NCBI GenBank assembly: GCA_002753395.1
Contig: PEAB01000026.1
Span: forward strand, 1 to 41,781
Length of the DNA: 41,781 bases
DNA from: Nitrospirae bacterium MYbinv3
GTDB taxonomy: Bacteria > Nitrospirota > Thermodesulfovibrionia > Thermodesulfovibrionales > Magnetobacteriaceae
Direction: 5' to 3'
The translations under genes and the position numbers were made by a program. Positions within the stretch are counted from its first letter, which is position 1; each line of letters starts with the position of its first letter. The notes below the pieces were generated by a model, which was not told the DNA's origin, searched no databases, and was given only the letters and a program-made list of their open reading frames with translations. This document shows, one piece after another, positions 1 through 41,781 of the stretch.

Positions 1-103
1 TTTCGATAAAAGAGAAAGTTGAGTATTTTTTGCGTTAATAAATACACAATAGACCTTTTGAAAGTAGTAAAGTAGATGTTTTTAAAGTTCTTCTATTTTC
101 TTT

Positions 104-3100
104 TTGCAAGAGGCTCAGAATTTAAATAATATTTCTGAAGCATTTTCTAAAAATGCGAACTGTAAATTTGAATTAGCTACAAATGACAAATTGAGTGAAG
201 AACACAAGGCAAATGTAGACTTTATGATGTCCGCAAATTCCTTGTCCTATAAGTTGAAAATGACCGACAACAGAACTAACCATGCAGTCAATGCAGATAA
301 GGCTGATAAACTACTCAGTATACAGCAGACTACTATTTATCTTGACATGTATCTGAACGTCTTATACTATAAATTAATGGATATTCTCAGGGTTATGCCG
401 ATTAGTAATATAATAATCTATGTATTAGACCACTTAAGCATACTTATAGATAGAAGTATCTCTAGTACATTTACCTTAATTCCAAGACATTTAGACTATC
501 TCTTCTTCTTATATTTTGTGTTATTATGGTTTCTGCTCAACTTTCTATCCAGATACAAGCTGTTTGGTATTGCCTCACATAGGGCAGTACGAAGAAGTAT
601 GATGGAGTTAAATGACAGCATAAATGCAAGTGTTACTAAGGATAGCGGTACAGATGCTTCAGTTGGTAAGCACATAGGTCTGTTCTTTAAGCTGTTCAGT
701 AAACAAAGTAAGTTATTTCCAAGGGCGGATGCTCGCGAAATAGAAAAACAGCTTATAGATGTATTAAACGAGATAGAAAGGATTCCAAAACTGATAAGAC
801 GTCCAGAGTTTATTTTCATCTTTGATGAGTTGGACAAGATAGAGCCGCACATAAATACTATGGAAAAAGAAGAGGCAAATACGTCGGCTGGTGCTGAGGA
901 TGCTTCATTTGTGACACAAGAGACAAGCCACCGGCAGCGCGTCATCTTAAAGATATTGTCGAATCTCAAGTATTTTTTTACAACTGCAAAGGCGAAATTT
1001 ATCTTCATTGCCGGACGGGAGATGTATGATGCCTCATTAGCTGATGTGTCTGATAGAAACTATTTTGTTGGCAGCATTTTCCATGAGGTTATAAATGTAA
1101 ACAGTTTCTTGAGTGATACTTCTTATCGAAAGACATCTGATATTACGAACATGACAGAGCAGTACGTATGTAGATACCTCATTCCTCAAGACTATATTGA
1201 CAAGACAGAGCCTGATATTACAAGAGATTATGAAACATATTCACTCAAAACATACCAAAAGTATTTAACGGAGAACCTACTTAGAATCGAAGAAAACAGT
1301 AATGATGCTGAAAATGATGCTGAAGCGGAAATACAGTTGAAAAGGGCAATTAATAAAAACAGAATCGAAAAGTTAGTCATAACTGTCCATAACTTTATTA
1401 TATATCTTACATATAGAAGCAATGGTTCACCTAAAAAACTTACCCGATATTTTGAAAAACACATAGTAAGCCCCAAAAAGCATGAATTAGGTGATTCTAA
1501 AAACTTGTGTGCTGGAAGACATTCTGAAAATATGTACTTAGAGTTTGGTTTTTATGAGCAGTACACTATAGGGTTGGTAACCTTTATAGCTACCCCTATT
1601 ATTCTATCGGTAAATAAAACGATTAAGGACTTTAGTGACAAGATCTCGGTATCAACTGCATTTATAGTCGATCAAATATATAAGTTTCATAGACATGCCT
1701 TTTCATGGAGGAATCTGGAAGTAACACCCGAAATTATTGATACACACAAGGCACCTGAACTTAGGGAGCTTATAGAGAGAATTATGCAGTTTCTCTCAAA
1801 AAACAATATTCACGAGATATTGAGCGGCCCATATATTTTCAGATTTATAAAGAAGATGGCCGATGAGATATCATTCCTATCAAAGATCTCAGAGCGGGAA
1901 TCTGCGGCATTTAACTTTACCCTTGATGAGTCTCTGTCATTAAAAGGCCACTACAAAGCACGTTTAAAAAGGCTAGAGGTAAAGTACAGTACATATGTAA
2001 AATCAGGTAAAGACAGCGAACTTGTCAGTTCTATAAGTTTTGTCCATATGGTTTTGGGTGAACTCCATTTTTATGATGAGGAGTATCACGATGCCATAAT
2101 CGAACTACTAGAATCAATACAACAACTGAAGCATATAGATTTGAATGCTATGGATATACAGACATTTTATACATATATCAGAGCGATGACTTTGCTTGGT
2201 CTTGCATACGAAAAAGGGAAGGCCTTTAGTTCGGCTTTTACAACGTACGGAAAATTAACATCAGATATTGTTACTTACAGACGTTCCTTAGATACACCAC
2301 TACGCGCACTATTGCTCCCACTTTTTGAAGGAATACGACTTATTCATCAACCTTTTCTTGCTAAATTGCAGATCATCGAAAAGAGAAGTTTAAATGGAAT
2401 TACTTATAGTGATATAGCTAAGATTGAAGAGGAATTCAGAATAGTTAGAAGTAAAAATGCTGCAGAGAAATTCCTTGTAAGATCAGAGTTCTTATGTAAA
2501 TTAGGAGACATATTGTATTATAAGAACGGATTGGTACCTGATATTACTGATAATGAGTCAAGGAGCATGGAGCTAGATCTAAGGGAAAAATCCTATTGTT
2601 TAAAAAACAATTATTGCTCGCAAAACTCACCCATTGCGCAACAGCCAATAATCAGGACAAACGATATCAAAAAACTAAAATTTCCATGTAGGGCATGTGA
2701 ATACTACATGAGAAGTTTGGAAGTGCTTTGTAAGAATTACCTTGGAATAATAATAAGCGGCAAAAATACAGAAGAGTATCTTGTCGAATTACTGAATACT
2801 TTTGTAAAAGACGATGACAAGCAGTTTGTTCACAAAAAGTCAATCGTAGCGAAGGCTATTGGAAACGTCCTATCTAACATTGGGGATACGTTCCTTTCTT
2901 GTATGAGCCCTAGCACCCCTCAAGAACTTTTAGAACATATCCAGGATAATCGCTTCTTAGCGTTATTAGAAAGTATATACAAAGACAGTATAAATGTTAA
3001 TTCGGATTCTCTTAAGATATTTATTGATTATTATAAAGATGCACAGAATAAACTTTATGAGATATTTATTTTTTATTATGCTTCGGCCTTGTTCTTTATC

Positions 3101-4246
3101 ACTGCTAGAATGCACAAAGAATATTCTTTTCAGTTCAGCAAAATTCTATTCTTAATTCAGGAGTGCCTCAACACCTTTTATAATAATGGATTTAACAATG
3201 ATCTGATATATAAAATTGGGAGTTCTCTAATTAAAAGAATACTCCAGGGTATATACAGGTCATACGAAAACGCTCATAGATTAGAGATAAACAGATTGAG
3301 AGAAATGTTTGATGGTGACTTAAATAGTATTCGTTTTAATAACTATTCAATCTCAGGTGATATAAAAGAAGTTATTGTTAGATATTATGAGATTAAATTA
3401 CGGTGTGATGATACATCTGATTTTGCATTAAAGGATAATTTTGTATCACCTTATACAACTATCTACACGATGAGAAATAGAATTATAGAACTTAGACTTA
3501 AAGCAAACATGAATGAGAACCTATTTATTGATTTGGCTAATCCAAATAATAGAGAGCTGTCAGATAAGTATTGGAGTTATAGACTTGTAGGTAAACGCTA
3601 TGACCCAAAATACAAAGGAAGTATAAGAATGGGCTTTGATAAACTCTTTAGACGCTTTTCCAACAACTCAAACAAGATTACAAATGCTTTTGGCTCTTTA
3701 CTAACCCCCCAGCTTGTTATAGAATATTTAATAACAGATTCTATTTTCTGCCTTTGTGAAATAATAAAAACATGTAAGACTTATGGCTTCTCTTATGATA
3801 TAAATCATTCATTGATTGCTCAAGCACACTTAAGACTTGCTATATGGTGCGATTACTATAATGCCTACAGAAACATTGAAACAAAAATTAAAGATAAACT
3901 TGAACTCCTTATCGGACCGTCGGAGATGATTAATATTGATCCAATTTACCAATACGAGATGGCCAGATATCACTGTCTGTGCGCTATAGAAACACATAGC
4001 GAGAGAAAAGCCTATAAGCAAATGATTGATACAATGTATTATCTAAATGACGATTTTAATGACAGTCTATATCATTTTTCTGCCGCTATTGAAAGGTTCA
4101 GACTAAACATTAAACAGATAGAAGAAATGATCACAATAACCAAGGAGCGAACTCAACCGATAGATCGAACTAACACTAATACACAGCCAGAAGACGATCT
4201 CTTCGATTATCGTAATTATTACCCCCGATATGACAACAACGTTTAA
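104..4246 (+). CDS. Large membrane-associated NTPase-like protein, probably missing its N-terminus
   Basis: I do not recognise a named family. The 1380-residue frame has one strong hydrophobic segment (about residues 131-149) and a weaker one before it (about 99-115). At 236-247 there is a hydrophobic beta strand ending in FDELDKIE, a good Walker-B signature, and at about 296-308 a second strand (KFIFIAGRE) resembles sensor 1 of P-loop ATPases. No Walker A (GxxxxGK[ST]) is visible. The rest is helical, TPR-like in places (about 650-740), with a CxxC pair (KFPCRACEYY) near 865. In KAP-type NTPases the Walker A precedes membrane segments and the Walker B follows them, so the missing motif may have been encoded upstream. 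The start shown is a TTG without a ribosome-binding site, and the same frame has a stop at 83-85, so a frameshifted or 5'-truncated gene is likely. The region is clearly more AT-rich than its neighbours, suggesting transfer. A signalling or defence NTPase is possible but unproven. Confidence 0.6.
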   Translation: MQEAQNLNNISEAFSKNANCKFELATNDKLSEEHKANVDFMMSANSLSYKLKMTDNRTNHAVNADKADKLLSIQQTTIYLDMYLNVLYYKLMDILRVMPISNIIIYVLDHLSILIDRSISSTFTLIPRHLDYLFFLYFVLLWFLLNFLSRYKLFGIASHRAVRRSMMELNDSINASVTKDSGTDASVGKHIGLFFKLFSKQSKLFPRADAREIEKQLIDVLNEIERIPKLIRRPEFIFIFDELDKIEPHINTMEKEEANTSAGAEDASFVTQETSHRQRVILKILSNLKYFFTTAKAKFIFIAGREMYDASLADVSDRNYFVGSIFHEVINVNSFLSDTSYRKTSDITNMTEQYVCRYLIPQDYIDKTEPDITRDYETYSLKTYQKYLTENLLRIEENSNDAENDAEAEIQLKRAINKNRIEKLVITVHNFIIYLTYRSNGSPKKLTRYFEKHIVSPKKHELGDSKNLCAGRHSENMYLEFGFYEQYTIGLVTFIATPIILSVNKTIKDFSDKISVSTAFIVDQIYKFHRHAFSWRNLEVTPEIIDTHKAPELRELIERIMQFLSKNNIHEILSGPYIFRFIKKMADEISFLSKISERESAAFNFTLDESLSLKGHYKARLKRLEVKYSTYVKSGKDSELVSSISFVHMVLGELHFYDEEYHDAIIELLESIQQLKHIDLNAMDIQTFYTYIRAMTLLGLAYEKGKAFSSAFTTYGKLTSDIVTYRRSLDTPLRALLLPLFEGIRLIHQPFLAKLQIIEKRSLNGITYSDIAKIEEEFRIVRSKNAAEKFLVRSEFLCKLGDILYYKNGLVPDITDNESRSMELDLREKSYCLKNNYCSQNSPIAQQPIIRTNDIKKLKFPCRACEYYMRSLEVLCKNYLGIIISGKNTEEYLVELLNTFVKDDDKQFVHKKSIVAKAIGNVLSNIGDTFLSCMSPSTPQELLEHIQDNRFLALLESIYKDSINVNSDSLKIFIDYYKDAQNKLYEIFIFYYASALFFITARMHKEYSFQFSKILFLIQECLNTFYNNGFNNDLIYKIGSSLIKRILQGIYRSYENAHRLEINRLREMFDGDLNSIRFNNYSISGDIKEVIVRYYEIKLRCDDTSDFALKDNFVSPYTTIYTMRNRIIELRLKANMNENLFIDLANPNNRELSDKYWSYRLVGKRYDPKYKGSIRMGFDKLFRRFSNNSNKITNAFGSLLTPQLVIEYLITDSIFCLCEIIKTCKTYGFSYDINHSLIAQAHLRLAIWCDYYNAYRNIETKIKDKLELLIGPSEMINIDPIYQYEMARYHCLCAIETHSERKAYKQMIDTMYYLNDDFNDSLYHFSAAIERFRLNIKQIEEMITITKERTQPIDRTNTNTQPEDDLFDYRNYYPRYDNNV

Positions 4247-4262
4247 AGAGAAATGGAGAGAA

Positions 4263-4426
4263 TGGGTGCATAAGAACCACCATGACCTTACTAACACAAC
4301 AAGTAATGAAAGTCATTGATATGGGGAGTTTAATGGGGTCAAGGGGACTGGTCCCCTTGCGGAGGGGTTTGAGGGGAGGCAGAGCCTCCCCTTCTTTAAA
4401 AAAAACACGACTTTCTTATGCACCCA
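4263..4426. mobile_element. MITE-like element 1 with 14-bp terminal inverted repeats
   Basis: This 164-bp non-coding element begins TGGGTGCATAAGAA and ends with the exact inverted copy TTCTTATGCACCCA. It is flanked by the 5-bp direct repeat GAGAA (4258-4262 and 4427-4431), a likely target-site duplication. The interior carries a small palindrome around AATGAAAGTCATT and one copy of the GC-rich double-hairpin repeat (4335-4393). A longer copy in the opposite orientation lies at 25299-25521. It encodes no transposase, so it would need one acting in trans. Confidence 0.8.
4335..4393 (+). repeat. GC-rich double-hairpin repeat, copy R1
   Basis: The repeat starts GGGGTCAAGGGGAC and contains two perfect palindromes: AAGGGGACTGGTCCCCTT and GGGGAGGCAGAGCCTCCCC. 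It lies inside MITE-like element 1. The spurious reading frames across it should not be annotated as genes. Confidence 0.85.
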
Positions 4427-4440
4427 GAGAAATAAAACAC

Positions 4441-4469
4441 TTGACAAACACAAAATTGTATGCGATAAT
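4441..4469 (+). promoter_or_regulatory. Sigma-70-type promoter of the tRNA pair
   Basis: TTGACA at 4441-4446 and GATAAT at 4464-4469 are separated by 17 bp, placing transcription start near 4476, about 23 bp before tRNA-Val. It lies just outside the right end of MITE-like element 1. Confidence 0.7.
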
Positions 4470-4498
4470 ATCTGTGTAGTTAAGCTGATATGTAGCGT

Positions 4499-4574
4499 GG
4501 GCGGGTAGCTCAGTTGGGAGAGCACAGCCCTTACAAGGCTGGGGTCACAGGTTCAAGCCCTGTTCCGCCTACCA
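4499..4574 (+). tRNA. tRNA-Val (anticodon TAC)
   Basis: A complete 76-nt cloverleaf. The acceptor stem GGGCGGG pairs with TCCGCCT (two G:U pairs), the D arm is GCTCAGTTGGGAGAGC, the anticodon stem is CAGCC/GGCTG around CTTACAA, and the T stem is ACAGG/CCTGT around TTCAAGC. The discriminator is A and the CCA end is encoded (4572-4574). The anticodon TAC at 4532-4534 reads GUA-type valine codons. It is probably co-transcribed with the tRNA-Asp that follows. Confidence 0.95.
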
Positions 4575-4616
4575 TGATCATGATGCAGAAGGCTAAGCTA
4601 ATAACAAACGGTTAAT

Positions 4617-4693
4617 GGGGCGGTAGTTCAGCCGGTTAGAACGCTGGCCTGTCACGTCAGAGGTCGCGGGTTCGAGCCCCGTCCGCCCCGCCA
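4617..4693 (+). tRNA. tRNA-Asp (anticodon GTC)
   Basis: A complete 77-nt cloverleaf with acceptor GGGGCGG/CCGCCCC, anticodon stem CTGGC/GTCAG around CTGTCAC, T stem GCGGG/CCCGT around TTCGAGC, discriminator G and an encoded CCA (4691-4693). The anticodon GTC (4651-4653) specifies aspartate. It follows tRNA-Val by 42 bp with no promoter seen in between. No intrinsic terminator is evident in 4694-4810. Confidence 0.95.
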
Positions 4694-4814
4694 TATTAAC
4701 TAACAAACAAATCAGAAAAAACTCACCATAAAAGAAGAATTGAATATCGAAATCTCAGCAAGGCTGCAAAAATAAAGCATAATAGGCGTTAAAACAACCA
4801 TTGCTGATATTTAC

Positions 4815-4900
4815 GGGGTCAAGGGGACTAGTTCCCTTGTGGGTGGGACTAGGGAGGGGGTTGCGAACCCCAGCGTCAGTAGGCAAAGCCCTCCCTATTT
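4815..4900 (+). repeat. GC-rich double-hairpin repeat, copy R2
   Basis: Begins GGGGTCAAGGGGACTAG and ends about 5 bp beyond the stop codon of the minus-strand YkgJ-like gene. It has the long form, with an extra palindrome GGGGTTGCGAACCCC in the middle that is also seen in R6 and, slightly changed, in R3. It lacks the terminal inverted repeats of the MITE-like copies. Confidence 0.8.
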
Positions 4901-4905
4901 TAAAT

Positions 4906-5679
4906 CTACTGGCACTTAACCCGAACAGCGTCTTTCTTAAGAATAAGGGTTGGTACCTTAAACAGGGCAAAAAGCAGCCAACGATGTGCAAACTTCATTA
5001 GCTCTGCCTCATCCTGCCTTAACATCTCTATCTCCTCATCCTCCAGGTCAAACGTATTTAAGAAGGCGCTCTTAAACACAAAATCCCTGAATGAATCTAC
5101 ATCATAGCTGCCCATGAAAAACATCCTGATACTCTTGTCATCCGGCACCTTATCACCACCGGCTAACTTCTTCTTCAGGATTATCTCAACCCAGTCCTTA
5201 TTCATATCCTCGTACAGCTCGATCTCAAGATCCTGCTTCCACTGACGTACCGTCCACTGCCTATCAACGCTGTGCCCCTTACAAAAATCCTCCTTAATGA
5301 GAAAATAAAAGTCACCGCCGTCCTTACCTTTTTTTGCCACCCCATAACCCAACGGATAGTAACGGCACACCATCGGCCTGTCCTTATAAATAGAACAACC
5401 CTCCTGCTCGACAAACCTGCATCTATTATTGTCATCCATCCTCAGCTTTATAAACGGCAGATTCGTCTCCTTCGCTATGGACGTATCGGTGTATCGTAAC
5501 AGGAACTCGCTGGAACTTATCCCCAGTCTGTTCTTCAACCTTAAGATGTCATAAGGTGACAATACTATCTCCAATTCGCTGCAACAGGTGTTATAGCACG
5601 ACAACCCACTATGACAGTCAAAGCGAAAACCGCTGTCTATTTCTAAGTCAAATATCTCTTCCTTAAGTTTATCAATCAT
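4906..5679 (-). CDS. YkgJ-family cysteine-cluster protein
   Basis: The 257-residue protein carries the Cys pattern of the YkgJ (UPF0153, putative Fe/Zn-chelating) family. C22, C28, C32 and C33 sit in a CxxxxxCxxxCC cluster near the N-terminus, followed by C87, C95 and C105, the last within RPMVCRYYPLG, the family hallmark. The C-terminal 130 residues are helical and less conserved. The precise biochemical role of the family is not established; a metal centre is inferred from the cysteines. The start at 5679 has GAAGGG upstream, although the spacing is long. The gene stands alone between repeats R2 and R3, downstream of the qmo genes on the same strand, and is probably a separate unit. Confidence 0.85.
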   Translation of the reverse strand: MIDKLKEEIFDLEIDSGFRFDCHSGLSCYNTCCSELEIVLSPYDILRLKNRLGISSSEFLLRYTDTSIAKETNLPFIKLRMDDNNRCRFVEQEGCSIYKDRPMVCRYYPLGYGVAKKGKDGGDFYFLIKEDFCKGHSVDRQWTVRQWKQDLEIELYEDMNKDWVEIILKKKLAGGDKVPDDKSIRMFFMGSYDVDSFRDFVFKSAFLNTFDLEDEEIEMLRQDEAELMKFAHRWLLFALFKVPTLILKKDAVRVKCQ

Positions 5680-5791
5680 AATTATTTATTTCCCTTCTGA
5701 TTTGGCATGTTATTATTGAATTTAGAAAAACAGTTATAACGGTACTAGCACTCAAAGCTAACATCTTAAGCAACCCACGACTGGCATTTAC

Positions 5792-5879
5792 GGGGTCAAG
5801 GGGTCGAGTTCCCTTGTGGGTGGTTTTAGGGAGGGGGTAGCGAACCCCTGCGTTAGTGGCAGCGCGCCCCCTTCTTTCC
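5792..5879 (+). repeat. GC-rich double-hairpin repeat, copy R3
   Basis: Directly abuts the qmoC stop codon (5880-5882). On its left it keeps a relic (AACATCTTAAGCAACC, 5757-5772) of the sequence found next to the core in the TAATGC-type elements at 15402 and 35533. It contains an imperfect version of the central palindrome (GGGGGTAGCGAACCCC). Confidence 0.8.
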
Positions 5880-7139
5880 CTACATGATATCGCGGTTTGC
5901 CATCTTAGAGTATGTTATAGCAACTGTCCTGTACACCAGGTGAGCCAGCTTTGAATACGGCAGATAGGCAATAATGTAAAACACAAAGATCAGATGAATG
6001 AAGTAGATCGTGTAAGCTGGAACGGCCAAACCAGCAACTCTCAACAACTCTGATAATAGACCCGTCACTGCTAGTATCAGCATAACGGAAGCAAACAACC
6101 AGTCAAACGACGAGGTCTTACTCACAAAACCCTTGTCCTTGAGTCTGCTGGATACTATCATAATACCGCCTAACAAAAACGCTATGGCACTTAGGTTACC
6201 AAACGTCTTAAAGACCAGATAGGCCAAAAACACGAGTTCCTTTGAGCCGCCAAATAGCGCTAAGATATTCGGGTCTGTCAGCGAATATGGAGACCGCCAG
6301 CCTAGTACGTACATGTGAAAAACCGCCCAGTTTGTAGTTATAAACAGCCCTATAAAGCCAAACATCACTAGCCTGTGAGCAGTGGTCCTTTCCTTGTTCG
6401 CATCGCACTTCTGAAACTTGTTGTGAAAGACTATCTCTTTGATTGTGGCAATAAAACTTGGCAAGAAGCGTCCATATGCGAGTAGTTTATACGGCTGTGT
6501 GTTTAACCCGTTCCAGAACCGGCTTACGCTGATCACAAAGGAAAGCATCACCAACGTTGTTGTAGTAATAAAGATTGGGTCTATATAGTGGATTGGAAAG
6601 AACTTGTCAAACACTACCTGTCCCTCAGGAAACAGAGGCTGCCCAGAACTCATGCGTACCCCTATAAATGCCCCAAACAGTAAAATAGGTAAGGCAAGGG
6701 CCAACAGTATAAGACTTGGATTTCCCACTATAGTGCCCATAAAACGGGGAAATGCGTTTTCTGCAACGGCACTTTTTCTCAATACCGACAACACATCGCC
6801 TGGTCTTGCCCCGCGAGGGCAGTACTTCGTACAGTCGTTGCAGTTATGGCAGAGCCAGACGTCTGGATCGCTGGCAAGTGCCTTCTTCATTCCCCATTGA
6901 GCCATGAGCATCTCTTTCCGGGGAAAGGGATTGTCCTTAGGCGTCAGTTCACAAACAACCGAGCACGTAGCACACTGATAACACTTCTTTAACGTGTCGG
7001 CTCCAGCCTCTTGCAGGCTCCTTACAAAACCTACATCGGGCGTTACTACTGTCCCATCACCCATAATAACCTCCACCTTGTTTTGTAGGGGAGCAAAAGA
7101 CCGATAAACGGCAGAAGGGTCATTAATGGTGAAAACCAT
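5880..7139 (-). CDS. qmoC: Quinone-interacting membrane-bound oxidoreductase subunit QmoC
   Basis: The membrane-anchoring subunit of the Qmo complex, which passes menaquinol electrons towards APS reductase. The 419-residue protein joins an HdrC-like ferredoxin domain to an HdrE/NarI-like cytochrome b domain. Two [4Fe-4S] motifs are complete: C53-C56-C59-C63 and C97-C100-C103-C107. From about residue 130 there are roughly six membrane helices (for example 133-151, 192-208, 263-283, 310-330, 348-368, 382-402). Histidines for haem b are available in these helices, but I did not assign ligands. It is the last gene of aprBA-qmoABC, 49 bp after qmoB. The start has GAGG about 11 nt upstream. Repeat R3 follows its stop codon directly. 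Confidence 0.95.
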   Translation of the reverse strand: MVFTINDPSAVYRSFAPLQNKVEVIMGDGTVVTPDVGFVRSLQEAGADTLKKCYQCATCSVVCELTPKDNPFPRKEMLMAQWGMKKALASDPDVWLCHNCNDCTKYCPRGARPGDVLSVLRKSAVAENAFPRFMGTIVGNPSLILLALALPILLFGAFIGVRMSSGQPLFPEGQVVFDKFFPIHYIDPIFITTTTLVMLSFVISVSRFWNGLNTQPYKLLAYGRFLPSFIATIKEIVFHNKFQKCDANKERTTAHRLVMFGFIGLFITTNWAVFHMYVLGWRSPYSLTDPNILALFGGSKELVFLAYLVFKTFGNLSAIAFLLGGIMIVSSRLKDKGFVSKTSSFDWLFASVMLILAVTGLLSELLRVAGLAVPAYTIYFIHLIFVFYIIAYLPYSKLAHLVYRTVAITYSKMANRDIM

Positions 7140-7188
7140 ATTAAACCATGCCTCAGTGTACGGTCTTTTGTCCGCCCCATGTTTTTAT

Positions 7189-9432
7189 CTAAAAACCCTT
7201 AAAGGGATTTGGTCCAAACCCTTTCAACTTCTCTGAGAAGTCTTCAAGAATCTTTGGTAGTTGGTCCCACTCGTTAATGGCTAACTGTACCTGCTGTACC
7301 CTTTCGGCCTCTAGGTTCAACCTGCCGAGGGTCTCCTGCACCTTACTCATTCTTTCGCTGGCCATCTGAGAACCCTTTATGAAGTGGCACTGATAGTCAT
7401 CACCATACTTACAGCCGATAAGCATCAACCCATCTATTCCACGTGACAGGGCGTCTGTTACCCATACTAGATTTGTACCGCCCAAACACCGTAAGGATAT
7501 AAATCTGTAGTTTGGATTAAGCTGCATTCTATTGATACCGGCCATGTCTAAGGCTGGATAGGCGTCGTTTTCACAGATGAGTGCAACGACAAAAGGCTCT
7601 TCTCCCTCTGATGGTACGTCGAGTGATTTTAGCATTGCTGAGACCATATCAACGCTGTAGTTCCTAAACGATATGATCCTCTGAGGACATGCCCCCATAC
7701 AAGTTCCACAACGGCGGCAGCGGTATGGGTGTTCCTTCGGTGTTCCCTTTTCGTCCTCATCGAGGACTCCAAAGGGGCACTCAACCGTACAGCGGCGGCA
7801 CTGTGTACAGCTCTCCAAGCGAAATTCAGGGAAAGTTGCATCTCCTGCCCTTGGATGTACTGCCTTGCCTTGTGCCGTCAACTCAACGCACTGTATGGCC
7901 TTGAGGGCTGCTCCTGTGGCATCGTTGCTTGACTGCAGACCATCCATCGGGTGTCGCACCGCTCCGGCTGCGTATATTCCCGTGCGTCTTGTCTCATAGG
8001 GGAAGCATATGAAGTGTGAATCAGGGAAGCCGTACTTCAGATGCGGTATCTCAGGACCTTGGCGGTATTTTAGCTTCAACGTCCAGGGCGTAGGGTTAAG
8101 CTCCTGTATCTCACCGTCCTGGGTTTTTCTGACAACCCATTCTCCTACGTACTCAGGGGTCAGGTCATTCACAGCCATACCGTCAGGTATCATGTTTGAC
8201 ACCATGCCGGTAGCAAGTACAACGATATCGGCCTTGATACGCACGTCCTGGCCCAACAGTTGATTATCTATATCGACCAACAGACTGCCATCTGGGGCCT
8301 CCTCTATGCCGCGCACCTCGCCCTTGGTGAGATAGATACCGGGGTCATCCTGGGTGGCCTTGTAGAAGCTCTCATAGATGCCGGGTGTCCTCATATCCTT
8401 GTATATGATGTATGCGCCTGCTTCGGCATTGGACTCTCTGACGTACTTGGCTTGTTTGAGGGAGACGTTGCAGCAGACGACGGAGCAGTACGGGATGTGC
8501 TTTTCATCCCTCTGGCCGGCACACTGTAGGAAAACCACACTCTGAGCCGGCTTACCATCGGAGGGTCGTGCAATCTTACCCTTTAAGGCCAGCTCTTCCA
8601 TCTCCATATTAGTAACGACGTTCTTGAACCTGCCGTAGCCATACGTCTCTGAAAGCGGTGAGGCGTCGTAGGGTTTCCAGCCTGTTGCCATAATAATGGC
8701 GCCGACACGGAATACCTCCTCAGCTCCGTCCTTCTTGAGCTTGACGTCAAACATGCCAGGTTCACCCTCTATCTGCTCTATTGTTGAATTTACGTGTACC
8801 TTTATGTTGCTATTACCTTCTACAGCCTTGACCTTGTTATCTATTGTGGGGCTTAAGAGCTGGTTAAATGGCGGCTTTACAGGGTAGCTCTTGTAGAATT
8901 TCTTTGCCCAGCCGCCTAAAGCTGGTGATTTCTCAACGATAACGGCCTTGTAACCTGCTCCAGTCACTTCAAGAGCGGCTGTCAAACCAGCGTTACCACC
9001 GCCTACCACAAGTATAGACCTCTCTACGTCGGTAGTTTTTGGTATGGGGACCTCAGACTTACTGATGCGGGTTATACCCATGCGCAGGTTATCGCCGGCG
9101 ATTGCCTGGGTTGGTTCGGTCTTTGGCGGTTGGGTCCAGACGACGTGTTCCCTGAGGTTTACCCTTTCTGTTACATACAGGTATTGGTCAAAGTCAAACA
9201 CGTCTGTGTTTACCCTTGCCGAGCAGGCTGCAATAACTATCTTATTGACGCCTTCATTTTTAATGTCGTCACGTATGACTTGTACCCCATCGTCGCTGCA
9301 TAAAAAGGGATGAGATTTACACACAGGCGCCCGTAACTCACTCTTGGCCACCTTTTCGAGGGCTTCAATGTCTAAGCTATCCCCTATGCCGCAGTCCGTG
9401 CATATATATACACCTATTTTATTATCTGCCAT
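7189..9432 (-). CDS. qmoB: Qmo complex flavoprotein subunit QmoB (HdrA-like with MvhD domain)
   Basis: A cytoplasmic electron-transfer subunit of Qmo. At 747 residues it has the expected QmoB architecture. It starts with an HdrA-type N-terminal region with Cys pairs (C11, C14). An FAD-binding Rossmann fold follows, with GGGNAG at 144-149 and the later ATG motif near 408. Two ferredoxin-type clusters come next (C542/C545/C548/C552 and C572/C575/C578/C582), then an MvhD/FlpD-like C-terminal domain (about 610-735, with CLGGTN and GCKYGDDYQC). The MvhD part distinguishes QmoB from QmoA. It starts 4 bp after the qmoA stop, so the two are translationally close. In sulfate reducers QmoB is thought to contact AprBA directly. 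Confidence 0.96.
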   Translation of the reverse strand: MADNKIGVYICTDCGIGDSLDIEALEKVAKSELRAPVCKSHPFLCSDDGVQVIRDDIKNEGVNKIVIAACSARVNTDVFDFDQYLYVTERVNLREHVVWTQPPKTEPTQAIAGDNLRMGITRISKSEVPIPKTTDVERSILVVGGGNAGLTAALEVTGAGYKAVIVEKSPALGGWAKKFYKSYPVKPPFNQLLSPTIDNKVKAVEGNSNIKVHVNSTIEQIEGEPGMFDVKLKKDGAEEVFRVGAIIMATGWKPYDASPLSETYGYGRFKNVVTNMEMEELALKGKIARPSDGKPAQSVVFLQCAGQRDEKHIPYCSVVCCNVSLKQAKYVRESNAEAGAYIIYKDMRTPGIYESFYKATQDDPGIYLTKGEVRGIEEAPDGSLLVDIDNQLLGQDVRIKADIVVLATGMVSNMIPDGMAVNDLTPEYVGEWVVRKTQDGEIQELNPTPWTLKLKYRQGPEIPHLKYGFPDSHFICFPYETRRTGIYAAGAVRHPMDGLQSSNDATGAALKAIQCVELTAQGKAVHPRAGDATFPEFRLESCTQCRRCTVECPFGVLDEDEKGTPKEHPYRCRRCGTCMGACPQRIISFRNYSVDMVSAMLKSLDVPSEGEEPFVVALICENDAYPALDMAGINRMQLNPNYRFISLRCLGGTNLVWVTDALSRGIDGLMLIGCKYGDDYQCHFIKGSQMASERMSKVQETLGRLNLEAERVQQVQLAINEWDQLPKILEDFSEKLKGFGPNPFKGF

Positions 9433-9436
9433 ATCT

Positions 9437-10687
9437 CTATCTCCTTGCTGCTGACTGGATACCTTTTAGCGCTGTTCCGGTAGCATCCTGTAACGATGTC
9501 ATTACGTCATTAGGACTCTTGGCCACTCCGGCTGCATATACACCGGCCTGCTGCCCATCGGCTATCACAAATCCATTTTCATCTAGCTGTACGCCTGTGC
9601 CTTTACCCTTTATTGATGGCTCCATGCCGGTAGCCAGTACCACCATATCCACCTGCTGACGTATCTTCTTACCGCCAAGCACATCCTCTACGACCAGTAT
9701 AGGGTCTTGGGTCTCGCTGTCTTCTTCTATCTTAGCGACCTTGCCCTTGATCATCTCGATTACGTTACTGGCTTGTACCTTCTTGAGAAAGTCCTCATAT
9801 TTTCCAGGAGCTCTTAAATCTATATAGTACATAATGGCCTTAGTCTCTGGGCTGCTATCCCTGAGATAGGTAGCCTGCTTTAACGTTGCCATACAACAGA
9901 TTGACGAACAGTGGGCTAAGTGGTTTTCGTCCCTGGAGCCGGCACATTGGACGAAGGCCACGGTTTTAACGGCCTTAGAGTCGGAGGGTCTGACGATCTT
10001 GCCTTTGGTTGGACCATTTGGGGCGGCCATTCTCTCCATCATCATATTGGTGATCACGTTTTTTACCTTCCCATAACCCAGGTTATCCATATGTGTGGCG
10101 TCGTAGGGGTTCCAGCCTGTTGCATAAACGATACTGCTTACATTTAGCTGCAAGGTCTCAGCCTTCATATTTAAATCTATGGCATTATACTTACATACCT
10201 CCACACACTTGCTGCATTGTGTGCCAGGGCATGCAGTTGAATCAATTACGTATTTCATGGGGAAAGACATCTCATGCGGTCTATATATAGCTTTTGTCTT
10301 ATCCATTCCAAAGTTAAAACTATTAGGCCTTTCTACGGGACATACCTCTACGCACATGTTGCATCCTGTGCACTTGGAGTTGACAAATCGGGGGTTAAGC
10401 TTCACCTGTACAGTAAAATTCCCCTCCTTGCCGCTGATGTTCTCTACTTCTGCCATTGTATAAAACTTTATGTTGGGGTTTTGTTTGATTCTTTTGAAGT
10501 TTATCTCTAAGCCGCAGTATGGCGGGCATAATTTCGGGAAATAACGGTTTAACTGTGCTACTCTTCCACCAAGATATGGGTTTCTCTCCACTATGATTGT
10601 GTTGTAACCTGTCTCGGCTGCTTCAATTGCTGTGGTAAGGCCGCTTATGCCTCCACCTATCACCAAAATACTCTTGTTATCCGACAT
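9437..10687 (-). CDS. qmoA: Qmo complex flavoprotein subunit QmoA (HdrA-like)
   Basis: A soluble FAD/Fe-S subunit of Qmo. The 416-residue protein has an N-terminal dinucleotide-binding motif (GGGISG, 11-16). Two ferredoxin-like clusters are inserted in the fold: C106-C109-C112-C116, and C153-C158-C161-C165 with an unusual first spacing (CPGTQC). A second nucleotide-binding ATG motif lies towards the C-terminus. The pair C54/C58 (KLCPPYC) is typical of HdrA relatives. A strong ribosome-binding site (GGAGG) lies 7 nt before the ATG. The 119-bp gap to aprA holds a GC-rich imperfect hairpin. The gene is read with qmoB and qmoC. Confidence 0.95.
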   Translation of the reverse strand: MSDNKSILVIGGGISGLTTAIEAAETGYNTIIVERNPYLGGRVAQLNRYFPKLCPPYCGLEINFKRIKQNPNIKFYTMAEVENISGKEGNFTVQVKLNPRFVNSKCTGCNMCVEVCPVERPNSFNFGMDKTKAIYRPHEMSFPMKYVIDSTACPGTQCSKCVEVCKYNAIDLNMKAETLQLNVSSIVYATGWNPYDATHMDNLGYGKVKNVITNMMMERMAAPNGPTKGKIVRPSDSKAVKTVAFVQCAGSRDENHLAHCSSICCMATLKQATYLRDSSPETKAIMYYIDLRAPGKYEDFLKKVQASNVIEMIKGKVAKIEEDSETQDPILVVEDVLGGKKIRQQVDMVVLATGMEPSIKGKGTGVQLDENGFVIADGQQAGVYAAGVAKSPNDVMTSLQDATGTALKGIQSAARR

Positions 10688-10723
10688 ATTAATCCTCCGC
10701 GTTTGTTTAAAACATTAAATAGT

Positions 10724-10783
10724 GGAGGGCACCAAAGGGGGTCGCCGCCGAATCTACGAGCAACGCCCCCTCTGACGCACCTA
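10724..10783 (-). other. GC-rich aprA-qmoA intergenic stretch with imperfect hairpin
   Basis: Read in the direction of transcription, an AGGGGG arm near the aprA end and a CCCCCT arm nearer qmoA can pair around a loop of about 23 nt. No T-run follows, so it is not a standard terminator. It may be an mRNA-processing or stability element adjusting aprBA against qmo expression, or a decayed repeat. This is low-certainty structure seen by eye. Confidence 0.3.
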
Positions 10784-10806
10784 TAAAACCCTATTTAGTG
10801 TCTTTT

Positions 10807-12780
10807 TTAGTCAGGGATCAGTTGTACATAATCTCTCTTTGAGAGCTCCCACTGCTGTGTCTTGAGGTTGAACTTGGAAATGGTAAAGCACTTCCAGTTT
10901 GTATCGTCTACGAGGTCGAAGTCTCCTCTGTAGTAGTAACCGGGATATCTGGAGTCTTCCCTGAAGAGGATGTGCCTTGCGTGTGACTCTCCTGCCCAGA
11001 TCCTGTGGTAGTTTTCCCAGCATCTCATAAGCTCGTGCAGGTCGGCAGCGGCCATCTTGAGAGAGTCTTCCTTGAGCATGACAAGCTGTTCGAGGCCCTT
11101 TTCGAGCATCGTCTTACTGGTCATGTACCAGGTTGATACTCCGCCTACGTACTCATCCATGATCTTCTGGAGTCTGGCCTGAAGCATCTTTGGTCTGATG
11201 TAGTAGGGGTTGGTTGCAGGGTCAGTGCTGTAGTTCTTGTACTTTTCGTATATCTCAAAGGGCAGGTAGATTTCGCCGGCCAGTTCGTCTATTGACTTTG
11301 AGAGAGTAGGTTTGTAGTTTGGTTCATCGAGGCATAAGGCTACCATTGCCTTGGCTGCGATCCTGCCTTCGGCGTGTGAGCCGGAGGAGAACTTGTGGCC
11401 TGAGGCGCCTACGCCGTCACCGGCTGTAAATAAGCCCTTGACGGTTGACATCCTGTTGTAACCCCAGTTCCATTCTTTTGGTGCACCCAGGTCGTCCGGT
11501 CCGCTTACCCATATACCGGCGCATCCTGCGTGTGAGCCTAGCAAGTATGGCTCTGTGGGCATGATCTCGGATGGTGTCTTGCTTGGGTCAATGTTATAGC
11601 CAGCCCATACACCGGCCTGTCCGATACACATGTCGAGAAAATCTTCCCATGCCTCGGCCTCAAGGTGCTTGATCTGCTTTGCATCCATGGTTTTTCCGAG
11701 TTCTGCCATTGCATTGTGGGTGTTCATGAGGATCGGGCCCTTACCGGCTTTCATATCGAGCATCATCATGTGGTTTCTGATGGCGGTGCCGAGCTTGTGG
11801 GGATCGCTACAGTACTTGCCGTACTTGGCCTTTGTTGACTCAAAGTGTGTTACGCAGTAGTCCTCACCGAGGGCGTTGGTGGCCTTTGCCTTAAAGAACA
11901 AGAACCATGCGCCAACCGGGCCGTATCCGTCCTTAAACCTTGCAGGTACGAATCTGTTCTCCATCAGGACGAGCTCTGCGCCCATCTGTGCTGCCATTGC
12001 GTAGGTTGAGCCGGCGTTCCAAACTGGATACCATGCCCTGCCCTGTCCTTCTGCCACTGAACGAGGTCTAAAGCAGTTAACAGCGCCGCCAGCGGCTAGG
12101 AGCATACACTTGGCCTTAAATACATATGCCTTGTTCTCTCTAACGCTGAATCCAACGGCTGCTGCTACTCTATTGGCGATCTTGGGATCTGGGAGGAGTT
12201 TAACGATAAACACTCTTTCATACAGGTTCTGTTCTTGGCCTGTGCCCTGTCTGTTGTACTCAAGGGCTTTCTTGGCGGCCTCTGCTACGATAACCTTGTA
12301 GGACTCGCCGTTTATCATTATCTGCCACTTACCGCTTCTTACTGGCTTTCCGCCTTCGGCTAGTTTCTTGGCAGGCTGTGCGCCGTCCATTGTGTGACCG
12401 TCGTCTGCTCTCTTCCATACGGGTAGACCCCACTCTTCAAAGAGGTGTACGGAATCATCAACGTGTCTTCCTACGTCATAAACAAGGTCTTCCCTGGTTA
12501 TGCCCATAAGATCGCCCCTTACGTACTTTACGTAGTCGGCAGGGTCGTTCTCTCCCATGTATGTGTTAATGGCTGAAAGACCCATTGCTACAGCGCCGCT
12601 TCTGTCCATAGCGGCCTTGTCAACGAGTGTAACCTTTATGCCCTTTGGCGTAGCCCAGCGTGCTGCTTCAAAAGCTGCTCCGCAATTGGCCATTCCACCG
12701 CCGATAAGCAGTATGTCTGTCTCAATCTCGACTATCTCTGGTCTCTGACAGTACGAAAACGTACAAGTTTCTAATTCCAT
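10807..12780 (-). CDS. aprA: Adenylylsulfate (APS) reductase alpha subunit AprA
   Basis: The catalytic flavoprotein of dissimilatory APS reductase, which reduces adenosine 5'-phosphosulfate to sulfite and AMP in the cytoplasm. The 657 residues match the normal AprA length. The FAD motif GGGMANCG begins at residue 27, and the typical AprA segments RPRSVAEGQGRAWYPVWNAG and ENRFVPARFKDGYGPVG are present. The protein belongs to the fumarate reductase/succinate dehydrogenase flavoprotein family. AGGAGG lies about 7 nt before the ATG. It is preceded by aprB at 14 bp, the usual aprBA pair. The pattern is that of the reductive enzyme, in keeping with the linked qmoABC, but direction cannot be proven without dsr genes in view. 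Confidence 0.97.
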   Translation of the reverse strand: MELETCTFSYCQRPEIVEIETDILLIGGGMANCGAAFEAARWATPKGIKVTLVDKAAMDRSGAVAMGLSAINTYMGENDPADYVKYVRGDLMGITREDLVYDVGRHVDDSVHLFEEWGLPVWKRADDGHTMDGAQPAKKLAEGGKPVRSGKWQIMINGESYKVIVAEAAKKALEYNRQGTGQEQNLYERVFIVKLLPDPKIANRVAAAVGFSVRENKAYVFKAKCMLLAAGGAVNCFRPRSVAEGQGRAWYPVWNAGSTYAMAAQMGAELVLMENRFVPARFKDGYGPVGAWFLFFKAKATNALGEDYCVTHFESTKAKYGKYCSDPHKLGTAIRNHMMMLDMKAGKGPILMNTHNAMAELGKTMDAKQIKHLEAEAWEDFLDMCIGQAGVWAGYNIDPSKTPSEIMPTEPYLLGSHAGCAGIWVSGPDDLGAPKEWNWGYNRMSTVKGLFTAGDGVGASGHKFSSGSHAEGRIAAKAMVALCLDEPNYKPTLSKSIDELAGEIYLPFEIYEKYKNYSTDPATNPYYIRPKMLQARLQKIMDEYVGGVSTWYMTSKTMLEKGLEQLVMLKEDSLKMAAADLHELMRCWENYHRIWAGESHARHILFREDSRYPGYYYRGDFDLVDDTNWKCFTISKFNLKTQQWELSKRDYVQLIPD

Positions 12781-12794
12781 GCTTTTCTCCTCCT

Positions 12795-13220
12795 CTATTT
12801 AATTGACTTTACAGAAGCCAGATTGAAGAAACCAGGTTTCTTAAGGGTGTTGAAGTCAGGCTCCGGCTTGCCCTTGTACGGATCCACTGACCCCTCGGCC
12901 GTTGTTCTAATTGGGAACTTAAACCTCTTCAATGATCCATTGCGGAACTTTACTGTCCACATGATCGAGTCTGAACCTCTCATCGGTATTACGTTTCCGC
13001 CCAATGGGATGAAATCCTGATAGCCTCTGATCTCTATCGCCTGCTGGGGGCATATCTTTACGCAGTTATAGCACTCCCAACACTGCTCTACCTCCTGATT
13101 AAAAGCCTTCATCCTGTCACGGTCAAGCTTCATTAAGTCATTTGGGCAGATGTACATACACGCTGTCTTCTCCTGCCCTTTGCAACCGTCGCACTTCTCG
13201 GTCATTACAAAACTAGGCAT
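12795..13220 (-). CDS. aprB: Adenylylsulfate (APS) reductase beta subunit AprB
   Basis: The electron-transfer subunit of APS reductase. The 141-residue protein has two [4Fe-4S] ferredoxin motifs, C10-C13-C21-C25 with the insertion typical of AprB and C47-C50-C53-C57. The rest is a tail that wraps around AprA in known structures (family knowledge). Its ribosome-binding site AAGGAGG lies 8 nt before the ATG. It opens the aprBA-qmoABC unit. Upstream lie an inverted repeat (13250-13264) and the terminator after sat (13305-13328), so aprB may have its own promoter. Confidence 0.97.
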   Translation of the reverse strand: MPSFVMTEKCDGCKGQEKTACMYICPNDLMKLDRDRMKAFNQEVEQCWECYNCVKICPQQAIEIRGYQDFIPLGGNVIPMRGSDSIMWTVKFRNGSLKRFKFPIRTTAEGSVDPYKGKPEPDFNTLKKPGFFNLASVKSIK

Positions 13221-13249
13221 ACAAAACCTCCTTTATAAACTAAACATTA

Positions 13250-13264
13250 TGGCTTAAAAAGCCA
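13250..13264. promoter_or_regulatory. Short inverted repeat upstream of aprB, possible operator
   Basis: TGGCTT-AAA-AAGCCA is a perfect 6-bp inverted repeat with a 3-bp spacer, about 30 bp before the aprB start and downstream of the sat terminator. It could be an operator or a small leader hairpin. Function is inferred from position only. Confidence 0.35.
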
Positions 13265-13304
13265 CTATATAAACAGTACAACCCTAATACTCTCTAACTA
13301 TATT

Positions 13305-13328
13305 AAAAAAAGGGGTGACTAAACCCCT
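13305..13328 (-). terminator. Intrinsic terminator after sat
   Basis: In the minus-strand direction the hairpin AGGGGT-TTAGTC-ACCCCT is followed at once by a run of seven Ts (13305-13311 on the plus strand as As). It begins 15 bp after the sat stop and separates adk-sat from aprBA-qmoABC. Confidence 0.8.
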
Positions 13329-13343
13329 CTTTATAACGTTTAT

Positions 13344-14555
13344 CTATCCTGTAGCGGCTCTGTGCAGCTTTATCTCTGTCTTTTCTGTAAGGCCTGCATA
13401 GTACTTCTTTAGGATCTCAAGAACCTCTGGGCGGCTAAAGTGGTCAGGTACCTCTGTACCCTCTGAAAGCATCTTCCTTAACGCCGTGCCGCTTAAGAGG
13501 AGTCTGTCTGCCTTACCGTGCGGACACGTCCTCATCGAGGCCATACCGTCGCACTTTGTGCAGTAGAATGTCCAGTCGATCTTCATCGCCTTTGTCTCAA
13601 GTGCATCTGCCGGTATCTCGTTGAATATGTGCTGAGCATCAAATGGGCCGTAGTAGTCGCCCACTCCTGCGTGATCACGTCCTACTATCAGGTCGCTGCA
13701 ACCATAGTTCTGCCTAAACAGGGCGTGTAACAGCGCCTCTCTGGGACCGGCGTACCTCATATCCAGGGGATAACCAGCCTGTATGCAGGTGTCTTTAACG
13801 AAGTAGTTATCTATCAGCTCGTTTATGCAGTCCTTTCTGACCGGTGCCGGTATGTCGCCAGCCTTTAGCTTGCCCAGCAACTGGTGAATCAGAAGACCAT
13901 CGCATATCTCTATGGCTATCTTTGCAAGAAACTCGTGTGAGCGATGCATTGGGTTTCTTGTCTGGAAGGCTGCTACCCTGCTCCAACCCTTGTCTTCAAA
14001 TAGCTTTCTTGTCTGTGCGGGTGTCAGATAGATCCCCTCGTACTCGGTGGGGAAAGTCCCCTCGCTTAGAACCTTTACGGGTCCTGCGAGGTTGACGTCT
14101 CCTTGACCCATAACCAGGGCAACACCGGGGTGCGCCTTGTCATCGGTTCTGAAGACCATCTTACACTCATGCACTTTATCTATTGAGTATTTTTCGCTAA
14201 TGGTCATAGTGCCCATGATCTCGCCGCTTTCCTCATCTACAAGGGCTACCTCTTGTCCAGCCTTAAGGCTGTCAGCCTGCTCCTTCGAGGTTGAAAGCGT
14301 GATAGGTATAGGCCAAAACGTGCCATCTGCCATCTTGTATGAATCACAAACGCCTTTCCAGTCCTCATACCCCATAAAACCTGTTAAAGGTGTAAACCCG
14401 CCTATGCCGAGCATTATAAGGTCACCAACTTCTCTTGAGGCCAGCTTTACCTGCGTAAGCGTCTTGGCCTTACTCTTTTCCTCTTCTAATGCCCCACCGG
14501 TCAATAAAAGAGGCTTTAACACCTTGTCTTTTCCATGCGGCCTAACTAATGCCAT
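13344..14555 (-). CDS. sat: Sulfate adenylyltransferase (ATP sulfurylase)
   Basis: Activates sulfate with ATP to APS and pyrophosphate, the first step of dissimilatory sulfate reduction. The 403-residue protein is the monofunctional bacterial type. The active-site motif [11 protein letters not shown] is at 198-208 and [12 protein letters not shown] at 292-303. C332, C335 and C344 with a following histidine (CTKC...CPHG) form the zinc site seen in sulfate-reducer enzymes. The usual glycine of the HRGHE motif is serine here. AGGAGG lies 9 nt before the ATG. It follows adk by 43 bp and is terminated before aprB. Confidence 0.97.
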
Positions 14556-14598
14556 CTCTAACTTCCTCCTAATGATTTATTTGATTATGCTCTAAAAA

Positions 14599-15243
14599 TT
14601 AAGATCCTAAAATGGAACAAATTTTCTTAAATATTTCGTCTATATCGCCGATGCCTTCAACTCTTTTTAGTATACCCTTCTTTCCGTAGTAATCTATCAA
14701 CGGTTCCGTCTGAGCGCGATAGACGTCGAGTCTCTTTTTTATGGTCTCTTCTTTGTCGTCGTCTCTTTGGTAGAGTTCACCGGTGCATTTATCACAACTG
14801 CTCTCTTTGCTTGGCTTTGAGAAATAAATGTTGTACATCTGTCCGCAGCTCTTACATGTACGTCTACCCGTGAGCCTCTTTAAAAGCACGTCGAAGTCCA
14901 CATCTACGCTCAAGGCCACCTGTAATGGCATCCCCATAGAGGTTAGCACCTGATCCAGTGTCTCTGCCTGGGACGTGTTTCTTGGGAATCCGTCCAAGAT
15001 GAACCCCTTCTTACAATCATCCTGTGACAGACGCTCCTTGACCATCCCAATGACTACGCTGTCGGGTACCAGCTCACCCCTATCCATAAAACCCTTGGCT
15101 TCCTTGCCTAACTGTGTTGCATCTGCAACGGCCTTTCTTAGTATATCTCCTGTCGATATCTGTGGTATCGTGTACTTATCGATAAGTTTTTTCGCCTGAG
15201 TTCCCTTACCAGCGCCTGGGGCTCCGAGCAAGACTATTCTCAT
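14599..15243 (-). CDS. adk: Adenylate kinase
   Basis: Converts AMP plus ATP to two ADP. Beside sat and aprBA it would recycle the AMP released by APS reductase. From the chosen start the protein is 214 residues: P-loop GAPGAGKGT at 7-15, DGFPR, a LID domain with a CxxC...CxxC zinc ribbon (CKSCG ... CDKC), and the RRxDD-type arginines (YQRDDD). A longer reading from a TTG at 15255 is rejected because that codon overlaps the ribosome-binding site GGGAGGT, which is well placed 4-5 nt before the ATG at 15243. A near-consensus promoter (15305-15334) drives the gene, so adk is first in the adk-sat unit. Confidence 0.96.
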   Translation of the reverse strand: MRIVLLGAPGAGKGTQAKKLIDKYTIPQISTGDILRKAVADATQLGKEAKGFMDRGELVPDSVVIGMVKERLSQDDCKKGFILDGFPRNTSQAETLDQVLTSMGMPLQVALSVDVDFDVLLKRLTGRRTCKSCGQMYNIYFSKPSKESSCDKCTGELYQRDDDKEETIKKRLDVYRAQTEPLIDYYGKKGILKRVEGIGDIDEIFKKICSILGS

Positions 15244-15304
15244 GTTACCTCCCAATGTTTATAAAGAAGACTTGGTATATATTAACACCTAAAACCGCAC
15301 TGGT

Positions 15305-15334
15305 ATATTAGCCAATGCCTTCAATTATTGTCAA
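15305..15334 (-). promoter_or_regulatory. Sigma-70-type promoter of adk-sat
   Basis: On the minus strand, TTGACA (15329-15334) and TAATAT (15305-15310) are 18 bp apart, giving a start near 15298 and a leader of about 55 nt. A solitary copy of the MITE end TGGGTGCATAAGAA lies 18 bp upstream. Confidence 0.75.
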
Positions 15335-15351
15335 GAAAAAATTCTTAGTTT

Positions 15352-15365
15352 TGGGTGCATAAGAA
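15352..15365 (+). repeat. Solitary MITE-type terminal repeat
   Basis: TGGGTGCATAAGAA is identical to the left end of the element at 4263, but no matching right end lies nearby. It is probably a relic of a deleted or recombined element, just upstream of the adk promoter. Confidence 0.6.
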
Positions 15366-15401
15366 AAATATGGCGGCTGAGTACGTTTACAGTGGTTAGG
15401 A

Positions 15402-15548
15402 TAATGCTGTTGACTTAAGCATTAGGTCTATGAGTCCAGGTAACATCTTAAGCAACCACGCCAGACATTTACGGGGTCAAGGGGACGAGTCCCCTTGCGG
15501 AGGGGTCTGAGGGGAGGTAGAGCCTCCCCTTCTTAAGTCAGCCTTTTA
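15402..15548. mobile_element. TAATGC-type MITE-like element, right end decayed
   Basis: The left end TAATGCTGTTGACTTAAG is identical to the ends of the element at 35533-35707, and the two share the inner segment TTAAGCAACCACGCC. The right end is degraded (CTTAAGTCA then GCCTTTTA) and runs into the stop codon of the minus-strand histidine kinase. The kinase's TAA may be donated by the element's terminal TAA. It contains hairpin repeat R4. Confidence 0.65.
15473..15531 (+). repeat. GC-rich double-hairpin repeat, copy R4
   Basis: Same core as R1, beginning GGGGTCAAGGGGACGAG and ending with the palindrome GGGGAGGTAGAGCCTCCCC. It lies 15 bp past the stop codon of the minus-strand histidine kinase gene. 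Confidence 0.85.
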
Positions 15549-17162
15549 TGTGGCTATTGAGAGGTTTACGCCTTCGCTGCACTTTGCCAGGTCAGCGGGG
15601 ATTGTGGTGATTGGGAGTTTTACCGTGAAGGTGGTGCCGCGGTTGACCTTTGTGTCGACGGTGATCTGGCCGCCGTGTTTTGCTATTATGCCCTGCGATA
15701 CAGACAGACCAAGACCGGTACCCTTACCTTTTGATTTAGTGGTAAAAAATGGGTCAAAGATATGATGTAGTATGTGATCGGGGATGCCTGTTCCGTAATC
15801 GATCACTTTTACGGAGACAAAGTTTGGCTCCTCCGAAGGCCCCACGTGTATCTTGAGATGCCCGCCTTTACGTGTCACATCAAGGGCGTTGAGGAGCAGG
15901 TTGAGAAACACCTGTTCTAACTGGTGCCTGTCGCCATGAATACGGGGCAGGTTTGGCGCTATTTTCAGGTCCACGTTAACGCCTGCCAACTTTATCTGAT
16001 TCCCAGTGAGTTTGAGGGTGTCCCTCAGAACACCGCCAATACAGATGGGCTCCATGATGGTCTCACTTTCGCGGGCAAAGTCCAGGAGATTGCGAACAAT
16101 GTTTCTTGCCCTCCCGGCCTCATCTGTAAGGTCTCTTACCATGTCAATCCTTTCCTCATCCGACAGATCGCTGTAGTCCTCTAAGAGCATGTGTGCCGTC
16201 AAGGTTATATTGTTTATAGGATTGTTGAGTTCATGGGCTATGCCGGAGGTCAGAGTCCCAACGGCACGGAGCTTTTGCGACTGTGCAAGTATCTGCTGCT
16301 GCCTGTCTAACTCCTTAATCAGGTAATCTATTGCCATTGACAGGTCAGAAAACTCATCATTGTAGTTATGGTCTGACATGATTGTGGTGTACTGTCCGTT
16401 TGCCATTAAGGTGGAGTACTTAGAGAACAGGTTAATGGCTCTCAGCACCCTTTTACCTAAGAGGTGCGATATAAACAACATAAAGAAGATTAAAAACACC
16501 AGGGCATATAGGTGAACTGTTCTGAAGTGGATTATTAATCTCTCTGTAGCGTCGCTCCCCTTTGATAACAGTTTTTCGGCTGAGTTTATCAACATAGAGC
16601 CGCATTGTTTGAGTTCTTTTTGAAGTCTTTCTTTCCTTTGAGCCTTATCGAGCTGGTCAAAGCCGTTTTTTACTCTATCCAGCTCTTCCATATTCTCCAG
16701 CAGCTTGACATATTTTTCGAGTAGACCGATAGAGTTTTCGTAATCTATGTGTTTTTTTAATTCACCATAGTGGGTTATCACCTGTTTTTCAAGTTTTTTT
16801 ATGACCTGTTTGCTCTCCTTAATCCCTGAGCCATAGAGGAAATAGTCTTTTTCAAACGATCGTGCTTGTGAGACGCTTGCATAAAAGTTGTTGGCAAATT
16901 CACTCAACTGCAAGCCCTTTTCCATCTTCACCATTGTTAGCAGCATAGAGGCGCCTATCCCCAGGGCCAGTATAAAAGTAACCACGAATCCTACATAGAT
17001 GTGTGCCTTAATCGTGAATCTGTATGGTTTTTTAGGGGTCTTCTCAACCGCCTCTATACCGGCGCCCTTTGTTTCCTCACGTTGGTCAATCTGCTTGTCG
17101 ATTAACTTCTTGAGCCATTGTAAGACGCACTTATACCGTTTATCGATACAATCTTTCATCAT
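15546..17162 (-). CDS. Membrane sensor histidine kinase
   Basis: The 538-residue protein has a cytoplasmic N-terminus and TM1 at about 55-77. An extracytoplasmic all-helical sensor follows (about 80-212, with ARSFEKDYFLYG, reminiscent of helical-bundle sensors), then TM2 at about 216-236, a HAMP-like linker, a HisKA domain with the phospho-accepting H310 (GIAHELNNP), and a HATPase domain with N, G1 (DYGTGIP) and G2 (GKGTGLGL) boxes. The ligand is unknown. It is 75 bp downstream of a single-domain response regulator on the same strand and is very likely its partner. Its start lacks a strong ribosome-binding site. The stop codon borders or lies within a MITE-like element. Confidence 0.9.
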   Translation of the reverse strand: MMKDCIDKRYKCVLQWLKKLIDKQIDQREETKGAGIEAVEKTPKKPYRFTIKAHIYVGFVVTFILALGIGASMLLTMVKMEKGLQLSEFANNFYASVSQARSFEKDYFLYGSGIKESKQVIKKLEKQVITHYGELKKHIDYENSIGLLEKYVKLLENMEELDRVKNGFDQLDKAQRKERLQKELKQCGSMLINSAEKLLSKGSDATERLIIHFRTVHLYALVFLIFFMLFISHLLGKRVLRAINLFSKYSTLMANGQYTTIMSDHNYNDEFSDLSMAIDYLIKELDRQQQILAQSQKLRAVGTLTSGIAHELNNPINNITLTAHMLLEDYSDLSDEERIDMVRDLTDEAGRARNIVRNLLDFARESETIMEPICIGGVLRDTLKLTGNQIKLAGVNVDLKIAPNLPRIHGDRHQLEQVFLNLLLNALDVTRKGGHLKIHVGPSEEPNFVSVKVIDYGTGIPDHILHHIFDPFFTTKSKGKGTGLGLSVSQGIIAKHGGQITVDTKVNRGTTFTVKLPITTIPADLAKCSEGVNLSIAT

Positions 17163-17237
17163 AGCGAAGGGTTCTTTTCCATTTTTGTATCTTAGCCATG
17201 TGCAGCTTGGAAGCTATGTAAGGAGATATAAACTCCT

Positions 17238-17633
17238 CTATCCCTGTTCTTTTAACCTCACGCCAAGGGTTTCAGCGGCTTTTATTATGACGTTTCTTAG
17301 ATCATCGGGTTTAAAGGGTTTGGCGATAAAGTCGAATGCGCCCTTTTCCATTGCCTGTCTAGCCAGCTCCATCATGGCGTAACCGGTAATCATGATGACT
17401 TTAGTTCTAACGGACTTATTCATCACGTGTTCAAGGACTTCCAGCCCGTCAATCTCGTCCATTCTAATATCTGTGACGACTATGTCGAATGCCTCCTCGT
17501 CGATTCTTTTAAGCGCCTTTGCCGGGTTGTCAAAGACCTCAACGTCGCAGCCCAGCTTTATTATAGCAGGCTTAAGCCTTTTACCCACAATAGGTTCGTC
17601 ATCAAGAAGTAGTATCTTTAAATTCATATCCAT
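17238..17633 (-). CDS. Single-domain response regulator
   Basis: A CheY-like receiver of 131 residues with no output domain. The acidic pair is D11/D12, the phospho-acceptor D55 (VVTDIRM), the switch T83 (MITGYA) and the conserved K105 (AKPF). GAGGAG lies 4 nt before the first ATG; a second ATG two codons on is also possible. It is followed by the membrane histidine kinase, so it probably acts as an intermediate in a phosphorelay or by protein contact. Confidence 0.92.
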   Translation of the reverse strand: MDMNLKILLLDDEPIVGKRLKPAIIKLGCDVEVFDNPAKALKRIDEEAFDIVVTDIRMDEIDGLEVLEHVMNKSVRTKVIMITGYAMMELARQAMEKGAFDFIAKPFKPDDLRNVIIKAAETLGVRLKEQG

Positions 17634-17812
17634 TAAGCTCCTCGCTTATTTCCTTGTCTTATCTTTCATTCGCTAATCTAACATTAGGTGATGGTTGCAA
17701 ATCTTCCGAGTGTTCCATAAAACGTCTATATGTTACAAGTTTGCGAGGTCTTTTGTAAAGAACTCGAATTGCCAGGGGTGCAAGGAATTTCGTGAGGTGT
17801 AAGCATATTTAC

Positions 17813-17872
17813 GGGGTCAAGGGGACTGGTCCCCTTGCGAGGGTGTCTGAGGGGGAGCAGAGCTCCCCCTTC
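17813..17872 (+). repeat. GC-rich double-hairpin repeat, copy R5
   Basis: Core GGGGTCAAGGGGACTGG with the right-hand palindrome GGGGGAGCAGAGCTCCCCC. The arms differ from R1 in both strands together (AGC/GCT), preserving pairing. It lies about 18 bp beyond the stop of the minus-strand two-TM protein gene. Confidence 0.85.
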
Positions 17873-17890
17873 TATTCCAAATAGAGAGTT

Positions 17891-18697
17891 TTAACGCTTC
17901 TGCATATGTTCTTCAACCCTTTTTATAGCCTCATTAATTAGGGGGAATAAATCGGGGTCTGACTTATAACGTTCCTTTAATGCTGCAAGACGCTTTAGTG
18001 CTTCTCTGCTAGGGTTGGCCATTATATCACCAAGCCCCTTTATAATTATATTACGATCGGAACTATAAAGCAATCCTAATGTATGCCAGAGTTGTGCAGT
18101 ATCAATTAACGCATTTTTTATACACTGCGCTGTTCCTTCATCTAACTTCGGTTCTATACAGTTGGTTATGGTGTGAGTCATGGTTCTTAAGCGTGAAAGC
18201 ATTTTATCTCGAAGCTCAGAGTTGTCATGTAATGATTCCAGCGTAAGTTCACTGACATACTTCAATATCTCATCTCTATATTTTGAAGCAAAGAGTTTAT
18301 CAATATGATCCTCAACGTTTTTGGATTTTTTCATATCTTCTAATTCTGATGCAAACTTCTTAACTTCATCTTTAAATTCAAGTTTAGCTGTATATTGCAT
18401 AAAAGTCAACAATGCTCCTATGGCAGAAACAATGAAAGTCATCAGAACAGAAAATAAAGTTATTGTATGATCCTGGCGCTTTAATGCTACTTCAAGGATA
18501 TCTTTACTCATTACTCTCAACTGTTCTTTGCTTATTTCTTGACTTAGATTTGAGGATGTTAAGTTATCGCTTTTCAGTGTGTTTATGTCGTACTGTACTT
18601 TTGGGGTTTCTGAAAAATATATTTTTATCAAGTAAAAGTTTAAAAAGATAGATGCTAATAAAAAGAATACAAGCAAGGGAATAGAAAGTTTCCTCAT
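17891..18697 (-). CDS. Two-TM membrane protein of unknown function
   Basis: I do not recognise the family. The 268-residue protein has a hydrophobic N-terminal helix (about 5-30) and a second one (about 81-103, ITLFSVLMTFIVSAIGALLTF). A charged, probably coiled stretch follows (LEFKDEVKKFASELEDMKKSKNVEDH) and then an all-helical cytoplasmic domain. The ATG overlaps the stop of the upstream receiver-like gene (TAATG), so the two are translationally coupled and probably function together. Repeat R5 follows the stop codon. Confidence 0.75.
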   Translation of the reverse strand: MRKLSIPLLVFFLLASIFLNFYLIKIYFSETPKVQYDINTLKSDNLTSSNLSQEISKEQLRVMSKDILEVALKRQDHTITLFSVLMTFIVSAIGALLTFMQYTAKLEFKDEVKKFASELEDMKKSKNVEDHIDKLFASKYRDEILKYVSELTLESLHDNSELRDKMLSRLRTMTHTITNCIEPKLDEGTAQCIKNALIDTAQLWHTLGLLYSSDRNIIIKGLGDIMANPSREALKRLAALKERYKSDPDLFPLINEAIKRVEEHMQKR

Positions 18698-19248
18698 TAC
18701 ATTTCACCCCACTGTGAAAATATGTTTCGTAGTGATGTTTTATCAGCATTTCGTTTGCTCAACCATGCGACCTTTGCTTGATCTTTAGAAACACCGGAAG
18801 CATTGGCCCAGCTTTCCTTAATAGACTTAATGCGTTGCTCTGTATCTTTATCAATCGTTTCACGTACAGTAAGAAACAAAACAGGGGGTGGAGGATTCCA
18901 TACGAGAGTATTATTATACTTCTTATATAGGATAAACTTTTCGTAAAACACAAAACCTGCATCAAAACCGTTATAGTTTGTTGCAAAAAAAATGGTCTCT
19001 TGACTACCACACCACTCCTTTGGACAGGTAATATCTCTGTGATTCATTAATGCAATATCAAGAATTAAACCATATTTACTTAAATCATTGGCATCCTTCT
19101 TTATTATCTCGCATAAAAAGTTGATTAATTCGTTTGGTGTCTGAAATAATTTGTACTTGATACCAACCGTCTCTAACGCTTTCTCTATATCTTCAATTGT
19201 ATCATCTTGATCTTCTAACCACAACCATGTTTTAATAGGTTTTGTCAT
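18697..19248 (-). CDS. Divergent receiver-like protein coupled to membrane protein
   Basis: From the ATG at 19248, with TGGAGGA 3 nt upstream, the protein is 183 residues. A longer frame to 19440 runs into the neighbouring IS and is rejected. The order of motifs resembles a receiver domain: E12/D13 after the first strand (WLWLED), D64 at the end of a strand (GLILDIAL), T127 (VLFLTVRE) and K165 (WLSKR). An insertion of roughly 40 residues (70-115) and a NPPPP stretch separate the third and fourth strands. Receiver identity is an inference from motif order. It is coupled by a 1-nt overlap to the two-TM protein gene. No histidine kinase is adjacent in this unit. Confidence 0.65.
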   Translation of the reverse strand: MTKPIKTWLWLEDQDDTIEDIEKALETVGIKYKLFQTPNELINFLCEIIKKDANDLSKYGLILDIALMNHRDITCPKEWCGSQETIFFATNYNGFDAGFVFYEKFILYKKYNNTLVWNPPPPVLFLTVRETIDKDTEQRIKSIKESWANASGVSKDQAKVAWLSKRNADKTSLRNIFSQWGEM

Positions 19249-19359
19249 TATTCCTCCATTACTAATAATCAGACTTTTTAAATACCGATAAAGGGAAGGA
19301 CACAATGAACGTATATTCCGCATCAGCCTGATCTTCTCTTGTCGGTGGCAATACTTTAT

Positions 19360-20883
19360 ATCCCTACAACGACACAATGTCTTGATTAGTTTTGAGTTTA
19401 TTCTTGCTATGAGAGATATATGAACGGTAATTTCGAGCATAAATCCATCTTGTTATTTCAAGTGCCATTTGGGTAGTGAGATTAATGATAGGCAAAACAG
19501 TTTTTATAAGGAATCTAATCTGAGACAGAGTAATGAACGGAGATTTTTCCCCCCAAAATTATCCGCAAATGCCAGAGAAAAAAATGAGCCAACATACATG
19601 TCAACATATGATGATTCCAACCAGCGTATTTCCTCACTTCATAATGGTCCATGCCCAATTCTGTTTTAGCCTCTCCAAAACACTGTTCTATAGCCCAGCG
19701 TATACCGCTTAACCAAATAAATCGCTTCAATCTGGTACTTACTGAAGCATTGCTCATGTAATAATAATAGGTAGGATTATCTTCTAATGTTCTTTTTACC
19801 AAAAGCCATACTGTCTTGTAAGGAGCGCCATTCTTGCTTAGGATTATCCTTCTTTTAGTAAACTCATACTCTATTGCACCCTTTGTTCCTTCTGAGACTT
19901 TACGCCGATACCAGAAACAAGCATTAAGTGCCCTGGCAAATCTATCTACTCTTATCGGCTTCTTACCACTATGTACCACTTTTTTTGTTTTCTTTTGACC
20001 TTTATGTTTGTACTCTTTTTTTAATACAACAGGTGCATCTATCCACAATAGTGTATCACATGGGATGGAAACAAGATATGTAATCCCTATTACAGACTCA
20101 ACGGCTTCAATGAAGTCAGGACTGTTACCATATAATGTATCAGACACCACGCTCTTAAATGCAATAGTACCTGCCTTAGATATTTCTGTAAACATCTCAG
20201 AAGCAAGTTGAGGCTTTGTTTTAAACCCAATAGAGTCTGGTAAGCCAGTTTTTGCTCTCTTGTCTGCGTAATCTTCTGTAAACCACTTTTCTGGGATAAA
20301 AAGCCTCTTATCCAAAAGAGCGTAACCATGTCGTGACGCATAAGCCGTAAACACTCCTACCTGACAATTGTCTACCTTCCCTATCGTTCCACAGTACTGT
20401 CTTGCAACTGCGACAGAATCACTACCCTTTTTGATAAACCCAGATTCATCAAAGATTAAAACACCATCACCATCTCCCATATCAGAACTTACCATATTAT
20501 GGTATTTGGATAACATCAGCGATTCATCCCACTTGGTGTCGCTAATTAGCCTCTGAATATTCCTTACCTTACCACCATCTACTTTGAACGATATTGGTTC
20601 TATAGACTTCCGCTCCAGATCACTAAATTGACCTACCATATACTGATAGAATTTTTGCCTTGCAGCATCCCTCTCAAAACAATCAGCAAACTCGCTGTGG
20701 AATCCTTGCAGTTTAACCATAAATCCATCGATGTCTTCTTTTACTAACTCCATTTTTGGAACTGAGTATGCGTCTATTTCTACTTGATACTGTGGTTGCA
20801 TAACGTGCCTCCTTTTTATTTATTATTACACATTATACAACCAATTGTCTACCATATATCTTATATTGTGTCGTTGTAGGGAT
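19360..20883 (-). mobile_element. IS701-like insertion sequence
   Basis: A complete 1524-bp element bounded by perfect 19-bp inverted repeats ATCCCTACAACGACACAAT (19360-19378) and its complement (20865-20883), enclosing one transposase gene on the minus strand. I cannot assign a convincing target duplication; only TA matches if the ends are taken one base further in. It lies between the promoter region of the receiver-like/two-TM pair and the helicase gene. Confidence 0.85.
19515..20801 (-). CDS. IS701-family DDE transposase
   Basis: The 428-residue transposase is apparently intact. It shows the family block IFDESGF...GSDSVAVARQYCG (D118), the second aspartate in VVSDTLYGN (D221) and the catalytic glutamate region WAIEQCFGEAK (E372 or E378). 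The ATG follows GGAGGCACGTT. The gene occupies most of the IS, with about 80 bp on the left-hand side and 140 bp on the right as non-coding ends. Nothing suggests inactivation, so the element may still move. Confidence 0.9.
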   Translation of the reverse strand: MQPQYQVEIDAYSVPKMELVKEDIDGFMVKLQGFHSEFADCFERDAARQKFYQYMVGQFSDLERKSIEPISFKVDGGKVRNIQRLISDTKWDESLMLSKYHNMVSSDMGDGDGVLIFDESGFIKKGSDSVAVARQYCGTIGKVDNCQVGVFTAYASRHGYALLDKRLFIPEKWFTEDYADKRAKTGLPDSIGFKTKPQLASEMFTEISKAGTIAFKSVVSDTLYGNSPDFIEAVESVIGITYLVSIPCDTLLWIDAPVVLKKEYKHKGQKKTKKVVHSGKKPIRVDRFARALNACFWYRRKVSEGTKGAIEYEFTKRRIILSKNGAPYKTVWLLVKRTLEDNPTYYYYMSNASVSTRLKRFIWLSGIRWAIEQCFGEAKTELGMDHYEVRKYAGWNHHMLTCMLAHFFLWHLRIILGGKISVHYSVSD

Positions 20884-20955
20884 AATCCTGACAATCCCTT
20901 AATCCGTTAAATCCTTGTTCAGACAGTCTCTGTCAAATGTGATTACCCTGCGGTG

Positions 20956-20984
20956 TTGATTATAATGAGAAATAAGGTTATAAT
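20956..20984 (+). promoter_or_regulatory. Promoter of the helicase gene, near-leaderless
   Basis: TTGATT (20956-20961) and TATAAT (20979-20984) are 17 bp apart. The predicted start near 20991 lies only about 5 nt before the ATG at 20996, which fits the absence of a ribosome-binding site. Confidence 0.6.
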
Positions 20985-20995
20985 GTTGTTAGTTA

Positions 20996-22951
20996 ATGAA
21001 GAGCTACGTTATTAGAAAGGAAGGCCGCATAGGGGGGATAGACTTCGAGGCTGACCTCAATCAAGCCCAATTAGACGTCGTTACACACAAGGGCGGTCCT
21101 ATGCTTGTCCTTGCTGGGGCGGGCACTGGAAAGACCCGTACCGTAACCTACAGGGTGGCATGGCTCATCGAACACGGCATCAGACCTTCAAACATCCTCC
21201 TTTTGACCTTTACCAATAAGGCCGCCAAGGAGATGATGAGGCGGGCAGAGTCCTTAATCGCCACGGAGATGAGGGGACTGTGGGGGGGCACGTTTCACCA
21301 CATAGGGAACTCTATACTCAGACGCCACGCAGACCTCGTCGGCTATAAAGAGGGGTTCTCGATACTTGACGCCACCGATGCAAAGGAACTCTTTGACTCC
21401 TGCCTGGGTGAGCTTGGCAAGGTCTCCGCTCTTATGCCAAAGGGCACGGTCGCCTACGGGTTATCCAGTTTTGTTAAGAACACAGACAGAACGCTCGAAT
21501 CGGTTATAGAGGAGCGCTACCCATCCCTCGTTGACCATATACAGAAGCTCAGTGACCTTTTAACCAATTACGAAAACAAGAAGATCCAGCTAAACCTCAT
21601 GGACTTTGACGACATACTACAAAACCTGAGGCTCCTCCTCCTGGAGCACAAAGAGGTGAGAGACTTCTATAGCGATCAATTTAAACACATCCTTGTTGAC
21701 GAGTACCAGGACACCAATACCCTCCAAGGAGAGGTCGTAGACCTGCTTGGCGGCGGCCACAGAAACGTCATGGTCGTGGGCGACGATGCACAGTCGATCT
21801 ACTCGTTCCGGGGGGCTAATTTTCACAATATACTGGACTTCCCCTACCGGTACGCTGAAGCCAAGGTCTTTAGGCTAACCATAAACTACCGCAGCACCCC
21901 CCAGATATTACACGTTGCAAATGCCAGCATCTGCAACAATGTGCGTCAGTTTAAGAAGGAACTAAGCGCCGTGTGTCAGGATGGTTCGCTGCCATACATC
22001 GTACCCCTGTCGGACAACTATGAACAGGCCGAGTTTGTTGCCTCCCGCATAAGAGACTCGGTTGATGACGGTATAGCCCCCTCTGATATCGGTGTGCTGT
22101 ACAGGTCTCACTATCAGTCAATGGAGCTTCAGATGGAGCTGCAACGCCGTTCTATACCGTATGAAGTCAGGTCGGGATTGAAGTTCTTTGAGCAGGCACA
22201 CGTAAAAGACGTCCTGGCGTACCTGAAGCTCATCGTAAACCCCTATGATGAGATAAGCTGTAAGCGGACGCTAAAGATGATACAGGGAGTTGGCAAAGTA
22301 ACCTCCGATAAGGTCTGCAAGGTCATGGCCAAGAGTCCAAATCCATTGGAGGCGATATCTGCTGCCGTCGGCTTGATTGCTAAAAAGGGGGCAGAGGGGT
22401 TTGAAAGACTCCTCAGAACGCTAAAAAAACTCAAAGGGATACAGAATCCCGCAGATGCTATTGATGCCGTGCTCTCTGGCGGGGTAGAGCAGTATTTGGT
22501 CGCCTCTTACCCTAATGCACAAAGCAGGATCGAGGACATCGAGCAGTTGTCGGCCTATGCAGGCCGGTACAGCTCCGTAGACGACTTCATCAACGACATG
22601 TCCCTGCAGAACGTCTCTGGCGAGTTCACAGAAGATTTAGAGGAGTACATCAATGGCGTGGTGCTGTCAAGCGTGCATCAAGCAAAGGGGCTTGAGTGGA
22701 AGGTCGTCTTTGTCATAGGCCTTAACGACGGTAGATTCCCCTCCGGCAAGGCGCTTAAATCGTCGGACGACGAGGAAGAGGAGAGACGTTTGTTCTACGT
22801 CGCCGTTACAAGGGCCTGTAAGGAGCTGTACCTGTGTCACACCCTTACCTCAGATACCGGCTTTAGCAGACCATCTCGTTTCTTAAGGGAGATACCCTAC
22901 GAGCTGTTTGAAGAGATTGCCATAGCAGGAGGATCCAGTGACCTTTACTGA
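20996..22951 (+). CDS. UvrD/PcrA/Rep-type superfamily 1 DNA helicase
   Basis: A 3'-5' DNA helicase for repair or replication restart, by family. The 651 residues carry the Q motif LNQAQLDVV (21-29), Walker A GAGTGKT (41-47), Walker B with LVDEYQDTN, motif III (VVGDDAQSIYSFRGA), motif IV (NYRST), motif V (SSVHQAKGLEW) and motif VI (RLFYVAVTRA). It is somewhat shorter than PcrA or UvrD of about 720 residues and lacks much of the C-terminal tail, so I give no specific symbol. The start has no ribosome-binding site, but the near-leaderless promoter supports it. Its last 14 bases overlap the next gene. It starts 112 bp from the end of the IS701-like element. Confidence 0.93.
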   Translation: MKSYVIRKEGRIGGIDFEADLNQAQLDVVTHKGGPMLVLAGAGTGKTRTVTYRVAWLIEHGIRPSNILLLTFTNKAAKEMMRRAESLIATEMRGLWGGTFHHIGNSILRRHADLVGYKEGFSILDATDAKELFDSCLGELGKVSALMPKGTVAYGLSSFVKNTDRTLESVIEERYPSLVDHIQKLSDLLTNYENKKIQLNLMDFDDILQNLRLLLLEHKEVRDFYSDQFKHILVDEYQDTNTLQGEVVDLLGGGHRNVMVVGDDAQSIYSFRGANFHNILDFPYRYAEAKVFRLTINYRSTPQILHVANASICNNVRQFKKELSAVCQDGSLPYIVPLSDNYEQAEFVASRIRDSVDDGIAPSDIGVLYRSHYQSMELQMELQRRSIPYEVRSGLKFFEQAHVKDVLAYLKLIVNPYDEISCKRTLKMIQGVGKVTSDKVCKVMAKSPNPLEAISAAVGLIAKKGAEGFERLLRTLKKLKGIQNPADAIDAVLSGGVEQYLVASYPNAQSRIEDIEQLSAYAGRYSSVDDFINDMSLQNVSGEFTEDLEEYINGVVLSSVHQAKGLEWKVVFVIGLNDGRFPSGKALKSSDDEEEERRLFYVAVTRACKELYLCHTLTSDTGFSRPSRFLREIPYELFEEIAIAGGSSDLY

Positions 22952-23900
22952 TTCCTTCAAGAAGGGTTTTGAGGTAGTAAATAAGAATTGGGCAGTAGTG
23001 GCCATTCAATTGACCGCAATTTTTATAACATTGACAGGGTTTGTTATCTTAATAGCAGTCCCCCTGGTGTTAGCCGTCGTGGTGTTTGGCTCAAATCTGA
23101 GCGGTATCTTAAACAACTTCTCGATAGAGCACCTTGCCAGTCTACTAACATCAAAACACCTGACTATCGCTATATTGCTTGCCCTGCTATTCACCCTTTA
23201 TATGATTATAGTAATGTTGATCTTATTTTTTCTATATGGGGCCAGCTGCGGCGTGTTGGCCAGGTCTATAAAAGATCCTCACTATGAATTTACGATAAAC
23301 GGGTTTTACGTTGAGGGGAAGCGGATGTTTTTTCCGCTCTTGGGGTATAATACCGTGATTGGGTTAATTGCAACAGCTGAGGTCATAGCATTAATCGTCT
23401 GTTATTTCCCCGTCTCGTTTCTTATAGAGAACACCAGTGAAAACAGCTCTCAAATGGCTAACTTCCTTGAGATCTTCGCTGTACTTATTTCGCTGACAGT
23501 GCTGTTTTTTCTCGTCTCTGGCACACTGTCAGTAACCGTATACGGGACAGCCATATTGGCGCTTAGGGGTGGAGGCGTGTTTCAGACTGTCAAGGCCAGC
23601 GTCTTGTTTATAATTAATAAGCCCTCTGCCTACTGGTTCTATCTTGTTTGCATTTTGGGCTTTTTGGGGTGTAGCCTTGCCATGATGATGTTTGGATTTA
23701 TAATAAGCATGCTCCCATATGTCGGGAAGGTGCTGTCCATCCCGTTTCAACTGCTATTGCAGGTTGCGCAGAGCTACATGGGTTTTTTAGTCATAGCCAG
23801 TGTGTTTTCCTATTACTATGGGGCTAACGTCGATGGGTCCACTCATAGCCTTGGTATTTTAGCAGAAACTGCTGTACCAATAAATCCTCCTCAGGAGTAA
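22938..23900 (+). CDS. Multi-pass membrane protein of unknown function
   Basis: The 320-residue protein has about six hydrophobic segments (roughly 20-48, 75-100, 130-155, 180-205, 230-258, 262-285). It resembles poorly characterised polytopic proteins with a DUF-type or glycerophosphodiesterase-associated membrane fold, but I cannot name the family. The start is a GTG supported by AGGAGG 5 nt upstream, both inside the helicase gene, so the genes are translationally coupled even though no functional link is obvious. Its 3' end overlaps the convergent LipM-like gene by 77 bp. Confidence 0.8.
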   Translation: MTFTDSFKKGFEVVNKNWAVVAIQLTAIFITLTGFVILIAVPLVLAVVVFGSNLSGILNNFSIEHLASLLTSKHLTIAILLALLFTLYMIIVMLILFFLYGASCGVLARSIKDPHYEFTINGFYVEGKRMFFPLLGYNTVIGLIATAEVIALIVCYFPVSFLIENTSENSSQMANFLEIFAVLISLTVLFFLVSGTLSVTVYGTAILALRGGGVFQTVKASVLFIINKPSAYWFYLVCILGFLGCSLAMMMFGFIISMLPYVGKVLSIPFQLLLQVAQSYMGFLVIASVFSYYYGANVDGSTHSLGILAETAVPINPPQE

Positions 23901-24600
23901 GCCCAGATGGGTCAAACGTTATACCAAAACTCTCCTCAAAGTTGTCTCTTATCGTCTGAGTAAGCTCTGAGAGATTAACCTTACCGGACAGCTCTAATAG
24001 TCCCACAAGCACATCCTGTGTCTCGTCGACCTTTAACGTCTTTGAAACAAGCTCCCTGTCTACAGACAGCGGTATGCTGCCCTGCTCTATAAATCCATTT
24101 GCCAGGCGTTTTTGTGCAGCGCCTATAACCTTTTTGCCGAAGGCTGAGACCTCGCCATAGGATGTGGCGGCAAAGCACAATGAACTCAGGAGCAGTCCTT
24201 GCCGGTTTAACCTGCCCTCTATGAAATCAACCTCAAGCCCAAGCCGTCTCAATGACTTATGGAATACAGCGTTTACTATCTTATAATTATTCAGAACACT
24301 TTTCGTAAATCCGTTGCTGAAATTGGAAGCAAAGCAGTAGGTCAGTTCGTTGTTATGGACAACGGCACGCCCGCCGGTAGGTCTTCTGACAACTGCAACG
24401 CCGTTGAGTGCACACCACCGGTGGTCAACACAATCGACCCTCTGGAAGGCGCCGATGCTCACAGAAGGCAGCGACCATCCGTAAAATCGCAGCGTCGGCG
24501 GTGAGATACCATCACTAACACAAGTGGCAACGGCCTCGTCAATGGCCATGTTGTAAAAGGCGTCATACGTGCTGTATGAGATCAATCTCCAGCGCTTCAT
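23824..24600 (-). CDS. Lipoyl/octanoyl transferase family protein (LipM/LplA-like)
   Basis: Cofactor metabolism: transfer of octanoyl or lipoyl groups to lipoyl-domain proteins such as GcvH. The 258-residue protein has the BPL_LplA_LipB fold signatures RRPTGGRAV (72-80) and GKKVIGAAQ (155-163). C142 in LCFAATSYGEV sits where the catalytic cysteine of LipM octanoyltransferases lies, and the following GFIEQGSIPL resembles LipM's QHGSI. This favours an octanoyltransferase over an ATP-dependent lipoate ligase. The C-terminal 26 codons overlap the 3' end of the convergent membrane-protein gene. The initial ATG has no strong ribosome-binding site. Confidence 0.82.
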   Translation of the reverse strand: MKRWRLISYSTYDAFYNMAIDEAVATCVSDGISPPTLRFYGWSLPSVSIGAFQRVDCVDHRWCALNGVAVVRRPTGGRAVVHNNELTYCFASNFSNGFTKSVLNNYKIVNAVFHKSLRRLGLEVDFIEGRLNRQGLLLSSLCFAATSYGEVSAFGKKVIGAAQKRLANGFIEQGSIPLSVDRELVSKTLKVDETQDVLVGLLELSGKVNLSELTQTIRDNFEESFGITFDPSGLTPEEDLLVQQFLLKYQGYEWTHRR

Positions 24601-24616
24601 GGTTGTAATTGCAGCA

Positions 24617-24862
24617 TCAGTGTTTATCTACAGTGGATACGTTCACTAGCTGTACAGGGATTATAAGTGGTTTATCTACATCAGCGCAAATATAAATATA
24701 ATCATCTACGGCGTCATGGAAAGCGTTTATCAGTTCTTCTATGTTATCACCTTCATACGCTGCAAGGTCATCTATCTCCTCGATTTTTCCATAAAACACA
24801 GCAGCGACAGCATCATACTGCACTGAACCTGTAAAACCTTTATAAGTTAGAGAGTTTTTCAT
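24617..24862 (-). CDS. hicB: HicB-like antitoxin, C-terminally truncated
   Basis: The 81-residue product begins with a typical HicB partial RNase-H-like domain (YKGFTGSVQYD...VFYGKIEEIDDLAAYEGDNIEEL...FHDAVDDY). HicB proteins usually run to about 110 residues or more, with a C-terminal ribbon-helix-helix or HTH DNA-binding part. Here the sequence stops after a non-matching tail (LIIPVQLVNVSTVDKH), so the DNA-binding part is missing. Upstream on the same strand lies the broken hicA. The locus is probably a dead remnant. The truncation is an inference from family length. Confidence 0.75.
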   Translation of the reverse strand: MKNSLTYKGFTGSVQYDAVAAVFYGKIEEIDDLAAYEGDNIEELINAFHDAVDDYIYICADVDKPLIIPVQLVNVSTVDKH

Positions 24863-24863
24863 T

Positions 24864-25248
24864 TTAATAAGTCTCTGTTTTTGTATGTGGTCTATGTAAT
24901 CTAAACTGTATCCCCTTTAAAAAGCATTGTAATTTATTTTATGGTTTCAATACATGGATTCCCACTTTCGTGGGAATGACAGTAATAGCCGCTTTCCAAG
25001 TATGTCATTCCTGCGAAAGCAGGAATCCAGAAAACTTAAAAGCATAGTTACCATGAAATATTTAAGAAGATACATCTCACTATATGATGCTTAGTGTCAT
25101 TGTTTATAAAAGCTACCCTTGAACCCGATGTTTTTCCAGTGCTTAACTCCCGGTAGTTTAACATTATCAGCAGTTTTCTTAGCTCATCATATTTGAAGTC
25201 AGTCGGCTTTGAGAGAAATCGTTCTAATAATTTATCAGCCTTGCCCAC
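24864..25248 (-). pseudogene. hicA: hicA toxin gene disrupted by a hairpin repeat
   Basis: The frame from the GTG at 25248 gives 66 residues. The first 50 or so are a clear HicA mRNA-interferase (DKLLERFLSKPTDFKYDELRKLL ... GKTSGSRVAFINNDTKH). The frame then leaves the family and stops at 25048. Past an inserted hairpin repeat (24955-25030 and flanks), another frame encodes RLHRPH (24902-24885), the segment that normally follows NDTKH in HicA, and soon ends at a stop (24864-24866) next to hicB. The catalytic histidine of HicA (GSR...H region) precedes the break or straddles it. Read-through of a functional toxin is very unlikely. Confidence 0.8.
24955..25030. repeat. GGATTCC...GGAATGAC palindromic repeat inside hicA
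   Basis: Two hairpins (CCCACTTTCGTGGG and CCTGCGAAAGCAGG) in inverted orientation form a large palindrome from TGGATTCCC to GGAATCCAG. This sequence type is widespread in bacterial genomes. Similar flanks on both sides (ATTTTATGG at 24936-24944 and CCATGAAAT at 25051-25059, with one mismatch) suggest it moved as a small element. Confidence 0.8.
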
Positions 25249-25298
25249 TTAATATAATAGCTGATATGTAGTAGGATCGTCAATTGTCCTTATTTTTA

Positions 25299-25521
25299 GG
25301 GTGCATAAGAAAGTCGTGTTTTTTTTCAAAGAATGGGAGGCTCTGCCCACTGTCGCAGGGGTTCGCAACCCCTCCCCTCAGCCCCCTCCGCAAGGGGATC
25401 AGTCCTCTTGACCCCATTAAACTCCCCATGAATTTTATATGAAAGTCTAAAAGTATCCTACATAATCAATGACTTTCATTGCTTGTTGTGTCCGTAAGGT
25501 CATGTTGGTTCTTATGCACCC
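25299..25521. mobile_element. MITE-like element 2, longer copy
   Basis: Inverted repeats GGGTGCATAAGAA (25299-25311) and TTCTTATGCACCC (25509-25521) bound a 223-bp element that, in reverse orientation, matches element 1: ACACAACAAGCAATGAAAGTCATTGAT-type segment, then ATGGGGAGTTTAATGGGGTCAAG, then the repeat core and a CACGACTTTC end. It is longer by an extra stretch around 25429-25470 and the central palindrome of R6. No target duplication is evident, and a second partial end (CTTATGCACC) follows at 25522-25531. It fills most of the gap between the hicA start and the gene at 25609. Confidence 0.8.
25332..25415 (-). repeat. GC-rich double-hairpin repeat, copy R6
   Basis: Long form with the central GGGGTTCGCAACCCC palindrome, inside MITE-like element 2. 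Unlike the others it lies between divergent genes and is not at a 3' end. Confidence 0.8.
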
Positions 25522-25558
25522 CTTATGCACCACTGTATGGAAATAGTTAGATTTTATT

Positions 25559-25588
25559 TTGCATATTTTGTTAAAATTCATTTATAAA
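25559..25588 (+). promoter_or_regulatory. Candidate promoter of the acidic membrane protein gene
   Basis: TTGCAT (25559-25564) and TATAAA (25583-25588) are 18 bp apart. A start near 25595 would leave a short leader carrying AGGGAGG before the ATG at 25609. Confidence 0.45.
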
Positions 25589-25608
25589 CTCTAAAAAAGG
25601 GAGGCTAC

Positions 25609-28600
25609 ATGATTAAGAGATTTAGTATAAAACTACCAACAGTGTTGGTGTTGATGTTTTTATCCATAGTTTTTTTTAGTGATATAGCATATTCAAAGTT
25701 TTACAAGTGGGTAGACAGTGGCGGGCAGGTGCAAATAACCGACTCTCCACCGCCTGAAATCGAGCCGGAAAAGGAGCCGGAAAAGGAACCGGCTAAAGCG
25801 GATACCGCAACTAAAGTATTACCTGCAAAGGTATTGCCTTCACCGGTGCCGTCCCCTGCTTTAGTACAGACTCCTATGCCAGCGCCAACTGCCATACCTC
25901 AGCCACCTGCCACTGCAGCTCATGTAACGCCTGTACCTAATGTACCCCCTGCTGCTCCAACAAGGATAACTACACCGCAGGTTACTAACGCTTCACCACC
26001 GGCAGCAGCCATAGCGTCCGCTCCACCGATATCTATGCCACCACCTGCAACACCCCGCGTACAGTTCCCTGTGACGAAGACAAAACCAGCTGAATCCGCC
26101 TCAAATGTTCAAGGATTGGAGATGCTAAATATAGACGCAGCTGGTTTAATGAAAACCATTAAGAAGTCACTGCCGTATGTATTTGCAGTGCTGGCGTTAA
26201 TGCTTGCAGGAACAGTGGTTTTCTTGTATACCTTGTATAAAATAGCGAAAAAGCTTCAAGTTTCTACTGCATGGATGGCATGGGTACCTGTGCTCAACTC
26301 ATTAACGATGGCGGAGGCGGCTGGAAGACCTGCGTGGTGGGGGGTATTGCTGTTGGTACCACTTGTTGGCACAGTGTTTTTTGTGATTTTTTGGATGGAT
26401 ATATGTCAGAGACTTGGACTAAAGAAAACTAACGGTCTATTGATGTTGATCCCTCTCTTGGCCCCAACAGCGGTGGCTTCCCTGGCTCCTCGTGTCATAA
26501 TGATGACCGGGGCTAATAAGATAGTGATAATTGCTTTTGTGGCGCTTTTCGTCCTAACCCTTGCATCAATCTTTTTTCTCCCATTGTTCTATCTATTACA
26601 GTCTGAAAGGAGGTCAAAGCAGACAGGCTATGACGGATATGACTCTGATGAGCCGAGCACAGTGCCGTTAGACAACTTACCGGAGGAAGAATCCCCTGTT
26701 TTTCTCAAAAAAACCTCCTCTGATTCAACACAAACAGCTCAAATAGATGAGTCGTTGTACCAAGAACACAAGTCCGACACAGATAGCGAAATGGCTGGGT
26801 CTGATCTGTCCTTTAGTCGAGAGTACATCTTGGAGCAAGCAGAAAAACAAGAAGAGGATGGTGTTTACGTAATACCCTCCCCAGAAGACTCGCCCAAGGG
26901 GTTTGAGTTAAAGGAGAAAATTACTGCAGAGAGCAATGGATATGATGCAGGAGATGCTTATGGTTACTCCGAGGATTCAACTCTTATTATAGGAGACAAG
27001 GCCGAGTTAGGAGAAAAACCGGGGGTGGACTTTGAACAGGCAGGAGATACTGGAGATATAGGACTAGAGGTTGAGTTCAAGTTAGAAGATAAAGAACTAA
27101 TCATAAACAAAGAGGAACTGACACTTGATGGTGTTGAAGAAGGGACTCCGGAGGGTGTGATAGATTTCGAGATTGCAGAGCAGGAGGACGAGAGCACCTC
27201 GGAGGCCTCTACGTGGGTCTTGGGCAAAGGCAGTAGCGCCAAGAAGCAAGAAGAAGGGGTAGAAGTCGAGGGCGGTAAAGAAGAGCCGCCAACAGGCGAA
27301 ATTGATTTTGAGATTGCTGAGTTAGCTGATGAGAGTACCTCGGAGGATTCAACATGGGTACAGGGCAAGGACATTAGCGGCACGGAGCAACAAGATGGTT
27401 TAGAAGCCGAGGACGGTAAAGAAGAATCACCAACAGGCGAAATTGATTTTGAGATTGCTGAGCTGGAGGACAAGGGGGAATGGGAAGAGTCTACGATGGT
27501 TTTAAAGCCAGGTATAGCGGGCACATCCGAGCATGAAATGGATGGCAGGGTTGAGCCAGAAAGTATAGACCTGACAACTATGCACGGCGAACTGGAGATA
27601 GACCTTGAAGGGCTGGGGGATAAAGCTGCCTCAAAAGAACCTACGTTAGACTATGGCTCTGAGCTTGGTGAAAAAGACGAGGCTGGCCTAGATATAGAGC
27701 CGGCAATCGATTTAGAAAAGAATGAGCTAGAGCTTGAAGATTCTGACCTGACCCTGGAATCAGGCGCTTTTGACATCGAAGGTGTTGACCAAAAAGAACC
27801 ACTAGGCGAACTGGAGATTGAACTTGAAGGACAGGGGTCAACAAACGCCTTTGAACAGCCAGCATTGGAAGAAAGCACAAACGACATTGAAGACGACACG
27901 ACAGAAGAGGGGATAGAGCTGGACTTGGATCTTGATTTGGAAGAGGATAAGGTGCTATCCGGTGAGTTTGAGATAGAGCTGGAGGAGGAGCTAGAGGAAA
28001 GTGAGGCGCCAACGTTCGTCTCTGATTATAAGTTTGAAGATACCGGCGTCTCTCAACCTGTAAGTCACAAGGATGGACATGATGACCTCAATGATATCTA
28101 TGAAGAACCTACTTTAATAGCGGTAAACGGGAGCAAGATAAAAGACGAGTCAACTTCAGCTCTTGACAGGATTGAATTAGAGCCAGACATGGGGTTAGAT
28201 TATGATGAGGGCCTAAAGATAGACATTGAAAAAGATGACATCGATTTTGACTTAGACTATGGCGATGCCCTGAATCTTAACACTAATGATAAAACACTTA
28301 TCATAGGCAGAGAACACGAGTCACGGGAAAAGGCAGATGCAGCCGCTCAGCCGTCCAAGTCCGCAGAGGCCGCCTCCCTGAACGGTGACAGGGAAGAAGA
28401 TGTATATGATATAAGTGGCGAGGAGGGATTGGAGCTTGCCGATGACGATGACATTACCTTTTCTCAGGTTGACAGTTTACCTGGTAGCTTACAAGGCTCT
28501 GAGCCATCTCTGTCAGATGAAGAATCAGGGCTTGACCTGGACATTGATGATGAGTTTGATAAAACACTGGAACTGGATTTAGATGCAGATGACAAGGAAG

Positions 28601-28689
28601 ACAACAAAGATAATGCCCCTTTAAATACGAATGAGTTGACCGTGGATAATGAAACGATAAGGCTGTACAATAAGAAGGACAAGAAATAA
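25609..28689 (+). CDS. DUF4124/DUF5684-like membrane protein with long acidic repetitive tail
   Basis: A 1026-residue protein of unknown function. Order: a signal peptide or anchor (about 7-28); a DUF4124-like motif (FYKWVDSGGQVQITDSPPP, 31-49); a Pro/Ala-rich linker to about 165; a TM helix (about 190-213); then a DUF5684-like block with several membrane segments (WMAWVPVLNSL...GRPAWWGVLLLVPLVGTVFFVIFWMDICQRLG) to about 330. The last ~680 residues are strongly acidic and probably disordered. They contain blocks such as GEIDFEIAEL and GELEIELEG and a recurring [E/D]-x-T plus two hydrophobics motif (STLIIG, STWVLG, STMVLK, PTLIAV, KTLIIG). FimV-like acidic scaffolds are a loose analogy only. 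A ribosome-binding site (AGGGAGG) lies 4 nt before the ATG. Confidence 0.8.
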   Translation: MIKRFSIKLPTVLVLMFLSIVFFSDIAYSKFYKWVDSGGQVQITDSPPPEIEPEKEPEKEPAKADTATKVLPAKVLPSPVPSPALVQTPMPAPTAIPQPPATAAHVTPVPNVPPAAPTRITTPQVTNASPPAAAIASAPPISMPPPATPRVQFPVTKTKPAESASNVQGLEMLNIDAAGLMKTIKKSLPYVFAVLALMLAGTVVFLYTLYKIAKKLQVSTAWMAWVPVLNSLTMAEAAGRPAWWGVLLLVPLVGTVFFVIFWMDICQRLGLKKTNGLLMLIPLLAPTAVASLAPRVIMMTGANKIVIIAFVALFVLTLASIFFLPLFYLLQSERRSKQTGYDGYDSDEPSTVPLDNLPEEESPVFLKKTSSDSTQTAQIDESLYQEHKSDTDSEMAGSDLSFSREYILEQAEKQEEDGVYVIPSPEDSPKGFELKEKITAESNGYDAGDAYGYSEDSTLIIGDKAELGEKPGVDFEQAGDTGDIGLEVEFKLEDKELIINKEELTLDGVEEGTPEGVIDFEIAEQEDESTSEASTWVLGKGSSAKKQEEGVEVEGGKEEPPTGEIDFEIAELADESTSEDSTWVQGKDISGTEQQDGLEAEDGKEESPTGEIDFEIAELEDKGEWEESTMVLKPGIAGTSEHEMDGRVEPESIDLTTMHGELEIDLEGLGDKAASKEPTLDYGSELGEKDEAGLDIEPAIDLEKNELELEDSDLTLESGAFDIEGVDQKEPLGELEIELEGQGSTNAFEQPALEESTNDIEDDTTEEGIELDLDLDLEEDKVLSGEFEIELEEELEESEAPTFVSDYKFEDTGVSQPVSHKDGHDDLNDIYEEPTLIAVNGSKIKDESTSALDRIELEPDMGLDYDEGLKIDIEKDDIDFDLDYGDALNLNTNDKTLIIGREHESREKADAAAQPSKSAEAASLNGDREEDVYDISGEEGLELADDDDITFSQVDSLPGSLQGSEPSLSDEESGLDLDIDDEFDKTLELDLDADDKEDNKDNAPLNTNELTVDNETIRLYNKKDKK

Positions 28690-28715
28690 TTTTATTTAGG
28701 AGGGAAATATTAATT

Positions 28716-29327
28716 ATGAAAGAAATGCTGTTAAAGGCTTTTCAGTTCAGGCACGCATGTAAGGTGTTCGATGAGACAAAGGTTGTGTCAGATGATGACT
28801 TAAGATTCATTCTTGAGGCTGGAAGGCTTTCACCCTCGTCTTTTGGATTGGAGCAGTGGAGGTTTATCGTTACCAGGTCAGCAGTGATTAAGGAAAAGCT
28901 AAGGGCAGCCTGTCTCAACCAAGCGCAGCTAACTACGTGCAGTGTTGTTGTCTGTATTGTTGCCAAGGTACAAGAGCTCACGCCCGGCAGCGATTATGTC
29001 AGTGCCAGATTTAAACAAAAGAACTACCCGCCTGAGATCCACAAGTGGCTGGAGCAATTCTACGAGTTCTATTACAAGCAGATAGACGTGCTGCCCTGGA
29101 GCATTATGCAGTGTCACATAGCGGCTGCAAATATGATGACGGCTGCTGCCTTTATAGGTGTAGACTCCTGTCCCATTGGCGGATTTGACCCTAAGTTGAC
29201 AAGAGAAGTCCTGCAAATTGATGGCAAGAATGCCGACATAGCCCTGATCATACCGTTAGGTTACAGAAAAAACCCACAGCCCCCTATAGTCAGATTGTCT
29301 TTTGAAGAGGTAGTACAGTACATATAA
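28716..29327 (+). CDS. Nitroreductase-family FMN oxidoreductase
   Basis: A cytoplasmic NAD(P)H-dependent flavin enzyme of the nitroreductase superfamily, substrate unknown. The 203-residue protein opens with the FMN-contact region FQFRHACKVFDE (the usual R-x-S of RRSxRxF is replaced by RHACK). The substrate-side motif LEAGRLSPSSFGLEQWRFIV is strongly conserved. IGVDSCPIGGFDP and IPLGYRKNPQPP mark the C-terminal FMN site. Length is normal. AGGAGGG lies about 11 nt before the ATG. It is 26 bp downstream of the acidic membrane protein gene and may be co-transcribed. Repeat R7 lies 33 bp after its stop codon. Confidence 0.9.
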   Translation: MKEMLLKAFQFRHACKVFDETKVVSDDDLRFILEAGRLSPSSFGLEQWRFIVTRSAVIKEKLRAACLNQAQLTTCSVVVCIVAKVQELTPGSDYVSARFKQKNYPPEIHKWLEQFYEFYYKQIDVLPWSIMQCHIAAANMMTAAAFIGVDSCPIGGFDPKLTREVLQIDGKNADIALIIPLGYRKNPQPPIVRLSFEEVVQYI

Positions 29328-29360
29328 ATAATGCCTTACCCCTGTGTACGATACAAAGGA

Positions 29361-29420
29361 GAAGGGGAGGCTCTGCAGCCCCTCAGACCTCTCCGCAAGG
29401 GGACCAGTCCCCTTGACCCC
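29361..29420 (-). repeat. GC-rich double-hairpin repeat, copy R7
   Basis: Inverse orientation, GAAGGGGAGGC to GACCCC, with the perfect hairpin AAGGGGACCAGTCCCCTT. The other palindrome is shortened. It sits after the nitroreductase stop and before pilC. A TATAAT at 29465-29470 beyond it could be a -10 for pilC, but no good -35 is seen. Confidence 0.85.
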
Positions 29421-29584
29421 ATTAAAATGATGCGTATTTTGTATTTAATCAAATAGAAATCTGTTATAATTGTCCTGGATACTGGTAAAATTAGAGTTAA
29501 ATATAGTAGTATAGAGCGTATGATGAGTGAATCAATTGCTAGGTGAGTGCAGAAAAAGCATTATAGATAGCAGAAGGGGGGCGT

Positions 29585-30688
29585 ATGGCAAGTGAGAATG
29601 TAAAGACAGTTGAGGCTAAGCCAAAGAAGAAGGGTTTTAAGTTTGGCGGGAGTATATCGACAAAGGATATTGTGGTATTCACAAGGCAGTTCTCTACCAT
29701 GATAGATGCTGGTCTACCTCTGGTACAGGCGCTCGATATACTGGCGTTGCAGACAGAAAACGAGAAGTTAAAGGATGTTATCAGGCAGATGAAGATAGAC
29801 GTAGAGGGAGGCTCTACGTATGCGGAGGCTATAGGCAAACATCCAAGGATTTTTGATGATCTTTACGAGGGAATGGTACAGGCCGGAGAGGCAGGCGGTA
29901 TATTGGATAAGGTACTGCAAAGGCTTGCCGATTATATGGAAAAGGCAATGAGATTAAAAAAGAAGGTCAAAGGGGCAATGACCTATCCAGCGGTCGTCAT
30001 ATCCATAGCCGTTGTGTGTATTGGTATAATTATGGTAGCCGTCGTCCCTGTATTTGCCAAGATGTTTGCGCAGTTGGGAGGTACGCTGCCAGGGCCGACA
30101 CGGTTTATCATAGCGTTAAGTAATTTTATAGCGGGCTGGGGCGGGGTTATGATAGTAGTGTTCGTTTCAGCAGCGACTTACATAATAAAGCAGACATATC
30201 GTACTGAGAAAGGACGTCTTGCTATAGATCAGATCTTACTAAAAGCTCCGGTATTTGGTAACCTCCTCAGAAAAGTTGCAGTGGCCAAGTTCACCAGAAC
30301 CCTGGGGACTCTTATCTCAAGCGGTGTTCCCATCATCGAAGCACTTGAGAACACGGCAAAGACAGCCGGTAACAAGGTCATTGAGAGGGCCATCTCCACG
30401 ATAAAAAGCGCCGTTATTGAAGGACAGCCCTTAGCCGAACCATTAAGGCAGATAAGCGTGTTTCCACCGATGGTTACCAGCATGGTTGCCATCGGTGAGT
30501 CTACGGGAGCGCTTGACAACATGCTCAGCAAGGTAGCCGATTTCTACGACGAGGAGGTTGACAGCGCTGTTGCAAACCTGACAGCCGCAATGGAGCCTAT
30601 GATGATCGTCTTTTTAGGGGGTACTGTAGGCTTTACTGTTGTTGCAATGTATCTGCCCATATTCAAGATGATGACCCTGATTAAGTAG
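29585..30688 (+). CDS. pilC: Type IV pilus / type II secretion inner-membrane platform protein PilC
   Basis: The platform protein of type IV pilus assembly in the inner membrane, working with the PilB/PilT motors. The 367-residue protein has two GspF repeats. The first has FTRQFSTMIDAGLPLVQALDIL and the signature YEGMVQAGEAGGILD...L; the second has FTRTLGTLISSGVPIIEALE and VTSMVAIGESTGALD. Membrane segments are near 135-165, 180-200 and 340-360. It is slightly shorter than classical PilC (about 400). AAGGGGGG is 4 nt before the ATG. It heads a compact run with pilS and pilR; no motor or pilin genes are in the window. Confidence 0.93.
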   Translation: MASENVKTVEAKPKKKGFKFGGSISTKDIVVFTRQFSTMIDAGLPLVQALDILALQTENEKLKDVIRQMKIDVEGGSTYAEAIGKHPRIFDDLYEGMVQAGEAGGILDKVLQRLADYMEKAMRLKKKVKGAMTYPAVVISIAVVCIGIIMVAVVPVFAKMFAQLGGTLPGPTRFIIALSNFIAGWGGVMIVVFVSAATYIIKQTYRTEKGRLAIDQILLKAPVFGNLLRKVAVAKFTRTLGTLISSGVPIIEALENTAKTAGNKVIERAISTIKSAVIEGQPLAEPLRQISVFPPMVTSMVAIGESTGALDNMLSKVADFYDEEVDSAVANLTAAMEPMMIVFLGGTVGFTVVAMYLPIFKMMTLIK

Positions 30689-30690
30689 TT

Positions 30691-32283
30691 TTGTATCAAC
30701 AGGATATAAAAAAAATAAAGGCTCTGATCCTCTCCAGGGTCTTTGTTGCCTACCTGCTGGTAGCGTCTTTTTATATCTACAACAAGAACTTTTTAATAGC
30801 GCAGCACTCTCAGTTCCTGTCCTATTTTGCAGCGTTTATATTCTTCTTGACTATCGTATACCTACTGCTTCTTAAGAACCTTAAACGCGGGTATTTTGTG
30901 TTTGCCTACATACAAATCCTCATAGATATAGTTTTGATAATTGTATTTATACTGCTGACTGGCGCCATCGAAAGCTGGTTCTCTTTTATGCTCTTGGTAA
31001 ATGTCATAGGGGCAGGGATAACGCTTGGCAGAAGGCCGGTAATAACCATTGCAGCCGTAAGCGCTCTGGCCTATGGCTCCGTAATTGTCATGCAGTTTTA
31101 TGGAATCATACAGATACAGTTCAGCAAGGTCTTAAGCGCAAAGGATTTCTTTTATAATATCTTTGCCAATATAACGGCTATGTTTTTTGTGGCTATTTTA
31201 GGCCGGCATCTGCTTCTAAATCTTGAAAAAACCTCGCGGACGCTCGAAAAACGCGAGAGCGACTTTCGTGAACTCTACTCCTTTCATCGGGAGGTTATAG
31301 AAAACATACCCGGCGGTCTGTCCTACACTGACGCCTCTGGAAATATAATGCTTTTTAACCGCCCGGCTGAGATAATTACAGGACTTAAAAGAGATAAGGC
31401 CATAGAGAAAACTTTATGGAATGTGTTTGGATTTATCCCCTCGCCTGTTAAGATTGGACAGTTCAAAGGCGTGATAACCCTTGATGGGGATGATAAGATC
31501 ATTAAGCTAAACATCTCCGAACATAGAAACGATATCGGCGAACTTATGGGATATGTAATCACCTTTGAGGATCACACAAAGATAACAGAGATGGAAAGAG
31601 AGATGAAGGAAAAGGAAAAACTAGCAGCCATCGGTGAGATCGCCGCCAATATAGCCCACGAGATCAGAAACCCCCTCTCAGCCATCAGAAGCTCCATTGA
31701 GATGTTAAAAGAGTCCAACCTTGATGAGAGTAAGAGCAAAAGGATTATGGACATAGCGATACTTGAGATGGACCGGATGAATAAAATAATCACTGACTTT
31801 CTGATATATTCAAATCCCCGCCCCCCTGAGTTCAAAAATGTCTTTATAAACAATGCCTTAATTGAGACCATCGAGATGCTGCGCGCCCTTGTGTCAACCG
31901 ACGGAAACGTGATCATTAACACCAACATCGCTAAGGAGATCTACATCGAGGCAGACGATAATAAGCTGAGGCAGGTGTTTTGGAACCTTGGACTTAACGC
32001 CATACAGGCCTGCTCGGGGAAGGGTGAGGTTTTCATAGAAGTGAAACAATTATCAAAATTTGTTACAATAAGGTTTAAGGACAACGGTTCGGGTATAGAG
32101 CCTGCTATTAAAAAGAAGATTTTCTACCCGTTTTTTACAACAAAGGAGGGCGGCGGCGGGCTTGGCCTTGCTATGGTGTACAGGATAGTGCATGAACACT
32201 CAGGTAAGATAAACGTGATAAGCACTGTTGGAAAGGGCAGTATCTTTGAAGTAATATTACCATATGAAAGACAGCAAGGATAA
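30691..32283 (+). CDS. pilS: PilS-like sensor histidine kinase
   Basis: The 530-residue kinase has about six membrane helices in the first 175 residues (for example 14-31, 43-61, 68-91, 97-113, 116-135, 158-175) and no large periplasmic domain, as in PilS. A PAS domain follows (about 197-300, NIPGGLSYTDASGNIMLFN), then HisKA with H323 (NIAHEIRNPLSA) and a HATPase with DNGSGIEP and GGGGLGLAM. The TTG start is 2 nt after the pilC stop and has no clear ribosome-binding site, suggesting coupled translation. The gene overlaps pilR by 20 nt. Probable role: control of PilR and sigma-54-dependent pilus genes. The symbol rests on architecture and synteny. Confidence 0.85.
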   Translation: MYQQDIKKIKALILSRVFVAYLLVASFYIYNKNFLIAQHSQFLSYFAAFIFFLTIVYLLLLKNLKRGYFVFAYIQILIDIVLIIVFILLTGAIESWFSFMLLVNVIGAGITLGRRPVITIAAVSALAYGSVIVMQFYGIIQIQFSKVLSAKDFFYNIFANITAMFFVAILGRHLLLNLEKTSRTLEKRESDFRELYSFHREVIENIPGGLSYTDASGNIMLFNRPAEIITGLKRDKAIEKTLWNVFGFIPSPVKIGQFKGVITLDGDDKIIKLNISEHRNDIGELMGYVITFEDHTKITEMEREMKEKEKLAAIGEIAANIAHEIRNPLSAIRSSIEMLKESNLDESKSKRIMDIAILEMDRMNKIITDFLIYSNPRPPEFKNVFINNALIETIEMLRALVSTDGNVIINTNIAKEIYIEADDNKLRQVFWNLGLNAIQACSGKGEVFIEVKQLSKFVTIRFKDNGSGIEPAIKKKIFYPFFTTKEGGGGLGLAMVYRIVHEHSGKINVISTVGKGSIFEVILPYERQQG

Positions 32284-33649
32284 AGGTAAGATTTTAGTCG
32301 TCGAGGACGAAAAAAGCATGAACGACATCCTAATGATGCTCCTAGAGGGCGAGGGCTACGAGGTGGTCTCTGCTTATGATGGCAGCCAAGGGATAGACGC
32401 CATAAAAAAGGATATCTTTGACATAGTCATTACAGATATCAAGATGCCTAAGCAAGATGGCTTTGCTGTTCTAAGGTCTGTCAAAGAGACCTCTCCAGAG
32501 ACTATCGTGTTAATGGTTACAGCCTTTGGCACTACGGAGGACGCAATAGACGCCATGAAACTTGGCGCCTACGACTATATCAATAAACCGTTTAAGATCG
32601 ACGAAATCCGGTTGATCGTCAAAAACGCCCTTGAAAAACGTCTGTTAAAGAGAGAGGTCAAAAACCTCAGAGAGCAGATCCTTACTACCTACAGGTTAGA
32701 CAACATCATCGGCAAGAGCAAACCGATGCAGGAGCTCCTGATGACATTGCCAAAGATAGCAGATAGCATCTCAAGCGTGCTCATAATGGGTGAGAGCGGC
32801 TGCGGTAAGGAACTCATAGCCCGGGCCATCCACAACCTCAGTAAGCGCGCCAGCAAGGACTTTGTAGCCATTAACTGCGCAGCCCTTCCTGAGGGACTCC
32901 TGGAGAGTGAACTGTTTGGCTTTATGAAGGGGGCTTTTACCGGTGCAGCTTCTAACAAGGAAGGACTTTTTGAGGTGGCCAACAACGGATCCATATTTCT
33001 GGATGAGATTGGCGACATGCCGGCAAGCCTGCAGGCAAAACTGCTGCGGGTATTAGAGGATGGCACTTTTAGGAGAATTGGCGGCATCAAGGATGTCACC
33101 GTAGACGTAAGGATAATATCCGCCACGAACAAATACTTAAAAGACGAGGCAGAGGCCGGCAGGTTCAGATCAGACCTCTACTACAGATTAAACGTTATCC
33201 CCGTCATGATCCCCCCCCTGAGGGAGCGGAAGGAAGACATCCCCTTGCTCATAGAGCATTTCTTTGAAAAACACGGGGTTAAGGATAAAAAGTTCACTCA
33301 GGATGCTATCTCTCTTATGATGAGCTACCCCTGGCATGGTAACGTTAGAGAATTAGAGAACTCCGTGGAGAGAATCTTGACCTTTACTGACACGCCCTCT
33401 ATAAGTGTAAACGACTTGCCAGAAGAAATCAGGTCTTATGTCGCACGCAAAGCTGAACCTGTATCGGTCAACTCGACTCAGATAAGCCCAGAAGGGGTAA
33501 ACCTGGACAGCATCTTAGAGGATATAGAGATGAGGTACTTAAAAAGATCCTTGGAGATAACGGGCGGCATCAAAACAGACGCCGCCAGATTGCTTAACAT
33601 ATCCTTCAGACAGTTCAGACACAGATTAAAAAAGTATGGAATCGATTAA
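32264..33649 (+). CDS. pilR: NtrC-type sigma-54 response regulator, PilR-like
   Basis: A transcription activator of sigma-54 promoters. The 461 residues comprise a receiver (phospho-acceptor D58 in VITDIKM, lysine in INKPF), a complete AAA+ domain with Walker A GESGCGKE (176-183), the sigma-54 contact loop GAFTGA (223-228) and Walker B (FLDEIGD, 245-251), and a Fis-type C-terminal HTH (TDAARLLNISFRQFRHRLKKYG). It overlaps pilS and the following kinase gene. I found no clear GG-N10-GC sigma-54 site immediately before pilC, so its targets may lie elsewhere. Confidence 0.92.
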   Translation: MKDSKDKGKILVVEDEKSMNDILMMLLEGEGYEVVSAYDGSQGIDAIKKDIFDIVITDIKMPKQDGFAVLRSVKETSPETIVLMVTAFGTTEDAIDAMKLGAYDYINKPFKIDEIRLIVKNALEKRLLKREVKNLREQILTTYRLDNIIGKSKPMQELLMTLPKIADSISSVLIMGESGCGKELIARAIHNLSKRASKDFVAINCAALPEGLLESELFGFMKGAFTGAASNKEGLFEVANNGSIFLDEIGDMPASLQAKLLRVLEDGTFRRIGGIKDVTVDVRIISATNKYLKDEAEAGRFRSDLYYRLNVIPVMIPPLRERKEDIPLLIEHFFEKHGVKDKKFTQDAISLMMSYPWHGNVRELENSVERILTFTDTPSISVNDLPEEIRSYVARKAEPVSVNSTQISPEGVNLDSILEDIEMRYLKRSLEITGGIKTDAARLLNISFRQFRHRLKKYGID

Positions 33650-35369
33650 ACTTATAGACGAAAACGAGTTACTTCGTACATTGATGGAGAATATCCCTGA
33701 TTCGATCTACTTTAAGGATACTGCCAGCAGGTTTGTAATGGTTAACCGGGCAAAGGCCAATCACTCCAACACCGAACCACAAGAGATGATCGGCAAGACA
33801 GACTATGATTATCTTCCATATGAACAGGCTGATAAAAGCAAGAAGGCAGAAGAAGAGGTAATCCAGACCGGTAAGCCGATTATTGGCATGATCGAAAGTT
33901 TTGTGCGCATGGACGGTAGTAAGGTCTGTATTAACGCCACAAAGATACCGTGGTACGATAAGTCCGGTAAGATAATCGGCACGATGGGCATCTCGCGTGA
34001 CATCACCGAGCTGGAAAAAGCCAGGGAAGAGATGGAGGCCGTGAACCAGGAACTTGAAAGAAGGGTTCAGATGCGCACCCATGAGCTTACAAATGCAAAC
34101 AAAAGATTAATAAATGAGATAGCCGAGCGAAAACAGGCTGAGCAAAAAATCGAAGACAATTATCACATACAGATGGTCATAAATTCGATACTTATGGTCT
34201 CCCTAAGCACGCTGTCCTATAAGGAGCAGCTACAAAGCGTCCTTGAGCTTATACTGTCTATACCGTGGCTTAGATTGCAGTCCAAGGGGTGTATATTTCT
34301 CGTAGATGGCAACGGAACGTCCTTAAAAATGGTAGTAAGCAGCGGGTTAGACAACAGGTTGCTTCAATTGTGCAACAACGTGCAGTTTGGTACCTGTCTA
34401 TGCGGGCGCTCTGCCAAGAGTCAGCAGATTCTCTTTGTCGATCGTCTTGATTGTCTGCACGACATCCATTACGACGGTATGCAAGACCACGGTCACTACT
34501 GCGTGCCTGTTGTCTCAGGGCAAAGGCTTTTGGGTGTTATTAACCTGTACGTGGATAAGGGACATAAGAGGGATGACGTAGAGGAGGCCTTTCTCCATGC
34601 CGTAGCCAACACCACTGCAAGTATCATAGAAAAAAACAAGAGCGAGTTAGAAAAACAGAGACTGCATAGCCGTCTCGTTCAATCTGAGAAGCTATCGGCC
34701 CTTGGAAGGCTCTCCGCAAACGTTGCCCACGAGATACGAAACCCCCTGACGGTAATTGGAGGCTATGTAAGACGCCTGAATAAGCGAATGCCTGAGGGCA
34801 GTTGGGAGAAAGAATGTGTTGAGACGATATACTCTGAGACCCTCAGACTTGAAATGATCCTGAGAAACGTCCTGTCATATTCAAAATACTCTCAGTTGAA
34901 TCTACAGATCTATAACGTAAACTATATTGTAGATGAATCCCTGAAGAATTATCTAAATATTTGCAATGAAAAAAATACTGAAGTAAAAAAAATAACTAAC
35001 CCCGTGCCAAACATACTCGTTGATAAGAATCAGATACGACAGGTCTTAGACAACCTCATATCCAATGCAATAGACGCCATGCCAGATGGAGGTGTGTTGA
35101 GCGTTTCAACAGAAACCGTTTTGATAGAGCAAAAGGAATATGTGGTTATCAAGGTAGCAGACACGGGGGCAGGCATCCCAGAGGATAAGATCGACCTCAT
35201 ATTTGAACCCTTCTTTTCAACCAAAGAGATTGGTACAGGCACAGGGCTTGGGTTACCGCTAAGCAGGAAGATCGTTCAGGATCACGGGGGTTTTATAACT
35301 GCACACAGTCAGCCTCAGAAAGGTTCCATATTCTGTGCACATCTGCCAAGAGAAGTGGATAAGCTCTAA
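33636..35369 (+). CDS. Cytoplasmic PAS-GAF histidine kinase with a Cys/His-rich GAF
   Basis: The 577 residues have no membrane helix. The order is PAS (about 10-125, PDSIYFKDTASRFVMVN), a coiled linker (125-175), GAF (about 185-335), HisKA with H365 (NVAHEIRNPLTVIGGY), and HATPase (DTGAGIPEDK, GTGTGLGLPL). The GAF has a conspicuous set of possible metal or redox ligands: C254 and C256 (FGTCLCG), C273 and H275 or H278 (DCLHDIH), and H285, H287 and C289 (DHGHYC). The gene overlaps pilR by 14 nt and so belongs to the pil unit; it may be a second input to PilR or act on another regulator. Confidence 0.88.
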   Translation: MESIKLIDENELLRTLMENIPDSIYFKDTASRFVMVNRAKANHSNTEPQEMIGKTDYDYLPYEQADKSKKAEEEVIQTGKPIIGMIESFVRMDGSKVCINATKIPWYDKSGKIIGTMGISRDITELEKAREEMEAVNQELERRVQMRTHELTNANKRLINEIAERKQAEQKIEDNYHIQMVINSILMVSLSTLSYKEQLQSVLELILSIPWLRLQSKGCIFLVDGNGTSLKMVVSSGLDNRLLQLCNNVQFGTCLCGRSAKSQQILFVDRLDCLHDIHYDGMQDHGHYCVPVVSGQRLLGVINLYVDKGHKRDDVEEAFLHAVANTTASIIEKNKSELEKQRLHSRLVQSEKLSALGRLSANVAHEIRNPLTVIGGYVRRLNKRMPEGSWEKECVETIYSETLRLEMILRNVLSYSKYSQLNLQIYNVNYIVDESLKNYLNICNEKNTEVKKITNPVPNILVDKNQIRQVLDNLISNAIDAMPDGGVLSVSTETVLIEQKEYVVIKVADTGAGIPEDKIDLIFEPFFSTKEIGTGTGLGLPLSRKIVQDHGGFITAHSQPQKGSIFCAHLPREVDKL

Positions 35370-35532
35370 TACTAATAGTATACGTCATCGCGTGTAAAAT
35401 AACTAACCACTTTTGTACTCACCAAGCCCCTACTGCCTTCTTCATCCTTTCCTTAATTGTATCAATACTGATACCAATTTGCGTTTATACCAGTATTAGT
35501 ATAGAAGGGGAGACCCTGTCTCCCCTCAGACC

Positions 35533-35707
35533 TAATGCTGTTGACTTAAGATTGTGAAGATGAAAAAAGGAGGGCTTTGCCCTCCCTTAGACCCACCCAC
35601 AAGGGAACTTGTTCCCTTGATCCTGTAAATGTCAGGCGTGGTTGCTTAAAATGTCACCCATGTGCATATATTTTGCGTACATATTAATGCTTAAGTCAAC
35701 AGCATTA
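35533..35707. mobile_element. TAATGC-type MITE-like element with 11-bp target duplication
   Basis: A 175-bp element with perfect 18-bp inverted repeats TAATGCTGTTGACTTAAG (35533-35550) and its complement (35690-35707). It is flanked by the direct repeat CCCCTCAGACC (35522-35532 and 35708-35718), the target-site duplication. Inside is a further copy of the hairpin repeat (R9). An 11-bp duplication is the length range of IS4-type elements, but no matching transposase is in the window. Confidence 0.88.
35567..35626 (-). repeat. GC-rich double-hairpin repeat, divergent copy R9
   Basis: GGAGGGCTTTGCCCTCC and CAAGGGAACTTGTTCCCTTG hairpins. Both arms have changed together relative to R1, keeping the pairing. 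It is carried within the TAATGC-type element. Confidence 0.8.
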
Positions 35708-35843
35708 CCCCTCAGACCCCTCCGCAAGGGGAGGGGTGAGGCACCCCGGCCACAAAGAAGTCCCCTTGACCCCATTAAAGTTCAACTTTTTTGGATGCAA
35801 CTTAGTATAAAATATAAGAAATAGACAAGGAAGGTGGTTCCAT

Positions 35844-36296
35844 ATGTTAAGACTAACATTGAATTTGACAGCACGCTTATATAGAGCGCTGACCAATACG
35901 GTGGCACTAGAGAAAGCACTGGAGAGATATCTGTGTCCTTTACAGATGTTTTTAGAATTAACACGCAATGGTTGGAGTGTTGGGGCATTTAAAATTCTAA
36001 GTCATGACTTAAATGTTAAGCGCATCTTCTTCACCAAACTAACAGTTGAATATTTCAGCAGTGTTCGTGCTGTGTTTAAAAACTCAGCAACATTATCACT
36101 GCATAATGCTTCAGAAATAGCAACGGAGATACCAAAAGGTATAACTTCTAATGTGAAGCAAGTGCATGACAAATCCAAAGAGGAAATGAAAACGTGGGAA
36201 AACATGTTATCCATACCACTGTTTACCATAGGAGTTTTGTACGCCATAGTTTTAAATGTTAGAAGGACAATCATTAAGTTCATGGACACACATTAA
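35844..36296 (+). CDS. Small protein of unknown function with a C-terminal TM helix
   Basis: I do not recognise this 150-residue protein. It is helical and basic in its first half (LTLNLTARLYRALTNTVALEKALERYL) and has one hydrophobic helix near the C-terminus (about 123-140, IPLFTIGVLYAIVLNV) followed by an RR pair, which suggests a tail-anchored membrane protein. AAGGAAGGTGG precedes the ATG by about 8 nt, which supports a real gene. It stands alone among repeats and is flanked by near-identical 17-bp direct repeats at 35795 and 36548. Confidence 0.6.
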   Translation: MLRLTLNLTARLYRALTNTVALEKALERYLCPLQMFLELTRNGWSVGAFKILSHDLNVKRIFFTKLTVEYFSSVRAVFKNSATLSLHNASEIATEIPKGITSNVKQVHDKSKEEMKTWENMLSIPLFTIGVLYAIVLNVRRTIIKFMDTH

Positions 36297-36325
36297 TCCC
36301 TTATGCTCTTCCTTTAGATATATTT

Positions 36326-36471
36326 TATAGTTTTGCACTTTCTGGATTCCTGCTTTCGCAGGAATGACATAGAGGGGCTAAATGCGCCATTTGCTGTCAT
36401 TCCCGCGTAACCGGGAATCTATTTTCAAGAGCTGTATAAAATGCTGGTTTATAAAAAAGTGCAAAAGTATA
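36326..36471. mobile_element. MITE-like element carrying the GGATTCC-type hairpin repeat
   Basis: The ends TATAGTTTTGCACTTT (36326-36341) and AAAGTGCAAAAGTATA (36456-36471) are inverted repeats with one mismatch. Between them lies an inverted pair of GGATTCCTGCTTTCGCAGGAATGAC-type hairpins (36342-36420), the same repeat that broke hicA. No coding potential. Confidence 0.65.
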
Positions 36472-36572
36472 GAAACCATATAAAAAAGTACTCATACAAG
36501 ATTGCTTAACCATAAAGTTCTCCGTAGATGAATACCTCATCTTATGAATGCAACTTGATATAAAGCAGCCTT

Positions 36573-37460
36573 TTAATGGTTAGGTGTAGCCCCTGTATCT
36601 GAATCTGTCTTCTTGCTCTGTGCAAAGATAGCCAGCTCTTTTATCTTATTATTAGCTCCTCTTAACCGTCTGCTAAACACCTGAGTCAGCTTCTTGAAGA
36701 GTTTTAAGGTCAAGATGTCGTCGTAACCTTCCATGATACGTCTGTCAAACTCAAGGAGTACAACGTCGTCATATGCCTTTGCGCGCGCTGAGCGTGGCGA
36801 GCCATCGAGAATACCCATTTCGCCAAAACAACTACCTCGTCGAAGCCGTGCCAGCACCTCCTCTCTCTTTCTCTCAATCCCCTTGGTTATGGCGATGATC
36901 CCATCCACGATCACGTAAAACCTGTCCGGCCTCTCACCCTCCTCAAATATAACATCCCCTTCCCTATACTTTCTGCACTTACAGAGCTTTAACATGGACA
37001 TAAGCTCATCATCTGAGAGGAACGAGAAAAAGTCCAGGTCTCTAATCTTTCTCACCGTCTTGGTTATGGCAATGGGAACACTCCTGATGGCGTCATTAAT
37101 AGCCTTTTCAACATCGCTCATCTGAAAGGGGTACTGCAAGACAGATGTTACACCCTCCCTGTACATCCGTTTTAACTCACGGACATTGATTTCGCTGTCG
37201 ATCATCAGGATTACCCTCAAGGGATGTTCCTCATGGTACTGCCTGAGTTTCTCAAGAAGCTCCTCGTCGTATTTCATTATGGTATTGTAATCGGCCAACA
37301 AGAGATCAACCTTTTCGCTTTTGAGGTTGTTCATCAGACTACTTACCTTCGATACCCCCATGACCTTCGTATAGCCTAAGTAATTCAACGACCCCTTGGC
37401 AAAGTCCAAACTCCTCTGATCAGAGTTCAAGATTATAACATTTAAACTGCTTTTTTCCAT
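36573..37460 (-). CDS. Degenerate receiver fused to a cyclic-nucleotide-binding domain
   Basis: The 295-residue protein has an N-terminal receiver-like domain (1-125) with a possible acceptor D57 (LLLADYN). The usual lysine of the KPF motif is replaced (LQYPF), and the strand-4 Thr/Ser is altered (LMIDSE), so normal phosphorylation is doubtful. The second half (about 148-265) is a cNMP-binding beta-roll with the phosphate-binding cassette FGEMGILDGSPRSARA, whose Arg is the expected ligand contact. No HTH follows, so it is not a Crp-type transcription factor. It probably transmits a cyclic-nucleotide signal by protein contact. A strong promoter precedes it. Confidence 0.87.
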   Translation of the reverse strand: MEKSSLNVIILNSDQRSLDFAKGSLNYLGYTKVMGVSKVSSLMNNLKSEKVDLLLADYNTIMKYDEELLEKLRQYHEEHPLRVILMIDSEINVRELKRMYREGVTSVLQYPFQMSDVEKAINDAIRSVPIAITKTVRKIRDLDFFSFLSDDELMSMLKLCKCRKYREGDVIFEEGERPDRFYVIVDGIIAITKGIERKREEVLARLRRGSCFGEMGILDGSPRSARAKAYDDVVLLEFDRRIMEGYDDILTLKLFKKLTQVFSRRLRGANNKIKELAIFAQSKKTDSDTGATPNH

Positions 37461-37516
37461 TGCTTTAGCCTATCTTAATATTTATCATTATTTCACATTT
37501 CCTAATCTATGTTTAA

Positions 37517-37545
37517 ATATTACCAGAATACCACATTGTTGTCAA
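37517..37545 (-). promoter_or_regulatory. Sigma-70-type promoter of the receiver-cNMP gene
   Basis: On the minus strand, TTGACA (37540-37545) and TAATAT (37517-37522) are 17 bp apart. The leader would be about 50 nt to the ATG at 37460. Confidence 0.7.
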
Positions 37546-37638
37546 TGGGACGTATATAGAATGGTACATAAGTAACTTATGGGTCGTCTTGTCATTTTGT
37601 CATTGCCGTGCAAGACAGGGCAATCCACAAGCTAATAG

Positions 37639-37690
37639 ATTCCTGCTTTCGCAGAGCCTGCCCCTGCCTTGAACAGGGGAATGACATAGT
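37639..37690. repeat. Interrupted GGATTCC-type hairpin repeat
   Basis: GATTCCTGCTTTCGCAG is followed by an insert with its own palindrome (CCCCTGCCTTGAACAGGGG) before GAATGACATAG resumes. It is a variant of the repeats at 24955 and 36342. The rest of the gap 37461-37774 holds only the two divergent promoters. Confidence 0.65.
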
Positions 37691-37721
37691 TTCCCACGAC
37701 TGCACCCTTATTAAAGTTGAT

Positions 37722-37751
37722 TTGACAATGTTCAGGGGTAGATATTATAAT
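37722..37751 (+). promoter_or_regulatory. Consensus promoter of the double-propeller protein gene
   Basis: TTGACA (37722-37727) and TATAAT (37746-37751), both full consensus, are 18 bp apart. The start would be near 37758, about 26 nt before the chosen ATG. Confidence 0.75.
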
Positions 37752-37783
37752 TTATAGAGGTAAATGATGGAGGTATGGGCTTT

Positions 37784-40700
37784 ATGATGAAGAAAATCGT
37801 ATTTTTAGTATTGTTCTTTTTATTATCGGTTAGTACAGCGATGGCTGCTAGTACATACACTTTTGTTACAAAGTGGGGGGGGAGTGGTAATAAAGATGCC
37901 CAGTTCTCCGCACCAATAGATATAGCCAACGACACATCAGGCAACATCTACATCGTTGACAAGAATAACAATCGTATACAGAAGTTCTCATCAGGCGGTC
38001 AATTCATATCCAGCATGGGGAGTATCGGTACAGGAAATGGTCAATTTACCACACCCAGTGGGGTAGCAACAGATTCGACGAGCAACTTCTACGTTGTTGA
38101 TACAGGCAATAGTCGTATCCAGCTTTTTAGTTCAATCGGTGGGTTCATATCAAGCTGGGGCAGCCCTGGCTCTGGAAATAGCCAATTTTCCAACACTCTC
38201 AGGGCAGCCGTAGACAGGACTTACGGTACTGTCTATGTTGCTGATACGGGCAACAACAGGGTACAGAGGTTTAGCTCAAGGGGTGGATTTTTAGGCACCT
38301 TTGGCAGCCCTGGAAGCGGGAACGGTCAGTTTAATCAGCCTAAAGGTATAGCAGTTGACTCAGCGGGCAATATATACGTAGTTGATTCAGGAAATAACAG
38401 GATTCAAAAATTTGACCAATACGGTACGTTTATATCAAGCTGGGGTAGTCTAGGCAGTCTGGATGGCATGTTTAATGCCCCATACGGTGTGGCTGTCGAT
38501 ACCTCAAACAACGTCTACGTCTCTGACTATGGCAATAACCGTATCCAGAAATTTACCTCAACCGGTCTATTTGTAACCGCGTGGGGCAGCGCTGGCTCTC
38601 AGGATGGTCAGTTTAACGGCCCAGCAGGTCTAACCGTAGACACATCGGGCAACGTCTACGTCGCTGATGAAAAAAACAACAGGGTCCAAAAGTTCACAGC
38701 ATCGGCAATCACCGGACTAACCATACCAACAAACTTTGCCATAACACAGATCACAGGAGGCCTTCGTCTAAACTGGGACACCGCAGCAGGTGCAGCCACT
38801 TATGTGGTTTATTGGGGAACTTCAGCTTCGATAAGCGATACGAACTACTCAGGGTCCTTTAGCACAGCCAGCACTACTTATGATCACACAGGACTTACCC
38901 CTGGGACCACCTACTATTATCGAATAAAATCCACCAATGGGACTAATGTAAGCGCCTTGTCTGGTGTGATCTCCATGACTTACCAAGTTAGCACACTCAC
39001 TGTTAGGCTTGTCGGTGCAGGTAGCGGTACTGTCACAGCCTCACCCGGGATACTAACCTGGAGCGTTAGCGTTGGCACCGCCGACTACGACCCTGGCACT
39101 GTTGTTAAACTGACACCAACTCCGGCAACAGGCTCTTTTTTTGCCGGTTGGACTGGCTGTGATAACGTTACAGCAGATTTGTGCAGCGTTACCATGAACA
39201 CATCAAGGTCAGTGACTGCATCATTTGCGACTGTTGGAAGTTACACCCTGACTGTAACAATGACCGGCGCAGGCACTGGCACGGTTACGACCTCATCTGG
39301 TAATATTATTTGGAATGGCAACACCGGCTCCGCCAGCATCTCTCCCAACACTGTTGTCACCCTCACTGCGGCACCTTCAATCGGTTCTGTCTTTGAGGCC
39401 TGGACGGGCTGTGACTCCGTCTCAACCAACACGTGTACTGTTACTATGACGGCTTCCAGGTCAGTGTCAGCCTCATTTATTGTTGCGAATAATCTAGCCA
39501 TTGCAATGCTAGGAAGCGGCGCTGGCACGGTGATAGTTTTACCAGGTACCCTAACGTGGAACGGTACCATCGGTTACGCAAGCTACACCCCTGGCACTGT
39601 AGTAACACTTACTGCGACGCCTTCGGCCAGTTCTGTCTTTACGGGGTGGGCCGGCTGCGACTCAACCACAGCCAACACATGCACCGTTACAATGAAAACT
39701 GATAAGGCCATAACCGCTACTTTTACACTCATAACTAATCCCACATTGACCGTTACACAAGCTGGCAGCGGCACCGGTACCGTTGTAGTTACACCCGGGA
39801 CCCTTACGTGGAACGGTAATACCGCCACTGCCAACTACGCCATAGGTACTGTTGTCACCCTTACTGCAACGCCTTCAACTGGTTCTGTCTTTGTAGCCTG
39901 GACTGGCTGTGATTATGCCGCAACCAACTCATGCACAGTAGCAATGAGTAGTAGTAGGACAGTTGTAGCCACTTTTAAGGTCTCTCGCCCAGCAAAGATG
40001 GACTTTGACGGCGATGGGAGAAGCGACCTTATGTTTTATAATTCGTCTACCGGCATGGCTTTCATTTGGTTGATGGGCGACGTCTCCATATTATCAGGCC
40101 GTTCACCTGGTGCTATGTCTGATACTAGTTGGCGGATAAAAGGCATTGGGGACTTCGACGGCGATGGCAAAAGCGATGTCCTGTGGTACAACACCTCCAA
40201 TGGAGACTTCTACATCTGGCTTATGGATGGCACTACGGTAAAGGCAGCGGGTTCACCAGCAATTGTGAAGTCTCAACAGTGGCTGATTATAGGCATCGGG
40301 GACTTCAATGGCGACGGCAAGAGTGACATACTGTGGCATAACACCTCCACCGGTCAGACATACATCTGGTTTATGGATGGCGCCTTTATATCCTCCGGCG
40401 CCTCCCCTGCTGCCATAGCCGATACCAACTGGCAGATAAAAGGCATCGGGGACTTCAATGGCGACGGCAAGAGTGACATACTGTGGCAAAACGCCACCAC
40501 CGGCCAGACCTCCATCTGGTTTATGGATGGCGCTGCTGTATCCTCCGGCGCCTCCCCTGCAACCATAGCCGATACCAACTGGCAGATAAAAGGCATCGGG
40601 GACTTCAATGGCGACGGCAAGAGTGACATACTGTGGCAAAACGCTACCACCGGCCAGACCTCTATCTGGTTTATGGATGGTGCTACTGTATCCTCCGGCG

Positions 40701-40897
40701 CCTCCCCTGCAACCGTGGCTGATACCAACTGGCAGATAAGGAACATCGGGGACTTCAATGGCGACGGCAAAAGCGACCTCCTGTGGTATAACACCTCCAC
40801 CGGCGTCTATTACATATGGCTCATGGACGGTTTGACTATCAAAAGCACAGGTTCGCCAGCGACATTGCCCGATCCCAACTGGAACGTAATAAGATAA
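37784..40897 (+). CDS. Secreted double beta-propeller protein (NHL, FN3, InlB-B-like, FG-GAP repeats)
   Basis: Predicted extracellular or cell-surface protein of about 1037 residues. It has a signal peptide (cleavage after AMA). Six NHL blades follow, each with the pattern GN-x-Y-V-x-D-x-x-N-N-R-[IV]-Q-[KR]-F, then one fibronectin-III-like domain. Four divergent InlB-B-like repeats come next, each with a WxGCD...C pair likely to form a disulfide. The last part is six FG-GAP/VCBS blades with DFNGDGKSD calcium-binding loops. The blades near the C-terminus are almost identical in DNA at a 150-bp period. I choose the ATG at 37784 because the one at 37775 is only 1 nt from the ribosome-binding site GGAGG. 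Likely role: adhesion or surface interaction; ligand unknown. Confidence 0.88.
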   Translation: MMKKIVFLVLFFLLSVSTAMAASTYTFVTKWGGSGNKDAQFSAPIDIANDTSGNIYIVDKNNNRIQKFSSGGQFISSMGSIGTGNGQFTTPSGVATDSTSNFYVVDTGNSRIQLFSSIGGFISSWGSPGSGNSQFSNTLRAAVDRTYGTVYVADTGNNRVQRFSSRGGFLGTFGSPGSGNGQFNQPKGIAVDSAGNIYVVDSGNNRIQKFDQYGTFISSWGSLGSLDGMFNAPYGVAVDTSNNVYVSDYGNNRIQKFTSTGLFVTAWGSAGSQDGQFNGPAGLTVDTSGNVYVADEKNNRVQKFTASAITGLTIPTNFAITQITGGLRLNWDTAAGAATYVVYWGTSASISDTNYSGSFSTASTTYDHTGLTPGTTYYYRIKSTNGTNVSALSGVISMTYQVSTLTVRLVGAGSGTVTASPGILTWSVSVGTADYDPGTVVKLTPTPATGSFFAGWTGCDNVTADLCSVTMNTSRSVTASFATVGSYTLTVTMTGAGTGTVTTSSGNIIWNGNTGSASISPNTVVTLTAAPSIGSVFEAWTGCDSVSTNTCTVTMTASRSVSASFIVANNLAIAMLGSGAGTVIVLPGTLTWNGTIGYASYTPGTVVTLTATPSASSVFTGWAGCDSTTANTCTVTMKTDKAITATFTLITNPTLTVTQAGSGTGTVVVTPGTLTWNGNTATANYAIGTVVTLTATPSTGSVFVAWTGCDYAATNSCTVAMSSSRTVVATFKVSRPAKMDFDGDGRSDLMFYNSSTGMAFIWLMGDVSILSGRSPGAMSDTSWRIKGIGDFDGDGKSDVLWYNTSNGDFYIWLMDGTTVKAAGSPAIVKSQQWLIIGIGDFNGDGKSDILWHNTSTGQTYIWFMDGAFISSGASPAAIADTNWQIKGIGDFNGDGKSDILWQNATTGQTSIWFMDGAAVSSGASPATIADTNWQIKGIGDFNGDGKSDILWQNATTGQTSIWFMDGATVSSGASPATVADTNWQIRNIGDFNGDGKSDLLWYNTSTGVYYIWLMDGLTIKSTGSPATLPDPNWNVIR
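40290..40740 (+). repeat. Near-identical 150-bp tandem repeats within the propeller gene
   Basis: Three successive units begin with the same GGCATCGGGGACTTCAATGG-type segment, at about 40291, 40441 and 40591, and differ at few bases. Each encodes one 50-residue FG-GAP blade. This points to recent unit duplication. Confidence 0.85.
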
Positions 40898-40930
40898 TGT
40901 GAAATATTTAATAGACACCGAAGACATAAA

Positions 40931-41781
40931 GGGCTCTTACGTAAAGGGAGTGGGTAGTGGTATAATAGTGGCAAAACAGATAAGGAGACAGATCTATGCA
41001 AATGGTAGAGAATTTATTTGAACAGGTACTAAACATACAGTTGCCGTGGAAGGTAAAGAGTGTTGATTTTAGAGATGCAGAAAAGGTAATTAATATACAT
41101 ATAGATTTCGAGAGAGGAAGTGTATTTAAATGTGCTAAATGTGGAACAGATTCGAAAGCTTATGATACAACAGAGAAGAGGTGGCGGCATCTTATTTTTT
41201 TTCAATATGAGAGTTATATAATAGCAAGAGTACCAAGAACTGATTGTAAAAAATGTGGAATTTTGCTGGTAGACATACCTTGGGCGCGCAGAAGTTCTGA
41301 TTTTACATATTTATTTGATTCTTTAATGATGATTCTTTGTAGAGAGATGCCTGTAAATAGAGTGTCTAAAATTATGAAAGAAGATGATGAAAAACTATGG
41401 AGGATAATTCATCACTATACAGAAGAGGCAAGGAAATTAGAGGACTATTCAGATGTAAAAGCAATAGGAGAAGACGAAGCATCTAAAAAAAAAGGTCATG
41501 ATTATGTCACATTATTTGTAGATTTGGATGACAAGAAAACAATCTTTGTAACTGAGGGTAAAGGGTCTGAAACAGTTAAGCAATTTAAAGAAGATTTTGA
41601 AAACCACAATGGTATAGCAGAAAATATAAAAGATGCCAGCATAGACATGTCGCCTGCATTTATAAAAGGAATAGAGGAGACTTTTCCAAACGCTGAAATA
41701 ACATTTGATAAATTTCACATAATGAAGATAGTAAACAGTGCAGTAGATGAAGTAAGGAAAAATGAAGTGAAGGAACAAGAG
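40931..41781 (+). mobile_element. ISL3-family insertion sequence, right part outside the window
   Basis: The left end starts with GGGCTCTTACG, and GGCTCTT is typical of ISL3-family termini. It lies 34 bp after the stop codon of the propeller gene. The transposase runs out of the window, so the right end and target duplication cannot be seen. Confidence 0.7.
40996..41781 (+). CDS. ISL3-family transposase, 3' end beyond the window
   Basis: An open frame of 262 codons reaches the last base of the window. It has an N-terminal zinc finger (C46, C49, C84, C87), a helix-turn-helix region (about 104-150) and the start of the DDE domain: the first aspartate in GEDEASKKKGHDY (D160), the second in ASIDMSPAFIKG (D217), and FDKFHIMK after it. 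The catalytic glutamate would lie beyond the window. AAGGAGA precedes the ATG by 7 nt. The coding sequence is AT-rich compared with the neighbouring propeller gene, as expected for a recent arrival. Confidence 0.9.
   Translation, partial: MQMVENLFEQVLNIQLPWKVKSVDFRDAEKVINIHIDFERGSVFKCAKCGTDSKAYDTTEKRWRHLIFFQYESYIIARVPRTDCKKCGILLVDIPWARRSSDFTYLFDSLMMILCREMPVNRVSKIMKEDDEKLWRIIHHYTEEARKLEDYSDVKAIGEDEASKKKGHDYVTLFVDLDDKKTIFVTEGKGSETVKQFKEDFENHNGIAENIKDASIDMSPAFIKGIEETFPNAEITFDKFHIMKIVNSAVDEVRKNEVKEQE

Follow-up and report, generated by a model that had tools for sequence, protein, structure and literature searches.

Within the 41,781 nucleotides of contig PEAB01000026.1 of Nitrospirae bacterium MYbinv3 analysed here (the window), one copy of a dispersed repeat, R, is interrupted by a 175-bp sequence that itself holds a diverged copy of R. 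This arrangement raises the questions of how the sequence came to lie in that copy (R8), which enzyme moved it, and whether the R copy that it carries had any part in the choice of target. The MYbinv3 genome (G000; 3.71 Mb in 175 contigs, 97% complete), which falls in the genus of the magnetotactic Ca. Magnetobacterium, was compared with three sister species (G001 to G003); L-numbers denote individual loci examined.

The 175-bp element and its insertion into R8

The interrupted repeat is composed as follows.

35504..35532, minus strand: first half of R8, including one duplicate; aligns to the R copies at 4352-4398, 15490-15533 and 29360-29403 and to sister-species copies
35522..35532, no strand assigned: target-site duplication, left copy, 11 bp, CCCCTCAGACC
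35533..35707, no strand assigned: non-autonomous element (MITE), 175 bp, with perfect 18-bp terminal inverted repeats
35533..35550, plus strand: left terminal inverted repeat TAATGCTGTTGACTTAAG, which fits the end consensus of subgroup IS4, -AATR--------WTW---- (PMC2266710)
about 35564..35630, minus strand: R9, the diverged R copy inside the element, with core GGTCTAAGGGA instead of GGTCTGAGGGG
35690..35707, minus strand: right terminal inverted repeat, 18/18 complementary to the left end
35708..35718, no strand assigned: target-site duplication, right copy, 11 bp, CCCCTCAGACC
35719..35777, minus strand: R8, second half; the GGGGTGAGGCACCCCGGCCACAAAGAA segment of this variant is common in the genus

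When the element is removed together with one duplicate, the flanks form a continuous R copy with no break at the junction. Rejoined R8 aligns without gaps over 44-47 bp to the uninterrupted window copies at 4352-4398 and 15490-15533, and to sister-species copies over 86 bp at 90% identity (L183) and 91-96 bp at 90-91% (L185 and L187); window positions 35708-35778 match dozens of places in G001-G003 at ~90-97%. The initial annotation had described a 175-bp element with perfect 18-bp inverted repeats and an 11-bp flanking duplication, the removal of which restores R8, and the coordinates and ungapped alignments confirm all of this. It had also allowed that the 11-mer might be a built-in part of every repeat copy; this fails, the 11-mer CCCCTCAGACC being present once per uninterrupted R copy. 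The empty site that it had hoped to see in related strains proved uninformative, as both R8 and the element are missing at the orthologous place in G001 and G003, where the upstream kinase gene is conserved at ~74%. Comparison of the aligned copies thus supports the reading that a small non-autonomous element was inserted into R8 by transposition.

Several other sequences in the window are related to the element or to R.

15402..15549, no strand assigned: decayed second element of the family, left end (15402-15419) intact, right end ~11/18
4789..4858, no strand assigned: relic of the interior of the 175-bp element, ~83-87% identical, ends beyond recognition
5759..5835, no strand assigned: relic of the same interior, ~83-86% identical, ends beyond recognition
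29360..29426, minus strand: uninterrupted R copy, an unoccupied target with intact core CCCCTCAGACC

The decayed element holds an R copy (15468-15534) whose core is still intact. Ends of the TAATGCTGTTGACTTAAG type occur three times in the window, against a shuffle mean of 0.04. Two further elements (4264-4425 and 25299-25521), bounded by GGGTGCATAAGAA inverted ends unrelated to TAATGCTGTTGACTTAAG, each contain an R copy with a close variant of the core and constitute a second carrier of R; no clear target duplication was seen at them. The window also contains a ~147-bp repeat of the CTGGATTCCTGCTTTCGCAGGAATGACA type (36326-36472), with many copies genus-wide at 78-98% identity and a related inverted copy at 24954-25046, and a gene for an IS701-family transposase of 428 aa (19515-20801, minus strand; NF033540, 321 bits) that is unrelated to the 175-bp element.

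A large family of elements with two target repeats

Bacterial MITEs are short, non-coding sequences with terminal inverted repeats and target duplications that occur in many copies. The 175-bp element is a MITE and a member of a large family: G000 has 238 matches to the TAATGCTGTTGACTTAAG-type end (115 + 123, with at most 2 mismatches) and none to the reversed control, and 43 complete elements were collected, short (126-187 bp, with size classes mostly near 128, 164-167 and 175 bp), non-coding, and provided with terminal inverted repeats and target duplications. Near-identical copies (98%) of the 175-bp element itself lie on two other contigs (G000:C117:57898-58072 and C78:10999-11173). Among 60 relatives, the exact 18-bp ends are confined to this genus, with 175 occurrences in G000 and 3, 23 and 24 in the sisters.

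A perfect 11-bp duplication flanks 23 of the 43 complete elements, and 36 of the 43 have flanks that agree in at least 8 of 11 positions; at other lengths between 5 and 15 bp no perfect duplication is seen (0/43). The initial annotation had proposed that its reading would fall if other elements with these ends lacked duplications, and these counts dispose of that objection. Because the rare target variants GGGGTGAGCCA and GGTCTGAGGGT are likewise duplicated exactly, the flanking 11-mers represent a true duplication rather than a mere conserved motif. Seven of the 43 elements are without the duplication, which counts against the explanation preferred here. Two of these seven (L051 and L057) join an R site to a site in S, a repeat described below, and a third (L059) has S sites in opposite directions; such hybrid flanks are as expected of recombination between copies or of misassembly, and may have arisen in either way.

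Nearly every well-preserved insertion falls at a single fixed position within either R or S, both of them dispersed repeats, and both orientations are represented at that base position; L021 clearly departs from this pattern, and a few other insertions are in diverged contexts. R consists of a core, GGTCTGAGGGG, between two hairpins. G000 has 231 occurrences of this core, compared with a single one of its reversed control, and the three sisters have 41, 46 and 173; an element end adjoins 26 of the 99 R cores among the matches listed in G000. S, which is unrelated to R, is a sharply bounded repeat of ~104 bp, GGTAGTCCTGCAGAGGTAGTG...GGGGTTAGGGG...CACCACTACTTGTGCAGGACTACC, with target core GGGGTTAGGGG, and flanks the insertions at L040, L044, L050 and others; its imperfect inverted ends (GGTAGTCCTGCA) indicate that S is itself MITE-like. 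With 48 uninterrupted S sites and 17 complete S-class insertions, roughly one S site in four is occupied, and S-class sites account for about half (17/36) of the insertions with recognisable duplications. The earlier proposal that the repeats serve as targets therefore stands for R, a very precise target used at one base position, and needs amendment only in that R is not the sole target, about half of the insertions being in S.

The candidate mover and the proposed mechanism of insertion

Matches to the PF01609 profile in G000 led to a locus (L031, on contig C101) that encodes the C-terminal 332 residues of a transposase, scoring 150 bits against the IS4-family model NF033592 (cut-off 115). 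Its translation contains the YREK signature Y(2)R(3)E(6)K (YFKRWAIEGGYRDEK) and fits the spacing D(60-110)D(100-150)E with D17, D95 and E211 (translation count), the two aspartates being assigned from motif context. The stop codon of this gene lies inside an end, CTTAAGTCAACAACATTA, which is followed directly by the S core GGGGTTAGGGG. Seven further IS fragments, two in G000 (L118 and L121) and five in the sister MAG G002 (L111, L117, L120, L122 and L124), have the exact 18-bp terminal repeat and are flanked by R-core sequence or a close variant of it. An intact autonomous IS was not found in the G000 draft assembly, where the transposase copies are incomplete, being either truncated or cut off at contig ends. 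A complete relative of 1487 bp, with an intact single-ORF transposase 43% identical over 328 residues (NF033592, 170 bits; cut-off 115), is present in a Methylococcaceae genome (L162, 1026-2512); its ends, CAATACTGTTGAATTAAG and CAATACTGTTGACTTAAG, are 2-3 mismatches off, it is flanked by an exact 11-bp duplication (ACGATCACCAG), and L091, a MITE with these ends, comes from the same genome.

Subgroup IS4 is defined by ends of the form -AATR--------WTW----, a length of 1400-1650 bp, a 10-13 bp duplication and the YREK signature (PMC2266710). Comparison by eye with the published consensus indicates that TAATGCTGTTGACTTAAG fits it, and each of the defining features is found in one or other of the copies, the length and the intact ORF in L162 only. 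The likely mover is thus an IS4-family transposase that, judged from these features, fits subgroup IS4. An IS4-like enzyme had been suggested initially from the 11-bp duplication; the NF033592 match, the YREK signature and the ends now add their support. Of the full IS with these ends that was to be sought in the genome, IS4-family fragments with exact ends were found and an intact copy in G000 was not. The MITE and the IS share essentially only their ends, which, like the failure to find an intact copy in G000, counts against the explanation preferred here; descent of the MITE from the IS by simple internal deletion is no more than a possibility. In G002, two internally deleted IS copies of 654 bp and 454 bp (L099, 47-700, and L128, 1485-1938) retain both ends intact; these are intermediates between IS and MITE.

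We consider it highly probable (about 0.93) that the element is a MITE of the IS4 family, fitting subgroup IS4, that was moved in trans by a DDE transposase into a fixed site in R or S with an 11-bp stagger. The ends, the duplications, the choice of target and the sharing of ends and targets with IS4 transposase gene fragments are all read from the DNA itself. The DDE transposase, probably supplied by the IS described above, would recognise the 18-bp ends TAATGCTGTTGACTTAAG and mobilise the MITE in trans; by a presumed cut-and-paste chemistry it would excise the element and insert it where an 11-bp staggered cut has opened a single, fixed G-rich target site, GG[T/G][C/G]T[G/T]AGGGG, which would happen to lie in R and S. 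Repair of the stagger would produce the 11-bp duplication, the target here being the R8 copy, and the R copy inside the MITE would be passive cargo.

The fact that the element both carries R and inserts into R invites a different reading, in which the internal R is address as well as cargo and homology directs the element to R repeats. Such homing is unlikely because the S sites and the IS copies show the same targeting: of the 36 insertions whose duplications can be recognised, 17 occupy S-class sites, which bear no relation to the cargo, and IS copies that lack R use the same R and S sites. The same 11-bp core is, moreover, used every time, with a duplication of the DDE type, and the chance that homology guides the element appears very slim. 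It has also to be asked whether transposition occurred at all, or whether the 11-mers on either side belong to the repeat itself and recombination between repeats produced the arrangement. Copies may indeed recombine, as the non-matching flanks of 7 of the 43 elements, some of them R-to-S (L051 and L057), would suggest; yet uninterrupted R copies have a single 11-mer, and 23 perfect duplications at exactly one length, rare variants included, refute recombination as a general explanation and leave it next to no probability.

A third reading makes the element a mere bystander inserted in R, with R a REP/BIME-type repeat spread by a RAYT (Y1 transposase). The two-hairpin layout of R and its hundreds of copies are REP-like, and specific insertion into REPs is known for some ISs (PMC1525189), but no Y1_Tnp (PF01797) match exists in the 97%-complete G000, compared with matches in 5 of 14 control genomes, and at least two types of element with different ends contain R copies. 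Spread of R by a RAYT is accordingly improbable, and the account of a MITE moved in trans by an IS4-family transposase is retained.

Cargo, comparison with known systems and meaning

Of 41 readable element interiors, nearly all have GGTCTAAGGGA or GGTCTAGGGAG as the core, and not one has an intact core; given shared descent, the altered cores in 41 copies represent few events rather than 41. No element of the family is inserted in another (0/43); the left flank of L028, which reads GGTCTAAGGGA as though it were the inside of a sister element, was dropped as a candidate when the sequence further out was found to differ. The initial annotation had stated that the element carries a copy of the same repeat (R9), and an R-like copy with a diverged core is found there. 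Its broader claim, that the repeats move on small elements, holds for this diverged subtype, which lies inside nearly all of these MITEs and has been amplified along with them, and not for most R copies: those of the target type (~231 with GGTCTGAGGGG) are mostly outside these MITEs, and some stand alone in the window. In the sister MAG G003, a 310-bp element with these ends (L153, 1501-1810) holds a nested element of a third kind, GCGCGTTTCGATT...AACGCGCC, which carries its own R copy. One tentative and rather doubtful idea is that the family spares itself because the R copy it carries has lost the target core; it would do so as one of at least three MITE-like families (TAATGCTG-, GGGTGCATAAG- and GGTAGTCCTGCA-ended), which form a network by having target repeats of this kind in common or by supplying them.

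Genomes from other phyla likewise have paired ends around short and often strongly self-complementary interiors: Desulfamplus (L087; folding z -10.6) and Methylobacter (L088; z -5.9), each with a perfect duplication, of 11 bp in the former, and further loci in Methylococcaceae (L091), Dive96 bacterium (L079 and L086), Desulfobacterales (L075) and Schekmanbacteria (L109). The G000 elements fold modestly (z -2 to -3). Unpaired exact 18-mers in other phyla (e.g. Pseudomonas L080, Lachnospiraceae L092 and Aminicenantes L100) were set aside, as ~7 chance matches are expected in 257 Gb by our own estimate. At L074, L086, L087, L088, L091 and L109, in the sister MAG G003 and several phyla, the 18-bp ends are the same or nearly so and the interior is different in each; because interiors differ between genomes, the ends are shared and the cargo is local.

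The general traits of bacterial MITEs, a group covered by a review (PMC10969869), are all found here. The family departs from the usual MITEs in that its cargo is a version of its own target repeat and its second target, S, is itself MITE-like. It resembles subgroup IS4 (PMC2266710) in its ends, in an 11-bp duplication within the range of 10-13, in the YREK signature and DDE spacing of L031 and in the 1487-bp complete relative, and some members of that subgroup have very strict target sites (PMC2266710); unlike subgroup IS4 elements, it is represented here mostly by a high-copy non-coding derivative of 126-187 bp, with no intact autonomous copy seen in G000. Subgroup IS231 likewise makes 10-12 bp duplications with some insertion specificity (PMC2266710), but its ends begin CAT, as opposed to TAATG here, and the target core here is G-rich on one strand. 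A parallel in target choice is ISRm22 of Sinorhizobium meliloti, an IS4-family element that inserts into REP, a dispersed palindromic repeat (PMC1525189), and that belongs to subgroup IS4Sa with a 6-bp duplication (PMC2266710), being a full-length IS with 9 chromosomal copies. Both systems are of the IS4 family, use one point of a dispersed palindromic repeat and have hybrid flanks attributed to recombination between copies; the present one differs in its 11-bp duplication, in being a MITE and in having two unrelated target repeats. Insertion of ISs into palindromic repeats, including that of IS4-family ISRm22, is thus already known, and the present family is a clear, well-resolved case of a known kind of mobile DNA. 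A literature search, limited in reach, found no paper on this MITE family in Magnetobacterium.

The result is a MITE family for which the transposase group can be named, the length of the duplication is exact and both natural target repeats are precisely delimited. The target choice of IS4-type enzymes thereby becomes directly testable. The family accounts for part of the repeat load of the Magnetobacterium genome and probably for some of its assembly breaks, and the hybrid flanks suggest that its copies also mark chromosome rearrangements or misjoins.
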